A DNA stretch of 64,000 bases, from contig JAJDBM010000024.1 in NCBI GenBank assembly GCA_029261355.1, positions 62,001 to 126,000 on the forward strand, read 5' to 3'. The position numbers were made by a program, and so were the translations under genes. Below are positions 1 to 64,000 of this stretch, one piece after another. The stretch comes from Nitrospirales bacterium. GTDB lineage: Bacteria; Nitrospirota; Nitrospiria; Nitrospirales; UBA8639. The notes under the pieces are model-generated. The model saw only the letters and a program-made list of their open reading frames with translations, was not told the DNA's origin and made no database searches. Position 1 is the stretch's first letter. Each line of letters begins with the position of its first letter.

Positions 1-692
1 GCTACATTGCCAAGGAATCCATCACAAACAATGACATCAGCATTGCCGCTATACACATCACGCCCCTCGATATTGCCAATGAAGTTTATCGAACTGGCTT
101 TCAAGAGTCGAAAAGCTTCCTTCGTCACTTCATTTCCTTTCGTGTCCTCTTCCCCTATACTTAAAAGTCCCACTCGTGGTCTTGCCACTTCCAAGATATG
201 CTTACCATATTCGCTTCCCATGATTCCAAACTGATACAATTGTTGAGCCGTACAATCAACCGTAGCCCCAACATCAAGCATGACCGCATTGCCTTGCCGT
301 GTTGGCAAACTAGCCGCAATTGCGGGACGCTCAACCCCCTCAATAGAGCCAAGAAGAAAAAAAGCAGAAACCATCGTAGCGCCAGTATTCCCTGCGCTCA
401 CTACAGCTTGAACATCACCAGTTTTGGCCAGTTTCGTGGCAATCCAAATTGATGAGTCACGCTTTTTTCGTGCTATGGAGGCTGGTAACTCGTGCATCTC
501 AACGGTTTGAGAGGCATGGCAAATACTTAAGGAGGATTTCTTGCCTTTGATGGAATCAAGGTGGGCTTGAATTTTATCTTGGTCGCCGACTAAAACAATC
601 TCATCACCAAGCTCTTTGGCGGCTTGCATTGCTCCGTCGACAAGAGGGGTTAATCCAAAGTCTCCCCCCATCGCGTCAAGTGCAATTTTCAT
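1..692 (-). CDS. plsX: Phosphate acyltransferase PlsX (3' end cut by window)
   Basis: PlsX converts acyl-ACP to acyl-phosphate, the first step of phosphatidic acid synthesis in the PlsX/PlsY route; it acts at the membrane face. The N-terminus reads MKIALDAMGGDFG, the family signature, followed by VSAGNTGATM and GIEGRD-like segments (IGNIEGRDVYSGNADV) and DGFLGN at the window edge. About 230 of the usual 330-350 residues are visible; the C-terminus lies outside. The start is ATG at 692 with AGGA just upstream. It follows rpmF and the DUF177 gene in the same direction, the common yceD-rpmF-plsX order. Identification is by sequence recognition and is secure. Confidence 0.95.
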   Translation of the reverse strand, partial: MKIALDAMGGDFGLTPLVDGAMQAAKELGDEIVLVGDQDKIQAHLDSIKGKKSSLSICHASQTVEMHELPASIARKKRDSSIWIATKLAKTGDVQAVVSAGNTGATMVSAFFLLGSIEGVERPAIAASLPTRQGNAVMLDVGATVDCTAQQLYQFGIMGSEYGKHILEVARPRVGLLSIGEEDTKGNEVTKEAFRLLKASSINFIGNIEGRDVYSGNADVIVCDGFLGNV

Positions 693-737
693 AGTCCTTG
701 TGAAAATCGTGGGTCACAAGATTGGAAAGAGAGGGCC

Positions 738-920
738 TTAACCCTCTTCAACTGCAATAATTGCCATTCCCTTATACGTACCACAATTAAGGCAGGTAGT
801 ATGCGGAAGCTTAGGTTCGTGACATTGTGGACAGAGAGAGAGATTGGGCGGGGAAAGCTTAATCTGACCTCGCCGTTTATCACGACGAGCCTTGGAAATT
901 TTATGCTTTGGATTAGCCAT
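738..920 (-). CDS. rpmF: 50S ribosomal protein L32
   Basis: A 60-residue L32 protein of the large ribosomal subunit. The N-terminus MANPKHKISKARRDKRRG is the basic family start, and CPQC...CLNC (Cys 30, 33, 43, 46) forms the zinc ribbon of the zinc-binding (C+) form. It sits between the DUF177 gene upstream and plsX downstream with short gaps, so co-transcription is likely. An overlapping longer frame on the same strand is a shadow. Confidence 0.97.
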   Translation of the reverse strand: MANPKHKISKARRDKRRGQIKLSPPNLSLCPQCHEPKLPHTTCLNCGTYKGMAIIAVEEG

Positions 921-992
921 TCTAAATTCACCTTCCTAAATCAAAATACTTAAGACACAACTGAGAGAAAAACATTCACTCTTTTTCTACGG

Positions 993-1589
993 TTACAACT
1001 TTTCCTTAAATTGCCGTAGAGCTGTTGCCATTGGAGAAAACCTGATCGTTTCGTGACATGTACACGTTGATTGATTGAAGCTAACCCCACAATGTTGGCA
1101 TAGCCCAAGACAATCAGAATGACATATTTTCTGTATAGGAACTAAGAGAATGACTTGTTCACGCAACATGACATCCAACTCAATATAGCTATCTTGATAC
1201 TGGTAAACTTCTTCAATCTCATCAAGCCCTAAATCATAGGACTCCTCGTCAAACTCTACCACGGTTGATTGCTTTTCAGCCTGGTCACCTTGAAAGAGTC
1301 CAAGGCATGGCACTTCAATGTGCTCTTGAAACTCAGATAAACACCGAACGCATACTCGCATGACGGTGCCAGCAAGGGTTCCTTTCACACACACACCCTC
1401 ACTGCTGTGCCGGATATCACAATCAAGTTGAAGCTCCCCCTGAATACGACCCTCATCAGGAGTAAGCTCGAGGTCTACTTGCGTAACCGCATACCTTAAA
1501 TGAAATCCCTCTTGAGGGATATCCTCAACCAGAAACTTCAAAGAGGATGGTGGGGACACCACTTTCTTCTCAACCATCACTAAAAACAC
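993..1589 (-). CDS. DUF177/YceD family protein
   Basis: A 198-residue DUF177 protein. Homologues (YceD) sit upstream of rpmF across bacteria and are linked to 23S rRNA maturation or accumulation; the precise role here is not shown by the sequence. The C-terminal region has CVRCLSEF near the middle and a cysteine cluster CHSDCLGLCQHCG towards the end, a likely zinc site. I chose the GTG at 1589 because AAGGA lies five bases upstream; the ATG at 1577 has no well-placed Shine-Dalgarno. Next genes: rpsR upstream, rpmF downstream. Confidence 0.85.
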   Translation of the reverse strand: MFLVMVEKKVVSPPSSLKFLVEDIPQEGFHLRYAVTQVDLELTPDEGRIQGELQLDCDIRHSSEGVCVKGTLAGTVMRVCVRCLSEFQEHIEVPCLGLFQGDQAEKQSTVVEFDEESYDLGLDEIEEVYQYQDSYIELDVMLREQVILLVPIQKICHSDCLGLCQHCGVSFNQSTCTCHETIRFSPMATALRQFKEKL

Positions 1590-1637
1590 CCTATTCCTTC
1601 GTCATTGACAGATTTTGCATAACAAGCATGTCTATCA

Positions 1638-1868
1638 TCATTCTTCTGCAAATGATAACAAGGCAATTTGCCGTGCTCGCTTAATTGCAACAGTCAAACG
1701 TCGCTGATGCCGTAAGCAATTCCCGGATGTACGCCGAGGAATAATTCGCCCACGCTCAGTGAGAAAGTTTCGTAGCAATCCCGCATCTTTGTAATCTAGC
1801 GGTGTACTGTCATGACAGAACCGACATACCCGACGTCGTTGAAACAATCGTCCACGTTCCACAAACAC
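1638..1868 (-). CDS. rpsR: 30S ribosomal protein S18
   Basis: A 76-residue S18 of the small subunit platform. Recognised from the CRFC motif near the N-terminus, then [19 protein letters not shown] and [14 protein letters not shown], the family core. The cysteines suggest the zinc-type (C+) paralogue, matching the zinc-type L32 nearby. It lies 16 bases downstream of ssb in the conserved rpsF-ssb-rpsR operon. Confidence 0.97.
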
Positions 1869-1884
1869 CTCTCCTAATCTACCC

Positions 1885-2286
1885 TCAAGAAGAATAATAT
1901 TCCGAATCGTACGAGGGCTCCTCGACCATATCAGACTCTCCAGTTCCTTGCTGTTGACTGCGCTTCGGCATGAAGGTCACATTTTGAGCTACCACTTCAT
2001 GCTTACTACGCTTTTGACCATCTTCAGATTCCCATCGCCGCTGCTGAAGCCTGCCATCGACAATCGCGCCATCCCCCTTACTGAGATACTGTCCACAATG
2101 CTCAGCTTGCCGTCCAAACACAACAATATCAACATAACAAACCTCTTCCTTGGGTTCATCAGCTTGTCGATAGCGTCGGTTGACCGCTAATGGAAAATTG
2201 ACAACAGGTGTTCCACTGGGAGTATAGCGAAGCTCTGGATTCCTCGTAAGGTTCCCAATAAGAATGACCTTATTGAACCCGACCAT
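1885..2286 (-). CDS. ssb: Single-stranded DNA-binding protein
   Basis: A 133-residue SSB that coats single-stranded DNA in replication and repair. The OB-fold opens with [20 protein letters not shown] and carries [17 protein letters not shown], both typical. The C-terminal tail is short and acidic ([12 protein letters not shown]) but lacks the classical DDDIPF ending used by many SSBs to recruit partners; this is visible in the sequence, its effect unknown. The start overlaps the 3' end of rpsF by 17 bases, indicating translational coupling in the rpsF-ssb-rpsR operon. Confidence 0.95.
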
Positions 2287-2650
2287 CTGGATCCCCCGCT
2301 AAAACTTCTTCTTTTTCCGTGGATTCCGTGGATTCCGTGGATTCAGCTGACGCATTGGCTTGCGATGCTGGGATTTCAACTGTCAAAAACTTCATAATAG
2401 CATCATCCATACGATAGAAACGCTCTAACTCACTAACAGCGTTACCTTTTCCCTCAAAATGAACAATAAGGTAGGTACCTCGTCGCTCATGCTTGATATC
2501 GTAGGCTAACTTTTTCTTGCCATCATTAACAATTTTAATTAAAGACGATTCAGTTCGTGCAATCGTCTCAGTAATTTTTTCTGTGAGTTTTGTAATCTCC
2601 TCATCAGATAGAGAAGGAGAAGCAATACAGACGGACTCGTAGACTTTCAT
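2270..2650 (-). CDS. rpsF: 30S ribosomal protein S6
   Basis: A 126-residue S6 that pairs with S18 in the small subunit. The core begins MKVYESVCIASPSLSDEEI and contains KKLAYDIKHERRGTYLIVHF and ERFYRMDDAIMKFLTVEI, typical of the family. The C-terminal tail is extended and acidic with a repeated Ser-Thr-Glu tripeptide coded by a 9-bp tandem repeat. It is the first gene of the rpsF-ssb-rpsR operon, with a candidate promoter upstream at 2709-2738. Confidence 0.96.
   Translation of the reverse strand: MKVYESVCIASPSLSDEEITKLTEKITETIARTESSLIKIVNDGKKKLAYDIKHERRGTYLIVHFEGKGNAVSELERFYRMDDAIMKFLTVEIPASQANASAESTESTESTEKEEVLAGDPDGRVQ
2316..2342. repeat. 9-bp tandem repeat inside rpsF
   Basis: Three perfect head-to-tail copies of TCCGTGGAT on the plus strand encode the STE-STE-STE stretch in the S6 tail. 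In-frame slippage here would lengthen or shorten the acidic tail by three residues without a frameshift. Confidence 0.9.
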
Positions 2651-2708
2651 AGATTATCCTCAACAAAATCGCTTAGATAGTGACATTTATTAGGGAGACA
2701 AGGATGCA

Positions 2709-2738
2709 AATTTATCACAGCTAAAATATGAGTGTCAA
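2709..2738 (-). promoter_or_regulatory. Candidate sigma70 promoter of the rpsF-ssb-rpsR operon
   Basis: On the minus strand TTGACA (2733-2738) is followed after 18 bases by TAAATT (2709-2714), about 60 bases upstream of the rpsF start. The -35 is perfect; the -10 matches four of six and the spacing is at the long end. Position between pth and rpsF supports an operon promoter, but this is a pattern match only. Confidence 0.5.
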
Positions 2739-2837
2739 ACGAATAGACTCAGCTATCATATCTATTATGGATACTTAGGGTTTGGGCAGTGCCCAGAAAA
2801 AAGCAATTCCCTTAGATTCTCAGTGCCTATTCATTAA

Positions 2838-3413
2838 TTAAATATCTTGTTTCGGTTGGGTGTTAAATTGATTCATGGCTAAGGCAGCCCCATGAAGGGC
2901 AATAGCCTCAATGGCCTCAACAGCATGACCAATTACGTTATTGAGCTCAGAGGCTTCTATCGTGGAAAAAGGTGACAGCACATAGTCGGCAGTATCGGTC
3001 CCGGGAGGTGGATGACCAATGCCAATTTTTAATCGGCAAAATTGGTCAGTTGCTAAATGGGATAAGATTGAACGAATGCCATTATGCCCCCCTGCACCTC
3101 CCCGAGTCTTAATACGCAAAACCCCAAAATTTAGATCCATGTCATCATAGACAACAATGAGATCACTTGGAGAAATCCCCAATCGTTTGACAAAGTCATC
3201 AAGGACAGTGCCCGATTGATTCATCCAGGTTTGTGGACGAACCAACTGAACGGATTGACTCCCAATTGAGCCTACTGCCTGATAAGATTGGTATTCGTGG
3301 AAAAACGAAACGCGTAACTTTTCCCCGAGACGTTCGACCACCATTTCCCCAATATTATGACGGGTTCCTGAATACTGCCCACCAGGATTCCCTAACCCAA
3401 CGATCACTACCAA
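2838..3413 (-). CDS. pth: Peptidyl-tRNA hydrolase
   Basis: A 191-residue Pth that releases peptides from peptidyl-tRNA dropped by ribosomes. Family motifs are all present: GLGNPG (6-11), catalytic His in GTRHNIGE (His19), RPQTWMNQSG, VVYDDMDLNFG with the conserved Asp, and GGAGGHNGIRS. The reading frame starts at TTG 3413, with GTG at 3407 as an alternative; both lie just after the rplY stop, and AAGGAGG lies within the rplY end. The rplY-pth pair is a common arrangement, so the two are probably translated from one mRNA. Confidence 0.95.
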   Translation of the reverse strand: MVVIVGLGNPGGQYSGTRHNIGEMVVERLGEKLRVSFFHEYQSYQAVGSIGSQSVQLVRPQTWMNQSGTVLDDFVKRLGISPSDLIVVYDDMDLNFGVLRIKTRGGAGGHNGIRSILSHLATDQFCRLKIGIGHPPPGTDTADYVLSPFSTIEASELNNVIGHAVEAIEAIALHGAALAMNQFNTQPKQDI

Positions 3414-3416
3414 AGG

Positions 3417-4118
3417 CTACTTCTTGGCCTCCTTCCCTTTGGTGTCACCTTTTGCATCTCCGGCTGCCGGAGTCTCTGCTCCCGCGGCCTTAGGATCCAC
3501 TGCGGCGGCACCCTCCTGCGACTCACGAGCAAGGAGCGCTTCTAGCTTTGCCTCAGAAATCTTCGTGACAACATGCGTGACCATAAGGTCTGCATCATCT
3601 AGAATTTTAATTCCCTCAGCAAGCACCACATCTTTCACATGAATACCCTCACCGACCTGTAAGCTTGAGGCGTCAACTTCGATATGATCTGGCATCTGGG
3701 CAGGAAGACATTCTATATGAAGTTCACGAAGTACATTTTGGAGGACCCCTCCTTCTTTCACACCAAGAGGAACTTCACCAATTGTAGTCACTGGAATTTT
3801 GACACGAAGTGGTTTATCCATTGACACTTCGAACAAGTCCACATGGAGAATCGTCCCTGCGACCGGGTCGATTTGATAATCCTGCATGACAGCAACTCGT
3901 TGCTCTGGATCTCCACCCCCTGTCATCTGTACATTGAGAAGACCCGTGTGACCAGCTTGAGATAAAATAACATGTCGGGCATCCTTAGGATCCATAGACA
4001 ACAAGGTCGAGTGCCCACTTCCATACAATACAGCAGGGATTCTGCCATTACGTCGGAGTTCACGAGCTGGTCCCTTTCCAGCCTCTGCTCTTCTTTCAAC
4101 TTTGAGTTCAAATTTCAT
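3417..4118 (-). CDS. rplY: 50S ribosomal protein L25/Ctc, long form
   Basis: A 233-residue L25 of the TL5/Ctc type, which binds 5S rRNA. The N-terminal L25 domain includes GPARELRRNGRIPAVLYG; a second beta domain (roughly 95-185) follows, and then a low-complexity Ala/Lys/Gly/Asp tail ending KGKEAKK. It lies between prs and pth, the usual prs-rplY-pth order. GAGGA lies eight bases before the ATG. Confidence 0.95.
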   Translation of the reverse strand: MKFELKVERRAEAGKGPARELRRNGRIPAVLYGSGHSTLLSMDPKDARHVILSQAGHTGLLNVQMTGGGDPEQRVAVMQDYQIDPVAGTILHVDLFEVSMDKPLRVKIPVTTIGEVPLGVKEGGVLQNVLRELHIECLPAQMPDHIEVDASSLQVGEGIHVKDVVLAEGIKILDDADLMVTHVVTKISEAKLEALLARESQEGAAAVDPKAAGAETPAAGDAKGDTKGKEAKK

Positions 4119-4240
4119 CCCAATTTCCTCACTTTTGTCCTGCTATTAAATGAATGCTCTTTTCATGATCACTTGAAACATGCTCATTAATGATAGCTAT
4201 TCGACCCCCCTTAAACACATGAAGGATCGCCCTCTCCCAT

Positions 4241-5182
4241 TTAAACAAATAAGGACGTGACCGATTCTTCACGATGGATCCTTAAAATCGCCTCCCCTAA
4301 CAACGGGGCCACCGATAAGGACCTGAGTTTAGAACAATGCTGATCTCTCCCATCGAGTGGAATGGTATTTGTCACGACAACTTCACTTAAACAAGAAGCC
4401 TGCAACCGATCCAAGGCTGGTCCAGACAAGACCGCGTGTGTGCATCCAGCGCTCGCACTCAAGGCCCCATTATCTATACAAGCTTGTGCCGTTTGAACGA
4501 TGGTCCCAGCCGTATCAATCATATCATCTAAAAGAAGGACATGCTTGCCCTTCACTTCTCCAATAATATTCATGACTTCAGCCTTATTCGCCACTTCTCG
4601 ACGTTTATCGATAATAGCCAAGGCGGCATCTATTCTTTTGGCAAATGCCCGAGCCCGTTCAACTCCACCTGCATCAGGTGATACCACGACCACATCTTGA
4701 TAGTCTTCCTTTTGAAAATGCTCTAACAACACGGGGGTTGCGTAGAGATGATCAACCGGAATATTAAAAAACCCTTGTATGGGGCCAGCATGAAGGTCCA
4801 TCGTGAGGATTCGCTGAGCTCCCGCGACGGTAAGAATATCGGCCATTAACTTCGCGCTAATGGGTACTCTCGGCTGATCTTTTCTATCTTGTCGGCTATA
4901 TCCATAATAGGGAATCACGGCAGTAATTCGTGTGGCCGAGGAACGCTTCACCGCATCTAACATGATCAATAACTCCATAATGGATGTATTGACCGGGGCA
5001 CAGCAGGATTGAATGAGAAAAACATCTGCTCCTCGAACATTTTCCTCAATCCTGACTCGAATTTCTCCATCACTAAATTTCGTGACAGTCGCAGCGCTCA
5101 ATTCCTGGCCGACATAGGCCGAAATTTCCTTCGCTAAGGATGTATTTGAATTTCCCGTAAATAATTTCAGGGGCTTTGACAT
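4241..5182 (-). CDS. prs: Ribose-phosphate pyrophosphokinase
   Basis: A 313-residue PRPP synthase that makes PRPP from ribose 5-phosphate and ATP for nucleotide, histidine and tryptophan synthesis. Visible motifs: FSDGEIRV (36-43), PYYGYSRQDRK (91-101), MDLHAGPIQGFF with His131, and the PRPP-binding loop LLLDDMIDTAGTI (about 217-229). Length is normal for the family. GAGGG lies before the ATG. The product uses pentose phosphate that zwf, farther along, could help supply. Confidence 0.97.
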   Translation of the reverse strand: MSKPLKLFTGNSNTSLAKEISAYVGQELSAATVTKFSDGEIRVRIEENVRGADVFLIQSCCAPVNTSIMELLIMLDAVKRSSATRITAVIPYYGYSRQDRKDQPRVPISAKLMADILTVAGAQRILTMDLHAGPIQGFFNIPVDHLYATPVLLEHFQKEDYQDVVVVSPDAGGVERARAFAKRIDAALAIIDKRREVANKAEVMNIIGEVKGKHVLLLDDMIDTAGTIVQTAQACIDNGALSASAGCTHAVLSGPALDRLQASCLSEVVVTNTIPLDGRDQHCSKLRSLSVAPLLGEAILRIHREESVTSLFV

Positions 5183-5338
5183 TGAATACCCTCTTCACTC
5201 AAGACATTGAAGAACCCGCGCGCGAAAAATCTGCACGTTGGCAAAGCTCTCACGTTAATTCTCTCTCACCTCTATTGTCAACTTCATCCACCATTGATGG
5301 CTGAAAGCCTCATCCTTACTATCCATTATGATTGAATT

Positions 5339-6244
5339 TTAGGCGAGTGCAAGACTTTGAGTGCCTGTCGAAACACAAAAAACCTGAAGTTGAGAATCTC
5401 TTCTGAGCTCGGCCATAGCCTTTAACGCCCTGTCCTCCTGAGCGAATATGCCAAATACCGTCGAGCCACTTCCAGATAACAATGCGAGGTCGGCTCCCAA
5501 AGAGAGCAATTGACTCTTTAATTCTCCCAAGCGGGGCATTGAGGGGAATAGGGCGGACTCAAAGTCATTTTCCATAAGGGGTAAAATATCATTGAAGTCT
5601 AGATCATTTCTGTTAGGGAAAGACTGATAACCCACGGACAGCGTTGGAACTTCTTTCCGCGCCATTGCTAATTGTTGGTACGCCCAACTCGTTTCAATAG
5701 GAAAGTGAGGCTTGGCCAACAGAATCCATCGGGTCCCCGTGACTGACAAAGGCACAACTTCTTGCCCCCATCCACTAATAAGTGCATGAGGCATTGAGAA
5801 AAAGAATGGGACATCACTCCCTAGTTCAGCTCCAAGAGCAGCCATCTCACTCACTGTCCAATTGAGGCCAAAGAGTTGGTTCAAGCCAAAAATAGTGGCT
5901 GCGGCATCACTACTCCCTCCGCCTAATCCCGCGCCCATTGGAATCTCTTTATCTAAAAGAATGTCAACCCCTACCTCAATGGCCGCCTTTTTCAAAACAA
6001 GCTCTGCGGCACGACAGACAATATTATCTTTTCCAGAAGGAACATTTTCCAACTGACATTGCAAGTGAATTGCTCTAGGCGTTTGAGTCTTTCGTATAGA
6101 TATTTGATCAAAAAGATCAACGGCTTGCATGACCGTCCACACTTCATGATACCCATTAGGTAGACGCCCAAGAACCTTAAGGATCAGATTCACCTTGGCT
6201 GGAGCCTTCACCCGTACCTCATAGACCTCGTGCATCAGCATCAT
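5339..6244 (-). CDS. ispE: 4-diphosphocytidyl-2-C-methyl-D-erythritol kinase
   Basis: IspE phosphorylates CDP-methylerythritol in the MEP pathway to isoprenoids, supplying among others the undecaprenyl carrier made by UppS in this window. The GHMP-kinase ATP loop PMGAGLGGGSSDAAA lies at about residues 102-116, KAPAKVNL near the N-terminus, and LSGSGSTVFGIF near the C-terminus. The 301 residues are near the usual length. ATGs at residues 1, 2 and 4 are all possible; AGAGG is best spaced for the third. ispE next to prs is a common order. Confidence 0.94.
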   Translation of the reverse strand: MMLMHEVYEVRVKAPAKVNLILKVLGRLPNGYHEVWTVMQAVDLFDQISIRKTQTPRAIHLQCQLENVPSGKDNIVCRAAELVLKKAAIEVGVDILLDKEIPMGAGLGGGSSDAAATIFGLNQLFGLNWTVSEMAALGAELGSDVPFFFSMPHALISGWGQEVVPLSVTGTRWILLAKPHFPIETSWAYQQLAMARKEVPTLSVGYQSFPNRNDLDFNDILPLMENDFESALFPSMPRLGELKSQLLSLGADLALLSGSGSTVFGIFAQEDRALKAMAELRRDSQLQVFCVSTGTQSLALA

Positions 6245-6368
6245 CCCTCTAGCAAGTTTCGGTAGATCATGTTCTATGGCCCGTCATACATGACTGATAA
6301 ATATCTGGAAAACTACCCCGGTGAGAAAGGCCTCATTCAGCCGCAGCTAAAAGACGCAATCACTGTTT

Positions 6369-7586
6369 CTATATTAAAGAACCCATCGTAAATAACGGCA
6401 AATACATCGCCACAACCATGATGCCAATTCCCATACCAATCAAGAGAATAACCGCTGGCTCTAAGAGTGAGGTCAACATCGCCACGGTTCGATCCATTTC
6501 CTGTTCATACAGATCCGCAATTTGCTCTAACATGGTATCTAGCGCACCAGTCGATTCGCCAACACGAATCATATGCGTCACCATGGGTGGGAAAATAGCA
6601 CTCTGCGACAATGGGTCAGCAATCGTTTCGCCTTCCCTAATACGAAGCCGGACATCGTCAATCGTCTCCTCTACAAGGCGATTGCCTGAAACTTTTCCAG
6701 CAATCAAGAGGCCATCCAGTATTGGCACACCACTGCCTAACAAGATTCCCAAGGTACGAGAAAACTGCACAACACTTGAGGGTACAAACAGTCGACTGAT
6801 CAATGGGGCCGTGAGGAGAAAAGAATCAACCCATCTTCTCCCCTTTGATGTCGAATAGAATAGTTTTACCCCAAGAATAACCACGAACAGGAGAATACTC
6901 AGTAACAACATATTCCCTTGAATCCAGGTGCTCACATTCATGACCACCTGAGTTAGCCAAGGCAAGGTTTCGCCAAATTCGGCAAACATCTGATCAAATA
7001 ACGGCACAACCCAGATAAGCATAAAGACAAGGACAAGCCATGCAACCCCGAGCAATGTCACGGGATAAGCGAGCGCTGAATGCACTCGCCCCTTCAGAGT
7101 CACCTGCCTTTCAATATAGACGCCAAGTCGCTTCAATAGGGAATCCATCATGCCGGTGGCTTCACCCACTTCAATCATATTGACGTAGAAGTCACCAAAG
7201 ACTCGAGGATACTTCCTCAAGGACTCAGCTAATCCAGCCCCTCGTTCAATATCCTGACGAACCCTGACCAGGATCTGTCTCAGGGGTCGGCTTTCTGAAT
7301 GCTGCGAAAGAATCATCACGCATTCTAAGAGCGGAATACCCGCTTGCAGCATTGTGGCAAATTGTTGGGTAAACGACAGAAGGTCTCGCGTCTTCACAGC
7401 CTGACTTCTCCAATCATGTCTCCATCGATCCCAACTCTCAAACTCAATAGTTTTTTGAACAATGTTCGTCACGAGAATCTGACGCCTGCGCAAAACGGAC
7501 ATCGCACCCTTGAGGCTATCTGCCGCAACTTCGCCACTGAGAGTCTGCCCTCCAATCGTTTTTCCTGTATAGATAAAATTAGTCAT
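6369..7586 (-). CDS. pilC: Type IV pilus / type II secretion inner-membrane protein PilC/GspF
   Basis: A 405-residue platform protein that sits in the inner membrane and couples the pilus ATPases to pilin assembly. It has two T2SF domains, roughly residues 70-190 (FTQQFATMLQAGIPLLECV) and 270-395 (FSRTLGILLGSGVPILDGL), and three hydrophobic segments, one near the C-terminal end LLIGMGIGIMVVAMYLPLF. The start is set by GGA eight bases upstream. It follows pilB and pilT directly, so a pilus role is more likely than secretion. The GspF/PilC distinction rests on context. Confidence 0.9.
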   Translation of the reverse strand: MTNFIYTGKTIGGQTLSGEVAADSLKGAMSVLRRRQILVTNIVQKTIEFESWDRWRHDWRSQAVKTRDLLSFTQQFATMLQAGIPLLECVMILSQHSESRPLRQILVRVRQDIERGAGLAESLRKYPRVFGDFYVNMIEVGEATGMMDSLLKRLGVYIERQVTLKGRVHSALAYPVTLLGVAWLVLVFMLIWVVPLFDQMFAEFGETLPWLTQVVMNVSTWIQGNMLLLSILLFVVILGVKLFYSTSKGRRWVDSFLLTAPLISRLFVPSSVVQFSRTLGILLGSGVPILDGLLIAGKVSGNRLVEETIDDVRLRIREGETIADPLSQSAIFPPMVTHMIRVGESTGALDTMLEQIADLYEQEMDRTVAMLTSLLEPAVILLIGMGIGIMVVAMYLPLFTMGSLI

Positions 7587-7658
7587 GACATATTCCGTGT
7601 AAAGACGCCTTCAGGAAAGAACGACAGTTGAATAACGGTACCGAATAGCTCATATCGC

Positions 7659-8777
7659 TCAACGTGGGTGTGGTCGAAAATGAGTCAATCGACCTGAGGA
7701 CACCCGCTCCCCTCCAGGACGATCCAATAATCGCGTTAATTCTTCAGGCTGTGATGTCGAGGCAAGAGCCACCTCAGGGGAAATCATACGTCGCTTACAA
7801 AGGTCAGCAAGAGCTTGATTCATAGTTTGCATGCCATGTTTGGCTTGCCCCGTTTGCATCATGGAATAGATTTGGTGAATCTTGTCTTCTCGCATCAAAT
7901 TACGAACTGCCGGAGTGGGGACCAAAACCTCAATGGCCAATACCCGTCCACGACCAGTTGCGCATGGAATCAACCGTTGCGAAATTACGCCTTCCAATAC
8001 CATGGAAAGCTGGGCACGAACTTCATCTTGTTGATGGGGAGGATGGACAGATATCAGGCGATTCAACGTCTGAATAGCGGAATTCGTATGGACCGTTGCA
8101 AGCGTTAAATGGCCAGTTTCTGCAACGGTTAATGCTGAACGAATCGTCTCAAGGTTCCGCAATTCTCCCAAGCACACGACGTCTGGGTCCTGACGTAAGA
8201 TACCGTCTAAAGCCGTATGGAAATTAGTCGTATCAGTCCCAATTTCCCGTTGTGTAATAAGACACTTTCTAGGGGTATACAAAAACTCAATGGGATCTTC
8301 TAACGTGACAATATGTGCGGATCTCGCTCGATTGATACCATCAACCATGGCCGAAAGTGTCGTGCTCTTCCCACTTCCTGTCGGCCCGCCAATCAGGAGT
8401 AATCCCTGGGGTTTTTTGATGAGGTCAGATATTGTTGAGGGGAGATCTAACTCTTCAAAGGATGGTGCACGATGCGGAATTAAGCGTAACGCGATGGCCG
8501 CAGAGCCACGCTGCATGTAGACATGACAGCGAAACCTCCCAATATCTTCCACCGTGAATGAACAGTCCACTTCTTTATGCGTCGCAAAATACGATTGCTG
8601 TTCTTCATTAAGTAGCTCCTGCACAAATTGCTGAATGGCTGCATCCTGAAGGGGAAGTCCCTCAACCACCTGCAACCGTCCATCGACTCGGATTCGTGGG
8701 ATACTCCCGACGGCAAGATGCAAATCTGACCCCGTGCGATCAACAACCATTTGACAAAGATTTTGAAACATGTGCAT
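7659..8777 (-). CDS. pilT: Twitching motility / pilus retraction ATPase PilT
   Basis: A 372-residue hexameric ATPase that powers pilus disassembly and twitching. Walker A GPTGSGKSTT is at 131-140; the Asp box, Walker B (DPDVVCLGELRN) and His box (TLATVHTNSA) follow. The PilT-specific C-terminal block reads PAVRNLMRE...MMQTG...MQTMNQAL, close to the AIRNLIRE signature that separates PilT from PilB. The usual GEMRD of Walker B is GELRN here. It is 14 bases downstream of pilB. Confidence 0.93.
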   Translation of the reverse strand: MHMFQNLCQMVVDRTGSDLHLAVGSIPRIRVDGRLQVVEGLPLQDAAIQQFVQELLNEEQQSYFATHKEVDCSFTVEDIGRFRCHVYMQRGSAAIALRLIPHRAPSFEELDLPSTISDLIKKPQGLLLIGGPTGSGKSTTLSAMVDGINRARSAHIVTLEDPIEFLYTPRKCLITQREIGTDTTNFHTALDGILRQDPDVVCLGELRNLETIRSALTVAETGHLTLATVHTNSAIQTLNRLISVHPPHQQDEVRAQLSMVLEGVISQRLIPCATGRGRVLAIEVLVPTPAVRNLMREDKIHQIYSMMQTGQAKHGMQTMNQALADLCKRRMISPEVALASTSQPEELTRLLDRPGGERVSSGRLTHFRPHPR

Positions 8778-8791
8778 AGGGTAACCAAAAA

Positions 8792-10621
8792 TTATACCTG
8801 CTCATCAGCCCCAGTGACGGTCAATACTTCATCCACGGTAGTCATCCCAAGTCGAACATGCTCAAGAGCACTCGCCCGCAATGAACAAAGATTCGAACGC
8901 AAGGCACAAGCTTTAAGCTCATAAGCTGGCGCACGCGTGAGAATCTTACAGTGCAATTCTTCTGACAGCGAAAGGATTTCAAATAACGCCACTCTCCCTT
9001 TATATCCCGTTCCCTGACAGCGTGGACATCCTTGCCCTCTCATAGGACGTACAGAATCGATTTCTTGTTCATCGAACCCTAATAATGCAAGTTGATGTGG
9101 GGACACCGAGTCCGATTCTTGGCAATCTAGACAGATTTTCCGAACCAGTCGCTGAGCAATCACGAGAGAAAGTGCCGAAGACACGAGAAAAGGCTCAATC
9201 CCCATATCCAATAATCGGGTGATTGCTTGTGACGCATCCGTCGTATGCAAGGTTGAAAGCACTCGGTGTCCAGTCAACGCAGCCTGGACTGCAATATGAG
9301 CCGTTTCTCGATCACGAATTTCACCCACCATAATGACGTCAGGGTCTTGCCGAAGAAATGAACGCAGACCTGCGGCAAAGGTCAGCCCAATATCATCCTT
9401 CGTTTGCAATTGATTAATACCAGTCAGCTGATATTCAACAGGATCTTCTACCGTCACGATATTGACAGTCGGTGAATTCAAAAACTGAAGAGCAGAGTAG
9501 AGCGTGGTCGTTTTCCCACTTCCCGTTGGACCTGTCACCAAAATCATGCCATGAGGAACTTCCAATGCTGTGGTGACTCTGGCGAGACTCTTCGCACTAA
9601 AGCCCAATTGCGTCATATCAAGGTTGAGACTGGCTCGATCAAGAATCCGTAGCGCAATCTTTTCACCATGAAAACATGGAAGAATCGAAACACGAATATC
9701 ACAATCTCGACTTCCATGAAACTTCACGTTCATACGGCCATCTTGAGGAAGCCGTCGCTCTGCAATATTCAAATTCGACATGATTTTAATCCGTGCTGTG
9801 AACGCACGCTGCACATTTTTCGGGATATGAATGATTGTTCGTAGCACACCATCTAACCGAAACCGCACACGAACAAAGTTTTCATAGGGTTCTATATGGA
9901 TATCACTTGCTGCAGCTTCGCCTGCCTGCTGAATGAGCCGATTGACCAACAGGATAATCGGCGCTCGATCTTCGACGCGATCCATTCCTGCTTCACTCAC
10001 CTCCCCAGCAGGAAGAGATGAAGTGACTTCTTTCAAGCAAGCCTGAAGATCGTCAAAGGCAAGGGACGAGCTTCGCTCCGTCCCTACTGGTAGCTGATTC
10101 TCAATTTGAGACATTTCAGCTCTCGAACTAAATGCTCCTGGTAGCCGACTCGGAGGTCTTTCCCTGTCCACATCAAGAGTGGCCACGTGATCTTTTTTTC
10201 CATACATTCGGCGAATTGCAGCCTGGATATCAGATTCCATGGCCACAATCGGCACAATATGCGCGCCAACAAGAAATCTGATCTCATCTAACGTACTGGT
10301 GTTCGACGGATCCACCATGGCGAGCATCAAGCGTGAGCCGGTCTTTCGAACAGGAACAACCGTATACTTTTTCGCCATATCTAAAGGAATGAGCGTTAAA
10401 AGCTCAGCATCCACCTGACATGTCGATAAATCAATCGTTGCTACGCCATATTGCTGACTAAGGAATTGCAGTAATATTGATTCCGTTACCGCGCCCATTT
10501 CCACAAGGATACTCCCTAATCGATTCCCACTGACTTCTTGAACCTGTAAAGCCGTATTCACTTGTTCCTCAGAAATTAACTGAGCTTCTAAAAGGAGTTG
10601 TCCCATCCGTTCACGTATCAT
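8792..10621 (-). CDS. pilB: Type IV pilus assembly ATPase PilB with MshEN domain
   Basis: A 609-residue extension ATPase. N-terminal MshEN/T2SSE-N region: two 24-residue motifs at 5-28 (RMGQLL...LQVQ) and 34-57 (RLGSIL...LSQQ) separated by five residues, the arrangement known to bind c-di-GMP in MshE. Copy 2 fits well; copy 1 has Met for Leu and Gln for the central Gly. A linker (145-215) precedes the ATPase core with Walker A GPTGSGKTTT (364-373), DPDVIMVGEIRD and a tetracysteine zinc site (CLDC...CPRC). pilT lies downstream and pgsA upstream, five bases away. Confidence 0.93.
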   Translation of the reverse strand: MIRERMGQLLLEAQLISEEQVNTALQVQEVSGNRLGSILVEMGAVTESILLQFLSQQYGVATIDLSTCQVDAELLTLIPLDMAKKYTVVPVRKTGSRLMLAMVDPSNTSTLDEIRFLVGAHIVPIVAMESDIQAAIRRMYGKKDHVATLDVDRERPPSRLPGAFSSRAEMSQIENQLPVGTERSSSLAFDDLQACLKEVTSSLPAGEVSEAGMDRVEDRAPIILLVNRLIQQAGEAAASDIHIEPYENFVRVRFRLDGVLRTIIHIPKNVQRAFTARIKIMSNLNIAERRLPQDGRMNVKFHGSRDCDIRVSILPCFHGEKIALRILDRASLNLDMTQLGFSAKSLARVTTALEVPHGMILVTGPTGSGKTTTLYSALQFLNSPTVNIVTVEDPVEYQLTGINQLQTKDDIGLTFAAGLRSFLRQDPDVIMVGEIRDRETAHIAVQAALTGHRVLSTLHTTDASQAITRLLDMGIEPFLVSSALSLVIAQRLVRKICLDCQESDSVSPHQLALLGFDEQEIDSVRPMRGQGCPRCQGTGYKGRVALFEILSLSEELHCKILTRAPAYELKACALRSNLCSLRASALEHVRLGMTTVDEVLTVTGADEQV

Positions 10622-10626
10622 AAGGA

Positions 10627-11196
10627 TTATGGCCCCTGATTATTCAGGCTCATAATCCCTCGATAGAGATAATGGGTACCAGATGCAATAGTGAGAGTAG
10701 CCATTACGGCCAATACGGGTTGAATAGTCTGAAGCTCCACATGACCTGTCGTCATCAATACCACCATTGTAATGTAGGCAAACTGAACAAGCGTCGTTCC
10801 TTTCCCCAGTATCGTTGGGGAAATATCAATTGACGATTCAGTGACGCGAGCCAACAGCGTACCTGCCAAAAGAATGAGATCACGGCTCACCACCATGATA
10901 ACGGCCCACACAGGAATCATGTGTAAGATAGAGAGAGTGAGGAATGAGGACATGAGGAGAAGTTTATCGGCAAGAGGATCGAGATACGCGCCAATACGAG
11001 TTTGTTGATTCGCCATTCTCGCGATCGCCCCATCCAGACCATCTGTCACTGCTGCGATGATCAGAGTCAGAAGTGCTTGATCGTAGTGCTCATAAACTAA
11101 GAGGCCTACGAATACAGGGACCAGGAGAATACGAAGAACAGTGAGACTGTTGGGAATATTAAGCGGAATCCCGTCCGAAAACGACACACGATCCAT
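10627..11196 (-). CDS. pgsA: CDP-diacylglycerol-glycerol-3-phosphate 3-phosphatidyltransferase
   Basis: A 189-residue integral membrane enzyme making phosphatidylglycerol phosphate. The CDP-alcohol phosphotransferase motif is intact: DGLDGAIAR...G...D...D (DGLDGAIARMANQQTRIGAYLDPLADK). N-terminal IPNSLTVLRILLVPVF is typical of PgsA. Several hydrophobic helices are present. It is the first gene of a likely transcript with pilB-pilT-pilC. Among CDP-alcohol transferases PgsA is the best fit but phosphatidylserine or cardiolipin-type enzymes cannot be fully excluded. Confidence 0.88.
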   Translation of the reverse strand: MDRVSFSDGIPLNIPNSLTVLRILLVPVFVGLLVYEHYDQALLTLIIAAVTDGLDGAIARMANQQTRIGAYLDPLADKLLLMSSFLTLSILHMIPVWAVIMVVSRDLILLAGTLLARVTESSIDISPTILGKGTTLVQFAYITMVVLMTTGHVELQTIQPVLAVMATLTIASGTHYLYRGIMSLNNQGP

Positions 11197-11408
11197 TTAG
11201 CCATCCCAACATCAGAGGCGAAGCTTTTGATAGATTTGCGTATAATCCAGAAAGGGTAAGTGTTGAGTCTTTGGTAAGTCAACTGGCAAAATGCATGCTG
11301 GTGAGGATGTGCCACGACTTGCAGGTCAGATCGTTCAATCCTATAATCAATCTCAATTCAGATAATGAGAAATTTCAGATTTAGCAGGAAAAATAAGGAG
11401 TGTCCTCA

Positions 11409-11732
11409 ATGAGTACTCTTCCCTTGTCATTTCGCGTCAGAAACGCCGTGGTCGAGAAGCATCAGCTAGAGGGAGTGGACCCTAGTGACCGATATTTTAA
11501 TCGACTTATGCCTGTGAAACGAGTCGACCGTGGCTACTCCACGAGTATCATGTACGAAGACTTAATTGTTGAGAGTGATATTCACCGAACGGTGCAAGCT
11601 GCCATTACTAATGTCGTGACAAAACTACAAGAGCATGGCTTTACGAGAATTCGTTCACGTGTCAATTTTAAAGGACAACGGTACCTGGCTGAAAAAGAAT
11701 CCTGGATTGATTACTCTGACAGCGAAGCGTGA
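11409..11732 (+). CDS. Small conserved-looking protein of unknown function
   Basis: A 107-residue soluble protein I do not recognise. It begins MSTLPLSFRVRNAVVEKHQ, has no signal or membrane segment, and has a charged sequence with a likely alpha/beta fold. The start is fixed by AAGGAG at 11395-11400, eight bases before ATG 11409; the earlier in-frame GTG at 11400 overlaps that site. It is divergent from pgsA, with a 212-bp gap that must hold both promoters. Confidence 0.75.
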   Translation: MSTLPLSFRVRNAVVEKHQLEGVDPSDRYFNRLMPVKRVDRGYSTSIMYEDLIVESDIHRTVQAAITNVVTKLQEHGFTRIRSRVNFKGQRYLAEKESWIDYSDSEA

Positions 11733-11896
11733 TCTGAAATAGGCAATTTGCGACTCCACCTTCTGTGCATCTCTTTCATTCCCCTGGCTACACACATGCC
11801 CCCGATTTCGAAAATCATCGATTCCCCAAAAATCGACTCGGCTACTTCACGAGCACATAATTCATTGAATGGTTTTATTCGAAAGGACAGAAACAG

Positions 11897-12502
11897 ATGA
11901 ATATAAGCCTCCGACATCTCACCCAAACCCTATGGGCTCTACTCATTCTGCTAGGAATTTCCTTGACCATGCCCTTGAACAGTATGGCAGAAATCAAACT
12001 ACAACATTTTGAAAATAACGGGCTCTCGTTTCAATACCCATCCGATTTACATGCGATGAAACGTGCCAGTACCAAACAGATACAAGAGATGCTGAATCAG
12101 CAACTACGCGGTATGGGCAATAAACAGGTATCCGTCGTGGCGCTTGATGTCTTACTGAACCTTCCGGCCTTTCGCGTGATGATCGCCAAAGAACGATTTA
12201 CCAAAGAACCGAGCTCCAGCTATCTCATTGAGGAACGCAAATTTTTCCTCACAGAGGCACAAAAACGTGGGATGGTGAAATCTTATGGTGACATCAATGA
12301 GATTATGATCGGAACCTATGCAGCAATTGAGTTTCGTGATCTCGACAAAGGCGCTCAGGGCTATGGAAGTCGGGTAAGAGTTCTCTGCGGGAAAGACACC
12401 TGGAACTTTACATTCTCTGGTAATAGTCGCGAAAGTTATGCCCAACACCAAGGCCACATCACGCAAATCCTGAACTCGGTAGTTCTACCTAAATCATGCT
12501 AG
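11897..12502 (+). CDS. Exported protein of unknown function
   Basis: A 201-residue protein with a clear signal peptide: a basic start, a hydrophobic core (LWALLILLGISLTMPL) and a likely signal peptidase I site at NSMA|E near residue 31. The mature part is mixed alpha/beta (FENNGLSFQYPSDL near its start) and resembles the PsbP/DcrB-like class in general pattern only; I do not claim that family. It ends with a single cysteine. It converges with zwf, whose stop is 72 bases away. Confidence 0.75.
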   Translation: MNISLRHLTQTLWALLILLGISLTMPLNSMAEIKLQHFENNGLSFQYPSDLHAMKRASTKQIQEMLNQQLRGMGNKQVSVVALDVLLNLPAFRVMIAKERFTKEPSSSYLIEERKFFLTEAQKRGMVKSYGDINEIMIGTYAAIEFRDLDKGAQGYGSRVRVLCGKDTWNFTFSGNSRESYAQHQGHITQILNSVVLPKSC

Positions 12503-12574
12503 AAACTGACGTGCTCTGTTATGGATTGAAGTAGAATGTGGAAGATTCTGAACGAGGAAAGGACCAGGGACAAA

Positions 12575-14251
12575 CTATTCGTGGGTTCGCCACATTCGCC
12601 CATTTTTAGCCAACATGGCGTCAGCTTCCGCTGGCCCCCACGACCCAGCATCATAGGGATGAATAGCATGAGACCCAAGGCTATCCCAAACCTTCAATAT
12701 GGGGTCAACCACGCTCCATCCCAATTCAACATTATCACTCCGTTGAAAAAGTGTGGCATCCCCTGCCATCACATCATGAAGTAGGGTTTCATAGCCCGTA
12801 CTCGGAGCATCACCAAAGTATTTCGAATATTGAAAATCCATGTCCACATTCCCCACTTGCACATGCGGGCCTGGAACCTTGGCGCCAAAACTTAACGAAA
12901 TACCTTCATCTGGCTGAATCCGAATCACCAACATATTCGGTGTTAATCGGTCAACTGGAGTCTTTCGAAACAGCATGAGGGGAGCTGACTTAAATTGAAT
13001 CACAACCTCGGTCACCCGTTTGTGCATCCGTTTTCCAGTTCGCAAATAAAAGGGGACTCCTTCCCAGCGCCAGCTTTCAATAAACAATGTCATCGCCGCA
13101 TAGGTCTCGCGCAGAGAATCTGTTGAAACATTGAATTCGGAACGATAGGGAGGCACATGACTTCCAGCACTCATTCCCCCTCTATATTGTCCAGCCACCG
13201 TCGACTGTAAAACATCGACAGGATTCATGGGCTGAATCGCCCGAAGGAGCTTGGCCTTCTCGTCACGAACAGCTTCAGGGTCAAATGCGTTCGGTGGCTC
13301 CATCGCTACAAATGCCAAAATTTGCAAAAGATGGTTGGGCACCATGTCACGTAAAGCCCCAGCCTTGTCGTAGTAGGTCCCTCTATGCTCAACACCCAAA
13401 GTTTCAGCCACGGTGATTTGGACATGATCAATATATTGCCGATTCCACACGGGCTCAAAAATACCATTTGCAAAGCGAAAGACTAATATATTTTGGACAG
13501 TTTCTTTACCCAAATAATGATCAATACGATAAATCTGACTTTCGTCAATCACACTTCGAAACGTGTCATTTAAAATTCGAGCCGACGCCAAATCATGTCC
13601 AAACGGCTTTTCAATTACGATTCGCCTTGCCGTATTGTCCGATTGTATGAGGAGACCTTTCGCTCCAAGGTGTTGCACGATTTCTCCAAAGAACGTCGGA
13701 GATGTCGCCATGTAATACAGGTAATTCCCACAGGTTCCATATTGCGTGTTTAAATCAGAAAGCACGGTCTGGAGATGTTCATAGGTATGTGGATCGCGAA
13801 AATCTCCTGCGACATAATGCAAACGATCAAGCAGCCATTCTTTGATGGTGGAATCGATAGGATGAGTCGACAACTCCTGCAGGTCTCGACCAATTTTAAG
13901 ACGAAAATCCTCAACATTCATCGGCACCCCATCAACTCCAAGAATCGCAAATTCTTGAGGTAAAAGGCGGCTGACAGCCAAATTATACAAAGCTGGAATC
14001 AATTTCCGTTTCGTCAGATCTCCTTGTGCACCAAAGATCACAAAAATCGTAGGAGGTCTCGTCTGGCCTTGGCTCACTGACTGAAAAAGATGATTTTCTG
14101 AAGGGACAGCCTGCGTGACATTTTGGGGCTGGTCATTTTCCATTGTGAACGAGATTTCAGGAAATGGAGAATACAGGGATGTTACGTGAGAAGAATCAAT
14201 GCAAGAAAGGAAACAAAAGAGAGAGGAAGCAGCACTACCTCTCCTCGCCAT
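12575..14251 (-). CDS. zwf: Glucose-6-phosphate 1-dehydrogenase
   Basis: Oxidises glucose 6-phosphate to 6-phosphogluconolactone with NADP, entering the oxidative pentose phosphate path. Motifs: nucleotide-binding [15 protein letters not shown] and active-site RIDHYLGKE. The start is uncertain. The ATG at 14251 has AGAGGA close upstream, but the first 36 residues are Ser/Phe/Cys-rich and look untranslated; ATG 14143 gives 522 residues, nearer the family length of about 490-520, but has no Shine-Dalgarno. It lies downstream of the 89-residue Cys-rich gene and a c-di-GMP riboswitch and may share their transcript. Confidence 0.93.
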
Positions 14252-14308
14252 ATATCCTCTAAGAATAGCTTAACACAGTAAAAACGTAACGGTAGGAATG
14301 TTTGGAGT

Positions 14309-14578
14309 TTACCCTATGACGTTCGCACCAATCATGCTGAGTTCAGCCTGATGTTTGCGAAGTTCCTGCTCATGCAGTTGTAAGGCCTCAGGCGTATGAA
14401 CACAATCATGGACGCACATAGCTGGAGTTCCGTCACAGGAAAATTCAGAACAGCCCGTCACTTCCAGTCCCCCATGATTGGCGTCCCGAAATACATGCAC
14501 TTCAAACGTCACCTGACAATTTGTATTCGACGTCGAACATTCAAGTTGGGCCGTAGCCTGGGGAACCTGGGCTTTCAT
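14309..14578 (-). CDS. Small cysteine-rich protein, riboswitch-proximal
   Basis: An 89-residue protein not recognised. It has six cysteines (14, 21, 43, 48, 55, 59), the last four in CSEFSC...CVHDC, suggesting disulfides or a metal site, and a C-terminal amphipathic helix rich in His, Glu and Gln (LQLHEQELRKHQAEL). There is no signal peptide. A strong AAGGAG eight bases before the ATG supports expression. It is the first gene after the GEMM riboswitch at 14797-14880, making it the prime candidate for c-di-GMP control. Confidence 0.72.
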   Translation of the reverse strand: MKAQVPQATAQLECSTSNTNCQVTFEVHVFRDANHGGLEVTGCSEFSCDGTPAMCVHDCVHTPEALQLHEQELRKHQAELSMIGANVIG

Positions 14579-14796
14579 GATGCGCTCCTTAATGTTGAAG
14601 GTACTAACTCATAGTATTTGCGTACGACTTACGATTGATTCCAATAGATCAGTATTCGAGAGGGTAAACCTGGCATGCCATGAAGACATATAAGGAAAGA
14701 GCGGAAAGGGATACGACAAGAGTCCTCGATTATTCAGAAACAAGGGTTGTTCCATCAATCAAAACCCCATTGTTTCAAGAAGACTGCCATCTTTCC

Positions 14797-14880
14797 TTCG
14801 GTAACCCGGCGATCAGGACGTTAGATCCTTGATCCGTGGTTTTGCGTCCCCGTCTTTTAACGGTATGCCTTTTCGGGAAA
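14797..14880 (-). ncRNA. Cyclic-di-GMP-I (GEMM-I) riboswitch aptamer
   Basis: Read on the minus strand, the conserved parts occur in order: AGGCATACC (14862-14870; consensus AGGCAAACC), a P1b hairpin CCG/CGG with an A-rich loop, the invariant GGGACGCAAAACCACGG (14834-14850), a P2 hairpin GATCAAGGATC...GATC, and the 3' element GCCGGGTTACCG (14799-14810). The C-A mismatch between GGCA and TACC also occurs in the well-studied Vibrio aptamer. It lies about 220 bases upstream of the 89-residue gene. No clear terminator follows, so the control mechanism is unknown. Confidence 0.87.
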
Positions 14881-15343
14881 GTATTTCCGGTATCTAAACA
14901 CTCAGGACCTGCGAACATGTTCTTGTCTAAATTATCGGAAAATTTTAAAAAAACTTGAACATTCGAAAGGAGTATTTCTGTAAAAAATACACAGAAAAAT
15001 CAGCCCGCCAAGTGACCTACTGAATCAATATGAGGGGAGCCAAAAGAATCATAAATGGGACTAGAAGAACCATTCACATGCCATGAAATTGCACGATGAG
15101 AGCCTAACAGCCTAAAACGGTCTAAAGTCATGAAAGATACCCACACCTCTTGGAAAAAGAAAATTTAAGAGGAAAGGTCTTTACCGATAATCAATCCAAA
15201 GGTCTCATATAATTTGTAGTATGTGATCGTGCTGTGTTAGTTAAAATTACGAGACTTAGATCAATCAAATTCTCAATCATATATGGAAAGTAAATTGTCA
15301 TATTTTTTGCCCTAGATATTTCAAATGAAAGGAAAGAATCGCG
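14881..15343. other. Intergenic region between the riboswitch and slyD
   Basis: No credible ORF on either strand. It is AT-rich, has a small inverted repeat (TTTCTGT at 14975, ACAGAAA at 14991) and should contain the promoter of the riboswitch transcript (minus) and of the FKBP gene (plus). A weak plus-strand promoter match is TTGTCA at 15295-15300 and TATTTC at 15317-15322 with 16 bases between. Confidence 0.6.
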
Positions 15344-15835
15344 ATGTCTTTATTAATAGGTGATAACTCAGTCGTTAACATGCACTACACACTCACGGAC
15401 AATGATGGCACATTGATAGACAGCTCAAAAGACTCGCAGCCATTAGCGTATTTACACGGCGCAGGCAATATCATTCCTGGACTGGAAAAAGCACTCGTAG
15501 GAAAAACCCAAGGAGATGCGCTGCAGGTGAAGGTAGAGCCAGCCGAAGGCTATGGCGAGGTCAATACTGACCTGGTCAAGGTCATCGAAAAAAAAGCATT
15601 TGAAGGTGTCGACAAAATCGAGGTCGGAATGGCCTTTGAAGCCAAAGCACCAGATGGCAGCACACAGAATATCATTGTCAGGAAAGTAGAGGATGACGAA
15701 ATCACCATTGATTCAAATCACCCTTTGGCGGGCGTCACGCTCAATTTTGACATTCAAATTGTCAGCGTCCGAGAAGCCACAAAAGAAGAACTCGACCATG
15801 GGCATACCCATGATGGCCACAGCCACGGGCATTAG
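15344..15835 (+). CDS. slyD: FKBP-type peptidyl-prolyl isomerase, SlyD-like
   Basis: A 163-residue cytoplasmic prolyl isomerase/chaperone. The N-terminal FKBP half (VVNMHYTLTDNDGTLIDSS), an inserted IF domain (about 70-125) and return to FKBP (HPLAGVTLNFDIQI) give the SlyD architecture. The tail is His-rich (HGHTHDGHSHGH), as in metal-binding SlyD proteins that bind nickel. GAAAGGAAAG precedes the ATG. It converges with recQ. Confidence 0.92.
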   Translation: MSLLIGDNSVVNMHYTLTDNDGTLIDSSKDSQPLAYLHGAGNIIPGLEKALVGKTQGDALQVKVEPAEGYGEVNTDLVKVIEKKAFEGVDKIEVGMAFEAKAPDGSTQNIIVRKVEDDEITIDSNHPLAGVTLNFDIQIVSVREATKEELDHGHTHDGHSHGH

Positions 15836-15891
15836 AATATCATAGGCCCAGGATTATTAGATTACGGAAGTCGACACACGATGGAGTTTCT

Positions 15892-18096
15892 TCATTGACT
15901 TTTTTGCCCATGAATGATGCGAAAGAGGCGAAGTTGACCGTAATCAAAGAGATCGCCAAGGAGTTCTTTGGCCCCAGTTAAATTACCAAACCCAGTTTGG
16001 GCAAAGGCAACTGCGATTTGAGATTGCTGGTCTGATGTAAGAAGACGAGTATGGTCAATCGTCTCACCAGCTTGGATAGCTTGCTCCAGATGTCCATAGA
16101 TCGTTCCTCTCACTAATCCACGTTGCATGGCGATGGCTTCAACAGTAAGCCCTGATTGAAAACCACGCAAGGTCTCCTGAACTGTTGCGCCAAGCGGTTT
16201 ATTCTTTGATGCCCCCGACGGTGGTGGAGAGGAAGATGAATCCCGTGAAAAACTTTGACGTGGCTGGGCTTCCAAGTAATCAGCAATTGCTTTCAGAAAT
16301 ATGACCCCGAACTCCTGCAATTTCCGACTTCCTACTCCGCTAATCTGCATAAACTCTCGTTCGTTGACAGGATACTCTCGTGACATCTGACGTAACGCCA
16401 CATCGGAAAAGACGACATACGCGGGAACATCCCGCTCATCGGCGACGTTTTTTCTCAGTTGTCGCAATTGATGAAAGAGCATCTCGTCATGAGCCAAATC
16501 ACCCGTAGATGATGTCTTTTTCTCTGGAGCACGCATGGGCTTTGTCAGTATGATAGGCTGACATTCCTGCAGGAAATCTTTACCTTGGGCTGTCAGCTCT
16601 AAGATCGTAAATGGTTCCGTCATTTGCTGGAGGTATCCAAGTCGAATAAGTTCTCGGCTGATGGCCGCCCATTCAGGCCGACTGTGTACATTCTTGCCGT
16701 TTCCATACACCGGCAACCGCTCATGCCCCCATCGCCTTACCTTCTCGGTATTGGCTCCTGTTAGGACCTCGATCATATGATTTTGCCCAACACCAAATCC
16801 GCTTTTTAGTCGAATCTGTGCCACGCATGACAGAACCATGATGGCGTCTTCAGTGCCGTCAAACGTATCCCTGGGAGATAGACAATTATCACAACCACTA
16901 CAGTTTCCCTGTTCTACCGCCTCTCCAAAGTATTGTAATAATTCAACGCGCCGGCACGTCGCACATTCGGCATACTGCACCATTTGCTGCAATTGTGTGT
17001 GGGCAATCTGCTGTTCTTGAAGGTCGGGTTTCTCATTAATGAAGCGTTGCTGCTTGACGGTATCTCCGGCGCTGAAGAGCAACATGCATTCGCTTGGCAA
17101 CCCATCACGTCCAGCACGGCCGGTTTCTTGATAATAGCTTTCAAGGTTTTTGGGTAAATCATAATGAATGACAAACCGCACATTTGGCTTATTGATGCCC
17201 ATCCCAAAGGCGATCGTCGCACAGATCACCTGAACCTCGTCCCGCAAGAACAACTCTTGATGACTGCTACGTTCCTTCGTGGTCAGACCCGCATGGTACG
17301 GCTTGGCTCGAATACCCTCTGACTGTAATCTCTCTGCCAAATTTTCTGTGGCTTTTCGGCTTTGGCAGTAGGCAATTCCACTGTCATGAGGTTTGTCTTT
17401 TAAAATAGCCAAGACTTGTTCATGCGCGTTGACCTTTGCCTGCACTCGGTAGGTAAGATTAGGCCGGTTAAAACTGGCGACATAGTAGGCACCGTCTTCG
17501 AGTCTGAGGACTCGACGAATATCTTCTCGTACCCGCTCCGTGGCCGTCGCGGTGAGCGCCATAATCGGTAAGGAAGGAAATCGCTCTCGAAGTTCGACTA
17601 ACCGTCGATATTCCGGCCGAAAATCATGCCCCCATTCACTAATGCAATGGGCTTCATCAATCGCCAGAAAATTAACTTGCCATTTCTGAAGATCATTCAA
17701 ACTACTGGGCAGCATGAGACGTTCAGGGGCAATGTAGAGTAAGCGATAGTCGCCACGATATAAGCCCTGTAATCGAAGGTGAGACTCCTGAGCGGTGAGG
17801 GAAGAATTCAGGAAGGTCGCCGCAATGCCATTGGCCTGCAGGGCATCCACCTGATCTTTCATGAGTGCAATGAGTGGGGAAACGACGATGGTGAGTCCCG
17901 GTCGTGCTAACGCCGGCAATTGGAAACAGAGAGATTTCCCGCCACCTGTCGGCAACAGAGCCATCACATCCCGTCCAGCCAAGGCATCACGAATAATCTC
18001 TTCTTGCAATGGCCGAAAAGAAGTAAACCCAAAATGTTCTTTCAATAGAGAGAATAGAGGAACCTGATTTGCGACGCTCACATGGGATGTGTCCAT
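15892..18096 (-). CDS. recQ: ATP-dependent DNA helicase RecQ
   Basis: A 734-residue 3'-5' helicase for recombination and repair. Walker A TGGGKS (50-55), DEAH box (147-150) in DEAHCISEWGHDFRPEY, a helicase C domain with YYQETGRAGRDG, the RecQ zinc site (CATCRR...CSGCDNC), a winged helix and an HRDC domain (about 535-605). A further C-terminal helix-turn-helix segment of the HTH_40 type (about 640-730) makes it longer than the roughly 610-residue E. coli protein. It converges with slyD. Confidence 0.96.
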   Translation of the reverse strand: MDTSHVSVANQVPLFSLLKEHFGFTSFRPLQEEIIRDALAGRDVMALLPTGGGKSLCFQLPALARPGLTIVVSPLIALMKDQVDALQANGIAATFLNSSLTAQESHLRLQGLYRGDYRLLYIAPERLMLPSSLNDLQKWQVNFLAIDEAHCISEWGHDFRPEYRRLVELRERFPSLPIMALTATATERVREDIRRVLRLEDGAYYVASFNRPNLTYRVQAKVNAHEQVLAILKDKPHDSGIAYCQSRKATENLAERLQSEGIRAKPYHAGLTTKERSSHQELFLRDEVQVICATIAFGMGINKPNVRFVIHYDLPKNLESYYQETGRAGRDGLPSECMLLFSAGDTVKQQRFINEKPDLQEQQIAHTQLQQMVQYAECATCRRVELLQYFGEAVEQGNCSGCDNCLSPRDTFDGTEDAIMVLSCVAQIRLKSGFGVGQNHMIEVLTGANTEKVRRWGHERLPVYGNGKNVHSRPEWAAISRELIRLGYLQQMTEPFTILELTAQGKDFLQECQPIILTKPMRAPEKKTSSTGDLAHDEMLFHQLRQLRKNVADERDVPAYVVFSDVALRQMSREYPVNEREFMQISGVGSRKLQEFGVIFLKAIADYLEAQPRQSFSRDSSSSPPPSGASKNKPLGATVQETLRGFQSGLTVEAIAMQRGLVRGTIYGHLEQAIQAGETIDHTRLLTSDQQSQIAVAFAQTGFGNLTGAKELLGDLFDYGQLRLFRIIHGQKSQ

Positions 18097-18175
18097 ATCT
18101 CTATGAGAAATACCTATTCGATGACAAAAAATGAGTCCTCATACGACGGACTTTAGTGATTTTCACTCTACACGA

Positions 18176-19303
18176 TTACTTTATCCGCACAAGCTCTTCA
18201 TATACCACATCATGAATCATGGGACGAAACTGACGGATTTTATTATTTTCACGGGTGGGATGGACGCGATTGGTGAGGAGAATCACTTCTAATTCAACTT
18301 CTGGATCGATCCAGATTGAAGTACCAGTAAAACCAAGATGCCCAAAAGCAGAATGTGAAAAATGTGCACCAGAGGACGAAGGGTTTGATGGTGTATCCCA
18401 TCCTAGCACCCAACTCGAACCACCTGGAACTCCTTGACCTGCGGTAAATTCCCGAACAAGTTGAGGGTCAAGAAAGGTACTTCGATCAAGATAGGCATCC
18501 AGCCAGGCATTGGTCACCACACTTACGGCCTCTGCTGTCCCAAATAATCCAGCATGCCCAGCCACCCCGCCTAAGGCATAGGCATTCTCGTCATGCACTT
18601 CACCCTGCAAGAATCTACCTCGCCAAGAATCTTGTTCAGTTACGGAAATATCAGATAGCGATTGACCGCTATCAGAGCACTGCACAGTGTTTTCGAAATA
18701 CGAAAGAGGCTCGGCATTAAGTGGATTAAAAATACGTTTTGCACAATAGTGATTCAACGACTGCTGTGTGACGGATTCAATCGCCAACCCTAGCAAGATA
18801 TACCCAAGGTCACTATAGACACCTTTAGTCCTTGGCTCATATTCAAATGGTTCTTGAGCAAGATATTCCAGGACATGTTTACGTCGAATTTCTCTTCCAA
18901 TTTCATTTGGCCATACACCATTCTGCAACAGAATGGTCTCATAATAGGGACGCCACCCCGGAAGCCCAGATCGATGACACAACAGATCTCGTATCGTGGC
19001 TTGCCCAATCGCTCTCTTTTTTAACTCTATCACGATGGAATCAATTGGCTGATCAAGATCGACCAGCGCATCTTGTACGAGACACAGCACTCCAGTTCCC
19101 GTCACCAAAGGCTTGGTGAGTGAGGCAAGATCATAGATGGTGTCTAGAGATGTGACAGTCTGGGAAGAAAGGAAGGAGGTGAGACCTACGGCCTGGTCAT
19201 AACAGATATGACCATGTCGTCTTACGAGTAATACGGCACCGGGGAAAACCTCATCATCAACTCCGGATTGCAATGCCTGTGTAATTAAATCAGTCTTCTC
19301 CAT
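18176..19303 (-). CDS. Serine hydrolase of the beta-lactamase / class C PBP family
   Basis: A 375-residue protein with the SxxK catalytic motif SLTK (61-64), a Tyr motif YSDLGY in the place of YxN, and HLGFTGTS matching the third (H/K)xG motif. The family includes esterases, D-aminopeptidases and wall-linked hydrolases; the substrate cannot be told. There is no clear signal peptide, so it may be cytoplasmic. It lies between recQ and divIVA. True beta-lactamase activity is unlikely from the sequence alone. Confidence 0.85.
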   Translation of the reverse strand: MEKTDLITQALQSGVDDEVFPGAVLLVRRHGHICYDQAVGLTSFLSSQTVTSLDTIYDLASLTKPLVTGTGVLCLVQDALVDLDQPIDSIVIELKKRAIGQATIRDLLCHRSGLPGWRPYYETILLQNGVWPNEIGREIRRKHVLEYLAQEPFEYEPRTKGVYSDLGYILLGLAIESVTQQSLNHYCAKRIFNPLNAEPLSYFENTVQCSDSGQSLSDISVTEQDSWRGRFLQGEVHDENAYALGGVAGHAGLFGTAEAVSVVTNAWLDAYLDRSTFLDPQLVREFTAGQGVPGGSSWVLGWDTPSNPSSSGAHFSHSAFGHLGFTGTSIWIDPEVELEVILLTNRVHPTRENNKIRQFRPMIHDVVYEELVRIK

Positions 19304-19336
19304 CGAACATGAGTGAGGTAAACTGGATTCGGAGAG

Positions 19337-19852
19337 TTACGGATCCGGGAAACTTCGTCGCTCTGAATTGAAATCGGACTCCTCAACAACGTCGGGAATA
19401 GGCTCGGCCCCTTCCTCAACCTCAATCAAGCGGTGAAAGGCACTCAAGGTGGAACGTAAATGCTCCAACACGAGAGCTCGCTGACGACGAAGATCCGCGA
19501 TAATACGCCTGAGTTCCATCAAGTCAGTTCGACTCTGGGCAAGAATCTCTTCAGCCTTGAGTTCGGCTTCTTTCACGATTAACTCAGCATCTCGTTCTGC
19601 TCCACGTTTCAAATGATCCACGAATGTCTGAGTGGACATGAGAGTGGTGGTCAACGTGGATTCTGCTTTTTTAAGATGCTCAAGCTCATGATCCTTCGAT
19701 ACAGAAGTCTCTTTCAATGTGGCATTTTCGCGAGTAAGATTCTCTACCGTTTCCGCCAGCTCTTCTAAAAATTGATCAACTTGGCGCTTTTCATATCCAC
19801 GAAATTGCGTATCAAAAACTTTGTGCTGAATATCGAGTGGAGTAATTTTCAT
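19337..19852 (-). CDS. divIVA: DivIVA-domain cell division protein
   Basis: A 171-residue coiled-coil protein. The N-terminus MKITPLDIQHKVFDTQFRGY is the DivIVA membrane-targeting head, followed by a long heptad-rich region (about 25-145) and an acidic tail. I start at ATG 19852, where the conserved head begins; the longer frame from a GTG at 19879 adds CACCERSR, which homologues lack. It ends the dcw-linked run after ftsZ, pgeF, yggS and yggT, consistent with a role in septum or pole organisation. Confidence 0.88.
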   Translation of the reverse strand: MKITPLDIQHKVFDTQFRGYEKRQVDQFLEELAETVENLTRENATLKETSVSKDHELEHLKKAESTLTTTLMSTQTFVDHLKRGAERDAELIVKEAELKAEEILAQSRTDLMELRRIIADLRRQRALVLEHLRSTLSAFHRLIEVEEGAEPIPDVVEESDFNSERRSFPDP

Positions 19853-20110
19853 ACGAGATCTTTCACAACATGCACACACGCAGCTCAGATACGGATCCTA
19901 TCAGGGTCCATCGCTCAAAAGTCATAAGCACATCATAAATATTGGCCAAAAATTCACTTGTTTTACCATATCCCAACTGTCATCGAATAGCAAAAAGAGT
20001 CGGGAAACGACACGGCCTACGAAACATCTATGGAGGAAGTCTGCTTCCTTTTACAATTCCGTTGCAGGCACCAATCGAATCCACGTTACGTCTTCATTCA
20101 TTGAATGAAT

Positions 20111-20704
20111 TTACAAAAATCGAGTGGTTGGACCAGCAAGTTGATGCCCGAGGTCCTGTAAAGGGGAAACGAGCAAGATCAAGGCTAATTGCAAGCAGAC
20201 CAACACAACGAGTGCCGACCAGTCAAACCCACCAGAAGGAGGAATGAGACGACGTGCAGGTTGTAAAAGTGGTTCAGTTAACTGAGACATTAAGCCTGTC
20301 AGAGGGTTATAGGACCCTGGGTTAATCCAACTGATCACCACCTGAATAATGATCAGAAACAAATGCACGTAGATCACCAAACTTAGGAGATGCGCCAAGG
20401 TTAAAACAAAGAGGCCAGGCAAAGCAGGAGGGTGGCCAGTCCCCAAAAATGCGATAAGAACCAGCTCTGTTCCTTGAATGAGAAATAACAAGAGAATTGC
20501 TGCCCAATCAATTCCTCCAAAGGTCGGAGCCAGTCGCCGCAAGGGTTTCATGAGAGGATTCGTCACGGTAAACAGCATTTGTGAGATGGGATTGTAAAAG
20601 TCAGCTCCGGCCCGTTGTAGCAAAAAGCGCAAAAGAACAGCTAAAACAAACAACCCAAATATGAGATCAATAAGAAAAACCGCAGCCTGTGATAAATATC
20701 CCAT
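20111..20704 (-). CDS. yggT: YggT family integral membrane protein
   Basis: A 197-residue protein with two tandem YGGT repeats (about 1-85 and 100-190). Each has two hydrophobic segments and the pattern SW-NPGSYNPLTGLMSQLTEPLL / YNPISQMLFTVTNPLMKPLR. The molecular role is not established; in Gram-positives and cyanobacteria related proteins sit in division clusters. Here it lies between yggS and divIVA. About 130 bases separate it from yggS and 258 from divIVA. Confidence 0.9.
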   Translation of the reverse strand: MGYLSQAAVFLIDLIFGLFVLAVLLRFLLQRAGADFYNPISQMLFTVTNPLMKPLRRLAPTFGGIDWAAILLLFLIQGTELVLIAFLGTGHPPALPGLFVLTLAHLLSLVIYVHLFLIIIQVVISWINPGSYNPLTGLMSQLTEPLLQPARRLIPPSGGFDWSALVVLVCLQLALILLVSPLQDLGHQLAGPTTRFL

Positions 20705-20832
20705 TCAATCTCCTCACATTATCTTGTCAGTTCAACTACATTCCCGTCTGCCGTCCCTATACTTCACGCACCTTCAGCATGTCTTCTTCATCGTGGCAGT
20801 GATACAAAAACAAATATCCTGTCAAAATGACT

Positions 20833-21534
20833 TCACCGAGTTCGAGAGCCAAACAATGCCGTCCCAACCCGCACGATTGACGCTCCTTCTTCGACAGCAA
20901 TCATAAAGTCTCGAGACATTCCCATCGAAAGATCATTCATGGATATTCTCTGATATCCGCGCTGCCTTATCGTATGGGCAAGTTCCCGTAGCTCACAAAA
21001 ATAGGGTCGTGACGACTCAATGTCCTCAGCCCAAGGTGGAATGGTCATCAAACCTCTCACGGAAAGGTTCATCATCGTATCCAATTCCGGCAAGGCCTGC
21101 ATCACCTCAGAAACCGAATATCCGCCCTTCGTCTCTTCTCCACTTACATTGACCTGCAAAAGAACAGCTTGTGTGAGCCCTAGATCCTTGGCACATCCAT
21201 CCATCTCTCTGGCTTGCGCGATACTTTCAACAGAATGAATCAGAGCGAAAGCTCCAACGATATCTTTAATCTTCCTCCGTTGTACCTGCCCAATAAAATG
21301 CCAAGAAACTGCCTTGAGATCAGAAAGAGTCTGTTGTTTTTGCTGAGCCTCCTGAAGACGATTTTCACCAAAAATTCTAACCCCTGCCGCATGCGCCTCA
21401 CGCATAGGTTCGGAGGTAACTGTCTTGGTCACAGCAACGAGAGTGACTGATGCTGGGTCTCGCCCCACATGCAAAGCCGCTGCCTGAATAGACTCCTGCA
21501 CGGCTTGCACCGTATGTTCAATGGAAAAAGGCAC
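20833..21534 (-). CDS. yggS: YggS/PROSC family PLP homeostasis protein
   Basis: A 233-residue single-domain PLP-binding TIM barrel. Key blocks: VTLVAVTKTV with the PLP lysine, GENRLQEAQQK, WHFIGQVQRRK, and near the end SMGMSRDFMIAVEEGASIVRVGTALFG. It regulates vitamin B6 and amino acid pools rather than catalysing a known reaction. Start is GTG at 21534. The ftsZ-pgeF-yggS-yggT-divIVA order is common. Confidence 0.94.
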   Translation of the reverse strand: MPFSIEHTVQAVQESIQAAALHVGRDPASVTLVAVTKTVTSEPMREAHAAGVRIFGENRLQEAQQKQQTLSDLKAVSWHFIGQVQRRKIKDIVGAFALIHSVESIAQAREMDGCAKDLGLTQAVLLQVNVSGEETKGGYSVSEVMQALPELDTMMNLSVRGLMTIPPWAEDIESSRPYFCELRELAHTIRQRGYQRISMNDLSMGMSRDFMIAVEEGASIVRVGTALFGSRTR

Positions 21535-21629
21535 AAACCCCTGACTTCCTATTCACAATGAGGATGGTCACGACAACCGTCTCTTTATTGTAGTCGTGAA
21601 TCCTTCTTGCGTCACATCAACACATAATT

Positions 21630-22379
21630 TTAGAATTTCATCATGATTCCACTCAGCATTGTACCGTTCACACGGCCTTCTCTTCTATACGAGAAATACC
21701 GATTGGCGTCACATTGCGTGCAGTCATCACTCTGGCGTATTGCTGAACTAGAAATACCGGCCTGTAATAATTGATGGAACACGAGCCCCTTGAGATTCAC
21801 CTTGGCATGTGTCGATGAAGTGGGCTTCAACACATCTGGCCAAAACGAAAACCGTTCTTTAATCGGCCTGATGACCGGATCGTCCACTTCAAAACAACAG
21901 CTCCCAATCGAAGGTCCGATGACCACACGTAGATGCTCTTTTTTTGCCCCATGACGTTGAGTCAAGACCGCGAGAGTCTCCAACACAATTCCAGCGACTG
22001 CCCCACGCCACCCAGCATGCACCGCCCCAATCACCTGCCGCTCAATATCGGCAACAAGCACCGGTACACAATCAGCCGTTCGCACCACTAGCAAGACATT
22101 GGGCTGCGTCGTCACTAACGCATCCCCCTCATATGTCATCGAGGAGTCGACATCAATCGGCTCATCAAAAACAACCACGTCCCTCCCATGAATTTGCTTG
22201 AGGGAAATCACATAGGGATAGTCAGGCGGGACAGGCGTCACCTGTCCCACTTGCACTTTGTTGATCAACGAAGCAGGGTTTTGTCTCGTGCCAAAAAAAT
22301 GGAAAAATCCTTTCTCTGCAGGAATACAGTCTGAGAATGACAGAGAGTCCTCAGCCTTCACCTTTTGCCCCCTCTTCAT
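21630..22379 (-). CDS. pgeF: Purine nucleoside phosphorylase / multicopper-like PgeF (YfiH, DUF152)
   Basis: A 249-residue protein of the YfiH family, linked to editing of peptidoglycan precursors and shown in homologues to act on purine nucleosides. Metal-site motifs: VRTADCVPVL, GAVHAGWRGAVAG and IGPSIGSCCFEVDD, supplying Cys and His ligands. The start lies six bases after the ftsZ stop, so it is likely co-transcribed with ftsZ. Confidence 0.92.
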   Translation of the reverse strand: MKRGQKVKAEDSLSFSDCIPAEKGFFHFFGTRQNPASLINKVQVGQVTPVPPDYPYVISLKQIHGRDVVVFDEPIDVDSSMTYEGDALVTTQPNVLLVVRTADCVPVLVADIERQVIGAVHAGWRGAVAGIVLETLAVLTQRHGAKKEHLRVVIGPSIGSCCFEVDDPVIRPIKERFSFWPDVLKPTSSTHAKVNLKGLVFHQLLQAGISSSAIRQSDDCTQCDANRYFSYRREGRVNGTMLSGIMMKF

Positions 22380-22385
22380 TGCTTC

Positions 22386-23639
22386 TTACGAATCGGACGA
22401 CTTTCGCAAATAGGTGGGCACATCCCAATCATCATCAACGAGCAGACTTCCATTTTTTTCATGTGCAGGTCGTTTTGGAGCATAGCGTCTCATAAAGGTT
22501 GGCCGATCCAACTCTTCATCCGAATACCTACCATCATTGGGCATTGAGGCCATCGCGGCTTCATTCGCAGGTCTGACGGCAAGAACCGGATCTTTAGGAG
22601 CAGGCTGTTCAGGAACAGGGATACTCCGACTCGGACTCTCACCAATCGTATCTCGAATCTGGCCGCGAGCAAAACCTGAATCCTTTTGATCAAACCCTGT
22701 GGCAATCACCGTCACCACGATTTCATCACCGGCCTCAGGATTAATGACTTGTCCTACGATAATGTTCGCTTGCGGATCAGCCGCTTCTTTGGCAATCGTG
22801 GATGCCTCATCCACTTCATGTAGGGTCAAACTCGGTCCGCCACAAATATTCAAGAGCAGACCACGCGCACCTTCAATACTGCCATCCTCAAGAAGTGGAC
22901 TAGCGATAGCCTGTCTGGCCGCTTCAGCAGCTCGATTCGGACCACGCCCAATGCCTAGGCCCATAACTGCTCGGCCAGAATAACTCATCACGGTACGCAC
23001 ATCAGCAAAATCCACATTGACAAAACCTGGGGTTGTAATCACATCAGATATACCCTGAATGGCCTGTCGCAAGACATCGTCAGCCACTTTAAAGGCTTCA
23101 AGAAGCGGAGTGGTTTTATCGACAAGGTTCAACAGCTTTTGATTGGGAATGACGAGGAGTGAGTCGACATGCTTTTTTAATTCCCTCAACCCTTCCTCGG
23201 CATAAGCGGCTCGCCGATGCCCTTCATATTGAAAAGGCTTCGTCACCACACCCACCGTCAAGATACCTAGTTCTCGCGCAATCTTTGCCGCAATGGGTGC
23301 TCCCCCCGTACCAGTTCCCCCACCCATGCCTCCGGTAACAAATACCATTTCAGCATTCTCAAGGGCATCACGAATTTGTGCTTCACTTTCAAGTGCAGCC
23401 TCTTTTCCCACATCGGGTCGTGCTCCCGCGCCTAACCCCCGAGTTCGTTCAGGACCCAATTGAATTTTAAATGGGGCCTCAGACTTTTCCAACGCCTGAA
23501 CATCTGTGTTCGCAACCACGAACTCGACTCGATTCAGTCCTGCCGAAATCATGGTATTGACGGCATTACAACCGGCACCACCGATCCCAATCACTTTAAT
23601 GCGAATGGTAGATGTTTCTTCCTCTGCTAATGAGAACAT
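22386..23639 (-). CDS. ftsZ: Cell division protein FtsZ
   Basis: A 417-residue tubulin-like GTPase that forms the division ring. The GTP signature [13 protein letters not shown] is present, with [14 protein letters not shown] near the N-terminus and the T7 synergy loop [11 protein letters not shown]. The C-terminal linker is long and ends near [12 protein letters not shown]...[23 protein letters not shown] is the conserved peptide that binds FtsA. A 119-base gap separates it from ftsA and may hold a dedicated promoter. Confidence 0.98.
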
Positions 23640-23758
23640 GATAGCCTCCTTTCGCCAAACGTCTTATTCGAACGGTAAAGATACATACGGTTTTCTTTTC
23701 ACGGCTTGCCTGGGTCTTACTTCATCTCGTCTTCTGACAATCCCACCATGTCATCTAC

Positions 23759-25006
23759 TCAAAAAAAGTTCATGACAAAGGGTTTAACTCGGCTCAACAT
23801 CGCAGACCACCAACCATCACCAGCACCCCCACTCCCCACGCCAATCCCTTGCGGGCTCTGCTCATGATTGACAGCATGTAAGATCAATCCTACCGCTGTG
23901 GCACATGTGGGATTGCTCACGACATCCCGTAATCCACCAATACCAGTTGGGCCTCCAGTCCGAACGGGTAAGTCCAAAGTACGTTCTGCCATTTCTGCCA
24001 TGCCTGGAAGCTGTGATGTTCCTCCAGTAATGACTCCTCCAGCCACAAGCATACCGTCATACCCGGCACGACGGATTTCTCGTCTCACCAAATCAAACAT
24101 CTCTTCCACGCGGGGTTGCAGAATATCAGCAATGTGACTCTGAGAAACCAGACGAGGAGGACGCCCTCCCACACTTGGCACTTCAATATTTTCGTCATCG
24201 CTCACTTGATCCGTGAACGACACACCATGCTGAACTTTTATTTTCTCAGCATCAGCATGGGACGTGCAGAGTCCAACGGTAAGGTCAGTGGTCAAATGAT
24301 TACCACCGATCGGAATGACTGCCGTATGTCGGATACTCCCATCAATATATATGGCAATATCTGAAGTCCCTCCTCCAAGATCTATCATCACCACACCTAA
24401 ATCTTTCTCTTCCGAAGACAACACTGCGGCACTAGAAGCCAATGGCTGCAGAACAATTTCCGCCACATCGAGACCAGCTCGAGTCACACAGCGTGAAAGA
24501 TTTTGTGCAGCCGTTACGGCTCCTGTCACGATATGCACATCGACTTCCAAGCGAGTTCCGGCCATGCCCATCGGCTCACGAATCCCTTCTTGATCATCGA
24601 CAATAAACTCACGAGGCAAGACATGAAGCACGCGACGATCTGAAGGGATAATGGCCCCACATCGTGCGGTTTCAATGACTCGATGCACGTCACCATTCAA
24701 GACTTCCCGTTTCTTGAGTGCAATCACGCCATGCGTACTTTCACTGGAAATATGACTCCCGGCGATGCCGGTATACACCGAGTTAATCTGAACCGCTGCC
24801 ATCAACTCTGCTTCTTCTACGGCCTTTTTAATAGATTCCACGGTGCTTTCGATATTTACCACGACGCCTTTTCGCAGACCGCGAGAAGGGCTAGATCCGA
24901 CACCAATCACATTGATTGACTGACCATCAAGCACCTCTGCGACTACCGCGCAAATTTTCGTGGTCCCGATATCTAAGCCGACGACAATATGTTCTTTCTT
25001 CGACAT
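23759..25006 (-). CDS. ftsA: Cell division protein FtsA
   Basis: A 415-residue actin-fold protein tethering FtsZ to the membrane. N-terminal VGLDIGTTKICAVVAEV is the phosphate-1 loop, VVMIDLGGGTSDIAIY the second, and GMLVAGGVITGGTSQLPG the adenosine motif. The C-terminus ends in a short amphipathic segment (SAMLSRVKPFVMNFF) that fits the membrane-targeting helix. It is six bases from the ftsQ stop. Confidence 0.97.
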   Translation of the reverse strand: MSKKEHIVVGLDIGTTKICAVVAEVLDGQSINVIGVGSSPSRGLRKGVVVNIESTVESIKKAVEEAELMAAVQINSVYTGIAGSHISSESTHGVIALKKREVLNGDVHRVIETARCGAIIPSDRRVLHVLPREFIVDDQEGIREPMGMAGTRLEVDVHIVTGAVTAAQNLSRCVTRAGLDVAEIVLQPLASSAAVLSSEEKDLGVVMIDLGGGTSDIAIYIDGSIRHTAVIPIGGNHLTTDLTVGLCTSHADAEKIKVQHGVSFTDQVSDDENIEVPSVGGRPPRLVSQSHIADILQPRVEEMFDLVRREIRRAGYDGMLVAGGVITGGTSQLPGMAEMAERTLDLPVRTGGPTGIGGLRDVVSNPTCATAVGLILHAVNHEQSPQGIGVGSGGAGDGWWSAMLSRVKPFVMNFF

Positions 25007-25012
25007 TGCTGG

Positions 25013-25810
25013 TTACTCCCTTTTGCGAAGAATCACTTTACCTGCATACCGCAAATCAATTTCTGTAGCTTCATTGGCAATTTCATCTTGAATAGAAGGA
25101 TACAACGCCTGAAATCGCTTCCATTGTGAGTCAATCGAATCACTGAATTGAAACCGGAGGTCGTGAAGATCTGCGACAATCATTGCAGCCTTTTCGACAT
25201 TGACTGTCGGCACTTCGTGAAATGTCTCAGAGAGAAGATATGCGACTCGAATCCCGTCACGAACTTGTTGCTGAATCGCTTCATTCTTTGGAGCTGGAAA
25301 TATCGAAGGTGCTCCACGCAACCTTGGTAAATCAGGATTCTGATTCCCATCCACCACCGTTAAGATATGCGCTTGATCATCTAAGAGATATTGAGCTTTC
25401 GATGATTGCAAAATCGCAGCAGCTTCACGTTCAACGATTCGAATCGCCAGCGTATGAGGAAACACGCGTTGTACTGAAGCCATACCTATCCATGGATGGG
25501 TTTCAAGGTCCGCGATGATCACATCTGGCTGTATATCAAATAAACTCGTACTTGGCGTCAACGAGAGTTCAGATAAAATCTCATCTCGTTGTAGGGTCTT
25601 TAACCCAACAATTGATACTTGTTCCACAGACGTGAGACTCGTTAAAACCGATTCGACTCGCTCAAATCCCCAAAATGCAACAACGCAGACCACGACCACC
25701 CCTGTCAGGACCGTCCATCGCACCAATCGTTGAAAAACAGATAGCTTTCGACCTTGACGTCGAGTTCTGTTCTTTTTCAATGGTTGGTTTTTTCGTACCA
25801 TATGTCGCAT
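25013..25810 (-). CDS. ftsQ: Cell division protein FtsQ
   Basis: A 265-residue bitopic membrane protein. It has a basic N-terminus, one transmembrane helix (about 34-52, WTVLTGVVVVCVVAFWGF), a POTRA domain (about 60-130, VEQVSIVGLKTLQRDEIL) and an FtsQ domain with SVQRVFPHTLAIRIVEREA. It links early and late division proteins. Position between ddl and ftsA is canonical. Alternative start at the second Met (residue 4). Confidence 0.92.
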   Translation of the reverse strand: MRHMVRKNQPLKKNRTRRQGRKLSVFQRLVRWTVLTGVVVVCVVAFWGFERVESVLTSLTSVEQVSIVGLKTLQRDEILSELSLTPSTSLFDIQPDVIIADLETHPWIGMASVQRVFPHTLAIRIVEREAAAILQSSKAQYLLDDQAHILTVVDGNQNPDLPRLRGAPSIFPAPKNEAIQQQVRDGIRVAYLLSETFHEVPTVNVEKAAMIVADLHDLRFQFSDSIDSQWKRFQALYPSIQDEIANEATEIDLRYAGKVILRKRE

Positions 25811-25858
25811 CAGTTGTTGATCTTCCTGATCATCCTCGGTGTGTCGCGAAGTGAATGT

Positions 25859-26788
25859 TCATCGTTTCGACGATTTCCCCAACGCACTATTAAGCATTTG
25901 CTCCACAAGCGCATCATAGGTCAATCCAGCCTGTGCGGCCGCCATAGGGAGCAAACTTCGTTCGGTCATTCCCGGGATCGTATTCACCTCCAAGATGACG
26001 GGACGACCTTGTCGACTCAATCGAAAGTCGACTCGCGCTGCCCCTTCACACCCAAGAATCGTATACGCCTGTACCGCGAGTAATTGCATTCGATTCAAGC
26101 TCCCCTGTGATACTGGCGCTGGGCACACATAGCGAGTTGTGACCTTCTTGTACTTTGCCTTGAAATCATAAAACCCTCCAGGAGCTTGAATCTCCACGGC
26201 TGGAAGTGCACGAGCATCAATGACTCCCATCGCAATTTCACGTCCCTCGATATAGGTCTCAACGATCGCGTGAGAATCATATTGATAGGCTCGACGAAGT
26301 GCCGTGCGCCAAGATGATGAGCTTCTGACAATCGAGACTCCAATCGTTGAGCCTTCACTACTCGGTTTGACGACCACCGGCCATTTCAGGCCACCTGGGG
26401 GAATCGCACGTGGATACTCATTTTCCAGCACGACTCCACGAGGAACAGGAACCCCATGGGTCTGTAACAGCGCCTTGGTCATGGCTTTATCCATAGCCAT
26501 CGCACTGGCTCTTACGCCTGACCCAGTATAGGGCATGCCTAAGACCTCAAGAAGGCCCTGCACCGTCCCGTCCTCTCCACCTCGCCCATGCAGTGCCACA
26601 AATGCAACCTCCACCTTTTTCGCTCGAAGCTTCCACGGCAACGTCTCATCCGTATCAATAGGAAAGACGTGATATCCGCGCCGAGTCAATGCGGCACAGA
26701 CCGCATTTCCCGTCTCCAAGGAAATCTCACGTTCGGCAGATTGTCCTCCCATCAACACGCCAACACGAATTCGCTTCTTAGGCTTCAT
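25859..26788 (-). CDS. ddl: D-alanine-D-alanine ligase
   Basis: A 309-residue ATP-grasp enzyme making the D-Ala-D-Ala dipeptide for MurF. GVLMGGQSAEREISLETG, HGRGGEDGTVQGLLE, YTGSGVRASAMAMDKAMTK, EVNTIPGMTERSLLPMAA are all family blocks. The Tyr/Ser region around LGMPYTGSG fits a D-Ala rather than a D-Lac ligase. The start overlaps the murB stop as ATGA, implying coupled translation. Confidence 0.96.
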   Translation of the reverse strand: MKPKKRIRVGVLMGGQSAEREISLETGNAVCAALTRRGYHVFPIDTDETLPWKLRAKKVEVAFVALHGRGGEDGTVQGLLEVLGMPYTGSGVRASAMAMDKAMTKALLQTHGVPVPRGVVLENEYPRAIPPGGLKWPVVVKPSSEGSTIGVSIVRSSSSWRTALRRAYQYDSHAIVETYIEGREIAMGVIDARALPAVEIQAPGGFYDFKAKYKKVTTRYVCPAPVSQGSLNRMQLLAVQAYTILGCEGAARVDFRLSRQGRPVILEVNTIPGMTERSLLPMAAAQAGLTYDALVEQMLNSALGKSSKR

Positions 26789-27711
26789 GATAATGCTTCT
26801 CCTACGACTTTCAATTCCAACTGTAACCTCACGCCAGTTCTGGCAGACACCGCTCGCCGAACTTTCTGGATCAGCCGTATCACATCATGAGCACATGCAT
26901 TTCCAGTATTGACAATAAAGTTTCCATGTTTTGGGGAAATCTGTGCATCACCAACTTGCATGCCTTTTAAGCCCGTCGCCTCGATCAAGGCACCGGCTGA
27001 TGTCCCCAAAGGATTTTTGAAAATTGAACCGGCATTGGGTAATGTCAAGGGTTGAGTGTCTTTGCGATACCGAAGATACCCTTTGGTTTGTGATTCAATC
27101 TGCGCCTTGGTGGCATGAAGCAATTGAAACCATGCCCCAACGATGACTCTCTTGGGAACCCTGGCGTAACGATACGCAAATGATAATTCGGACGCATCCA
27201 CTCGACGAACGGCTCCACGATCATCGACAATCTCAATCGCCGTCAGGACATCACTCATTTCCCCAAGTTTAGTACCAGCGTTTGTCACCACCCCGCCACC
27301 GACCGTCCCAGGAATACCGGCTGCCCATTCTAATCCTGACAAAGATCGACGAATGGCCTGACCAAGTAATGTCGGCATTCGAACACCTGCTTGTGCATAG
27401 AGCACGTCTCCAAGCTCAAGTCGAATTCGATTCAATCGCGTCAGTTGAATCACGATTCCACGAATTCCGCCGTCCCTGATCAAGATGTTCGTTCCGCCCA
27501 TCACAAACAAGGGGACCTTTCCAATTTTGGCTTGTCGGACAAGCATCCGGACATCGTCAATATCTGCGGGAACCACGAGAGCATCTGCTGGCCCACCAAT
27601 TCGTAATGAGGTCGAAGCACCCAACGGGGCGTGAAAGCTAATTTCACCTCCAACTCCCTCCAACACCTGAAGAAGCGTCTGACGGTCAAATTGTGACTTC
27701 TTTGTGGCCAT
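26785..27711 (-). CDS. murB: UDP-N-acetylenolpyruvoylglucosamine reductase
   Basis: A 308-residue FAD enzyme reducing UDP-GlcNAc-enolpyruvate to UDP-MurNAc. FAD-binding blocks: NTLIRDGGIRG-like MGGTNILIRDGGIRG, GLEWAAGIPGTVGGGVVTNAG, and C-terminal GSIFKNP with LIEATGLKGMQVGDAQISPKHGNF. The arrangement without the Tyr loop fits the shorter type II form. It overlaps ddl by four bases and follows murC after 20 bases. Confidence 0.95.
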   Translation of the reverse strand: MATKKSQFDRQTLLQVLEGVGGEISFHAPLGASTSLRIGGPADALVVPADIDDVRMLVRQAKIGKVPLFVMGGTNILIRDGGIRGIVIQLTRLNRIRLELGDVLYAQAGVRMPTLLGQAIRRSLSGLEWAAGIPGTVGGGVVTNAGTKLGEMSDVLTAIEIVDDRGAVRRVDASELSFAYRYARVPKRVIVGAWFQLLHATKAQIESQTKGYLRYRKDTQPLTLPNAGSIFKNPLGTSAGALIEATGLKGMQVGDAQISPKHGNFIVNTGNACAHDVIRLIQKVRRAVSARTGVRLQLELKVVGEALS

Positions 27712-27731
27712 TGACTCATATCATCAGGTTT

Positions 27732-29114
27732 CTACGAAAGACTTCCGAATACCTCTTTGCCCGCCTTCCAAATATCTCCAGCACCAAGCGTGATGACGAC
27801 ATCGCCAGGCTGAATAGACTTTTTGATGTGATCCACCAAATCTGAATCCCCATTCACCCAATGGACCGATTGATGGCCTGATGATCGTACTTTCTCAGCC
27901 ACAAGCTCTCCAGTAATCCCCGGCAATGCCTCCTCGCCTGCTGGATAAATATCCGTAATAAACACAATATCCGCCTGCTCAAAGGCATTCACAAATTCAT
28001 CGGCTAAATCACGGGTTCGGGTGTATCGATGCGGCTGAAAAATCGCGATAACTCGACGATCCCATGCAGCCTTCGACGCCGCAAGAGTCGCGCGAATTTC
28101 TGTGGGATGGTGCCCGTAGTCATCTACAACCATGACTCCACCTTTTTCACCACGAATATGAAACCGCCGCTCGACACCACCAAAGGAAGCCAAGCCATTG
28201 CGAATTAAGTCGACTGACACATCTAATTCCAAGGCCACAGAAATCGCGGCCAATGCATTTGATACATTGTGAACCCCAGGTAAAGGCAAACGAAATGGCC
28301 CTAATTTTTTTCCCCGAAAATGTGCCCGAAAATCCACCGCACGATCATTCGCTGTGACATCAGATGCATACACATCGGGAGTTAACACTCCTGTATAGTC
28401 ACCGATTCCATAGGTCTGGTAGCGTTTATGGACGCGAGGCAACAGCCCACGGACCCACTCATCATCAGAGCAAAGAATCGCCAATCCATAAAAGGGAATT
28501 TTGTTGACGAATTCTAAGAATGCCTCTTGGATCCCTTCCATCGTGCCGTAATAATCAAGATGCTCTCGATCTAAATTAGTCACGACGGCAATCGATGGGG
28601 AAAGACGGAGAAAGGAGCCATCGCTTTCATCGGCTTCAGCAATGAGAAGATCGCTGCGACCAAGGCGGGCATGCGTACCAACCGCGTTTACTTTTCCGCC
28701 CACGACAAACGTCGGATCTAACCCTGCTAGCGCCAAAATCGTGGCGACCATAGAGGTCGTCGTTGTTTTCCCATGCGCACCAGCAATAGCCACACCAAAC
28801 TTAAGACGCATTAATTCAGCCAACATTTCCGCACGAGGAATCACGGGGATGACTTTCGCTTTGGCCGCTCGAATCTCAGGATTGGCATCAGAGACCGCAG
28901 ACGACACCACGACAACCTGAGCCCCCTCCACATGAGACTCATCATGGCCGATAAACACCTTTCCTCCCATCGACTCTAAATGACGAACCGTATCAGATTG
29001 ATTCATATCTGATCCGGTCACTTTATAGCCTAAGGTGAGTAACACTTCGGCAATCCCACTCATCCCACTGCCGCCAATTCCGACAAAGTGAATGTTTTGA
29101 ATTTTCCTAAACAT
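27732..29114 (-). CDS. murC: UDP-N-acetylmuramate-L-alanine ligase
   Basis: A 460-residue Mur ligase adding L-Ala to UDP-MurNAc. N-terminal Rossmann GIGGSGMSGIAEVLLTLGYKV, the ATP loop GAHGKTTTTSM, and C-terminal VVDDYGHHPTEIRATL and FQPHRYTRTRDL are diagnostic of MurC. It is 39 bases downstream of murG. Confidence 0.97.
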   Translation of the reverse strand: MFRKIQNIHFVGIGGSGMSGIAEVLLTLGYKVTGSDMNQSDTVRHLESMGGKVFIGHDESHVEGAQVVVVSSAVSDANPEIRAAKAKVIPVIPRAEMLAELMRLKFGVAIAGAHGKTTTTSMVATILALAGLDPTFVVGGKVNAVGTHARLGRSDLLIAEADESDGSFLRLSPSIAVVTNLDREHLDYYGTMEGIQEAFLEFVNKIPFYGLAILCSDDEWVRGLLPRVHKRYQTYGIGDYTGVLTPDVYASDVTANDRAVDFRAHFRGKKLGPFRLPLPGVHNVSNALAAISVALELDVSVDLIRNGLASFGGVERRFHIRGEKGGVMVVDDYGHHPTEIRATLAASKAAWDRRVIAIFQPHRYTRTRDLADEFVNAFEQADIVFITDIYPAGEEALPGITGELVAEKVRSSGHQSVHWVNGDSDLVDHIKKSIQPGDVVITLGAGDIWKAGKEVFGSLS

Positions 29115-29153
29115 GAGTTGGTCTTTCCGCAGTGGGGCAATACCCCACCGCCT

Positions 29154-30236
29154 CTAGGCAACTGGATTCAATAAGAGCTGACATTCTTGAATCATGCGTT
29201 GGGTCGCATCGATCTTTCTTTCAGCAAAAATCCGTTCACCCATTTCTTGTAATCGATCAGGATTGTTGAGTAATATCTCAATCTCATGAGCAAGGCGCTC
29301 GCCAGTCAGGTCTGATTCCAACAGAACCAGCGCCCCACCTGTGGCCTCTATAGCTCTTGCATTTTTTTCTTGATGTCCATGCGTGGCATGGGGAAATGGG
29401 ATTAGGATAGAAGCCTTTCCACAGACAGCTAACTCCGCAAGCGTCCCAGCACCTGAACGCGACACAACCAAATCAGCCGATTGCAGCACTTGAGGCATAT
29501 CGAACAAAAATGGGAGGACCTGGGCTTCGATACCCGCATCCTGATATGCCGTGCTGACACGCTTATAATCCAGCTCTCCAGTCTGGTGAATAATTGAAAA
29601 CGCATGGTCAAGAGTAGAAGAAACTTTCAAGGCCTCCACGACCGCAGTATTGATCGCCCTGGCCCCTTGACTCCCACCAAAAATCAATAGGGTTTTCTTC
29701 GCCTTCAATGACACTGGAGGAAATACTTGAAAAAATCCCTCTCGCACCGGAGTACCAACAATGCGAACCTTGGACTCATTGAAGTAGTTTTTGGCACTTT
29801 CAAAAGCAAGAAATACTCGATCAGCAATTGGTCCTAAAATCCGGTTCGATAAGCCTGGCACCGCATTTGGTTCCATGATGATTCGACGTCTACCGAGTAG
29901 CGCAGCCGCAAAGACAACCGGAGGACTGAAATACCCTCCCGTTCCAATGACCAAATCAGCCGATTTGGCTTTTAGAATTTTTATAGATTGCCAAATTGCA
30001 TTAGGAAGAAGGAGAAGGCTTTTTAAGGCCTGCCACAAACCACGTCCGACAAGTCCCTTTACTTCAATGGGAACGACGGCAAAACCTTCATGCGCTAATA
30101 TAGAGTTTTCCAAGCTTTTTCCAGATCCGACAAATGTGATCATGATTTCTTTCTGCTGCCGTTGAAATTCTTTCGCCAGTGCCACAGCAGGGTACAGATG
30201 CCCTCCGGTTCCTCCCGCAGCAATCACAATATTCAC
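29154..30236 (-). CDS. murG: UDP-GlcNAc:lipid I transferase MurG
   Basis: A 360-residue GT-B glycosyltransferase making lipid II from lipid I on the inner membrane face. GGTGGHLYPAVALA (8-21) binds UDP-GlcNAc, GGSQGARAINTAV the second loop, and VVSRSGAGTLAELAVCGKASILIPFP the C-terminal site. Start is GTG with AGGTG upstream. It is between ftsW and murC as in canonical dcw clusters. Confidence 0.97.
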   Translation of the reverse strand: MNIVIAAGGTGGHLYPAVALAKEFQRQQKEIMITFVGSGKSLENSILAHEGFAVVPIEVKGLVGRGLWQALKSLLLLPNAIWQSIKILKAKSADLVIGTGGYFSPPVVFAAALLGRRRIIMEPNAVPGLSNRILGPIADRVFLAFESAKNYFNESKVRIVGTPVREGFFQVFPPVSLKAKKTLLIFGGSQGARAINTAVVEALKVSSTLDHAFSIIHQTGELDYKRVSTAYQDAGIEAQVLPFLFDMPQVLQSADLVVSRSGAGTLAELAVCGKASILIPFPHATHGHQEKNARAIEATGGALVLLESDLTGERLAHEIEILLNNPDRLQEMGERIFAERKIDATQRMIQECQLLLNPVA

Positions 30237-30277
30237 GTGGACACCTACGATCTCTCTCTGCCAAGAAACATGAGCAA

Positions 30278-31462
30278 TTAATGCATAGCTCGTCGACGAG
30301 CTACACTGAGCAACAGGCCAATTGCCATCATGCTTGTCACCAGGGATGACCCGCCATAACTGACCAGTGGCAACGTTAACCCCTTCGTCGGTAATAACCC
30401 ACTCACCACTCCGGCATTCATGAGAACCTGTACACCTAGAAGGAGTGTGATTCCAAGTGCGAGGTATCGACCAAATAAATCATGCGATTGAGCGGCCACA
30501 CGAAACCCCTTGAGGACCAACACCACAAAGAGACCTAGAAAACAGGTGGTTCCAATAAACCCCAACTCTTCACCAATTAAAGCAAGAACAAAATCAGTAT
30601 GAGCCTCGGGCAGATAGCCCAATTTTTGCCCTCCCATCCCTAAACCTTGACCAAATATTCCACCATTACTAAAGGCTAAAAAGGATTGAATGAGTTGATG
30701 GCCGGCATCAAAGCGGTCCTGTTCTGGATGCAAAAAACTGGTAAGTCGCTCCATGCGTTCAGGGGAGCCTCCAATTAAGGCCACTGCCGGAGGAATCACC
30801 ATCAGAGTGAGCATCGAGAGATGGAGCATGCGCGCACCGGCTACATACAACATACTGACAAGCACCACCCCCAAGACGACCGGAGTACCAAAATCTTCAA
30901 AAACCAATAGGGAGCAGATAATACCGACAACAACAAGAGGCTCCAACAGTCCACCCTGCCATTTGGTAATTGAAATATCTGTTCGAGACAAATAACTCGC
31001 TAAATACAACACCACGGCTAATTTACTGAGCTCGCTCGGTTGCATAGAAAACCAATCTAAATCTATCCAGCGTCGTGCACCATTATTCTCGACTCCCGCC
31101 ACCATCACGATGGCGAGGAGAAGAATACACCCAATCAGGACACGAGGAATATACGGGCGTAGGTCTGTATAGTCTAAGCGGGCTAAGACTAAGAGCAAGA
31201 CAAATCCAATCGTCAACCATAAGGCTTGACGAATAAAAAATAACGTCGCCGAAGACTCAAATCTCACCTTGGCCATATATCCACTCGCACTAAACACCGC
31301 AATCAACCCGCCTAAGGCCAACACCACGGTCACACCGAGAATGACTCCATCTAATGAACTGAAAAATTTGGCTTCATGCGGCTGATCAAATAAGCCTTTC
31401 CAATTCGAAGAAACTGTGGATTTATTTTTCTTGCGAAGCATCATCCTGAGATCGTTACTCAC
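30278..31462 (-). CDS. ftsW: Lipid II polymerase / division protein FtsW
   Basis: A 394-residue SEDS protein with about ten hydrophobic helices. Blocks NNGARRWIDLDWFSMQPSELSKLA, AHTDFVLALIGEELGFIG and the C-terminal GLTLPLVSYGGSSLVTSM are typical. It polymerises septal glycan with FtsI. The GTG start overlaps the murD stop by eight bases. Confidence 0.96.
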   Translation of the reverse strand: MSNDLRMMLRKKNKSTVSSNWKGLFDQPHEAKFFSSLDGVILGVTVVLALGGLIAVFSASGYMAKVRFESSATLFFIRQALWLTIGFVLLLVLARLDYTDLRPYIPRVLIGCILLLAIVMVAGVENNGARRWIDLDWFSMQPSELSKLAVVLYLASYLSRTDISITKWQGGLLEPLVVVGIICSLLVFEDFGTPVVLGVVLVSMLYVAGARMLHLSMLTLMVIPPAVALIGGSPERMERLTSFLHPEQDRFDAGHQLIQSFLAFSNGGIFGQGLGMGGQKLGYLPEAHTDFVLALIGEELGFIGTTCFLGLFVVLVLKGFRVAAQSHDLFGRYLALGITLLLGVQVLMNAGVVSGLLPTKGLTLPLVSYGGSSLVTSMMAIGLLLSVARRRAMH

Positions 31463-32906
31463 TTAATTGATGAACCAATCGTTTAAATTCCTTGCCCCGA
31501 TGGTCATAACTTTTAAACATATCAAAGCTTGAACATGCCGGCGAGAACAACACCACGTCACCAACCCGAGCCTTCTGCTCAGCGAGTGAAATGGCTTCAT
31601 CCAATGTCTCTGCAACGATTGGGGAAATGATCTGCTTCAACGAATCAACAATTCTCGAAGCCGCTTCGCCTATGGCAATGACCGCCGTCACTTTCTGTCG
31701 AACCAATTCATGCAATTGCTGAAAGTCTCCGCCTTTGTCCTTGCCCCCAACAATGAGTAGAATAGGCTCATCAAAACTCGCCAAGGCCTTTTCCGTGGCA
31801 TCAACATTGGTCCCTTTTGAATCGTTGTAATATTTCACACCATGCCTGTCACGAACAAACTCCAGGACATGTTCCACCCCTTGAAATGAGCCCATCACAT
31901 GACGAATCCGATCAAGTGAACAACCACACAGAAGGCCAACCGCTGTCGCCGCGAGTACATTCGCTAAATTATGCTGTCCGCGTAGAGCAATCTGGGATCG
32001 TTCTGCAACGAGACATTCCTCCACTTTAATCGTCGCCCTCACAGTTTCTCCCTCAGACCACACTCCTATAGGTAGCTTCTCCTGAAGACTAAAACCCACA
32101 ACGGATGCAGACAACTCATCGGCCTTCGCCGCAATAAGAGGGTCATCAATATTCAGCACCGCAATATCTTTAGTCGTTTGATTTTGAAACATGTTCCATT
32201 TGGCGGATTGATATTGTTCAAACGATGGATGCCGGTCAAGATGATCTGGAGTCATATTTAATATGACTGCAATCCATGGTCGAAAATGTTGAACGGTTTC
32301 AAGTTGAAAACTTGACGCCTCAACCACCGCATAGTCATACGGAATGAAGGTTGAAGGATCGCCCGATTTGACTGTTCGTTGCTCCAAAACCCCTTCACAT
32401 AAAGGGATACCCAGGTTCCCGCCAACAAAAGGGTTATTCCCATTCGCTCGCAAAAGCTCTCCAATCAATCGAACAGTCGTACTCTTTCCATTCGTTCCCG
32501 TAACCGCAATAATTGGAACATCGATATACCAACAGGCCAACTCCATTTCCCCAACGACAGGAGTTCCCTGCTGTCGAGCGCTTGTCAGTGCGGGATGGTC
32601 TGTAGGAACACCAGGACTCACGACAATCCAATCAACCTCATCGAGAGCATTGACCCATTGTGTCCCAGTAACGGAGTGAATGGATTCCTTCGATAACAAT
32701 GAGAGAGCTGGTTGAAGCGCGTCAGGTTCTTGCTCATCAACAATCGTCACAACCGCTCCAACCTCACGCAGCAAACGCGCTGCGGCAATTCCACTTTTTC
32801 CCATCCCAATCACGGCGACAGATTGGCCATGGAGATTCGGAGGCATAGCCATTTGGTCCTGATCAACAACAGACATAGTTTGCATGCATTCCAAGGTCGC
32901 CAACAT
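31455..32906 (-). CDS. murD: UDP-N-acetylmuramoylalanine-D-glutamate ligase
   Basis: A Mur ligase adding D-Glu to UDP-MurNAc-L-Ala. Visible: VAVIGMGKSGIAAARLL at the N-terminal Rossmann, PIIAVTGTNGKSTTVRLIGELL, YYNDSKGTNVDATEKAL and VVLFSPACSSFDMFKSYDHRGKEF. At 483 residues the N-terminus is long by about 20-30; ATG 32885 (GGAA just upstream) or the ATGs at residues 11-21 are alternatives. It follows mraY after nine bases and overlaps ftsW. Confidence 0.96.
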   Translation of the reverse strand: MLATLECMQTMSVVDQDQMAMPPNLHGQSVAVIGMGKSGIAAARLLREVGAVVTIVDEQEPDALQPALSLLSKESIHSVTGTQWVNALDEVDWIVVSPGVPTDHPALTSARQQGTPVVGEMELACWYIDVPIIAVTGTNGKSTTVRLIGELLRANGNNPFVGGNLGIPLCEGVLEQRTVKSGDPSTFIPYDYAVVEASSFQLETVQHFRPWIAVILNMTPDHLDRHPSFEQYQSAKWNMFQNQTTKDIAVLNIDDPLIAAKADELSASVVGFSLQEKLPIGVWSEGETVRATIKVEECLVAERSQIALRGQHNLANVLAATAVGLLCGCSLDRIRHVMGSFQGVEHVLEFVRDRHGVKYYNDSKGTNVDATEKALASFDEPILLIVGGKDKGGDFQQLHELVRQKVTAVIAIGEAASRIVDSLKQIISPIVAETLDEAISLAEQKARVGDVVLFSPACSSFDMFKSYDHRGKEFKRLVHQLSE

Positions 32907-32915
32907 GGAACAGAA

Positions 32916-33992
32916 TTAACGAAGTTTCAATGTACTGATACTCAATAGCCCTAAAATGATCGCAATAATCCATAGTCTCACGACGACTTTCGGTTCCTCC
33001 CACCCTTTCATTTCGAAATGGTGATGGAGAGGTGCCATGAGAAAAATCCGTTTTCCACGTGATTTGAAGGATACGACTTGAAAAATGACGGACACGGCTT
33101 CCATGACGAACACCCCCCCCACGATGAGGAGTAACAATTCATGCTTGCACACAACAGCCACTGTCCCCAACGCCGACCCGAGTGGAAGCGAACCCACATC
33201 ACCCATAAACACCGTAGCGGGATAGGCATTAAACCAAAGAAATCCCAGACTCGACCCAACAATAGACGCTGTCAATATCGCAAGCTCACCAGCGCCATCG
33301 ACATGTGGAATTAAGAGGTAATCAGCCACGAGCTTATTTCCGACAGCCCAAGCCACCACCGTATAGGCCATCGCGGCAATCACGGTTGGCCCGATCGCTA
33401 GCCCGTCCAACCCATCAGTTAAGTTCACCGCATTTGAACTACCCACAATGACCAAAATGACAAAGGGAATATAGAACAGCCCCAGGTCTGGGTTGAAATT
33501 CTTAAAAAACGGGACACTCAATTGTGTGGAGTACGCGGGTGAGAAATAGAAAAACATCGCGACAGCCAAGGCGACCGCCACTTGGCACACGATTTTCTGA
33601 AGGGCCGTCAGACCCTGTGACTGTCCTTTGAGAATCTTAATATAATCATCAACAAATCCCACTAACCCAAATCCAACAATCGCCAACAGGACGAGCCACA
33701 CATATAAGTTCATGATATCTGCCCAAAGAATGGTGGACAGCAGAACTGAAAATATGATGAGGATGCCACCCATGGTTGGCGTACCTGTTTTCCCTAAATG
33801 ACCGCTCGGGCCATCTTCTCTCACTCGTTGTCCTAATCCTAACTCTTGAAACTTTTTGATCATCGGTGGAGCCAAGATAAAGGCGATCAGGAATGCCGTA
33901 ATGGCCGCATAGATCATGCGAAAGCTTAAATAGCGAAACACATTGAAAATGGCATATTCCGTATGAAGAGGATATAGCCATACATACAACAT
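32916..33992 (-). CDS. mraY: Phospho-N-acetylmuramoyl-pentapeptide transferase
   Basis: A 358-residue membrane enzyme making lipid I from UDP-MurNAc-pentapeptide and undecaprenyl phosphate. Ten hydrophobic segments; motifs GTPTMGG, DDYIKI, NAVNLTDGLDGLAIG, FMGDVGSLPLG and MAPLHHHFEMKGW are all conserved. I start at ATG 33992 with AAGG upstream; the TTG two codons earlier is in frame. An eight-C run lies at 33113-33120 within the gene. A small CCGGC/GCCGG hairpin (34008-34020) precedes the start. Confidence 0.96.
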   Translation of the reverse strand: MLYVWLYPLHTEYAIFNVFRYLSFRMIYAAITAFLIAFILAPPMIKKFQELGLGQRVREDGPSGHLGKTGTPTMGGILIIFSVLLSTILWADIMNLYVWLVLLAIVGFGLVGFVDDYIKILKGQSQGLTALQKIVCQVAVALAVAMFFYFSPAYSTQLSVPFFKNFNPDLGLFYIPFVILVIVGSSNAVNLTDGLDGLAIGPTVIAAMAYTVVAWAVGNKLVADYLLIPHVDGAGELAILTASIVGSSLGFLWFNAYPATVFMGDVGSLPLGSALGTVAVVCKHELLLLIVGGVFVMEAVSVIFQVVSFKSRGKRIFLMAPLHHHFEMKGWEEPKVVVRLWIIAIILGLLSISTLKLR

Positions 33993-34113
33993 AGACAAAA
34001 ACCTTACCCGGCATCGCCGGACAAAAACATTATGAGAGCACCTTCAAACGTAAAGAGGAGAATTCCCCCTTATCCACGGTGCAACCTTCAAACCGACAGA
34101 ACACAAATACCCA

Positions 34114-35535
34114 TTACCCCTGAGCCATCAACTCCAAAACCTGTTCCATTTGAACACCACGCGAGGCCTTCAGAAGTACTACATCTCCTCGGCGCACGAT
34201 GCGCTGCAACATGTTGGCAGCATCTTCAACAGTCTTCACAGCCGAAACAGCCGCCATCGACATACCGGCATCTTTTGCGCCAGTCGCCATCTTAGCCCCC
34301 AACCTTCCACAGGCAATAAGGTTGGTAATATTTTTTCGAGCGACGTACGTTCCAACTCCGACATGGAAAGCTGATTCTTCGGCACCAAGCTCTCTCATTT
34401 CACCCAGTACGGCAATCGCACGACTCCTGCGCGCCAGCTCTACCAATAAATCCAACGCAGCCTCCATTGAAGCCGGATTTGCGTTATAACAATCATAGAG
34501 ATAGGTCACGCCTTTCACACGATGAATTTGAGAGCGCATGGAAGCCGGTCGCGTCTTGGCCAGACCATTGGATAACTCCTGAGCAGAGAGTCCCAAAGCA
34601 TGACCCACAGCAGCTCCAGCTAAGGCATTCGACACATTGTGCTGGCCAGAAACTCGCAATTGAACCTGCTTCGCACGAGTCCGATGTGGGAGGTGGAGAC
34701 GAAACTGAGAGCCCTGACGATTCAGAACCACATCACTCGCCCGCACATCGGCTTTTGCAGAGAATCCATAAGAAACGACGCGACAACGGGATGCACGTGA
34801 AAACGATTTAAAATACGCATCATCCGCATTCAAGACCGCCACGCCGTCAGGAGGAATAGCTGGCAAGAGCTCTGCCTTCCCACGAGCCGATCCCTCAATC
34901 GTACCGAAAAACTCTAAATGATCGGGCCCAACATTCGTAATAAGACCCACTGTCGGTTTAGCCATCTCACACAACCGCGTCGTTTGCCCTTCTTGGTCAA
35001 CTCCCATCTCAATGACGGCAGCCTCATGTCGGCCGGACAACCGCAATAAAGTCATGGGAACTCCAAGGCTGTTGTTATAGTTCTCTTGCGTCTTCAACGT
35101 ACGCCATTGCTCAGCTAAAACCTGACTAACCATTTCTTTGGCCGTTGTCTTACCATTGCTACCGGTGACAGCAACGAGCGGGATAGAAAATCGAGAACGA
35201 TGATACCCGGCCAAGTCCTGATAACCTCTCCAAGAATTGTTGACACCTATCACAAAAGACGATGCAGGTGAATGCGCTCGCTGTCCCTCACGAAACCAAG
35301 GAGACATAGTCGCCCATGCCCGACGTGAAATAAGGGCCCCAACAGCCCCGCCTTCAATCGCACGTGTGACAAAACGATGACCATTGAAATGAGGGCCTTT
35401 TAATGCCACAAACAAATCGCCCTTTCGCACGTCACGAGAATCAGTCGTCACTCGTCGAATTCGCCCTCTCGCTGATCCCCACAACACCTTGCCGCCGGTT
35501 GCCTCGATGATGTCGTCTAGAGTGAAGGATGCCAT
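34114..35535 (-). CDS. murF: UDP-MurNAc-tripeptide-D-alanyl-D-alanine ligase
   Basis: MurF adds D-Ala-D-Ala to the muramyl tripeptide. N-terminal ASFTLDDIIEATGGKVLWG, TTDSRDVRKGDLFVALKG, the ATP loop AVTGSNGKTTAKEM, and YDCYNANPASMEAAL are typical. I start at ATG 35535 (473 residues); the frame stays open to 35610 but that would overlap murE by 56 bases and add an atypical N-terminus. The stop lies 121 bases before mraY. Confidence 0.95.
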   Translation of the reverse strand: MASFTLDDIIEATGGKVLWGSARGRIRRVTTDSRDVRKGDLFVALKGPHFNGHRFVTRAIEGGAVGALISRRAWATMSPWFREGQRAHSPASSFVIGVNNSWRGYQDLAGYHRSRFSIPLVAVTGSNGKTTAKEMVSQVLAEQWRTLKTQENYNNSLGVPMTLLRLSGRHEAAVIEMGVDQEGQTTRLCEMAKPTVGLITNVGPDHLEFFGTIEGSARGKAELLPAIPPDGVAVLNADDAYFKSFSRASRCRVVSYGFSAKADVRASDVVLNRQGSQFRLHLPHRTRAKQVQLRVSGQHNVSNALAGAAVGHALGLSAQELSNGLAKTRPASMRSQIHRVKGVTYLYDCYNANPASMEAALDLLVELARRSRAIAVLGEMRELGAEESAFHVGVGTYVARKNITNLIACGRLGAKMATGAKDAGMSMAAVSAVKTVEDAANMLQRIVRRGDVVLLKASRGVQMEQVLELMAQG

Positions 35536-35554
35536 GCAGTCTGAGACTCTTTCC

Positions 35555-37087
35555 TTAGTGTGATCGGGTTCTTCGTTGAAGCGCCTGACGAGCCACTTGA
35601 CGATCATCAAAATCTAAACGGGTGGTGCCCACGATTTGATAATCTTCGTGACCCTTCCCTGTGATCAACACAATATCGTTAGCTTTTGCCGCATCAATGG
35701 CAGCCTCGATGGCTTCCCGACGGTCAGCAATCATGCGGTAATCCGACCGCACGGCTTGAGGCACGTCGAGAATCCCTTGTTCAATGTCTTGGAGAATCGT
35801 CATTGGATCTTCTGTACGAGGATTATCTGACGTCACAATCGCCAAATCACTATGTCGAACCGCGACTTGCCCCATCTTCGGACGTTTCCCTCTATCGCGG
35901 TCGCCACCACAGCCAAATACAGTAATAATGTTATGAGCTCGTAACGATTTTGCCGCGAGTAATACCCGCAGCAAGGCATCGTCGGTATGCGCATAATCAA
36001 CAATCACCGTAAAATTCTGCCCCTGATCAATACGCTCAAAGCGCCCCGGAACATTTTTCACTGAAGCCAGAGATGACGCGATGGCATCGAGAGAGATCCC
36101 TGACTCCAACCCCACGCCAATGGCCGCAAGTTGGTTATACACATTATGTTCACCAACCAGCTGGCTATGAATAGGGACAGACCCGTGAGGAGTCTCCACT
36201 CTAAATTGCGTCCCATCCAGTGAAAACTTGATGTCATGAGCGTGAATATCCGCAGCAACACGAATGCCATATGTCCATACTGGTGCCGAAGAGGTCTTAA
36301 TCAACTTCGCCCCCCACTCATCATCGACATTCACCACCGCGCGCTTGGGACTGACTTTATGATGTGGTGCCAAGAAATCCGTGAATAACCTTTCTTTGAC
36401 CGCGAAATAATCATCCATGTTCACATGAAAGTCGAGATGGTCTTGCGTCAAGTTCGTGAAAACAGCAATATCAAATTCACAACCAGCCACTCGTCCTAGG
36501 GCCAAAGCATGTGAAGAAACTTCTACAATGGACGTTTCAATGCCTGACTGAAGCATGTTCCCTAGCAGCTCTTGTAACTGTACGGCTCCTGGAGTGGTAT
36601 GTGAAGCCGGGAAAAACGCATCACCAACAAAGTACCCGACCGTACCCACTACACCAGTTTTTTGGCCGATACCTTCAAAAAGCGCGCGAATGAGATGGGT
36701 AACCGTCGTCTTTCCATTCGTCCCGGTCACGCCAATCATCCTGAGATGAAGAGAGGGATCTGCATGGAGTCGTGAAGCTAACAACCCAAGAGCCTGCTTC
36801 GAATCTTCTACGACTGCGACTGGCTTTTTGGCATGGGCCGTGAGTGAGCCCTGATTCCCAGCTCCTTGCTTTGTAAGCTTCGGACTTTCAATAATAATTC
36901 CCACCGCACCATTATCCCAAGCCTGCCCAACATAGTCATGGCCATCAACCTGAGTACCTCTCACAGCCACAAACAGAGTTCCGTTTTTGACATACCGCGA
37001 ATCGTCAGTGATATCGGACACTTCAGCACTGAGGTCTCCACAACATTCGAGCAGACAAAGAGGTTTCAATAGTTCAGCAATCGTCAT
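35555..37087 (-). CDS. murE: UDP-MurNAc-L-alanyl-D-glutamate 2,6-diaminopimelate ligase
   Basis: A 510-residue ligase adding the third residue. ATP loop GVTGTNGKTTVTHLI, carbamylated-Lys region (HVNMDDYFAVKERLFTDF), VDYAHTDDALLRVL and FGCGGDRDRGKRPKMG. The substrate motif is DNPRTEDP, the usual DNPR form of meso-diaminopimelate enzymes rather than the lysine type, predicting DAP-type peptidoglycan. It lies 18 bases downstream of ftsI. Confidence 0.96.
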   Translation of the reverse strand: MTIAELLKPLCLLECCGDLSAEVSDITDDSRYVKNGTLFVAVRGTQVDGHDYVGQAWDNGAVGIIIESPKLTKQGAGNQGSLTAHAKKPVAVVEDSKQALGLLASRLHADPSLHLRMIGVTGTNGKTTVTHLIRALFEGIGQKTGVVGTVGYFVGDAFFPASHTTPGAVQLQELLGNMLQSGIETSIVEVSSHALALGRVAGCEFDIAVFTNLTQDHLDFHVNMDDYFAVKERLFTDFLAPHHKVSPKRAVVNVDDEWGAKLIKTSSAPVWTYGIRVAADIHAHDIKFSLDGTQFRVETPHGSVPIHSQLVGEHNVYNQLAAIGVGLESGISLDAIASSLASVKNVPGRFERIDQGQNFTVIVDYAHTDDALLRVLLAAKSLRAHNIITVFGCGGDRDRGKRPKMGQVAVRHSDLAIVTSDNPRTEDPMTILQDIEQGILDVPQAVRSDYRMIADRREAIEAAIDAAKANDIVLITGKGHEDYQIVGTTRLDFDDRQVARQALQRRTRSH

Positions 37088-37104
37088 AGATATGAAGCGG
37101 ACTC

Positions 37105-38850
37105 CTACGATATGGCAGCAACTTTCATGAGGCCTCCATTTTTCGGCGCAATTCTCATATGACGGAGAACCTGTTCAGATACTTTACGAAACACTGGGGC
37201 AGCCACCACCCCTCCCCAGCCTTCAGTCTTAGGTTCGTCGATGACCACCAAGATCGCCAATCGCGGAGCCTCGGCTGGAACAAATCCAACAAACGACCCA
37301 ATGACTTTTGTAGAGGAATAGGCCTTAGCTTTTTGATCAAACACCTGTGCCGTTCCTGTTTTTCCAGCCACGGCATATTCTGCTAAGCCTGCACGCTTTC
37401 CGGTTCCTTGGGCCACAACCTCTTGCAGCAACCCAGTAAGCACCTGTGCGGTCTCATCAGAAATTGGCCGTCTCTTCGCTTCCACCTCACGCTTAAGCAC
37501 TCGTTCACCTTGCGCATTCCAGACCTCTGACACCACATATGGCTTGAGTAAATATCCACCATTCGCGACGGCGGAAACTGCCGTCAAGAGTTGAATGGGT
37601 GTCACCCCGACTTCCTGGCCCATCGATAGAGACGCCAAAGACCGCGAACTCCATTTTGAGGGATCTCGCAAAATACCGGCTGATTCACCTGGAAGATCAA
37701 TTTCCGTTTTCTCACCAAAACCAAATGCACGAAGATACTTGTAGAGGCGTTTGTCTCCTAGCGAAATCGCGGCCTTGACCATCCCCACATTACTTGAATG
37801 ACGAAGCACCTCAGAAAACGTGATCCATCCCGACTTCCCAATGTCATGTACGGTGGTTCCGGCAATGGACATGCCGCCATCGCCACCATAAATCAACGTA
37901 TCAGGCTCCACAACTCCCTCTTCAAGAGCTGACGCAGCCACGACCACTTTAAAGGTTGAACCAGGTTCATAGACATCGGTAACGGCTCGATTTCTCCAAA
38001 GATCAGGTGACCCTGCAGAAATTTTATTAGGATCAAAGGTTGGTCGAATTGCCCAAGCCAGCATGGCGCCAGTGGCAGGATCCATAACGAGCACAGTCCC
38101 CCCCTTAGCTTGCGTCCTCTGAATCGCCGCATCGAGTTCCTGCTCAGCAATATATTGAATCACCTCATCAATGGTAAGAGTAATTCGATGACCTTCACTG
38201 GCTCGTAGCTTTCGAGAACCAACCGGATTAATCATACGACCGCGAGCATCGCGCTGAAAGACGACCAAACTTTTCCCACCCTGCAGATAGGATTCATACT
38301 GCAACTCAATCCCCTCTAAACCCTGACTATCAATGCCCGCAAATCCCAGGAGATTGGCAAGCAGCGTCGTCTTGGGATAAAAACGACGAGGCTCCATAAG
38401 GATATCAACTCCAGGCAGGGATAACTGCTGGACTGCTTTTGCAGACGATTCATCCAATTTTCGTTTCAGCCAGACGAAGTCCTGTTTTTTCCCAAGCTCC
38501 TTCATTAATTGACTCTTGGGAACGTCTAATGCGCGGCTCAGCTTCTCTGCAACCTTGCCACGGTCTTCGATCGACATCGGATCAGCCGTGACCGATGGCA
38601 CCTCGACATTAAGCGCAAGCGCACTACCATTTCGATCAACGATCACCCCACGGTTAGACTCAACTACAATTGACTTATGATGTTGATTCCAAGCTTGCAG
38701 AGCCCCCTCATTCGCCTGAATCACTTGCAGATAAAACAATCGAGACACAATGACCGCAAACCCCACCAACAGACCAAAACAGAGGATAGCACTACGAAAC
38801 CGACTAGACTGACTCACATCTCCAATATTAGGTTTCATCGTTCTTGCCAT
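37105..38850 (-). CDS. ftsI: Penicillin-binding protein 3 / FtsI transpeptidase
   Basis: A 581-residue class B PBP for septal cross-linking. One N-terminal membrane helix (about 20-43), a pedestal domain, then the transpeptidase with active-site STFK (Ser298 in YEPGSTFK), SSN in RHSSNVGM, and KTGT in VAGKTGTAQV. NRGVIVDRNG near residue 66 is the class B RGxxxDRNG motif. There is no C-terminal PASTA domain. It sits between ftsL and murE. Confidence 0.96.
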   Translation of the reverse strand: MARTMKPNIGDVSQSSRFRSAILCFGLLVGFAVIVSRLFYLQVIQANEGALQAWNQHHKSIVVESNRGVIVDRNGSALALNVEVPSVTADPMSIEDRGKVAEKLSRALDVPKSQLMKELGKKQDFVWLKRKLDESSAKAVQQLSLPGVDILMEPRRFYPKTTLLANLLGFAGIDSQGLEGIELQYESYLQGGKSLVVFQRDARGRMINPVGSRKLRASEGHRITLTIDEVIQYIAEQELDAAIQRTQAKGGTVLVMDPATGAMLAWAIRPTFDPNKISAGSPDLWRNRAVTDVYEPGSTFKVVVAASALEEGVVEPDTLIYGGDGGMSIAGTTVHDIGKSGWITFSEVLRHSSNVGMVKAAISLGDKRLYKYLRAFGFGEKTEIDLPGESAGILRDPSKWSSRSLASLSMGQEVGVTPIQLLTAVSAVANGGYLLKPYVVSEVWNAQGERVLKREVEAKRRPISDETAQVLTGLLQEVVAQGTGKRAGLAEYAVAGKTGTAQVFDQKAKAYSSTKVIGSFVGFVPAEAPRLAILVVIDEPKTEGWGGVVAAPVFRKVSEQVLRHMRIAPKNGGLMKVAAIS

Positions 38851-38987
38851 TCCTATAGATGTCCATATTCCAAGTTATGAAACACTGAGGGGTTTGACTA
38901 CCGGCAACCGATCTCGACATGACTGAAAGATCACGTCAACAAATCAATGAATGCATTCGAGAATACGTACTCATTGAAGCCAAGACC

Positions 38988-39341
38988 TCAATATGTTGAG
39001 CGATGAGGCGTAACATTGAGACGTTGGGCCAACTGCACAGCATTCTTCAGTCTCTTTTCATTACTCGCCATAGCTGTATCCGAAGCCACCATGACAATTT
39101 GACCTGGCTGAGGCATCTCTAAATTCAGTTGCCGTTTGGCGGCTTGTGCAATCTTCTGTGGAGCCGTCAGTTGCGAAAGTTGCAGATGCAAAACTTCCTG
39201 TCGATGTTCAAGCTCGACCCTTTGGTCGTTTAATCTCTCAATATCAGAACTCACTCTCAACAGATCTATCCGCATCCACACATATAACGAACCAATGATC
39301 CCGAAAAACAGAACCATCATGGTAAAGCCGCTGCGTCTCAT
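38988..39341 (-). CDS. ftsL: Cell division protein FtsL
   Basis: A 117-residue bitopic protein: short cytoplasmic start, one transmembrane helix (about 6-26, FTMMVLFFGIIGSLYVWMRI), then a leucine-zipper-like coiled coil (about 30-75) and a short tail. Sequence alone is weak for this family, but the place between rsmH and ftsI and the topology are diagnostic. Its ATG overlaps the rsmH stop (ATGA). Confidence 0.85.
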   Translation of the reverse strand: MRRSGFTMMVLFFGIIGSLYVWMRIDLLRVSSDIERLNDQRVELEHRQEVLHLQLSQLTAPQKIAQAAKRQLNLEMPQPGQIVMVASDTAMASNEKRLKNAVQLAQRLNVTPHRSTY

Positions 39342-40267
39342 ATCTCATCCCTCCCAGGAAGCCGTTCAACAATACGTAATTTGGCACTCCTCGAACGTGG
39401 ATTACCCCGCTGTTCATCCAATGTTGGAATCACCGGCTTCTTGACCAAGCGTGACACGATTAGATCGGGCTTAGCCGACAATGTACGAAACGTCTGCTTT
39501 ACAATGCGATCTTCAAGAGAATGAAAGGCAATGACACAAAGTCGACCGCCAACCTTCAAGAGAGACACAGCATCTTGTAACGTCTCAGCTAAACCCTCCA
39601 ATTCACGATTCACCGCAATACGAAGGGCCTGAAAGGTTCTCGTTGAGCAATGGATGCGGCCATGGCGATAGGGAGCCGGCACGGCCTGTCGAATAATATC
39701 CGAGAGATGGCTCGTGGTTAGTATGGGCTCCCGCCGTACGTTCACAATTGCACGAGCGATTCGTCTCGAATAACGCTCTTCTCCATATTCAAAAATGACA
39801 TTCGCTAAGTCCTTCTCTGGGATACGTTCAAGAAATTCAGCGGCTGTTTGCCCTGATGATTGATCCATACGCATATCCAAGGGACCGTCCTTCATAAAAC
39901 TAAACCCGCGCTCGGCCTGCATAAGCTGAGGTGTGGACACACCAAGATCAAACACCACACCATCGACTTGCGAGAATCCAGCCTCGGTCGCCAGCTCTTT
40001 CAGCGCACGATAATTAGCATGTCGAAGCTGCACTCGATCACAAGAATCCTTCAGCACTTGCTCGCCCCTATCAATGGCCTGAAGATCTTGATCGATCCCC
40101 AAAAGTTGTCCATCAGGGGCGCTCCGGAGCAAAATTTGTTGAGCCATACCACTCATCCCCAACGTACAATCAATATATTTCTTGCCATGACTTGGATTGA
40201 GCCATTCCAGCACCTCATTAAGGAGTACCGGGACATGTTCATTCTCAAGACCTTTCTCTTCTGTCAC
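39338..40267 (-). CDS. rsmH: 16S rRNA (cytosine1402-N4)-methyltransferase
   Basis: RsmH (MraW) methylates C1402 of 16S rRNA with SAM. N-terminal EHVPVLLNEVLEWL, YIDCTLGMSGMAQQIL, GIDQDLQAI, VFDLGVSTPQLMQAERGFSFMKDGPLDMRMD and AFHSLEDRIVKQTFR are diagnostic. I chose GTG 40267 (AGGAAG eight bases before) because it matches family length; the open frame starts at ATG 40327, which would place the start only about 17 bases from the predicted transcription start. It is first in the dcw cluster. Confidence 0.95.
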   Translation of the reverse strand: MTEEKGLENEHVPVLLNEVLEWLNPSHGKKYIDCTLGMSGMAQQILLRSAPDGQLLGIDQDLQAIDRGEQVLKDSCDRVQLRHANYRALKELATEAGFSQVDGVVFDLGVSTPQLMQAERGFSFMKDGPLDMRMDQSSGQTAAEFLERIPEKDLANVIFEYGEERYSRRIARAIVNVRREPILTTSHLSDIIRQAVPAPYRHGRIHCSTRTFQALRIAVNRELEGLAETLQDAVSLLKVGGRLCVIAFHSLEDRIVKQTFRTLSAKPDLIVSRLVKKPVIPTLDEQRGNPRSRSAKLRIVERLPGRDEI

Positions 40268-40299
40268 ATGCCAACTTCCTGTACCGTACGCGTCATATT

Positions 40300-40335
40300 C
40301 CCACTCTCTGTATTTTCTATCCCACATTCACCCAC
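40300..40335 (-). promoter_or_regulatory. MraZ-box-like GTGGG direct repeats
   Basis: On the minus strand GTGGG occurs at 40331-40335, 40321-40325 (period exactly 10) and 40300-40304 (21 further on). MraZ of other bacteria binds GTGGG repeats with 10-bp period in front of the dcw cluster. Here they sit just downstream of a consensus -10, where a bound protein would block initiation. No mraZ gene is adjacent. Confidence 0.6.
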
Positions 40336-40350
40336 CAGACTACACATTCC

Positions 40351-40378
40351 ATTATAAAGTGCTAGCCGGAGATGTCAA
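40351..40378 (-). promoter_or_regulatory. Consensus sigma70 promoter of the dcw cluster
   Basis: Perfect TTGACA (40373-40378) and perfect TATAAT (40351-40356) with a 16-base spacer on the minus strand, pointing into rsmH. Start of transcription should be about 40343-40345. It is the strongest promoter match I see in the window. Confidence 0.8.
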
Positions 40379-41482
40379 GAACGACATATTGTATGTCAAT
40401 AAATTTTATCCACATGACAAGCTATTGAGTTTCCAGCGGAATAGTGGCAAAAACAACACACACCTACATACAGAAATTTAAGTATTTAAACCCAGGAATT
40501 AAGGCTTACTTTATGTGAATTTAAATAAGGAACTTAACGAAATTCAGGATGGAGTACATACCACTGATTTCTAGAGAAGTCAGGAGCAAATCAAAGTCGC
40601 ATCAGAGATACTTAGATAGATCGACAACAGTGATGAAATCTGAATCACTCGGGAATTTAAGGTGGAGAATGAGGACTAGGGTTGCGTCAAAAATAGGAGA
40701 TGAAGATGAACAATATTCCGCCAACCACACCGCCTAGGCAGTCAGTACAAAAAACTCTGTGAACAGTAGTCCTCTCGCTGCACTCATCTACCCCTTCTTG
40801 ACCAGGGCCATTACTTCAATGCCCGCTACAGTTTGTAGGACCGCATGAAAGCCCTTCAATACCAACAAGGGGCGCGCCCATCCCTTGATCTGACGATAGT
40901 ATTGCTCAACGATGTTGCTGAGGTATTTGCATTGGCGAACCCTGATAAGCGCTTCCCCTCGTGATTCACCAGCTTAAGACCCACGGCATTCGCACTACTC
41001 CAAGTCAAATTGGACAAATCTGATCCTATTGGATGTATTTTCTCGTCTCGGGAATGAACCCAATATTGTCATGAGCCCCCCCCCCCTGACTTACAAGAAC
41101 CATTACGGTGGAAAAGCTAATTGAGTGAAGCCTACCGAGGGCGATCCTGAGCAGTGCGCGATTGGTGAAAGAACACCTGAGGAAGCAAAGCTGATAGGAG
41201 CAGAACTGATCCAGGCGAATCCAACAAGGCGCTCATCACGCAATCGCAACTCTTGATGTTACCTGTGCAAGCCCACAGTACCAGGGAGCAAGCCCCCAAA
41301 TGGACTGACCTGACGTATAGTTAGCCCCACTTTCTCTTCGCCAAATCCATGAGGAATCAATGACAGTAATTAAGAACCATCAGCTTTCGCAACGAAACAA
41401 GACCGTGACTCACAATGATATAATACTCCCTCAAACGCTTACATTTTTTCATGTGGAATACAAAAGGAAACACATACTGACA
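40379..41482. other. Gene-poor decayed region upstream of the dcw cluster
   Basis: About 1.1 kb without an intact gene. It contains the IS6-type transposase remnant at 40788-40973, an 11-C run at 41076-41086, and a short plus-strand frame around 41126-41254 (EQCAIGERTPEEAKLIGAEL) that reads like protein but is too short to name. mraZ, expected here in many genomes, is absent. Confidence 0.7.
40788..40973 (-). pseudogene. Remnant of an IS6-family transposase (C-terminus)
   Basis: An open frame of 61 codons with no start, bounded upstream by TAA, translates to a C-terminal piece including RVRQCKYLSNIVEQYYRQIK, then WARPLLVLKGFHAVLQTVAG and IEVMALVKKG. The spacing of NIVEQ (catalytic Glu), RPLLVLKGF and the AGIE(L/V)M ending is the IS6/IS26 pattern. 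No matching N-terminus or terminal repeats were found nearby, so it is a dead fragment. Confidence 0.65.
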
Positions 41483-42196
41483 ATGGCTTCTCCACCTCCG
41501 ACTAACATACATCAGCTCTCTCCAGATACCACTCAGCAAATCAAGCACGTCTATCAAGCGCTCGACTATGAAGCGCTTGGGCCAATTTATTGTGACGATG
41601 GAGGGGATGAATTTTGGAAAGATCGTCGAGGACCATGTCAGGAATTGGGCATAGCCATCGCCAAAGCTCTCCGAGGCCGACTCCCACAACAGGGGAGGAG
41701 TCTCTATGTCGGTGCAGGCGTCCCAGAAATTCCTGCCTTACTGATGGAACGCATGGAATTAGATCGCACCGTCTGTCCCTATAACCTACGACAGACGGAA
41801 GTGGATGTCTTAACCCAGGCAGGAGGAAAAAACGGCACACCCTTTTATTGTCAGTCAGCAGAATGTGCAACAGGAACTTTTGATCATCTATGGATAGTCA
41901 GCGTTCTGAATGACCCGGAAGAATTCCCCAATCTATCCGTGCTTTTTTCCTATGGCCGTGCCGACCCTTTCGCTTTTGACACTTCAGCATTTACAACCGA
42001 ACGCGAGGCTGGAGTTCGATTATTCGCCAGTTGCATGGCCAAACTGAGTAGGCCCGGATTGCTTACCACTTCGGTAGAAGAAATTCCTTGGGTAGAACAT
42101 TGGTGTACAGTCCATCACCACACCTATCACATTGAAGAACCGACCTACCCAACAGCTCTCGTAGGAGATCCAATATGCTTCATTCGGATTGAATAA
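41483..42196 (+). CDS. Protein of unknown function with a Rossmann-like segment
   Basis: A 237-residue protein that I do not recognise. It starts MASPPPTNIHQLS at ATG 41483 (the frame is open from 41360, but the added 41 residues look untranslated; AAAGGAAA lies 14 bases upstream). The segment RSLYVGAGVPEIPALLMERM resembles the SAM-binding turn of class I methyltransferases, followed by an acidic position and a CPYNLRQTEVD block, but no catalytic motif is certain. It is soluble, with five or more cysteines. It is isolated between decayed DNA and asnS. Confidence 0.7.
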   Translation: MASPPPTNIHQLSPDTTQQIKHVYQALDYEALGPIYCDDGGDEFWKDRRGPCQELGIAIAKALRGRLPQQGRSLYVGAGVPEIPALLMERMELDRTVCPYNLRQTEVDVLTQAGGKNGTPFYCQSAECATGTFDHLWIVSVLNDPEEFPNLSVLFSYGRADPFAFDTSAFTTEREAGVRLFASCMAKLSRPGLLTTSVEEIPWVEHWCTVHHHTYHIEEPTYPTALVGDPICFIRIE

Positions 42197-42575
42197 GACA
42201 TGCCCTACACGTGCTTCTTGCTTTTATCGCGAATCAAAATACGTTGCAGTTGAACCCTTGTACACGATAGTTCCTATAACGGTAAGCCGCTTAGCCTGTA
42301 TCATACGATGGCATCTCACGCCTTTTGATGTTTCGAGTACAGGCATCCAAGCCAGTGACCACGCGGCACCAAGCACTTCAAGATACGAAAGTGAATTGAA
42401 TCGGCTACAACACAGAGCCGTGTATAGGTACGACAGGTAAACGACCCGATACCAGTAGGGGGGGGGATTTGACTGAAATGGTTGAGAATGACCTCTCTCA
42501 GACGTTCTACTAGGCCTATATCACATGGAGTTCTTACGCCACGGCGCTTGGCATAGGCCTGAGACTCTGATTGGA
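42197..42575. other. Intergenic region between the unknown gene and asnS
   Basis: No supported gene. It holds a nine-G run at 42458-42466. A minus-strand frame at 42316-42648 runs into asnS and has no recognisable domain, so I treat it as chance. No terminator stands out for the convergent genes on either side. Confidence 0.6.
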
Positions 42576-43877
42576 TTAGGGATAAAGGGTATAGAGCATT
42601 CGCGGAAAGGCAATTGTTTCGCGCACATGCTCTAACCCACAGACCCATGCAACGACGCGTTCGATCCCCATCCCGAATCCTGCATGCGGAACGGAGCCGT
42701 ACTTACGAAGATCCAAATACCAGCGGAAGGCTTCTTCTGGCAATTCATGCTCTTTAATTCTTGCAAGTAATTTATCGTAATCGTGAATACGTTGCCCCCC
42801 TCCGATAATTTCTCCATACCCTTCGGGCGCCAAGACATCCATACAAAGAGCGAGGTTTGGTGTTTCAGGGTCTGGCTCCATGTAAAAAGCTTTGATTGAC
42901 GCAGGATAGCGATGCACGATGACAGGTTTATCAAACGATGATGCAAGCACGGTCTCGTCATCCCCACCAAAGTCATCACCAAACTGAATGGAGACCCCTT
43001 TTTCTTGGAGCAACTTAATGGCCTCCCCATAGGTCACTCGTGGTAAAGGCGGAACGACCGCTTCGAGCCTGGAAATATCTCGCTCCAACGTTTTCAATTC
43101 TTCCTGTCGCCGCTCTAAGACACGCTCCATCACCATCTTCAACAGACCTTCGGCAAGATCCATGGCATCAGCTAATTCGGCAAATGCCATCTCAGGCTCG
43201 ACCATCCAAAACTCCATCAGGTGTCGACGCGTTTTTGATTTTTCAGCTCGAAACGTTGGGCCAAAACAGTAGACATTGCCAAATGCAGCAGCAGAAGCTT
43301 CACTGTAGAGTTGACCGCTCTGTGCAAGATAGGCTGTTTGATCGAAGTATTGCGTGTGAAATAAGTTCGTCGTACCTTCGCAGGCATTAGGTGTAAAAAT
43401 TGGGGTATCGATTAAGGTAAAATCTCGATCGTCAAAGAAATCTCGACAGGCCCGAATAATCTCATGTCGAATCCGGAGTATCGCATGTTGACGTCGCGAA
43501 CGAAGCCAAAGATGACGGTGCTCCATTAAGAATCCAGTGCTATGCTCTTTGGGTTGAATCGGAAAAGGCTCGGCAATCTGCACAATCTCAATACCGGTCA
43601 CGTCAACTTCATACCCTCCCGAGGCTCGAGGTTCAGCTCTCGGGACTCCAGTGATGATAATGGATGACTCTTGCGTCAATTTTGCAGATCGCTCAAAATG
43701 CTCTGCTTCTATCGTGGCTTTATTCACCACCCCTTGCAGTTCGCCTGTGCCATCACGGATTACCACAAAGTGAATCTTTCCACTCGACCGCTTTCGTCGC
43801 ACCCATCCCTTCAACATGACCTCTTGGCCAACATAGCCTGCAATGCTTTCAATTGTCGGATTCGGATATGTTTTCAC
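42576..43877 (-). CDS. asnS: Asparaginyl-tRNA synthetase
   Basis: A 433-residue class IIb synthetase. N-terminal OB fold ([29 protein letters not shown]) binds the anticodon; motif 2 is [21 protein letters not shown], and motif 3 is [29 protein letters not shown] and the C-terminal [17 protein letters not shown]...PRMLYTLYP are typical of AsnRS rather than AspRS. Start GTG 43877 with AGGAGG eight bases upstream. Confidence 0.95.
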
Positions 43878-44032
43878 CCTCAGCCTCCTGCCTTCGTGAT
43901 CTAAGATCGTATGCTCTCAGCACAAATTGCATGTACGTAATTGTGCGTCATTCGACGATTGGACACTTTTCGTTGACACCGCTGAAACACTGGGGATATC
44001 ATGATTCTCTATTGTAAAGGAGGAGATACATC

Positions 44033-44353
44033 ATGAGCTATACAATTACTGTCCGCGAATTAAAAGATCGGTTGGACAAGGGAGATAAACTATTTATCTT
44101 AGACGTCCGCGAACCCCATGAGTACTCAATGGCAAAAATTGAAGGCTCAGTCTTAATTCCACTAGGCACATTGCCTACCTCTCTCGATAAGCTGAACCCG
44201 GAAGATGAAATTATCTCTCTGTGCCACAAAGGTATGCGGAGTGCCGACGCAATGGGCTTCCTGCTCCAACAGGGCTTTTCTAATGTAAAAAATCTCGTGG
44301 GTGGCATTGATGCCTGGTCGTGTGAGATTGACGGGTCTGTCCCGCGATACTAA
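44033..44353 (+). CDS. Single-domain rhodanese-like protein
   Basis: A 106-residue cytoplasmic rhodanese. FILDVREPHEYSMAKIEGSVLIPLG and the active-site loop LCHKGMRSADAM place the catalytic cysteine in CHKGMRS, the CxxGxR loop that carries persulfide. Strong AAAGGAGGAG before ATG. It belongs to the ThiF/GlpE/PspE-like single domain group; the donor is unknown. Divergent from asnS. Confidence 0.9.
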   Translation: MSYTITVRELKDRLDKGDKLFILDVREPHEYSMAKIEGSVLIPLGTLPTSLDKLNPEDEIISLCHKGMRSADAMGFLLQQGFSNVKNLVGGIDAWSCEIDGSVPRY

Positions 44354-44375
44354 GTGCAGACATCCCGTGATGCGT

Positions 44376-44420
44376 CGTTCAACAACTTGCTGCTGAGATT
44401 TTCATCTCACTCTTTGAACG
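44376..44420. terminator. Candidate bidirectional terminator
   Basis: Between convergent rhodanese and epimerase genes, CGTTCAA (44376-44382) and TTGAACG (44414-44420) form an outer stem enclosing a TGAGA/TCTCA stem around TTTTCA. There is no long T-run right after the stem on either side, so termination is inferred from position. Confidence 0.4.
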
Positions 44421-44432
44421 GCGCGTCAGACT

Positions 44433-45353
44433 TCACGCTTTAAAAAAATCAACAGTTTGCGACAGGCCATCCTTAAGGGAAACATGCGGCTCCCAGCCAA
44501 ACGTCTCACGGATTTTCCGTATATCTAGGACACTCCGTACCTGTTCACCTTTTTTCGCTGGCCCATAGAGATCCTTACAATCGGCTTTCGTAAACTCCTT
44601 GAGCAAGGTATAGCATTCATTGACTGTTGTCTCTTCTCCTGTTCCAACATTGTAAATGCCTTGAACGTCCGGCTGTAATGTGGCCATGACGGACTCGACC
44701 ACATCATCCACGAAAACAAAGTCTCTCGTTTGCTTCCCTGTCCCATTGATAATCGGTTGCTCTCCCTTCAACATTTTCCTAGTAAATATCGCAATGACTC
44801 CCGCTTCGCCCTCTGGTTCTTGCCGAGGGCCATAGACATTTCCAAATCGAAGCGCGACATACTTAATACCCGTCTCATGCGAATAGTAGGCTAAGTATTT
44901 CTCCCCGGCTAGCTTACTGATGCCATAGGGGGACAGTGGGTCCGTTCGATGAGTTTCTGGAGCCGGGAATACATCTTGTTCTCCATAGGCTGCCCCCCCA
45001 GATGAGGCAAACGTGACCTTTCGTATACCATGCTGCGTCGCATGCTCTAACAAATTGATGGTTCCCAGAATATTTACAGATGCATCAAACGTGGGATCTT
45101 CTGTCGATAAACGAACATTCATCTGCGCAGCTAAATGGATAATTACCGTCGGACGTTGCGCTTTTAGTGCACGACCAACTCCTCGACTTTGGATATCCAC
45201 TTTATAGAGTTTGGCTTTTTTATTGACATTTTTCTTCTTACCGGTTGACAAGTTATCAATAACTGATACCTGGTAACCTTCCTGAATCAACCGATCAACC
45301 ACATGAGATCCAATAAAACCCGCTCCCCCGGTCACCATCACATTCATGGACAT
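44433..45353 (-). CDS. NAD-dependent sugar-nucleotide epimerase/dehydratase (GalE-like)
   Basis: A 306-residue extended SDR enzyme. NAD motif TGGAGFIGSHVVDRL at the N-terminus, then SSGGAAYGE and SPYGISKLAGEKYL giving the Ser...Tyr-x3-Lys active site, and YGPRQEPEGEAGVIAIF. It fits UDP-glucose/UDP-GlcNAc 4-epimerases for cell-surface sugars; the substrate is open. I use ATG 45353, with GGGGGA upstream; the frame is open to 45371. Confidence 0.9.
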   Translation of the reverse strand: MSMNVMVTGGAGFIGSHVVDRLIQEGYQVSVIDNLSTGKKKNVNKKAKLYKVDIQSRGVGRALKAQRPTVIIHLAAQMNVRLSTEDPTFDASVNILGTINLLEHATQHGIRKVTFASSGGAAYGEQDVFPAPETHRTDPLSPYGISKLAGEKYLAYYSHETGIKYVALRFGNVYGPRQEPEGEAGVIAIFTRKMLKGEQPIINGTGKQTRDFVFVDDVVESVMATLQPDVQGIYNVGTGEETTVNECYTLLKEFTKADCKDLYGPAKKGEQVRSVLDIRKIRETFGWEPHVSLKDGLSQTVDFFKA

Positions 45354-45427
45354 GTCATTCCCCCACAACAATCATTCACGTCAACATTAACTCCAGTGCG
45401 ACTGCACATCATTTCTCATCACTTTGC

Positions 45428-46201
45428 CTACGCGTCGTTCATATTCGCTCCTGCTTTCAGGGCAATGAGGATTTCCTTATTCCCTTTCCGTCCTAAGACG
45501 GGAGAATCCATCACTCCAATAGTGGAAAACCCAAGTGTTTCAGTGTAGGCAAGCAAATCATCTCTAACCTCCATTCGCTTATTCTCATCACGAACAATTC
45601 CCCCTCGACCGACCTGCCCTTTTCCCACTTCAAATTGTGGTTTCAGCAACATGAGAACAGAAGCCGCGCTTCCAAGAAACTTGATGGCACAAGGAAGCAC
45701 AATGCGCAAGGAAATAAAGGACACATCAATCACAACCAGATCAATGGGGTCGGGAATCTCTTCTACCGCCAAATACCGTATATTGCAGCGTTCATGAACG
45801 ATAACTCGTGGGTCTTCACGAATTTTCCAATCTAATTGACCATACCCCACATCAACCGCATACACACGGCTTGCCCCATGCTGCAATAAACAGTCGGTGA
45901 ATCCTCCAGTCGAGGACCCAATATCCATGGCAGTCAGTTCCTGACAATCAATTCCAAATGCATCAATCCCTGACGCAAGCTTATCGCCGGCTCGACTGAC
46001 ATATGAGGTAGCAGGCAGGTCAAGAGAAACTTTCGCAGACTCTCCAATCAATTTGGCTCGTTTATCAATCAGCATCCCATCAACTTTGACTAATCCTGCC
46101 AATATATATCGATGGGCTTGCTCACGATTTACCGCCAAACCACGAGAAACAAGGGCATGGTCCAATCGCTGCTTCGGGTCAGCTTGGCTTTTTAAACTCA
46201 C
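45428..46201 (-). CDS. tlyA: TlyA family rRNA (cytidine-2'-O)-methyltransferase
   Basis: S4 domain at the N-terminus (RLDHALVSRGLAVNREQAHRYI) and an FtsJ-type methyltransferase with SAM motif AMDIGSSTGGFTDCLLQ and VDVGYGQLDWKIREDPRV. TlyA modifies 16S and 23S rRNA and gives capreomycin sensitivity in mycobacteria. I start at GTG 46201, which gives 257 residues and starts just before the S4 domain; the frame is open to 46336, overlapping xseB. Confidence 0.88.
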   Translation of the reverse strand: MSLKSQADPKQRLDHALVSRGLAVNREQAHRYILAGLVKVDGMLIDKRAKLIGESAKVSLDLPATSYVSRAGDKLASGIDAFGIDCQELTAMDIGSSTGGFTDCLLQHGASRVYAVDVGYGQLDWKIREDPRVIVHERCNIRYLAVEEIPDPIDLVVIDVSFISLRIVLPCAIKFLGSAASVLMLLKPQFEVGKGQVGRGGIVRDENKRMEVRDDLLAYTETLGFSTIGVMDSPVLGRKGNKEILIALKAGANMNDA

Positions 46202-46271
46202 AATTAGGTTACTCGACAGAATAGGGAACAGAAACGGATCAGAGGCAGGAATACGCACAAGTCTATCAGGA

Positions 46272-46523
46272 TTATCCGTCCATGGAATCTGAACGATCGA
46301 CTCCTTCTGAAAAGGCTTGGATTCGTGTTTTCCCATCTTTATCTTGCACTAAAATTTCAACTTTTCGTTCGGCATCATCAAGGACCTTGAGACAGGTCTT
46401 TGATAATTTGATGCCTTCCTCAAATATCTTCAATGACTCGTCTAATGGTAATTCGCCACGTTCTAGCTCTGTCACAATTGTTTCGAGTCTTGCCAAGGCT
46501 TGTTCAAATTTTGGAGCCGCCAT
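46272..46523 (-). CDS. xseB: Exodeoxyribonuclease VII small subunit
   Basis: An 83-residue helical subunit. KFEQALARLETIVTELERGELPLDESLKIFEEGIKLSKTC is the family block. It binds XseA, encoded upstream at 46622-47974, and forms the ssDNA nuclease complex. A 98-base gap separates the two. Confidence 0.93.
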   Translation of the reverse strand: MAAPKFEQALARLETIVTELERGELPLDESLKIFEEGIKLSKTCLKVLDDAERKVEILVQDKDGKTRIQAFSEGVDRSDSMDG

Positions 46524-46621
46524 GTCGTCTTAACCTTTTTCATTCTAAACTGGATACTATGAGCTTTTGACCATCATTCCGCATTATACCTAGCCCCTAG
46601 AGATGGTCAAGGCAAGAATAC

Positions 46622-47974
46622 TCAAGATTCACCTTTGATGTCCTTGACCAAGCACGTTACCGTTCCGTCTGGCAATCGAGCACTCACGTAGTCCCCCACT
46701 GAAAGATCATTGACCGTGGTGACTATTTTATGTCCCTCCACTGTTTCAACAATACTATATCCCCGGGATAACACGGTGAATGGGCTGAGCGTATGGAGAA
46801 GGGACATCTTCGCCTCCCCCTGATGTCGCTTTTCATTCAGGACACTTTGCATCCCTTGTACCATCCGAATCCATAACTGAGAGATAAGGTGTTGCCCTGC
46901 GGCAATCCGATGTCGAGGCGTATGCACGAAGCCTTGAGACTCAAAATAGTTCAATCGCATGCGGAGTCGTTCATGAAAATCTTTCATCATGAATCGTAGG
47001 CGCGCATCTAAATCATCGACCCGCTGCCCATACCGATACAGCCACAACACCGGATCCGGAATAGTTGACCGTGCCACCTTCGCCTCATGACGACATCGTT
47101 CCAATCTATTTCGCATGGTTTGCGCCAGTCGATTTGTGAGTTGCTTCACATTCAAAATCAGATCACCAAAGGGAGGAACAACCAACTCAGCTGCAACTGA
47201 AGGTGTTGGGGCACGAAGATCTGCTGCGAAGTCAGACAAACTGACATCGGTTTCATGACCAACTGCCGAGATTACTGGAATAATCGATGCTGCAATAGCT
47301 CGAACCACCACTTCTTCGTTGAACGACCAGAGATCCTCTCTCGACCCTCCGCCTCTCCCAACAATGAGAACGTCAACCTTCTTCATTGTATTCATCGTCT
47401 GAATGGCATCGGCAATTTGTCGAGCAGCCCCTTCTCCTTGCACTAACACAGGATGAATGAGTACTGGAATCATGGGGCAGCGGCGTTGGAGAATACTCAA
47501 GATATCGTGAAGTGCTGCCCCGTGACGTGATGTGACAATACCAATAGACGAAGGAAAGAATGGAAGGGCTTGCTTTCGCATGACATCAAAAAGACCTTCG
47601 CCTTCCAACTTCTTTTGGAGTTGCTCAAATGCCAGTTGCAGAGCGCCAATGCCCTTGGGCTCTATCGATTCGAGAATGAACTGATAATCACCACGAGTAG
47701 CATAAACAGTCACGCGTCCTCGGATAATGACCTCTCCACCTTCTTCAAGATCAAAAGGAAGATGTTGAGCCACACCGCGAAATAACACGACTCGGATTTG
47801 ACTGGCTTGATCTTTAAGAGTGAAATACTGATGACCGGATGAAGGTCGACGAAGGTTAGAAATTTGTCCTTCCACCCAAACAACCGGGAACTGACCTTCC
47901 AAGGCTGATCGGATTTGGCTTGTAAGCTCCGAAACAGTCAGAATGGAAGAGAGGGCAGTCTGCAAGCGAAACAA
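46622..47974 (-). CDS. xseA: Exodeoxyribonuclease VII large subunit
   Basis: A 450-residue nuclease subunit. OB domain at the N-terminus (WVEGQISNLRRPSSGHQYFTLKD), then SSIGIVTSRHGAALHDIL, VDVLIVGRGGGSREDLWSFNEE and PVISAVGHETDVSLSDFAADLRAPTPSVAAEL, all conserved. The C-terminal end has VLSRGYSIVE. The start appears to be TTG 47974, just after the ymdB stop. Confidence 0.95.
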   Translation of the reverse strand: MFRLQTALSSILTVSELTSQIRSALEGQFPVVWVEGQISNLRRPSSGHQYFTLKDQASQIRVVLFRGVAQHLPFDLEEGGEVIIRGRVTVYATRGDYQFILESIEPKGIGALQLAFEQLQKKLEGEGLFDVMRKQALPFFPSSIGIVTSRHGAALHDILSILQRRCPMIPVLIHPVLVQGEGAARQIADAIQTMNTMKKVDVLIVGRGGGSREDLWSFNEEVVVRAIAASIIPVISAVGHETDVSLSDFAADLRAPTPSVAAELVVPPFGDLILNVKQLTNRLAQTMRNRLERCRHEAKVARSTIPDPVLWLYRYGQRVDDLDARLRFMMKDFHERLRMRLNYFESQGFVHTPRHRIAAGQHLISQLWIRMVQGMQSVLNEKRHQGEAKMSLLHTLSPFTVLSRGYSIVETVEGHKIVTTVNDLSVGDYVSARLPDGTVTCLVKDIKGES

Positions 47975-47977
47975 CCT

Positions 47978-48757
47978 CTATTCATGTACTTGCAAGCGTT
48001 GGATATCGATGGCTTTTCCTGTTCTTGCATCTAATTCAATAAGAGCCCCACAAAAGACAGCGGGGCCAGAAGCCACTTCAAAACGCCTTGGAGTTTGTAG
48101 GAGAAACTTTTGGATAACACCATCAGGCTTCATCCCAATGACCGAGTTTCGTGGACCTGTCATACCAAGATCTGTCAAATAGGCTGTTCCCTTTGGAAGA
48201 ACATGTTCATCTGCCGTCTGAACATGCGTATGGGTTCCGACGACTGCCGAGACTGTTCCATCAAGAAAATGCCCCATCGCCATTTTTTCAGAGGTAGTTT
48301 CAGCATGCATATCCACAATAATAGCTGGAGTCCGCTCTCTCAAACTTGCGACTTCGCGCTTTCCAACTCGAAAAGGACAATCAAGAATAGGCATAAACAC
48401 TCGACCCATTAATTGAAGAATCCCAAGAGACTCTCCGCTTGCCGTTTCAATCACCATCGATCCACGACCAGGGACGCCTTCAGGGTAGTTAGCCGGCCGA
48501 AGAACACGTGTATCCTTGTGAATAAAATCCACGGCCTCCTTCTTATCCCATGCATGATTACCAAGCGTAATAACCGAGAGGCCTAGGTCAAACAACTCGC
48601 CAGCCACATCTTCTGTAATGCCAAACCCTCCAGCCGCATTTTCCCCATTCCCAATGACCAGATCGACATCATGTTGCGCAATCAACTTATGAAGGCGCTT
48701 CATAATCACTCGCCGCCCCGGCTCACCCATAATATCCCCGATAAAAATAACTTTCAT
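47978..48757 (-). CDS. ymdB: YmdB family metallophosphoesterase
   Basis: A 259-residue phosphodiesterase with the di-metal site spread over IGDIMGEPGRR, GNGENAAGGFG, TLGNHAWDKKE, and VDMHAETTSEKMAMGHFLDG...GTHTHVQT. Homologues hydrolyse 2',3'-cAMP and influence biofilm and RNase Y-linked mRNA turnover. Placed directly after rny, as in many bacteria. Confidence 0.93.
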   Translation of the reverse strand: MKVIFIGDIMGEPGRRVIMKRLHKLIAQHDVDLVIGNGENAAGGFGITEDVAGELFDLGLSVITLGNHAWDKKEAVDFIHKDTRVLRPANYPEGVPGRGSMVIETASGESLGILQLMGRVFMPILDCPFRVGKREVASLRERTPAIIVDMHAETTSEKMAMGHFLDGTVSAVVGTHTHVQTADEHVLPKGTAYLTDLGMTGPRNSVIGMKPDGVIQKFLLQTPRRFEVASGPAVFCGALIELDARTGKAIDIQRLQVHE

Positions 48758-48790
48758 AATGAAGCAGCGATCGTGAAGTCGGTTCCCTGA

Positions 48791-50389
48791 TTATTTTGCA
48801 AATTCAATGAATCGATTTTCTCGAATGACCGTGATTTTAATCTGACCTGGATAGGTCATTTCTTGCTCAATTTTCTTGGCAAGGTCTCGTGAAAGTGTGA
48901 ACGCTTCAGTATCATTTAAGTCTCCTTGACGCACCACCACACGAATTTCTCGGCCAGCTTGAATGGCATAGGCTTTATCCACACCATCGAATCCAGTAGC
49001 TAACGACTCTAATTTTTGAAGTCGTTTGACATAGGCCTCAAGAGTCTCACGTCGTGCGCCTGGTCTAGCAGCAGAAAGTGCTTCTGCAGCAGCTACCAAA
49101 ACTGACTCTGGGCAAATAGGTTCTACTTGTTCATGGTGAGCCGCAATGGCATTGATAATTTTTTCTGATTCACCATACTTTTTAGCCATGTCCGCACCAA
49201 GCATGGCATGCGTACCCTCTTCTTCATGACTGACCACTTTGCCAATATCATGCAAAAGGGCTCCACGTTTTGCTAACTTCACATCAAGACCTAACTCTGA
49301 GGCCATAATGCCACAAATATACGCCGCCTCACGTGCATGGTAAAGGTTGTTCTGCCCATAACTCGTTCGATACTTTAACCGACCTAACATCTTGACGAGC
49401 TCTGGGTGAAAGTCTGACAAACCGACTTCAAAAATAACCTTCTCAGCTTCCTCGCGCATGAGCTTGTCTAAATCACCCTTGACCTTTTCAACGACTTCTT
49501 CAATTCTGGTTGGGTGAATTCGCCCATCCTGCATCAATCGTTCAAGAGCAATTTTGGCAATTTCTCGACGAAGAGGATCAAAGCCAGAAACAATAACCGC
49601 CTCTGGAGTCTCATCAATGATAAGGTCAACACCTGTCGCCGCCTCTAATGCTCGGATATTTCTTCCTTCACGCCCGATAATCCGTCCTTTCATGCCATCA
49701 CTGGCAAGCGGCACCACGGAAATTGTCGCTTCATTGACATAATCACGAGTAATGCGCTGAATGGAGCGCGTCACGATTTCAAGGGCTTCTTTATCAGAGT
49801 TTTCACGGGCTTCATCAATGATCCGTTTACTGATATGCGCACCATCGTGCTTCGCTTCGCTTTCAATTTCACTCAAAAGCTGACGTTTCGCTTCATCCAC
49901 CGTCATCCCAGCCACGCGCTCTAACGCATCACGATGCTCTCGCACAGCCTGGTCACACGCCGCCTCTTTACTCGCGATCGATTCTTCTTTTTGACCTAAA
50001 CTATTCTCTCGTCGTCGAAGCTCTTCCTCCCGTTTTTCTACACTGGCATACTTTCGATCTAGACCACCCTCCCGTTGCTGAAGCTTTTTCTCAGTAGCCT
50101 GAAATTCCGAACGAAGCTCTTTTTCTCGTTTTTCAATCTCAGACTTGGCCTGAAATAGAAGATCTTTGGATTCAAGTTTAGCGTCTTTCACAAGACGCTC
50201 AGCATCTCGCTCAGCGTTTTGGGCAAGCTGACGAGTTTGAGTCTCTACCTCTGAGCGTTTTGACTCATCCTTATTTCGTTGCAGGACACCATTTAAAACA
50301 AATCCTAGGGCCAATGCCAGGACACCAACAAGGACTGAAATTGTGATCGTGGTAAAAATGGCAGCCACCCCCTTCCATGCTATCCACAC
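48791..50389 (-). CDS. rny: Ribonuclease Y
   Basis: A 532-residue endoribonuclease. One N-terminal membrane helix (about 8-35), a long coiled coil (about 40-200), a KH domain (GRIIGREGRNIRALEAATGVD), and an HD domain (LLHDIGKVVSHEEEGTHA). It starts mRNA decay at the membrane. GTG start; downstream ymdB is 33 bases away. Upstream is a 682-bp gap with a structured RNA candidate. Confidence 0.96.
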   Translation of the reverse strand: MWIAWKGVAAIFTTITISVLVGVLALALGFVLNGVLQRNKDESKRSEVETQTRQLAQNAERDAERLVKDAKLESKDLLFQAKSEIEKREKELRSEFQATEKKLQQREGGLDRKYASVEKREEELRRRENSLGQKEESIASKEAACDQAVREHRDALERVAGMTVDEAKRQLLSEIESEAKHDGAHISKRIIDEARENSDKEALEIVTRSIQRITRDYVNEATISVVPLASDGMKGRIIGREGRNIRALEAATGVDLIIDETPEAVIVSGFDPLRREIAKIALERLMQDGRIHPTRIEEVVEKVKGDLDKLMREEAEKVIFEVGLSDFHPELVKMLGRLKYRTSYGQNNLYHAREAAYICGIMASELGLDVKLAKRGALLHDIGKVVSHEEEGTHAMLGADMAKKYGESEKIINAIAAHHEQVEPICPESVLVAAAEALSAARPGARRETLEAYVKRLQKLESLATGFDGVDKAYAIQAGREIRVVVRQGDLNDTEAFTLSRDLAKKIEQEMTYPGQIKITVIRENRFIEFAK

Positions 50390-50682
50390 TCAAAGAGTGC
50401 TGGAAATTGCGTTACGCGGCTCTCATAAAAACTGGAGCCGGCATACACGCACAAGAATTGTGGTGGAGGAACAGCTATAGGTAGCGCTGCATTGGTAGAT
50501 ATGACCGCAGGTGATACGATCCAGAAAGACGTGTGTGCCGAAGATGAACCCGAGTGAAAGGGCTCCCCCGTAAAGATCCACGGTTAGGAATATTCATTCC
50601 CTTGACAGGAATGAGTGAGGGCAGTGAATTCTGAAACGGGAAAATGAATCGAGCCCACCCATCAGTAGACTTCAAATAGATA

Positions 50683-50798
50683 TACTTTTGAGGGGACCTG
50701 TCATTCAATAGATTGACAATATTCTTCAGGTAGGACACACAGTTCATCACACACTGTCTTCCAAGAACAAACATCAGTTGGGTTAGATCCCCTAAGTA
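50683..50798 (-). ncRNA. Candidate 6S-like rod-shaped RNA
   Basis: On the minus strand a rod forms: TACTTAGGGGATC (50786-50798) pairs with GGTCCCCTCAAAAGTA (50683-50698) with a small bulge; then an unpaired region on both sides (about 16 and 21 bases); then TGTTCTT (50763-50769) with GAAGAATA (50720-50727), and GGAAGACAGT (50753-50762) with ACTGTGTGTCC (50733-50743). Stem-bubble-stem is the 6S layout, and zapA-6S is a conserved neighbour pair. The outer closing stem is not clear. This region is otherwise free of genes. Confidence 0.42.
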
Positions 50799-50914
50799 CC
50801 TGGTCATGACCAATGCGACTGCCCCTACGGCAATCTCCTCCAAATTCCCCTCTTTCTTTCAATAGAAAAAGGGAATGTAAACTTCCTAAAATTTTAATAG
50901 TTTATCACAGTGTC

Positions 50915-50944
50915 AGAATATCAGAATTCTAGGGAGTTTGACAA
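50915..50944 (-). promoter_or_regulatory. Candidate promoter in the zapA-rny gap
   Basis: TTGTCA (50939-50944) and TATTCT (50915-50920) with 18 bases between, on the minus strand. It could drive the RNA at 50683-50798 or rny. A strong hairpin with CCC/GGG and pyrimidine/purine arms follows at about 50843-50880. Confidence 0.45.
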
Positions 50945-51052
50945 GCAGAAGACCAAATACATCAAATCTGACAATAGTTTAGGGAAAAGGCGAGAGGGGG
51001 TAGGAACGGACAAGTCTTCATTAAGGGAAAACTTCTAATTCATTGCGACCGA

Positions 51053-51064
51053 GGGGGGGGGGGG
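51053..51064. repeat. 12-base G homopolymer
   Basis: An uninterrupted run of 12 G on the plus strand, seven bases after the zapA stop (minus). It is intergenic. It may be a slippery site or a sequencing artefact. Confidence 0.95.
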
Positions 51065-51071
51065 ATAGTGG

Positions 51072-51365
51072 TTAAGCCGGGTACAGTTCAAGCTGGTGAT
51101 CAATATGCTTGAGCATACTTTGAGTGAGCCGTTCAACTTCGACATTTCCCGCCTCTTGCTGGCGCCGCTGTTGAAACAACTGGTCAGCGATATTAATCGC
51201 GGCTAAGATTGCAATCTTGGTAGGCGTCCCCGTTTTCATATTTTGAGTCAAGGCTCGCATATGTTCGTCAACAAAACGAGCAAGCTCTTGGATATATGCT
51301 TCATCTGAACCACCTTGAAGAGAGAAGCATTGACCATACACCTCAATTTCAATGGGTTTGTTCAT
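51072..51365 (-). CDS. zapA: Cell division protein ZapA
   Basis: A 97-residue FtsZ-ring stabiliser. NKPIEIEVYGQCFSLQG, ELARFVDEHMRALTQNM and KIAILAAINIADQLF are the ZapA domain, then a short coiled coil. Start set by AGGAGG seven bases before ATG 51365. It is one base after the coiled-coil gene upstream; they are coupled. Confidence 0.9.
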   Translation of the reverse strand: MNKPIEIEVYGQCFSLQGGSDEAYIQELARFVDEHMRALTQNMKTGTPTKIAILAAINIADQLFQQRRQQEAGNVEVERLTQSMLKHIDHQLELYPA

Positions 51366-51366
51366 G

Positions 51367-51612
51367 TTACCCCTCCTGGCGGCTACTTGATTTATCAAGA
51401 AACTCCAATTCACCAAGAACTTTTTCAATTCGTGACCGAATACTGGTTCGCTCCTCTTCCCACCCTAGAGAAAGCTCCTCATGCTTAACGAGGCGCTCCT
51501 TAGCAGCTCGCAAGTCTTCCTCCAAAGAATCTTTGTCTTGACGAAGTTCAACAACGACATCAACTAATTTTCGGACTCGAACTTCTAAGGCTTCCATGTT
51601 CTCCAAACTCAT
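51367..51612 (-). CDS. zapB: ZapB-like coiled-coil protein
   Basis: An 81-residue protein that is nearly all heptad coiled coil (MEALEVRVRKLVDVVVELRQ onward), with GGAGGG before the ATG. Length, helical nature and pairing with zapA fit a ZapB-type linker of the Z-ring to DNA, but coiled coils give little family signal, so the name is by context. Confidence 0.72.
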   Translation of the reverse strand: MSLENMEALEVRVRKLVDVVVELRQDKDSLEEDLRAAKERLVKHEELSLGWEEERTSIRSRIEKVLGELEFLDKSSSRQEG

Positions 51613-51671
51613 TGTTTCCCTCCTAACATCAGTATAAACGGATGAGACCTATGAATCGGAATATAAAAATT

Positions 51672-53921
51672 TCAACACATCCTGTCAAGAGACACAGCTT
51701 GACAAGACTGCGAAGCCAAGGCTCGATACACCCGATAACTCCCCAGCACTCGCTTCACATACCCTCGTGTTTCTCGATATGAAATCCGTTCAACAAATTC
51801 ATCAGCTTCAGTCTGAGGGTCTTGGGCAATCCATCGACGTACCACGTGAGGGCCAGCATTGTAGGCAGCAACGGCATGGACCAAGTTCCCATTAAATTGT
51901 GATAACAGCTGCCCAACGTACGTTGTGCCCAATTGAATATTAGTTCTAGCATCAAATAAGGCTTCTTTTTCTGGAGAGGTTAACCCCAAGCGACGTGCCA
52001 CTCGGCTTGCCGTTGTCGGCATCAATTGCATCAACCCAAGGGCTCCAACACGAGAGGTTGCACGTGAGTCGTACAAACTTTCTTCTCGAATAAGGCCAGC
52101 CACAAGGTACGGGTCAAGACCAGTTGGGGCATACTGCTGAATCGTTGAAATATACCCTGTAGGATACGCCCCATTCCACACGTGAGCAGTCCGAGGAATT
52201 TTATCTTGTTTCAATTTTTGTCCGGCATGCCGAATTGAAAGACGAATGCCGTAATCAAATGCTCCAGTCTGCTGAGCCATCATGATGATCTGGTCAAGAT
52301 TCTCAGTCTTAGCAGTTGATTGTTTTGTAAGAGCCCTCAATTCATCTGCCGCCTCTCGAATCAGCCCTAACCCAATTAATTCAATGGCTTTACGGTAATG
52401 AACATCCTTCAAAAGACCTGCATTGGCAGGAGAAGCCTGGAAGGAGGTGGTGGGGTGAACCATGCCAACTTTCACTTTAGAAACAGGGTTGCGCAACCTT
52501 GATTTGGCTAAGAGGCCATAGTACGTCAATGGTTTTTCTTGCGCGAGAATTCGGAAAAGATCCTGAGACTTTTGGGGAATTTGCAAATGTTCATACATTC
52601 GCCCTTGCCAGTATCGAGCCCGATCATGCCCCTCGCCTTTCTTAGAAGTCCGCAACAACTTCTTCAATGTGGCAAGCACCTGGTCGTATTCATCCTGTTC
52701 ATAATAGATCCAGGTCATCCGCCATAAAGCATCCTGCTGTTTCTGAGATGAACGTGCCGTCTTGTACGCCTTATGAAAGGACTCCAATGCCTGAGCCCGT
52801 TTCCCCTGATCTCCCAGCCACACTCCAGCAAAGATATGGAGAAGCGATTGTCGATCTCCAGACAACCCTTTTTTATGAGCAGCCTTCTGCATGGCGAGAA
52901 GTTGCGTACCCTTGCCTTGCCGTAAATAAGACCGTGCAAGCCACACCAAACCTTCACCCCTTCGAGGCGATGACGAAGTAGAAATGCGTTGAAACACTTT
53001 TTCAGCCTCACCATATCGTTTCAAACGTGCCAAAGCCATGCTTAATTTGTATTCTGCTTCATCATGAGTTTTCCCTTTAGTCACCTGTTGAAGATAGTCC
53101 CTCAACCCTTTAACCGTTTCTTCAAAATGCCCAGCAGCGTAAAAAGACAACGCTCGCTTATAGCGTTCATTTTGTGTTGGCACCTCAGTCTTTTTAAAGG
53201 GAGGATGGGTCAGAAGGTCTGTTGCAACCTTTTCCTCTAGCTCGGCAGGAAATCTCCACCACACTTCTCGAAATGATGCTCGCGCAGCCTTCATTTGCGA
53301 TAGCTTCACTTGACACTTTCCAATCTCTAACAACGCATAAGCGGCTTGTGGAGACCTGGGACTACGTTTCATCGCTCGACGGTACCACTGTATTGCTGAC
53401 GGACAATCTCCGGAATCACGCCAGGTTTGAGCGGTCAAATAGACGGCTTCGCCCTTGAGCAAGGATTGAGACTTTGCCCCCCCAACCTGTTGAAATAATT
53501 TGGCGGCTTCATGAGGTTGGCGATGATTGAGCAACGCTTCTGCCATCCAATAATTTATATAATCTTGTAAGGATGGAAATTCCGCCAAAACCTGACGAAA
53601 GTTGAGCAGGGCTTCCTCTGGTGCTGATTCTTTGAGCAGGAGTCCTCGGTGCAGTCCGGATCGATGTGCCCAAATCGTTCCAGGGAATTGCGTCAGTACA
53701 TTCTGAAAACTGGAGAGTGATGAGGCATGATCACCCACTTTCTTCTGTTTCAACGCACGCTTGAAACAGGCTTCTGCGGTTTGGCATTGGACAGGAAGAG
53801 GGGAAGGAGATAGAAGAGGTTTCGCTGATAACGCAGAGACACCGACGAATACCATCACAAGGAGGACGTGCCCGGCCGATATGACATGCCTTCGTGACGA
53901 AAATGAGTTTAAGCTAAACAT
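51672..53921 (-). CDS. slt: Soluble lytic murein transglycosylase (Slt70-like)
   Basis: A 749-residue exported enzyme cutting glycan with anhydro-MurNAc formation. Signal peptide at 1-32, then an alpha-superhelix of TPR-like repeats (about 45-560), then the SLT catalytic domain (about 600-735): REESLYDSRATSRVGALGLMQLMPTTA with the catalytic Glu, and AAYNAGPHVVRRWI. The middle repeats suggest protein contacts. About 350 bases separate it from uppS. Confidence 0.94.
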   Translation of the reverse strand: MFSLNSFSSRRHVISAGHVLLVMVFVGVSALSAKPLLSPSPLPVQCQTAEACFKRALKQKKVGDHASSLSSFQNVLTQFPGTIWAHRSGLHRGLLLKESAPEEALLNFRQVLAEFPSLQDYINYWMAEALLNHRQPHEAAKLFQQVGGAKSQSLLKGEAVYLTAQTWRDSGDCPSAIQWYRRAMKRSPRSPQAAYALLEIGKCQVKLSQMKAARASFREVWWRFPAELEEKVATDLLTHPPFKKTEVPTQNERYKRALSFYAAGHFEETVKGLRDYLQQVTKGKTHDEAEYKLSMALARLKRYGEAEKVFQRISTSSSPRRGEGLVWLARSYLRQGKGTQLLAMQKAAHKKGLSGDRQSLLHIFAGVWLGDQGKRAQALESFHKAYKTARSSQKQQDALWRMTWIYYEQDEYDQVLATLKKLLRTSKKGEGHDRARYWQGRMYEHLQIPQKSQDLFRILAQEKPLTYYGLLAKSRLRNPVSKVKVGMVHPTTSFQASPANAGLLKDVHYRKAIELIGLGLIREAADELRALTKQSTAKTENLDQIIMMAQQTGAFDYGIRLSIRHAGQKLKQDKIPRTAHVWNGAYPTGYISTIQQYAPTGLDPYLVAGLIREESLYDSRATSRVGALGLMQLMPTTASRVARRLGLTSPEKEALFDARTNIQLGTTYVGQLLSQFNGNLVHAVAAYNAGPHVVRRWIAQDPQTEADEFVERISYRETRGYVKRVLGSYRVYRALASQSCQAVSLDRMC

Positions 53922-54270
53922 AAAATATCAGGAACAACGACCAACTTACCCATTCAACAAGGGATAGATCTGCTCAACAGCACAGCCTCACGTTTCCACA
54001 CCACGATCATCCACATCACTCAACGTTCAATTATTAATGATGCCTTCTCTTGCCTACTGCGTTCTTACTTGTGCTTTTATTTAGAGTATACCGAAGAAAA
54101 AATCAGCTGCAAGCCAATGTTACGTTATTATCGATAAAACTCAACAATAGGCCCTCAAACAATTTCTAAGCACCCGCCATGAAAGACTAAGAGGCTAGGC
54201 TCTTACGACTCAGGCGAGCATACAGAAAACAAATGTTCAGGATATGACCAGACAGACGAGATCGAGGGAG
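53922..54270. other. Intergenic region between slt and uppS
   Basis: No ORF supported. It is AT-rich at 54050-54170 and should contain the slt promoter; no strong -35/-10 pair is seen. It also holds the hairpin at 54188-54205. Confidence 0.6.
54188..54205 (-). terminator. Candidate terminator after uppS
   Basis: TAAGAG and CTCTTA form a perfect six-pair stem around a six-base loop, 66 bases beyond the uppS stop. The trailing T-rich stretch on the minus strand (GTCTTTC) is weak, so termination is tentative. Confidence 0.35.
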
Positions 54271-55224
54271 TTAATCCAACCAAGATGAACTAAGAGAGGA
54301 ATACCCCTGTGCACCGACCGCCTCACCAGATTGCAGGAGCGGCTCTTGCAACCGTGTAGAGACCTGCCGATTCCGCACATGCATGTCCTCCACAGGAAAC
54401 GCACCCGAGGTTGAAGGCTCTGGCTCTATAAGTTCGACCTCTTCTCTTGAGGGTATCCCTCCAAGCCGCCGATCGCGCGTCTGATAGTCCAATAATGCCA
54501 ATAGCATTTCTTGTCGACGAAAGTCTGGCCACAAAATGTTCGTGAAATACAATTCAGAATAGGCAATTTGCCATAACAGAAAATTGCTCACTCGTGATTC
54601 GCCACTAGTGCGAATGACTAGATCAGGGTCTGGTAAATCGGAGGTCGAAAGGTACTGTGCAAATCTATCCTCATTCAGCATACCGTCCCGAACCATGCCC
54701 TGCGCCGCGTCTTGAACAATTTTATTTACCGCAGTCACAATTTCATCCCGCCCACCATAACTTAAAGCTAAGGTAACGGTTAATCGCTCAGTTCCTTGAG
54801 ACGCGGCCTCAAGTTCGCGAATCATTATTTGCAATGGACTAGGGAGTAACTCCAAACGTCCAATCGCTCGAAACCGAATACCTTCCTGAAGAAATTGACT
54901 ACAATGATATTGAAAAAATTCGCCAAATAGCTCCATAAGCAGGGAGATTTCACTCTTTGGCCGCTTCCAATTCTCTAATGAAAATGCATACAACGTCAGA
55001 GCAGATATCCCAAGTTCCTGACATACCGTCACCGCATGACGAGCTGACTCCACCCCTTCACGATGCCCTAGAATACGAGAACATCCACGAGCATGAGCCC
55101 AGCGCCCATTGCCATCCATTATAATAGCAACATGCTGGGGAAGAGATTCCGGCTTTAATTGAGACAGCAATGATGTCTCTAGAGATGTCAGAGAAGTTAA
55201 TTCACGAAGACCCATAGTGTACAC
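54271..55224 (-). CDS. uppS: Undecaprenyl diphosphate synthase
   Basis: Cis-prenyltransferase making the C55 lipid carrier for peptidoglycan. HVAIIMDGNGRWAHARG holds the catalytic Asp; GHREGVESARH, YAFSLENWKRPKSEI, and DLVIRTSGESRVSNFLLWQIAYSELYF with LWPDF complete it. At 317 residues it is about 60 longer than usual: after RRLGG the C-terminus has an acidic, Ser-rich tail to SSSWLD. GTG 55224 has AGG five bases upstream; ATG 55215 is an alternative. Confidence 0.94.
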   Translation of the reverse strand: MYTMGLRELTSLTSLETSLLSQLKPESLPQHVAIIMDGNGRWAHARGCSRILGHREGVESARHAVTVCQELGISALTLYAFSLENWKRPKSEISLLMELFGEFFQYHCSQFLQEGIRFRAIGRLELLPSPLQIMIRELEAASQGTERLTVTLALSYGGRDEIVTAVNKIVQDAAQGMVRDGMLNEDRFAQYLSTSDLPDPDLVIRTSGESRVSNFLLWQIAYSELYFTNILWPDFRRQEMLLALLDYQTRDRRLGGIPSREEVELIEPEPSTSGAFPVEDMHVRNRQVSTRLQEPLLQSGEAVGAQGYSSLSSSWLD

Positions 55225-55327
55225 ACTCGCCTAATTTTGTTCGATTAATAATGTCTGTATGTTCTTATGAGATCGGTTAATATTACGTCAAAGTTTAGAT
55301 ATACAGGAGAAACTGACGATTCATTAT

Positions 55328-55687
55328 TTAAGAGAGAAAGACATAGAGCCATAAGCCGATTACCACAAGTACACCACACCCAAATAGGGCTTGAATCATA
55401 TGTTGGGTGAACAGTGCCAAGCCGTTCCATTCCTTATAAATGTCTGCAAACCAGGAATTGGGACCTGACTCGACCTTAACAGAAGGGGACTCTGGGGCTG
55501 CGGCCTTCACAGGTTCAACCGAAACCTGTGGAATAGTAATATTCGGAGGGGTTGAGGCCAGACTCTTTGGAGTGCCTTGCAGAAGAATAGCTTGGGGAGC
55601 CGCAGGATTCATTTTCCCACAATGCGGACAAGACAAGGCATAATTCGACATCTCCTCATTGCATTGTGGACATGAGATCATAGCCAT
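55328..55687 (-). CDS. Zinc-ribbon membrane protein
   Basis: A 119-residue protein: N-terminal zinc ribbon CPQC...CPHC (Cys 6, 9, 20, 23), a Pro/Ala/Ser linker, and a C-terminal transmembrane helix (FGCGVLVVIGLWLYVFLS). The function is unknown. Start at ATG 55687; the frame is open to 55756, overlapping the next gene. It lies between uppS and the receiver/HD-GYP-like gene and may belong with the latter. Confidence 0.72.
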   Translation of the reverse strand: MAMISCPQCNEEMSNYALSCPHCGKMNPAAPQAILLQGTPKSLASTPPNITIPQVSVEPVKAAAPESPSVKVESGPNSWFADIYKEWNGLALFTQHMIQALFGCGVLVVIGLWLYVFLS

Positions 55688-55733
55688 CGAATGGCTCTTT
55701 CTGTACAGACTTGGGCAAAACTGAACGCTCAGT

Positions 55734-56885
55734 CTAAGTTTCAACGATCGGCACAATCACTTTAATCGGTTCTTCAATAGAATTTTGATGTGCGACATGC
55801 ATAAGATGCATCAGCAACCCATCGGTTAACTTCTGGCCTTTTGTCACAATAATTTGCCCTTTATCGTCTCGAACACCGTCCGCAAGAATCATGTCTGAAG
55901 TTAATGCCTCTAATGATAATTCCATAACCGTGTAGGTCTTTTCTTTCTCAAACGTTTGCTTAAGCGCGTCAAGGCTAACAGGATCATACCATCCCTCTCG
56001 TTCCTGCATTACAGTAAAGGCTCCAACTCGATCCATCCCACTGACTTCCAACGTATCAAAGTCTAGAACGATCTTCAGCATGCGGGATTCAATGGGAATC
56101 GATCGTCCAACACAGGACACGTCTGTCGGTGGCCCCGTGCCATCGAACCGCTTTTCTTGAAAGCGAATGATCTTTCCAATGTCCTCCATCCGAGGAATAC
56201 GTTCGAGTAAATCAGCGCCAATTTGTGGATATTGATCTAACAATTGCTCTTCCTGCGTCGTAAGCGGTTCCCCACCGTACTTTTTTCGTAGTATGTCTTC
56301 TGACATGGTCACCGCCCCAATTTGCGATAACATTGAGGCGGTTTCAAGAACCCACGTATATTCCAATCCCATCGGTCGAGCCATCGCCCTAAGATGTCGT
56401 TGGATGCGAGAAGTCCGTCCGAACGCTTCTGGATTCGATAATGAGAACACTTCAATAAGACTCTTCAAACAACTCTTCAGTGTTCGCTCCAGAACATCTC
56501 GTTCGACTCGCAGCATCCGATTCTGTTCCAAGCCAGCCTCAATGGTCTCAAGAAGCAATTCATGTGGACAGGGCTTTGAGAGAAATCGAAAGACGGCACC
56601 ATCATTCACGGCCTTCATCGCTGTCGGAACATCAGCATACCCCGTAATGAGTATCCGAGAGGCATCTGGCATTTGAGTTTTGACTCGGTTTAAGAAATCA
56701 ACTCCATCAATATTTGGCATTCGAAAGTCAGACACCACGACTGAAAATGGCCCATCCGTGCCTAATTTCTCCAATCCCCATTCAGGCCCTAGAGCTGTTT
56801 CAATATCAAACCCTTTACGAAACTGTCGTTGGTAGGTCTCCAAGACATTGCGACTATCATCAACAAATAAGATTTTTTCAGGCAC
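55734..56885 (-). CDS. Response regulator with degenerate HD-GYP output domain
   Basis: A 383-residue protein: receiver domain (Asp9-Asp10, phospho-Asp53 in SDFRMPNIDG, Lys104 in FLSKP), then a helical domain with HD-GYP shape. The catalytic HD is SQ (187-188, in ASMLSQIGAV), and the HHE/GYP region reads FQEKRFDGTGPP, so metal ligands are lost and phosphodiesterase activity is not expected. Start GTG 56885 has AGGAG seven bases before it and overlaps the HDOD gene by eight bases. Confidence 0.82.
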   Translation of the reverse strand: MPEKILFVDDSRNVLETYQRQFRKGFDIETALGPEWGLEKLGTDGPFSVVVSDFRMPNIDGVDFLNRVKTQMPDASRILITGYADVPTAMKAVNDGAVFRFLSKPCPHELLLETIEAGLEQNRMLRVERDVLERTLKSCLKSLIEVFSLSNPEAFGRTSRIQRHLRAMARPMGLEYTWVLETASMLSQIGAVTMSEDILRKKYGGEPLTTQEEQLLDQYPQIGADLLERIPRMEDIGKIIRFQEKRFDGTGPPTDVSCVGRSIPIESRMLKIVLDFDTLEVSGMDRVGAFTVMQEREGWYDPVSLDALKQTFEKEKTYTVMELSLEALTSDMILADGVRDDKGQIIVTKGQKLTDGLLMHLMHVAHQNSIEEPIKVIVPIVET

Positions 56886-57906
56886 GTCGAAACTCCTGTT
56901 GATGAAGTGGCTCAACATATTGCTGCCATTTTGGCCAAGGATCCACGAATCCCTGACTAGATAAATATTCCCGACTTCTCTCGGACGGCATACCATCACT
57001 GTCTTGAGGCCACCCACCACCATCGAGAATATTCGCTGCATACACCGCAATACTTGGAGTCAATCCAAGCCGATTGCATCCGAACGGCTCATCGTGGAAG
57101 GAAACAGCATCAACAATCACTTGGGGAAATTGTCGATGCTGAAGGTATTGAGCTCCAACAATTTCATGAGAAGTACCCAGTACATGTTGCTCAGCTCGGG
57201 CCAAGGTGAGACTTTTTCGCCTCGCACAGGCCATCACATCCATATACCGAGATGAATCGAACGAAGCCGCCAGAATGGCCAAGCCAATATCATGTGAAAA
57301 TCCTGCGATGCAGGCTTGCCCCATGAGACTTGACGCACACTGTTCCTCCTTCGCAAGAATTCCTGCCAAACACCCCGTACGTAAACTATGCTGCCACAAT
57401 GACTCTGGGCTAAAGGGTAAGTTCGTTTTTTTCTCTAAGAAAGCAAACACCTCAGCAACAATTAAACAGTGCTTCACCATCTCAGGCCCTAACCACATGA
57501 TTCCTTGATCCATGGTCTTCGGCTCATAATCGAACACCAGCCACATCGCATGAAGTAGTTGGATTAATTTTGTCTTCACGCCCTCATCAGGTCCAAGTCC
57601 CACATCTCTGATCTGAGAAAAGGGTTCAATCCCACAAGAGACCCGCTCATATTCAAGATGGTTTTGAGAATTCACCAATACAACCAATGGGGCAGAATTA
57701 TGAGCATACCCATCGGCACGTTCATCCATGGATATGTGCTCAATAGTATAGGTGGTCCCAAGCAAATCGAAGCTGCATGTACCCTGGGTCCAATCCATGT
57801 CATCTGGTACAAGCCAAATTGACTCACCTCCATCCTGCTCCATCGAAGATCTCTGATCTGTGCACACAATATGCCGAGACATCATCATAGATTTACACCG
57901 ATACAT
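56878..57906 (-). CDS. HDOD/HD-type signalling protein
   Basis: A 342-residue protein. N-terminal 130 residues have no recognised domain. An HDOD/HD-type region (about 135-290) has HD at 205-206 in GFSHDIGLAIL, with further His at 173, 247 and 271 (GTSHEIVGAQYL, SFHDEP). It overlaps the kinase upstream by 22 bases and the receiver protein downstream by eight, so the three are translationally linked. GGAG is four bases before ATG 57906. Confidence 0.8.
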   Translation of the reverse strand: MYRCKSMMMSRHIVCTDQRSSMEQDGGESIWLVPDDMDWTQGTCSFDLLGTTYTIEHISMDERADGYAHNSAPLVVLVNSQNHLEYERVSCGIEPFSQIRDVGLGPDEGVKTKLIQLLHAMWLVFDYEPKTMDQGIMWLGPEMVKHCLIVAEVFAFLEKKTNLPFSPESLWQHSLRTGCLAGILAKEEQCASSLMGQACIAGFSHDIGLAILAASFDSSRYMDVMACARRKSLTLARAEQHVLGTSHEIVGAQYLQHRQFPQVIVDAVSFHDEPFGCNRLGLTPSIAVYAANILDGGGWPQDSDGMPSERSREYLSSQGFVDPWPKWQQYVEPLHQQEFRRA

Positions 57907-59654
57907 TCGACTCCAATTAAGACCAAAGGAAGACGCACAATGAAAGTCGTCTCGCGCAAGGGAATAGATTCGAAGGACAAATAACCACCATGATTTTTCA
58001 CAACAATAGAATGAGCCAACGATAAGCCTTGCCCCGTCCCGACCCCAACCTCTTTAGTTGTGAAAAATAAATCAAATACTTGTGCTTGTATGGATTGAGG
58101 AATTCCCACTCCCGTGTCTGACACTCGAACCTCGACCCACTCATGGTCGTATTGAGTACTAATTGTAATAGTGCCTTTGTCTGATGAGTTCTTTGTAAGA
58201 TTACTCTGAATTGCCTGCGCCGCATTGATCAGCAAATTGAGCCATACTTGAGTTAATTGAGAAAGAATGCAGGGAACAGGCGGAAGGTCAGTAGCAAAAT
58301 CCGTCACCACTTCAGCAACATCTTTCCATTCTTTCCTTGAAAGCGTAACGGCGCTCTCCAGGGAATGATTTACATCGACAAGTGCCTTTTCTCCTGTACC
58401 AGGGTGCGAGAATTCATTCATTGCGCGGACAATTTCAGTGACACGGTCAGTTCCTGCTAGGCTTTGGGTCAACACCGAAGGAATCTCCTTCAAGAGATAC
58501 TCGAGATCAATCTCCTTGATGACCTCGGTAACTCCTGCCAGGGCCTGATCATTTACTTCTCCATTCTGAGTTCGGTCAAGCAAATCGCCATAGGCATCAA
58601 AGAGTCGATGCAAGTCCTGAAAACTTTCTCGAAGAAATCGAATATTTTCAGAAATATAATGAAGCGGCGTATTGATTTCATGGGCGACACCCGCAGCAAG
58701 TTGTCCAATAGATTCCATCTTCTGTGCCACCACAAGCTGCGATTCAATTCGTTTTTGTTGAGTGATATCCTTTCCAAGAATCAAAATTCCAGGTCGAACA
58801 TCAAATCCCCCACTAATGGGACTGAGCGTCATTCCAAGAAATCGTTCGGCGCCAGCATTGTCAAGATAGGGCAACTCCGGTATTCGAAGAGGTTGCTGCT
58901 GCTCACGACAGTCTTGAACCGCAATCATGAACACATCCCAATTCCATTGTATGGGAATAGACTGAACCGGGTTCCCCAAAACGGTAGAAGAAAAAATACC
59001 GAAGGTCTGTTCAGCTGGGATATTCCATCGAACAATACGGTTATGTTCATCCAACCCAATTAATATAGAAGAAATAGCCGACACCAGCCCTTCGGTTTCA
59101 ACAAATGCTCGTTGAAGTGCCTTTTCCGCTTGAACAAGTGATGCCACATGACGCCTTGACTTGAGTTCGAGACCCCATTTATGTGTTAAAGAATCCGCTA
59201 ATTGTTGCACTTCAATCATGTCGAACGGCTTACGAAGGATGAGGAGCTTTTCACTATGTCCCAGTCGTTGCGTCATCTCCCCCCAATGATGATCTGAGTA
59301 GGCTGTACACACGACAATTTGCAGGTCAGGATCAACCTTCCATAATTGCTCAATTGTCTGCACCCCGTCCCAACCTGGAGGCATACGCATATCAACAAAA
59401 GCCATCGCAAATGGCCGATTGTCCTCAAGAGCTTTTTTGACCAATACCAACCCAATTTCCCCCTGATCTGCACATTCAACTTCAAAGCTCTGAGCAGTAG
59501 ATAAACCTCGCATTTCTCCAAACAATGCAGCCTCAGCCGCAGCAAGTTCATTTCCTGCATTAGCTGCCGTTAATATTTTGCGGAAATCTTCATGGATGGC
59601 TTGATTATCATCAATCACCAATATTCGCCGGCTCTCGGGAAGGCTAGTTCTCAT
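57885..59654 (-). CDS. Receiver-PAS histidine kinase, paralogue A
   Basis: A 589-residue protein: N-terminal receiver (Asp15-Asp16, phospho-Asp88 in VDMRMPPGWDG), a PAS domain (about 188-300), a HisKA with His325 in AGVAHEINTPLHY, and HATPase_c with N-box LLINAAQ (Asn477), DTGVGIP and GTGQGLSLAHSIV. No membrane segment, so it is a soluble, cytoplasmic kinase. It resembles the protein at 60315 in its receiver. Downstream HDOD and RR genes overlap, so they may form a pathway. Confidence 0.88.
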   Translation of the reverse strand: MRTSLPESRRILVIDDNQAIHEDFRKILTAANAGNELAAAEAALFGEMRGLSTAQSFEVECADQGEIGLVLVKKALEDNRPFAMAFVDMRMPPGWDGVQTIEQLWKVDPDLQIVVCTAYSDHHWGEMTQRLGHSEKLLILRKPFDMIEVQQLADSLTHKWGLELKSRRHVASLVQAEKALQRAFVETEGLVSAISSILIGLDEHNRIVRWNIPAEQTFGIFSSTVLGNPVQSIPIQWNWDVFMIAVQDCREQQQPLRIPELPYLDNAGAERFLGMTLSPISGGFDVRPGILILGKDITQQKRIESQLVVAQKMESIGQLAAGVAHEINTPLHYISENIRFLRESFQDLHRLFDAYGDLLDRTQNGEVNDQALAGVTEVIKEIDLEYLLKEIPSVLTQSLAGTDRVTEIVRAMNEFSHPGTGEKALVDVNHSLESAVTLSRKEWKDVAEVVTDFATDLPPVPCILSQLTQVWLNLLINAAQAIQSNLTKNSSDKGTITISTQYDHEWVEVRVSDTGVGIPQSIQAQVFDLFFTTKEVGVGTGQGLSLAHSIVVKNHGGYLSFESIPLRETTFIVRLPLVLIGVECIGVNL

Positions 59655-60314
59655 TAAGTAATTGTTTCAACCTTTGCCTTAACTTGGGAAACACATTGAC
59701 TATCAAGAGGGATCGGATAAAGAAATGTCGTGATTTTCTATGCTTTTTGTTTTTTCGGACATCGGGAAGGAACTCTTAACCCACAACATTGACGCAAAAG
59801 CACTGTATTCAACACAAACTCCTCGAAATCCACTGTATTGAGTCATTGAAAATGCTCTCAAGGAAATGCGTAAAATAATGATAGTCACGGTGAAAAGGCA
59901 GTCTATTTACACAATCTTTTCTTTGGGAATTTCCGTGCAACAATTTCCCTCTCTGTTCACCAGAGCTTCAATCACAACGCTGACAACCCTTCTTTACCTC
60001 AGGTCCACATTCATCGCCCAATCGAGCGCAATTGGACTCCTCGACACAGGCGATGTCGATTGACCAAATGCCCAGGGTGTTGGAACCAGCGCCACACTCT
60101 AATCTGGAGGAGGAACCTTGGCGGACCTGGAATCGCTTTTGTCGGTCATGGTAATTCCGTTGATGTGATCAGGCTTCCATCAGCACACGAACGATTCATG
60201 TGTGTGACAGGCCACCATTTAGGACCTAGCACAAGATAGCATTTGGGTTCGCCTCACTTAGGGCTGATAGGATTGGGATGTGGGGAAAGATAAAGAAAGG
60301 CACTCATGAAGCGT
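59655..60314. other. Intergenic region between the two kinases
   Basis: About 660 bases without a normal gene. A start-less open frame on the minus strand (59968-60168) encodes a cysteine-rich stretch, CVEESNCARLGDECG and CQRCD at its end, with an overlapping short ATG frame (MTDKSDSRSAKVPPPD). It could be a frameshifted small gene; see findings. No terminator is clear. Confidence 0.5.
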
Positions 60315-62285
60315 CTATTTCAACATAGCGAATGAGAGTGGAGTCATGCTGTGACTATCGGACGTCCCTATCGGAAGGGTCAAAATCAGCGTGGCTCCGC
60401 ATCCAAGGCCTTGACTCCTGACATGAAGTGAACCACCCATATTTTTGGCTAATAAGGCCCCGCTGTGCAAACCAAATCCATGACCTTCTTTTTTGGTGGT
60501 AAACCCTTGAGAAAAAATACGCGTCACATGATCCTGATGGATTCCCTCACCCGTATCAGACACTTCAAGTTTCACCATATTCTTTTTATCAGGGGTAAGA
60601 CCAATACGAACCGTCAAGATTCGTTCATCAACTGCCTGCATAGCTTGCACACTATTGCGAACCAAATTCACCAAAATTTGCAAAACCTGATGTTTATCAA
60701 CCATCACCTCAGGAATATCTTGATAGTCTTTGGTAAGGTTCACTACGACTTGATCCAGTAACAACTTGTTAATAGACAACGCTTGTTCGACGAGATCCGC
60801 TAAGATCACTGGTTCAAGTAGCCCACCTGCCTTGACCATGCCTTGCTGCATCGCGACACATTCTTTGGCATGTTCAGCACTTCCAATGAGCGATTCCAAC
60901 TCCTTGGTGGTGACCTCTTGCTCTTTAAGCAAGTGTTCAGCCAATTGTGCAAGATAGCCAGGAATCTGTTTTCCCTTCACATCTTGTGAAAGATAGATGC
61001 CGAGATCCTCATTGTGTTCGTTCAGCAGCTGTGACACCTTTCGAACATCTCCCACCAGAGACTGTCGAATAGTGGTAGTCATGATCCCAACAGACACATT
61101 GATGCTATTCAACACATTCCCCACATTATGCAACACACTCGTGGCCACATCGGCCATACCAAGACGACGAGAGGTTTCAACTAATCGATCTTGTAATTGA
61201 TGCCGTTCTTCATCCATACGCTTTCGCTCAGTAATGTCTTGAGCTACACAAACTAAACCCTGAATCGTCCCCTTTTCATCCTTCATTAATGAACCAGAAA
61301 GAGAAATGGGAATGGTTTGCCCATTCTTTGCCAGATACGACGTTTCTACGTTTTTCACTGACCCGTAGCAATACAGGGCTTCAATAATAGAACCTTGTGC
61401 CAGTTCTTCTCCAAATATTTTACTGGGGGACTCCCGAATCAGTTCTTCCTCCGCATACCCCAGCAAGCATAACAATGCTCGATTGACAGCACTAATCGCC
61501 ATATTGGAATCAATGACTAAGAGCATATCGGCCATTGATTCGATGATATTTTCCATATGAGCTTTTGCCGCCGATAGCTCATCTCTTGCCGTCGCCAGTT
61601 CAATGTTTTTCCGCTCCAAATCTTGAGCCGTTTTTGCATTTCGTTCGCTCGCCTGTCGTCGACGTTCAATGTCCTGCAACAACCGGGCATTGGCTTCTTG
61701 TAGCTGCATCGTTCGCTCCATCGCCACAGACGATAATCCATCAAAATGAAATCGTGTCCGTTGTGCGAGAGTCCACTTGTGCGTTAAGGAAATGGCAATT
61801 TGTTGAACCTCAATAGGCTCAAACGGCTTACGAAGAATCAAAAGCCGATCACTATAGGCTAATTCACCTATAACTTGATCCCACGGAATATCTGAATAGG
61901 CGGTACAAAGGACACATTGAAGGGAGGAGTCCACAGCCCACATCTTGGCAATCGTTTCGCTTCCCGACCAACCCAGCCCTAGCCGCATATCAATAAACGC
62001 AAGAGCAATTGGCTTATTTGCCTCAAAAGCCTCTTGAATGACAACCAATCCCGACATTCCATCATCAACGCATTTCACGTCATACCTTGGAATTTTTGAG
62101 GCCGAAAGGGTATCACCGAAGAGAACAGCATTCGTTGCTGAGAGATCCGAAGGAACTCCCTCGTCAGGCATTCTTAATATATGTCGAAAATCTGAATGGA
62201 TATCCCGATTGTCATCCACAACCAAAATACGTCGATTCAGTTCTTCGTCAGTATGCATTAGCTCCGACATAGGCTCCCATACCAT
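60315..62285 (-). CDS. Receiver-PAS histidine kinase, paralogue B
   Basis: About 656 residues: N-terminal receiver (phospho-Asp in FIDMRLGLGWSG), a coiled coil (ERRRQASERNAKTAQDLERK), a PAS domain, a HisKA-like part with the probable phospho-His in SVLHNVGNVLNSI, and HATPase_c with LVRNSVQAMQ, DTGEGI and KKEGHGFGLHSGA. The start is uncertain: a TTG at 62309 opens the frame, ATGs at 62285, 62270 and 62258 follow. Nine or more bases separate it from the Rcp1-like gene, so it is in one operon with it. Confidence 0.86.
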   Translation of the reverse strand: MVWEPMSELMHTDEELNRRILVVDDNRDIHSDFRHILRMPDEGVPSDLSATNAVLFGDTLSASKIPRYDVKCVDDGMSGLVVIQEAFEANKPIALAFIDMRLGLGWSGSETIAKMWAVDSSLQCVLCTAYSDIPWDQVIGELAYSDRLLILRKPFEPIEVQQIAISLTHKWTLAQRTRFHFDGLSSVAMERTMQLQEANARLLQDIERRRQASERNAKTAQDLERKNIELATARDELSAAKAHMENIIESMADMLLVIDSNMAISAVNRALLCLLGYAEEELIRESPSKIFGEELAQGSIIEALYCYGSVKNVETSYLAKNGQTIPISLSGSLMKDEKGTIQGLVCVAQDITERKRMDEERHQLQDRLVETSRRLGMADVATSVLHNVGNVLNSINVSVGIMTTTIRQSLVGDVRKVSQLLNEHNEDLGIYLSQDVKGKQIPGYLAQLAEHLLKEQEVTTKELESLIGSAEHAKECVAMQQGMVKAGGLLEPVILADLVEQALSINKLLLDQVVVNLTKDYQDIPEVMVDKHQVLQILVNLVRNSVQAMQAVDERILTVRIGLTPDKKNMVKLEVSDTGEGIHQDHVTRIFSQGFTTKKEGHGFGLHSGALLAKNMGGSLHVRSQGLGCGATLILTLPIGTSDSHSMTPLSFAMLK

Positions 62286-62318
62286 ATCTAGTAAAGTTAT
62301 CCCCCTCAATAACGGCCT

Positions 62319-62804
62319 CTACTGCAACGAACTCTGATGACCTAACGTTGAGCGTGGAACGGAATTCACTTTCCCTCGATATCGCGTTAATCCCTTCATG
62401 AATTCGAGATAGCCATCTAAGCTATTGGGTTTGGTAATAAACGAATGAGCTCCAAGGTTATAGGCGCTATCAATATGTTTAGCCACTCGCGACGTGGTCA
62501 GAACCAACACAGGAATATCTTGTAAATTGGGATCCGCTTTAATTTCTACTAACGCAGTACAGCCATCTTTTTTTGGCATGTTCAAGTCTAGTAATATGAC
62601 TCCAGGACGAGGGGCCACAGCCGCATCGGCATAGGAGCCATCATGAGTCAGATAGTTCATCAACTCTTCACCGTCATGTACAAATCGTAGCTCCTGACCA
62701 AACCGACATTCATCCCAAGCCGCCTGTGCGACCAAACAATCATCGGTGCTGTCATCAGCCATTAACACGACAAATGGAACCGTTTGCATGCAGGTATTCA
62801 TCAT
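62319..62804 (-). CDS. Single-domain response regulator, Rcp1-like
   Basis: A 161-residue receiver with no output domain. Acidic pair in MADDSTDDCLVAQAAW, phospho-Asp in GVILLDLNMPKKDG, Thr/Ser in LTTSRV, Lys in FITKP. The long loop between strand 2 and 3 (LMNYLTHDGSYADAAVAPRP) is typical of Rcp1-like regulators that partner phytochrome kinases. Strong AAGGAGG before ATG. It lies downstream of a riboswitch and terminator. Confidence 0.9.
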   Translation of the reverse strand: MMNTCMQTVPFVVLMADDSTDDCLVAQAAWDECRFGQELRFVHDGEELMNYLTHDGSYADAAVAPRPGVILLDLNMPKKDGCTALVEIKADPNLQDIPVLVLTTSRVAKHIDSAYNLGAHSFITKPNSLDGYLEFMKGLTRYRGKVNSVPRSTLGHQSSLQ

Positions 62805-63211
62805 CTCGCCCTCCTTTATATCTCATTAGGACCCTATGAACCTCATAGCCTCATACACTTCGAATCGCATCATCTATCAACACGCCGTCCTCAAGAATGT
62901 CACTCTCCCCCATTCCTTTGAGAATGACCATCCGAATTCTATTCCCTCTCACAACGTTCGAGTGTTCCCACACACAATACGACCACTCGGCCCAGCTTGA
63001 ATGCGAAGAGGTCTTAATGGAAATAATGGGATAAACATGTCAATGGAGTAGAATTTTTGAGAAATCGGTACGCCTACATTGTTCCCAGTCAAAGAGACCA
63101 CATGAATAAGGAACCGTCTTAAAGCGATAGACTGATAAATGAAAAAATCAGGAGGACGGAAAGGTCAAGGCTGAGCAGGTAGGAAACGCGAGAAGCAGAC
63201 GTGAGTCCAAG
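62805..63211. other. Leader region between terminator and Rcp1-like gene
   Basis: About 400 bases downstream of the riboswitch terminator. No strong gene. On the minus strand there is a 29-codon ATG frame (62949-63038) and an overlapping frame that reads coding-like (VVRGNRIRMVILKGMGESDI to stop 62851). Neither has a good ribosome site. This may be a small or broken gene. Confidence 0.45.
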
Positions 63212-63240
63212 AAACACAAACGCCCATCCAAAGATGGGCG
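63212..63240 (-). terminator. Intrinsic terminator behind the GEMM riboswitch
   Basis: CGCCCATC and GATGGGCG form a perfect eight-pair stem (63221-63240) with a four-base loop, followed on the minus strand by TTTGTGTTT (63212-63220). It is 20-30 bases after the aptamer, the position of an expression platform. Confidence 0.75.
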
Positions 63241-63269
63241 CAAATCAGACTCAACGCTTCATTTGCCAG

Positions 63270-63360
63270 TGTGGCGGCCAGGCGAACCCCGGGAATAGAA
63301 CTTCCCCAATTCAGGTCCCTAGGCTTTGCGTCCTACCCTCTCAGATAGTTTGCCCTTTGC
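63270..63360 (-). ncRNA. Cyclic-di-GMP-I (GEMM-I) riboswitch aptamer
   Basis: On the minus strand: GGGCAAAC (63348-63355), P1b hairpin CTATC/GGTAG, core GGACGCAAAGCC (63322-63333), a P2 region with GGGAA/TTCCC stem, and GGGGTTCGCC (63281-63290) as the 3' part of P1a. Conserved GGACGCAAAGCC is a full match. It is followed by the terminator at 63221-63240 and lies upstream of the Rcp1-like regulator and receiver-kinase. The 3' half is less standard than in the aptamer at 14797-14880. Confidence 0.78.
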
Positions 63361-63365
63361 ACCCT

Positions 63366-63559
63366 GTTGTGTCTTTTATCGGCGTCGTATCATATTTCTT
63401 GAGGAAAATACTCCCTAGAATTTCCTTCCCCCAATTATCATAAAACCCTTTGCAATAAGGGGAAATAGGCTGGTCCCAATGTGTGATGCCCCTCATTCCG
63501 ATGAAGAGCTTGTACTGACACGCGACCCAGGCCCAAACCAAACCATTGTATATTGGCCA
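63366..63559. other. Region between the truncated kinase and the riboswitch
   Basis: No gene. It should hold the promoter of the riboswitch transcript; I do not see a clear sigma70 match. Confidence 0.5.
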
Positions 63560-64000
63560 CTACCTGACAATGGGGAATATCGTCTCGGACAAAGCGGTCA
63601 CTGAGTATGTTTCCTCGTCCCAAGAATCATCAAGGGGACACCCCATTGGAAGTGTGACAAGAAAGATAGATCCTTTACCAATTTCACTCTGTACCGTAAT
63701 ATGGCCTCCACACCGTTCGACAATTTTTTTACATACGGCTAACCCAATACCTGTCCCCTCGAACTCATCTCGCCGATGCAATCGTTTAAACATTCCAAAA
63801 ATTCGATCAGCATATTGAGGGTCCATCCCGATTCCTTCATCTTCAATACAGATCTGACACAATTGCTCAGCATGCGTTCCATCTTTATGACGACGTTCCT
63901 TCATTAAACATGCAGACACTCGAACAACGGGAGGCTCGCCAGGTTTATGAAACTTCAAGGCATTGCCAATCAAGTTTTGTAACAATTGCCTTATATGTGT
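63560..64000 (-). CDS. Histidine kinase, C-terminal part (5' end outside window)
   Basis: The visible 146 residues are an HATPase_c domain: N-box RQLLQNLIGNALKFH, G1-box EDEGIGMDPQYADRIFGMFKRLHRRDEFEGTGIGLA, and KKIVERCGGHITVQSEIGKGS. This subtype (FKRLH, GTGIGLA) is typical of phytochrome-like and PAS kinases, fitting the Rcp1-like regulator downstream. The frame is open to the window edge, so the sensor part lies beyond. Confidence 0.9.
   Translation of the reverse strand, partial: THIRQLLQNLIGNALKFHKPGEPPVVRVSACLMKERRHKDGTHAEQLCQICIEDEGIGMDPQYADRIFGMFKRLHRRDEFEGTGIGLAVCKKIVERCGGHITVQSEIGKGSIFLVTLPMGCPLDDSWDEETYSVTALSETIFPIVR

Follow-up and report, generated by a model that had tools for sequence, protein, structure and literature searches.

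In the window, which is the whole 64,000-nucleotide stretch of DNA analysed here, a complete c-di-GMP-I riboswitch aptamer lies directly behind a sigma-28-type promoter motif and ahead of a small cysteine-rich (Cys-rich) gene with a conserved gene neighbourhood. The likely reading, and the one we favour, is that sigma-28 starts the leader and c-di-GMP gates its completion, with the Cys-rich gene gated twice and zwf standing mostly apart. In this mechanism a FliA-type RNA polymerase holoenzyme would start at ~14925 and transcribe a leader of roughly 350 nt carrying the aptamer, whose P1 helix (CUUUCC/GGAAAG) would be stabilised by c-di-GMP binding. Without P1, its 3' strand would pair with GUCUUC and keep a downstream hairpin from forming; the ligand would favour this hairpin and turn the Cys-rich gene OFF. 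The transcription unit would end with that gene, and its two gates would be motility sigma activity and c-di-GMP. The features concerned are, in order of transcription:

14932-14958, minus strand: sigma-28 (FliA) type promoter, TCAAGTTT-N11-TCCGATAA, with a predicted transcription start near 14925
14876-14881, minus strand: 5' strand of the P1 helix, CUUUCC, pairing with GGAAAG at 14791-14796 (duplex fold)
14797-14879, minus strand: c-di-GMP-I (GEMM-I) riboswitch aptamer (cmscan, RF01051, 56.0 bits)
14791-14796, minus strand: 3' strand of the P1 helix, GGAAAG, also part of a candidate antiterminator (GAAGGAAAGAU with GUCUUC)
14721-14785, minus strand: candidate expression platform, formed by a hairpin (AGUCUUC ... 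GAGGACU) with the weak U tract CUUGUCGU behind it
14309-14578, minus strand: gene of the 89-aa Cys-rich protein, with the ribosome site AAGGAG immediately before it
14211-14246, minus strand: weak terminator-like hairpin, with T-rich tail, in the intergenic gap before zwf
12575-14143, minus strand: zwf (glucose-6-phosphate dehydrogenase), a neighbour and probably a separate transcription unit (Pfam G6PD, synteny)

The aptamer and its sigma-28-type promoter

An Rfam scan of the whole window returned two matches above threshold, both to RF01051. The match in front of the Cys-rich gene (14797-14879, minus strand) scores 56.0 bits against a gathering threshold of 35 (E 3e-8) and covers all model positions from 1 to 87; it is a genuine, ordinary member of the c-di-GMP-I family. 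A preliminary description, made from the letters of the DNA, had named a near-complete GEMM-I aptamer and proposed a cmscan with RF01051; the match lies above threshold, and the aptamer proves complete. The two core sequences it quoted, GGGACGCAAAACCACGG and GCCGGGTTACCG, are present as given, and the first box carries the single change it had pointed out, GGCATACC in place of GGCAAACC (A-to-U). Since the same change occurs in L028, another aptamer of this genome, which holds six RF01051 aptamers, we regard it as a tolerated variant. The second aptamer of the window (63270-63364, minus strand, 51.4 bits) is preceded at a distance of 11 nt by a sigma-28-type promoter of its own (63376-63402) and followed directly by a hairpin with a T-rich tail; a response regulator lies ~0.5 kb downstream.

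In the cmscan alignment, the ligand-selecting position equivalent to G20 of Vc2 is G14869, and by our reading of the same alignment the equivalent of C92 is C14801. G20 decides between c-di-GMP and cGAMP, an A there marking the cGAMP type (PMC9262584, PMC6274999). As the window aptamer has G at this position, c-di-GMP is its expected ligand. That it senses cyclic AMP-GMP instead, as a GEMM-Ib aptamer, seems very improbable: some other aptamers of the lineage do have A at position 20, so that the family may include sensors of cGAMP, but the window aptamer lacks this mark.

The promoter that precedes the aptamer matches the box type TAAAGTTT-N11-GCCGATAA at 15 of 16 positions (M being allowed at the second) with a spacer of 11, while none of 585,000 positions in a shuffled control reaches at least 14. 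The strict pattern TMAAGTTT-N11-NCCGATAA has exactly two matches in the 4.63 Mb genome, both ahead of c-di-GMP-I aptamers, and the looser core TMAAG-N15-CCGATAA has seven, compared with one for the reversed control. Four of these seven lie 11-52 nt before aptamers (the window promoter and those of a Tad-pilus locus, a fibronectin-type protein and a response-regulator locus), and another, 124 nt before the start of flagellin, provides a natural positive control. The remaining exact core matches precede a 57-aa membrane protein (G000:C50:67106-67132) and lie on the contig of the Tad-locus aptamer, 6 kb from it (G000:C5:108668-108694).

The enrichment extends to 67 aptamer leaders from thirteen genomes, scored within 140 nt upstream and leaving out overlap with the aptamer's own CCCGATAA: 30 carry at least 11 of the 12 core positions (0.075% of shuffled upstreams) and 47 at least 10 (1% of shuffles), although homologous leaders recur in this set and are not independent. 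For that reason the four of six unrelated targets within the one genome are the cleaner test. The motif suggests that a sigma-28-type (FliA-type) factor would read the window promoter. Two FliA/WhiG-family sigma factors score above cut-off in this genome, and either may be the one that reads it. The FliA gene (contig C12, 263 bits) adjoins an flhG-like gene and has no listed aptamer; a second, riboswitch-controlled sigma gene was rejected as 'the' FliA, as this better candidate exists without one.

The expression platform and the predicted sign

In folding of growing window transcripts, the 3' strand of P1 is captured by GUCUUC at 0.82-0.91 when free and at 0.01-0.10 with P1 forced, P1 and the antiterminator being mutually exclusive. 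Since this pairing is lost when P1 is held, a ligand-induced hairpin and hence an OFF response are predicted. Equilibrium folding of the full leader gave a terminator stem probability that is unresponsive to P1, so that the sign comes only from the growing-transcript view. The platform hairpin itself is weak, with a z of only -1.1, no better than shuffles, and a poor U tract; the strict terminator scan does not call it. The predicted sign also varies among homologs in growing-transcript folding, where the leader of relative G015 looks ON and those of G047 and G039 show no switch. With a hairpin no better than shuffles, a poor U tract and an ON prediction for G015, we hold the sign weakly: the folding suggests, at low confidence, that c-di-GMP may switch the window Cys-rich gene OFF. 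Occlusion of the ribosome site by the aptamer was rejected, accessibility of the Shine-Dalgarno sequence being equal with and without P1. A different arrangement is seen at L027 (G000:C52:78862-78941), which precedes a fibronectin-type secreted protein and is followed by a GGGGCCTTCCTC..GAAGGAGGAGCCCC-ATG hairpin; this hairpin would hide the ribosome site and act as a translational platform.

The weakness of the window platform would also suit a leader that exerts no cis control over the gene, the aptamer being either a relic in decay or part of a free RNA that binds c-di-GMP, comparable to Bdellovibrio merRNA, with sigma-28 alone controlling the Cys-rich gene. An alignment of seven homologous leaders, which speaks for the promoter in our preferred reading, lends this some weight too. 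All seven conserve the promoter, but two have an intact aptamer; it is degenerate in G047 and G039, a remnant in G029 and gone in G023 and G033, and in these last three the promoter columns are kept despite aptamer decay. Against it, the window aptamer itself shows no loss across its 87 positions and retains P1, and the homologous leaders of G027 and G015 have clear terminators after the aptamer, at the position of the window hairpin. We consider a relic or free RNA unlikely, though it is the most serious of the competing explanations, and retain a c-di-GMP-gated sigma-28 transcript as the preferred reading.

The Cys-rich gene, its cupredoxin partner and zwf

The preliminary description had noted an 89-residue protein with six cysteines, and the open reading frame at 14309-14578 (minus strand) does encode one; only four of the six, however, are conserved. 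In an alignment of eleven representative sequences C14, C43, C55 and C59 are invariant, and C21 and C48 vary. Homologs occur in 13 other Nitrospirota genomes, ten of them from relatives of the same order (45-61% identity, an eleventh match being weak) and three from more distant members found in a sample of the phylum; the named records with homologs are all Nitrospirota MAGs. Searches of Pfam, NCBIfam and the PDB gave no match for the protein, and the only signal, to Zn_ribbon_15, is sub-threshold and confined to one homolog (E 0.077). A plasmid search found nothing. Its AlphaFold2 model was unusable (pLDDT 53) and was left out of the fold search. In two of the distant homologs basic residues come after an N-terminal membrane anchor, and under the positive-inside rule this would put the domain behind them, the Cys-rich one, in the cytoplasm. 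We take the protein most likely to be a tetra-Cys metal-site protein of the cytoplasm, either a zinc ribbon or a binder of Fe-S or Cu.

Directly after the Cys-rich gene, 12 of 12 relatives with downstream sequence encode a secreted protein of ~150 aa. It has no Pfam cupredoxin match. Its AlphaFold2 model (mean pLDDT 75.6, much of the core near 90) aligns with a copper nitrite reductase domain at Z 10.7 and 2.4 A over 98 residues, and most top rows of the fold search are copper proteins; the modelled fold is a cupredoxin beta-sandwich. The invariant residues H92, C132, C136 and M139 are candidate copper ligands. Most likely, the Cys-rich protein would serve in these relatives as the partner of a periplasmic cupredoxin. 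The aptamer stands clearly before the homologous Cys-rich gene in three relatives (L010, 46.7 bits; L012, 60.9 bits; L015, 73.7 bits) and in weakened form in two more (L008 and L009), which supports an association conserved across genomes. Several homologs have lost the aptamer or keep it only in decayed form, so it is not essential to the operon.

As the preliminary description stated, the gene next after the Cys-rich gene is zwf, identified by Pfam G6PD_N and G6PD_C. The first ATG of the long zwf reading frame, at 14251, adjoins a hairpin; the ATG at 14143 is the likelier start. The strict scan found no terminator between the two genes, and the hairpin at 14211-14246 folds with -13.4 kcal/mol and a z of -1.5. 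In three relatives (G047, G039 and G027) zwf follows the cupredoxin gene, in the order Cys-rich, cupredoxin, terminator, zwf, and strong intrinsic terminators (GGCCTCGGCG..TGCCGAGGCC-T5/6 and AAGAGCTGCG..GCGCAGCTCTTTTT) lie right before zwf, with z values of -3.6 and -3.2 in the two of the three that were tested. In other relatives zwf stands at a different place and has no Cys-rich gene beside it; in the genus-mate G001 it forms a block FKBP - zwf - orf201, where FKBP and zwf have no such gene between them.

The earlier suggestion that the riboswitch might control zwf, and with it entry to the pentose phosphate pathway, is not supported, given these strong terminators in relatives. A single operon of the Cys-rich gene and zwf, tying c-di-GMP to that pathway, would be in keeping with the position of zwf on the same strand ~166 nt downstream, with a weak intervening hairpin that makes read-through possible in the window, and with the recurrence in three relatives of a gene order ending in zwf. 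Those same relatives, however, carry the strong terminators, and zwf occurs elsewhere without the Cys-rich gene in others, which makes such an operon improbable; zwf is probably a mere neighbour of the riboswitch unit. When the window genome was searched with the cupredoxin of one relative no copy was found, and as the cupredoxin is missing, zwf now adjoins the Cys-rich gene. From the gene orders, this adjacency looks like what remained after cupredoxin loss. In relative G016, an orphan sigma-28-like site (L101, contig C34) matching 13 of 16 positions lies 294 nt before the aligned zwf start, with the Cys-rich locus on a different contig; the site is possibly a leftover of the ancestral gene order.

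The lineage and known systems

Beyond the window, we see about even chances that in this Nitrospirales family c-di-GMP-I riboswitches generally act as a second gate for RNAs that sigma-28 initiates. On this view the motility sigma would start the leaders of Tad-pilus, fibronectin-type, two-component and Cys-rich/cupredoxin genes, c-di-GMP would select those to be completed, and a FliA/WhiG paralogue would itself be riboswitch-controlled. The aptamer upstream of a FliA/WhiG-family sigma gene (L030, G000:C61:193134-193226) has neither G nor A but C at position 20, as do L131 and L165 in two relatives, and L128, L137, L155, L166 and others in relatives have A, the cGAMP mark (position 20 calls in these lineage aptamers were checked by eye). 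A-type and G-type aptamers stand beside each other within one genome, for example in G002, G004 and G016, and a mixed c-di-GMP/cGAMP system is possible in such genomes.

c-di-GMP usually opposes motility. If the proposed mechanism is true, an RNA sensor of c-di-GMP on transcripts of the motility sigma factor would amount to a compact gate with two inputs, which the motif statistics make directly testable. It would link a tetra-Cys protein, along with the cupredoxin that partners it, to the decision between swimming and settling, instead of placing central carbon metabolism under c-di-GMP control, and would do so in uncultured relatives of nitrite oxidisers. In our literature search no paper on c-di-GMP riboswitches also mentioned Nitrospira or Nitrospirota, and among the open-licence papers listed there was none with a cupredoxin target. 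Two things are new: within a single lineage c-di-GMP-I aptamers are placed systematically behind sigma-28 motifs, and the target is of tetra-Cys/cupredoxin type.

With known c-di-GMP-I riboswitches (RF01051; c-di-GMP-I-GGC, RF03167) the window shares a complete aptamer above the gathering threshold and the ligand-contacting G and C, and P1 is predicted to compete with a downstream pairing; it differs in its target, a tetra-Cys protein/cupredoxin operon, and in the sigma-28-type promoter at which the leader would start. In the attack phase of Bdellovibrio bacteriovorus, FliA-type promoters (TTAAG-N16-CCGATA) reach far beyond flagellar genes, and merRNA is an abundant c-di-GMP riboswitch RNA without a conserved downstream ORF, not marked as FliA-driven in the table of that study (PMC3627812). 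Wide use of FliA-type promoters together with c-di-GMP riboswitch RNA is common to both systems, but unlike merRNA, several aptamers here are gene leaders directly behind sigma-28 motifs. The cGAMP (GEMM-Ib) riboswitches of Geobacter sit on electron-transfer genes, multihaem cytochromes (PMC6456294, PMC8835794); they resemble the window system in aptamer family and in redox or electron-transfer type targets, whereas the window aptamer has G rather than A at position 20 and belongs to a cupredoxin-type operon instead of multihaem cytochromes.
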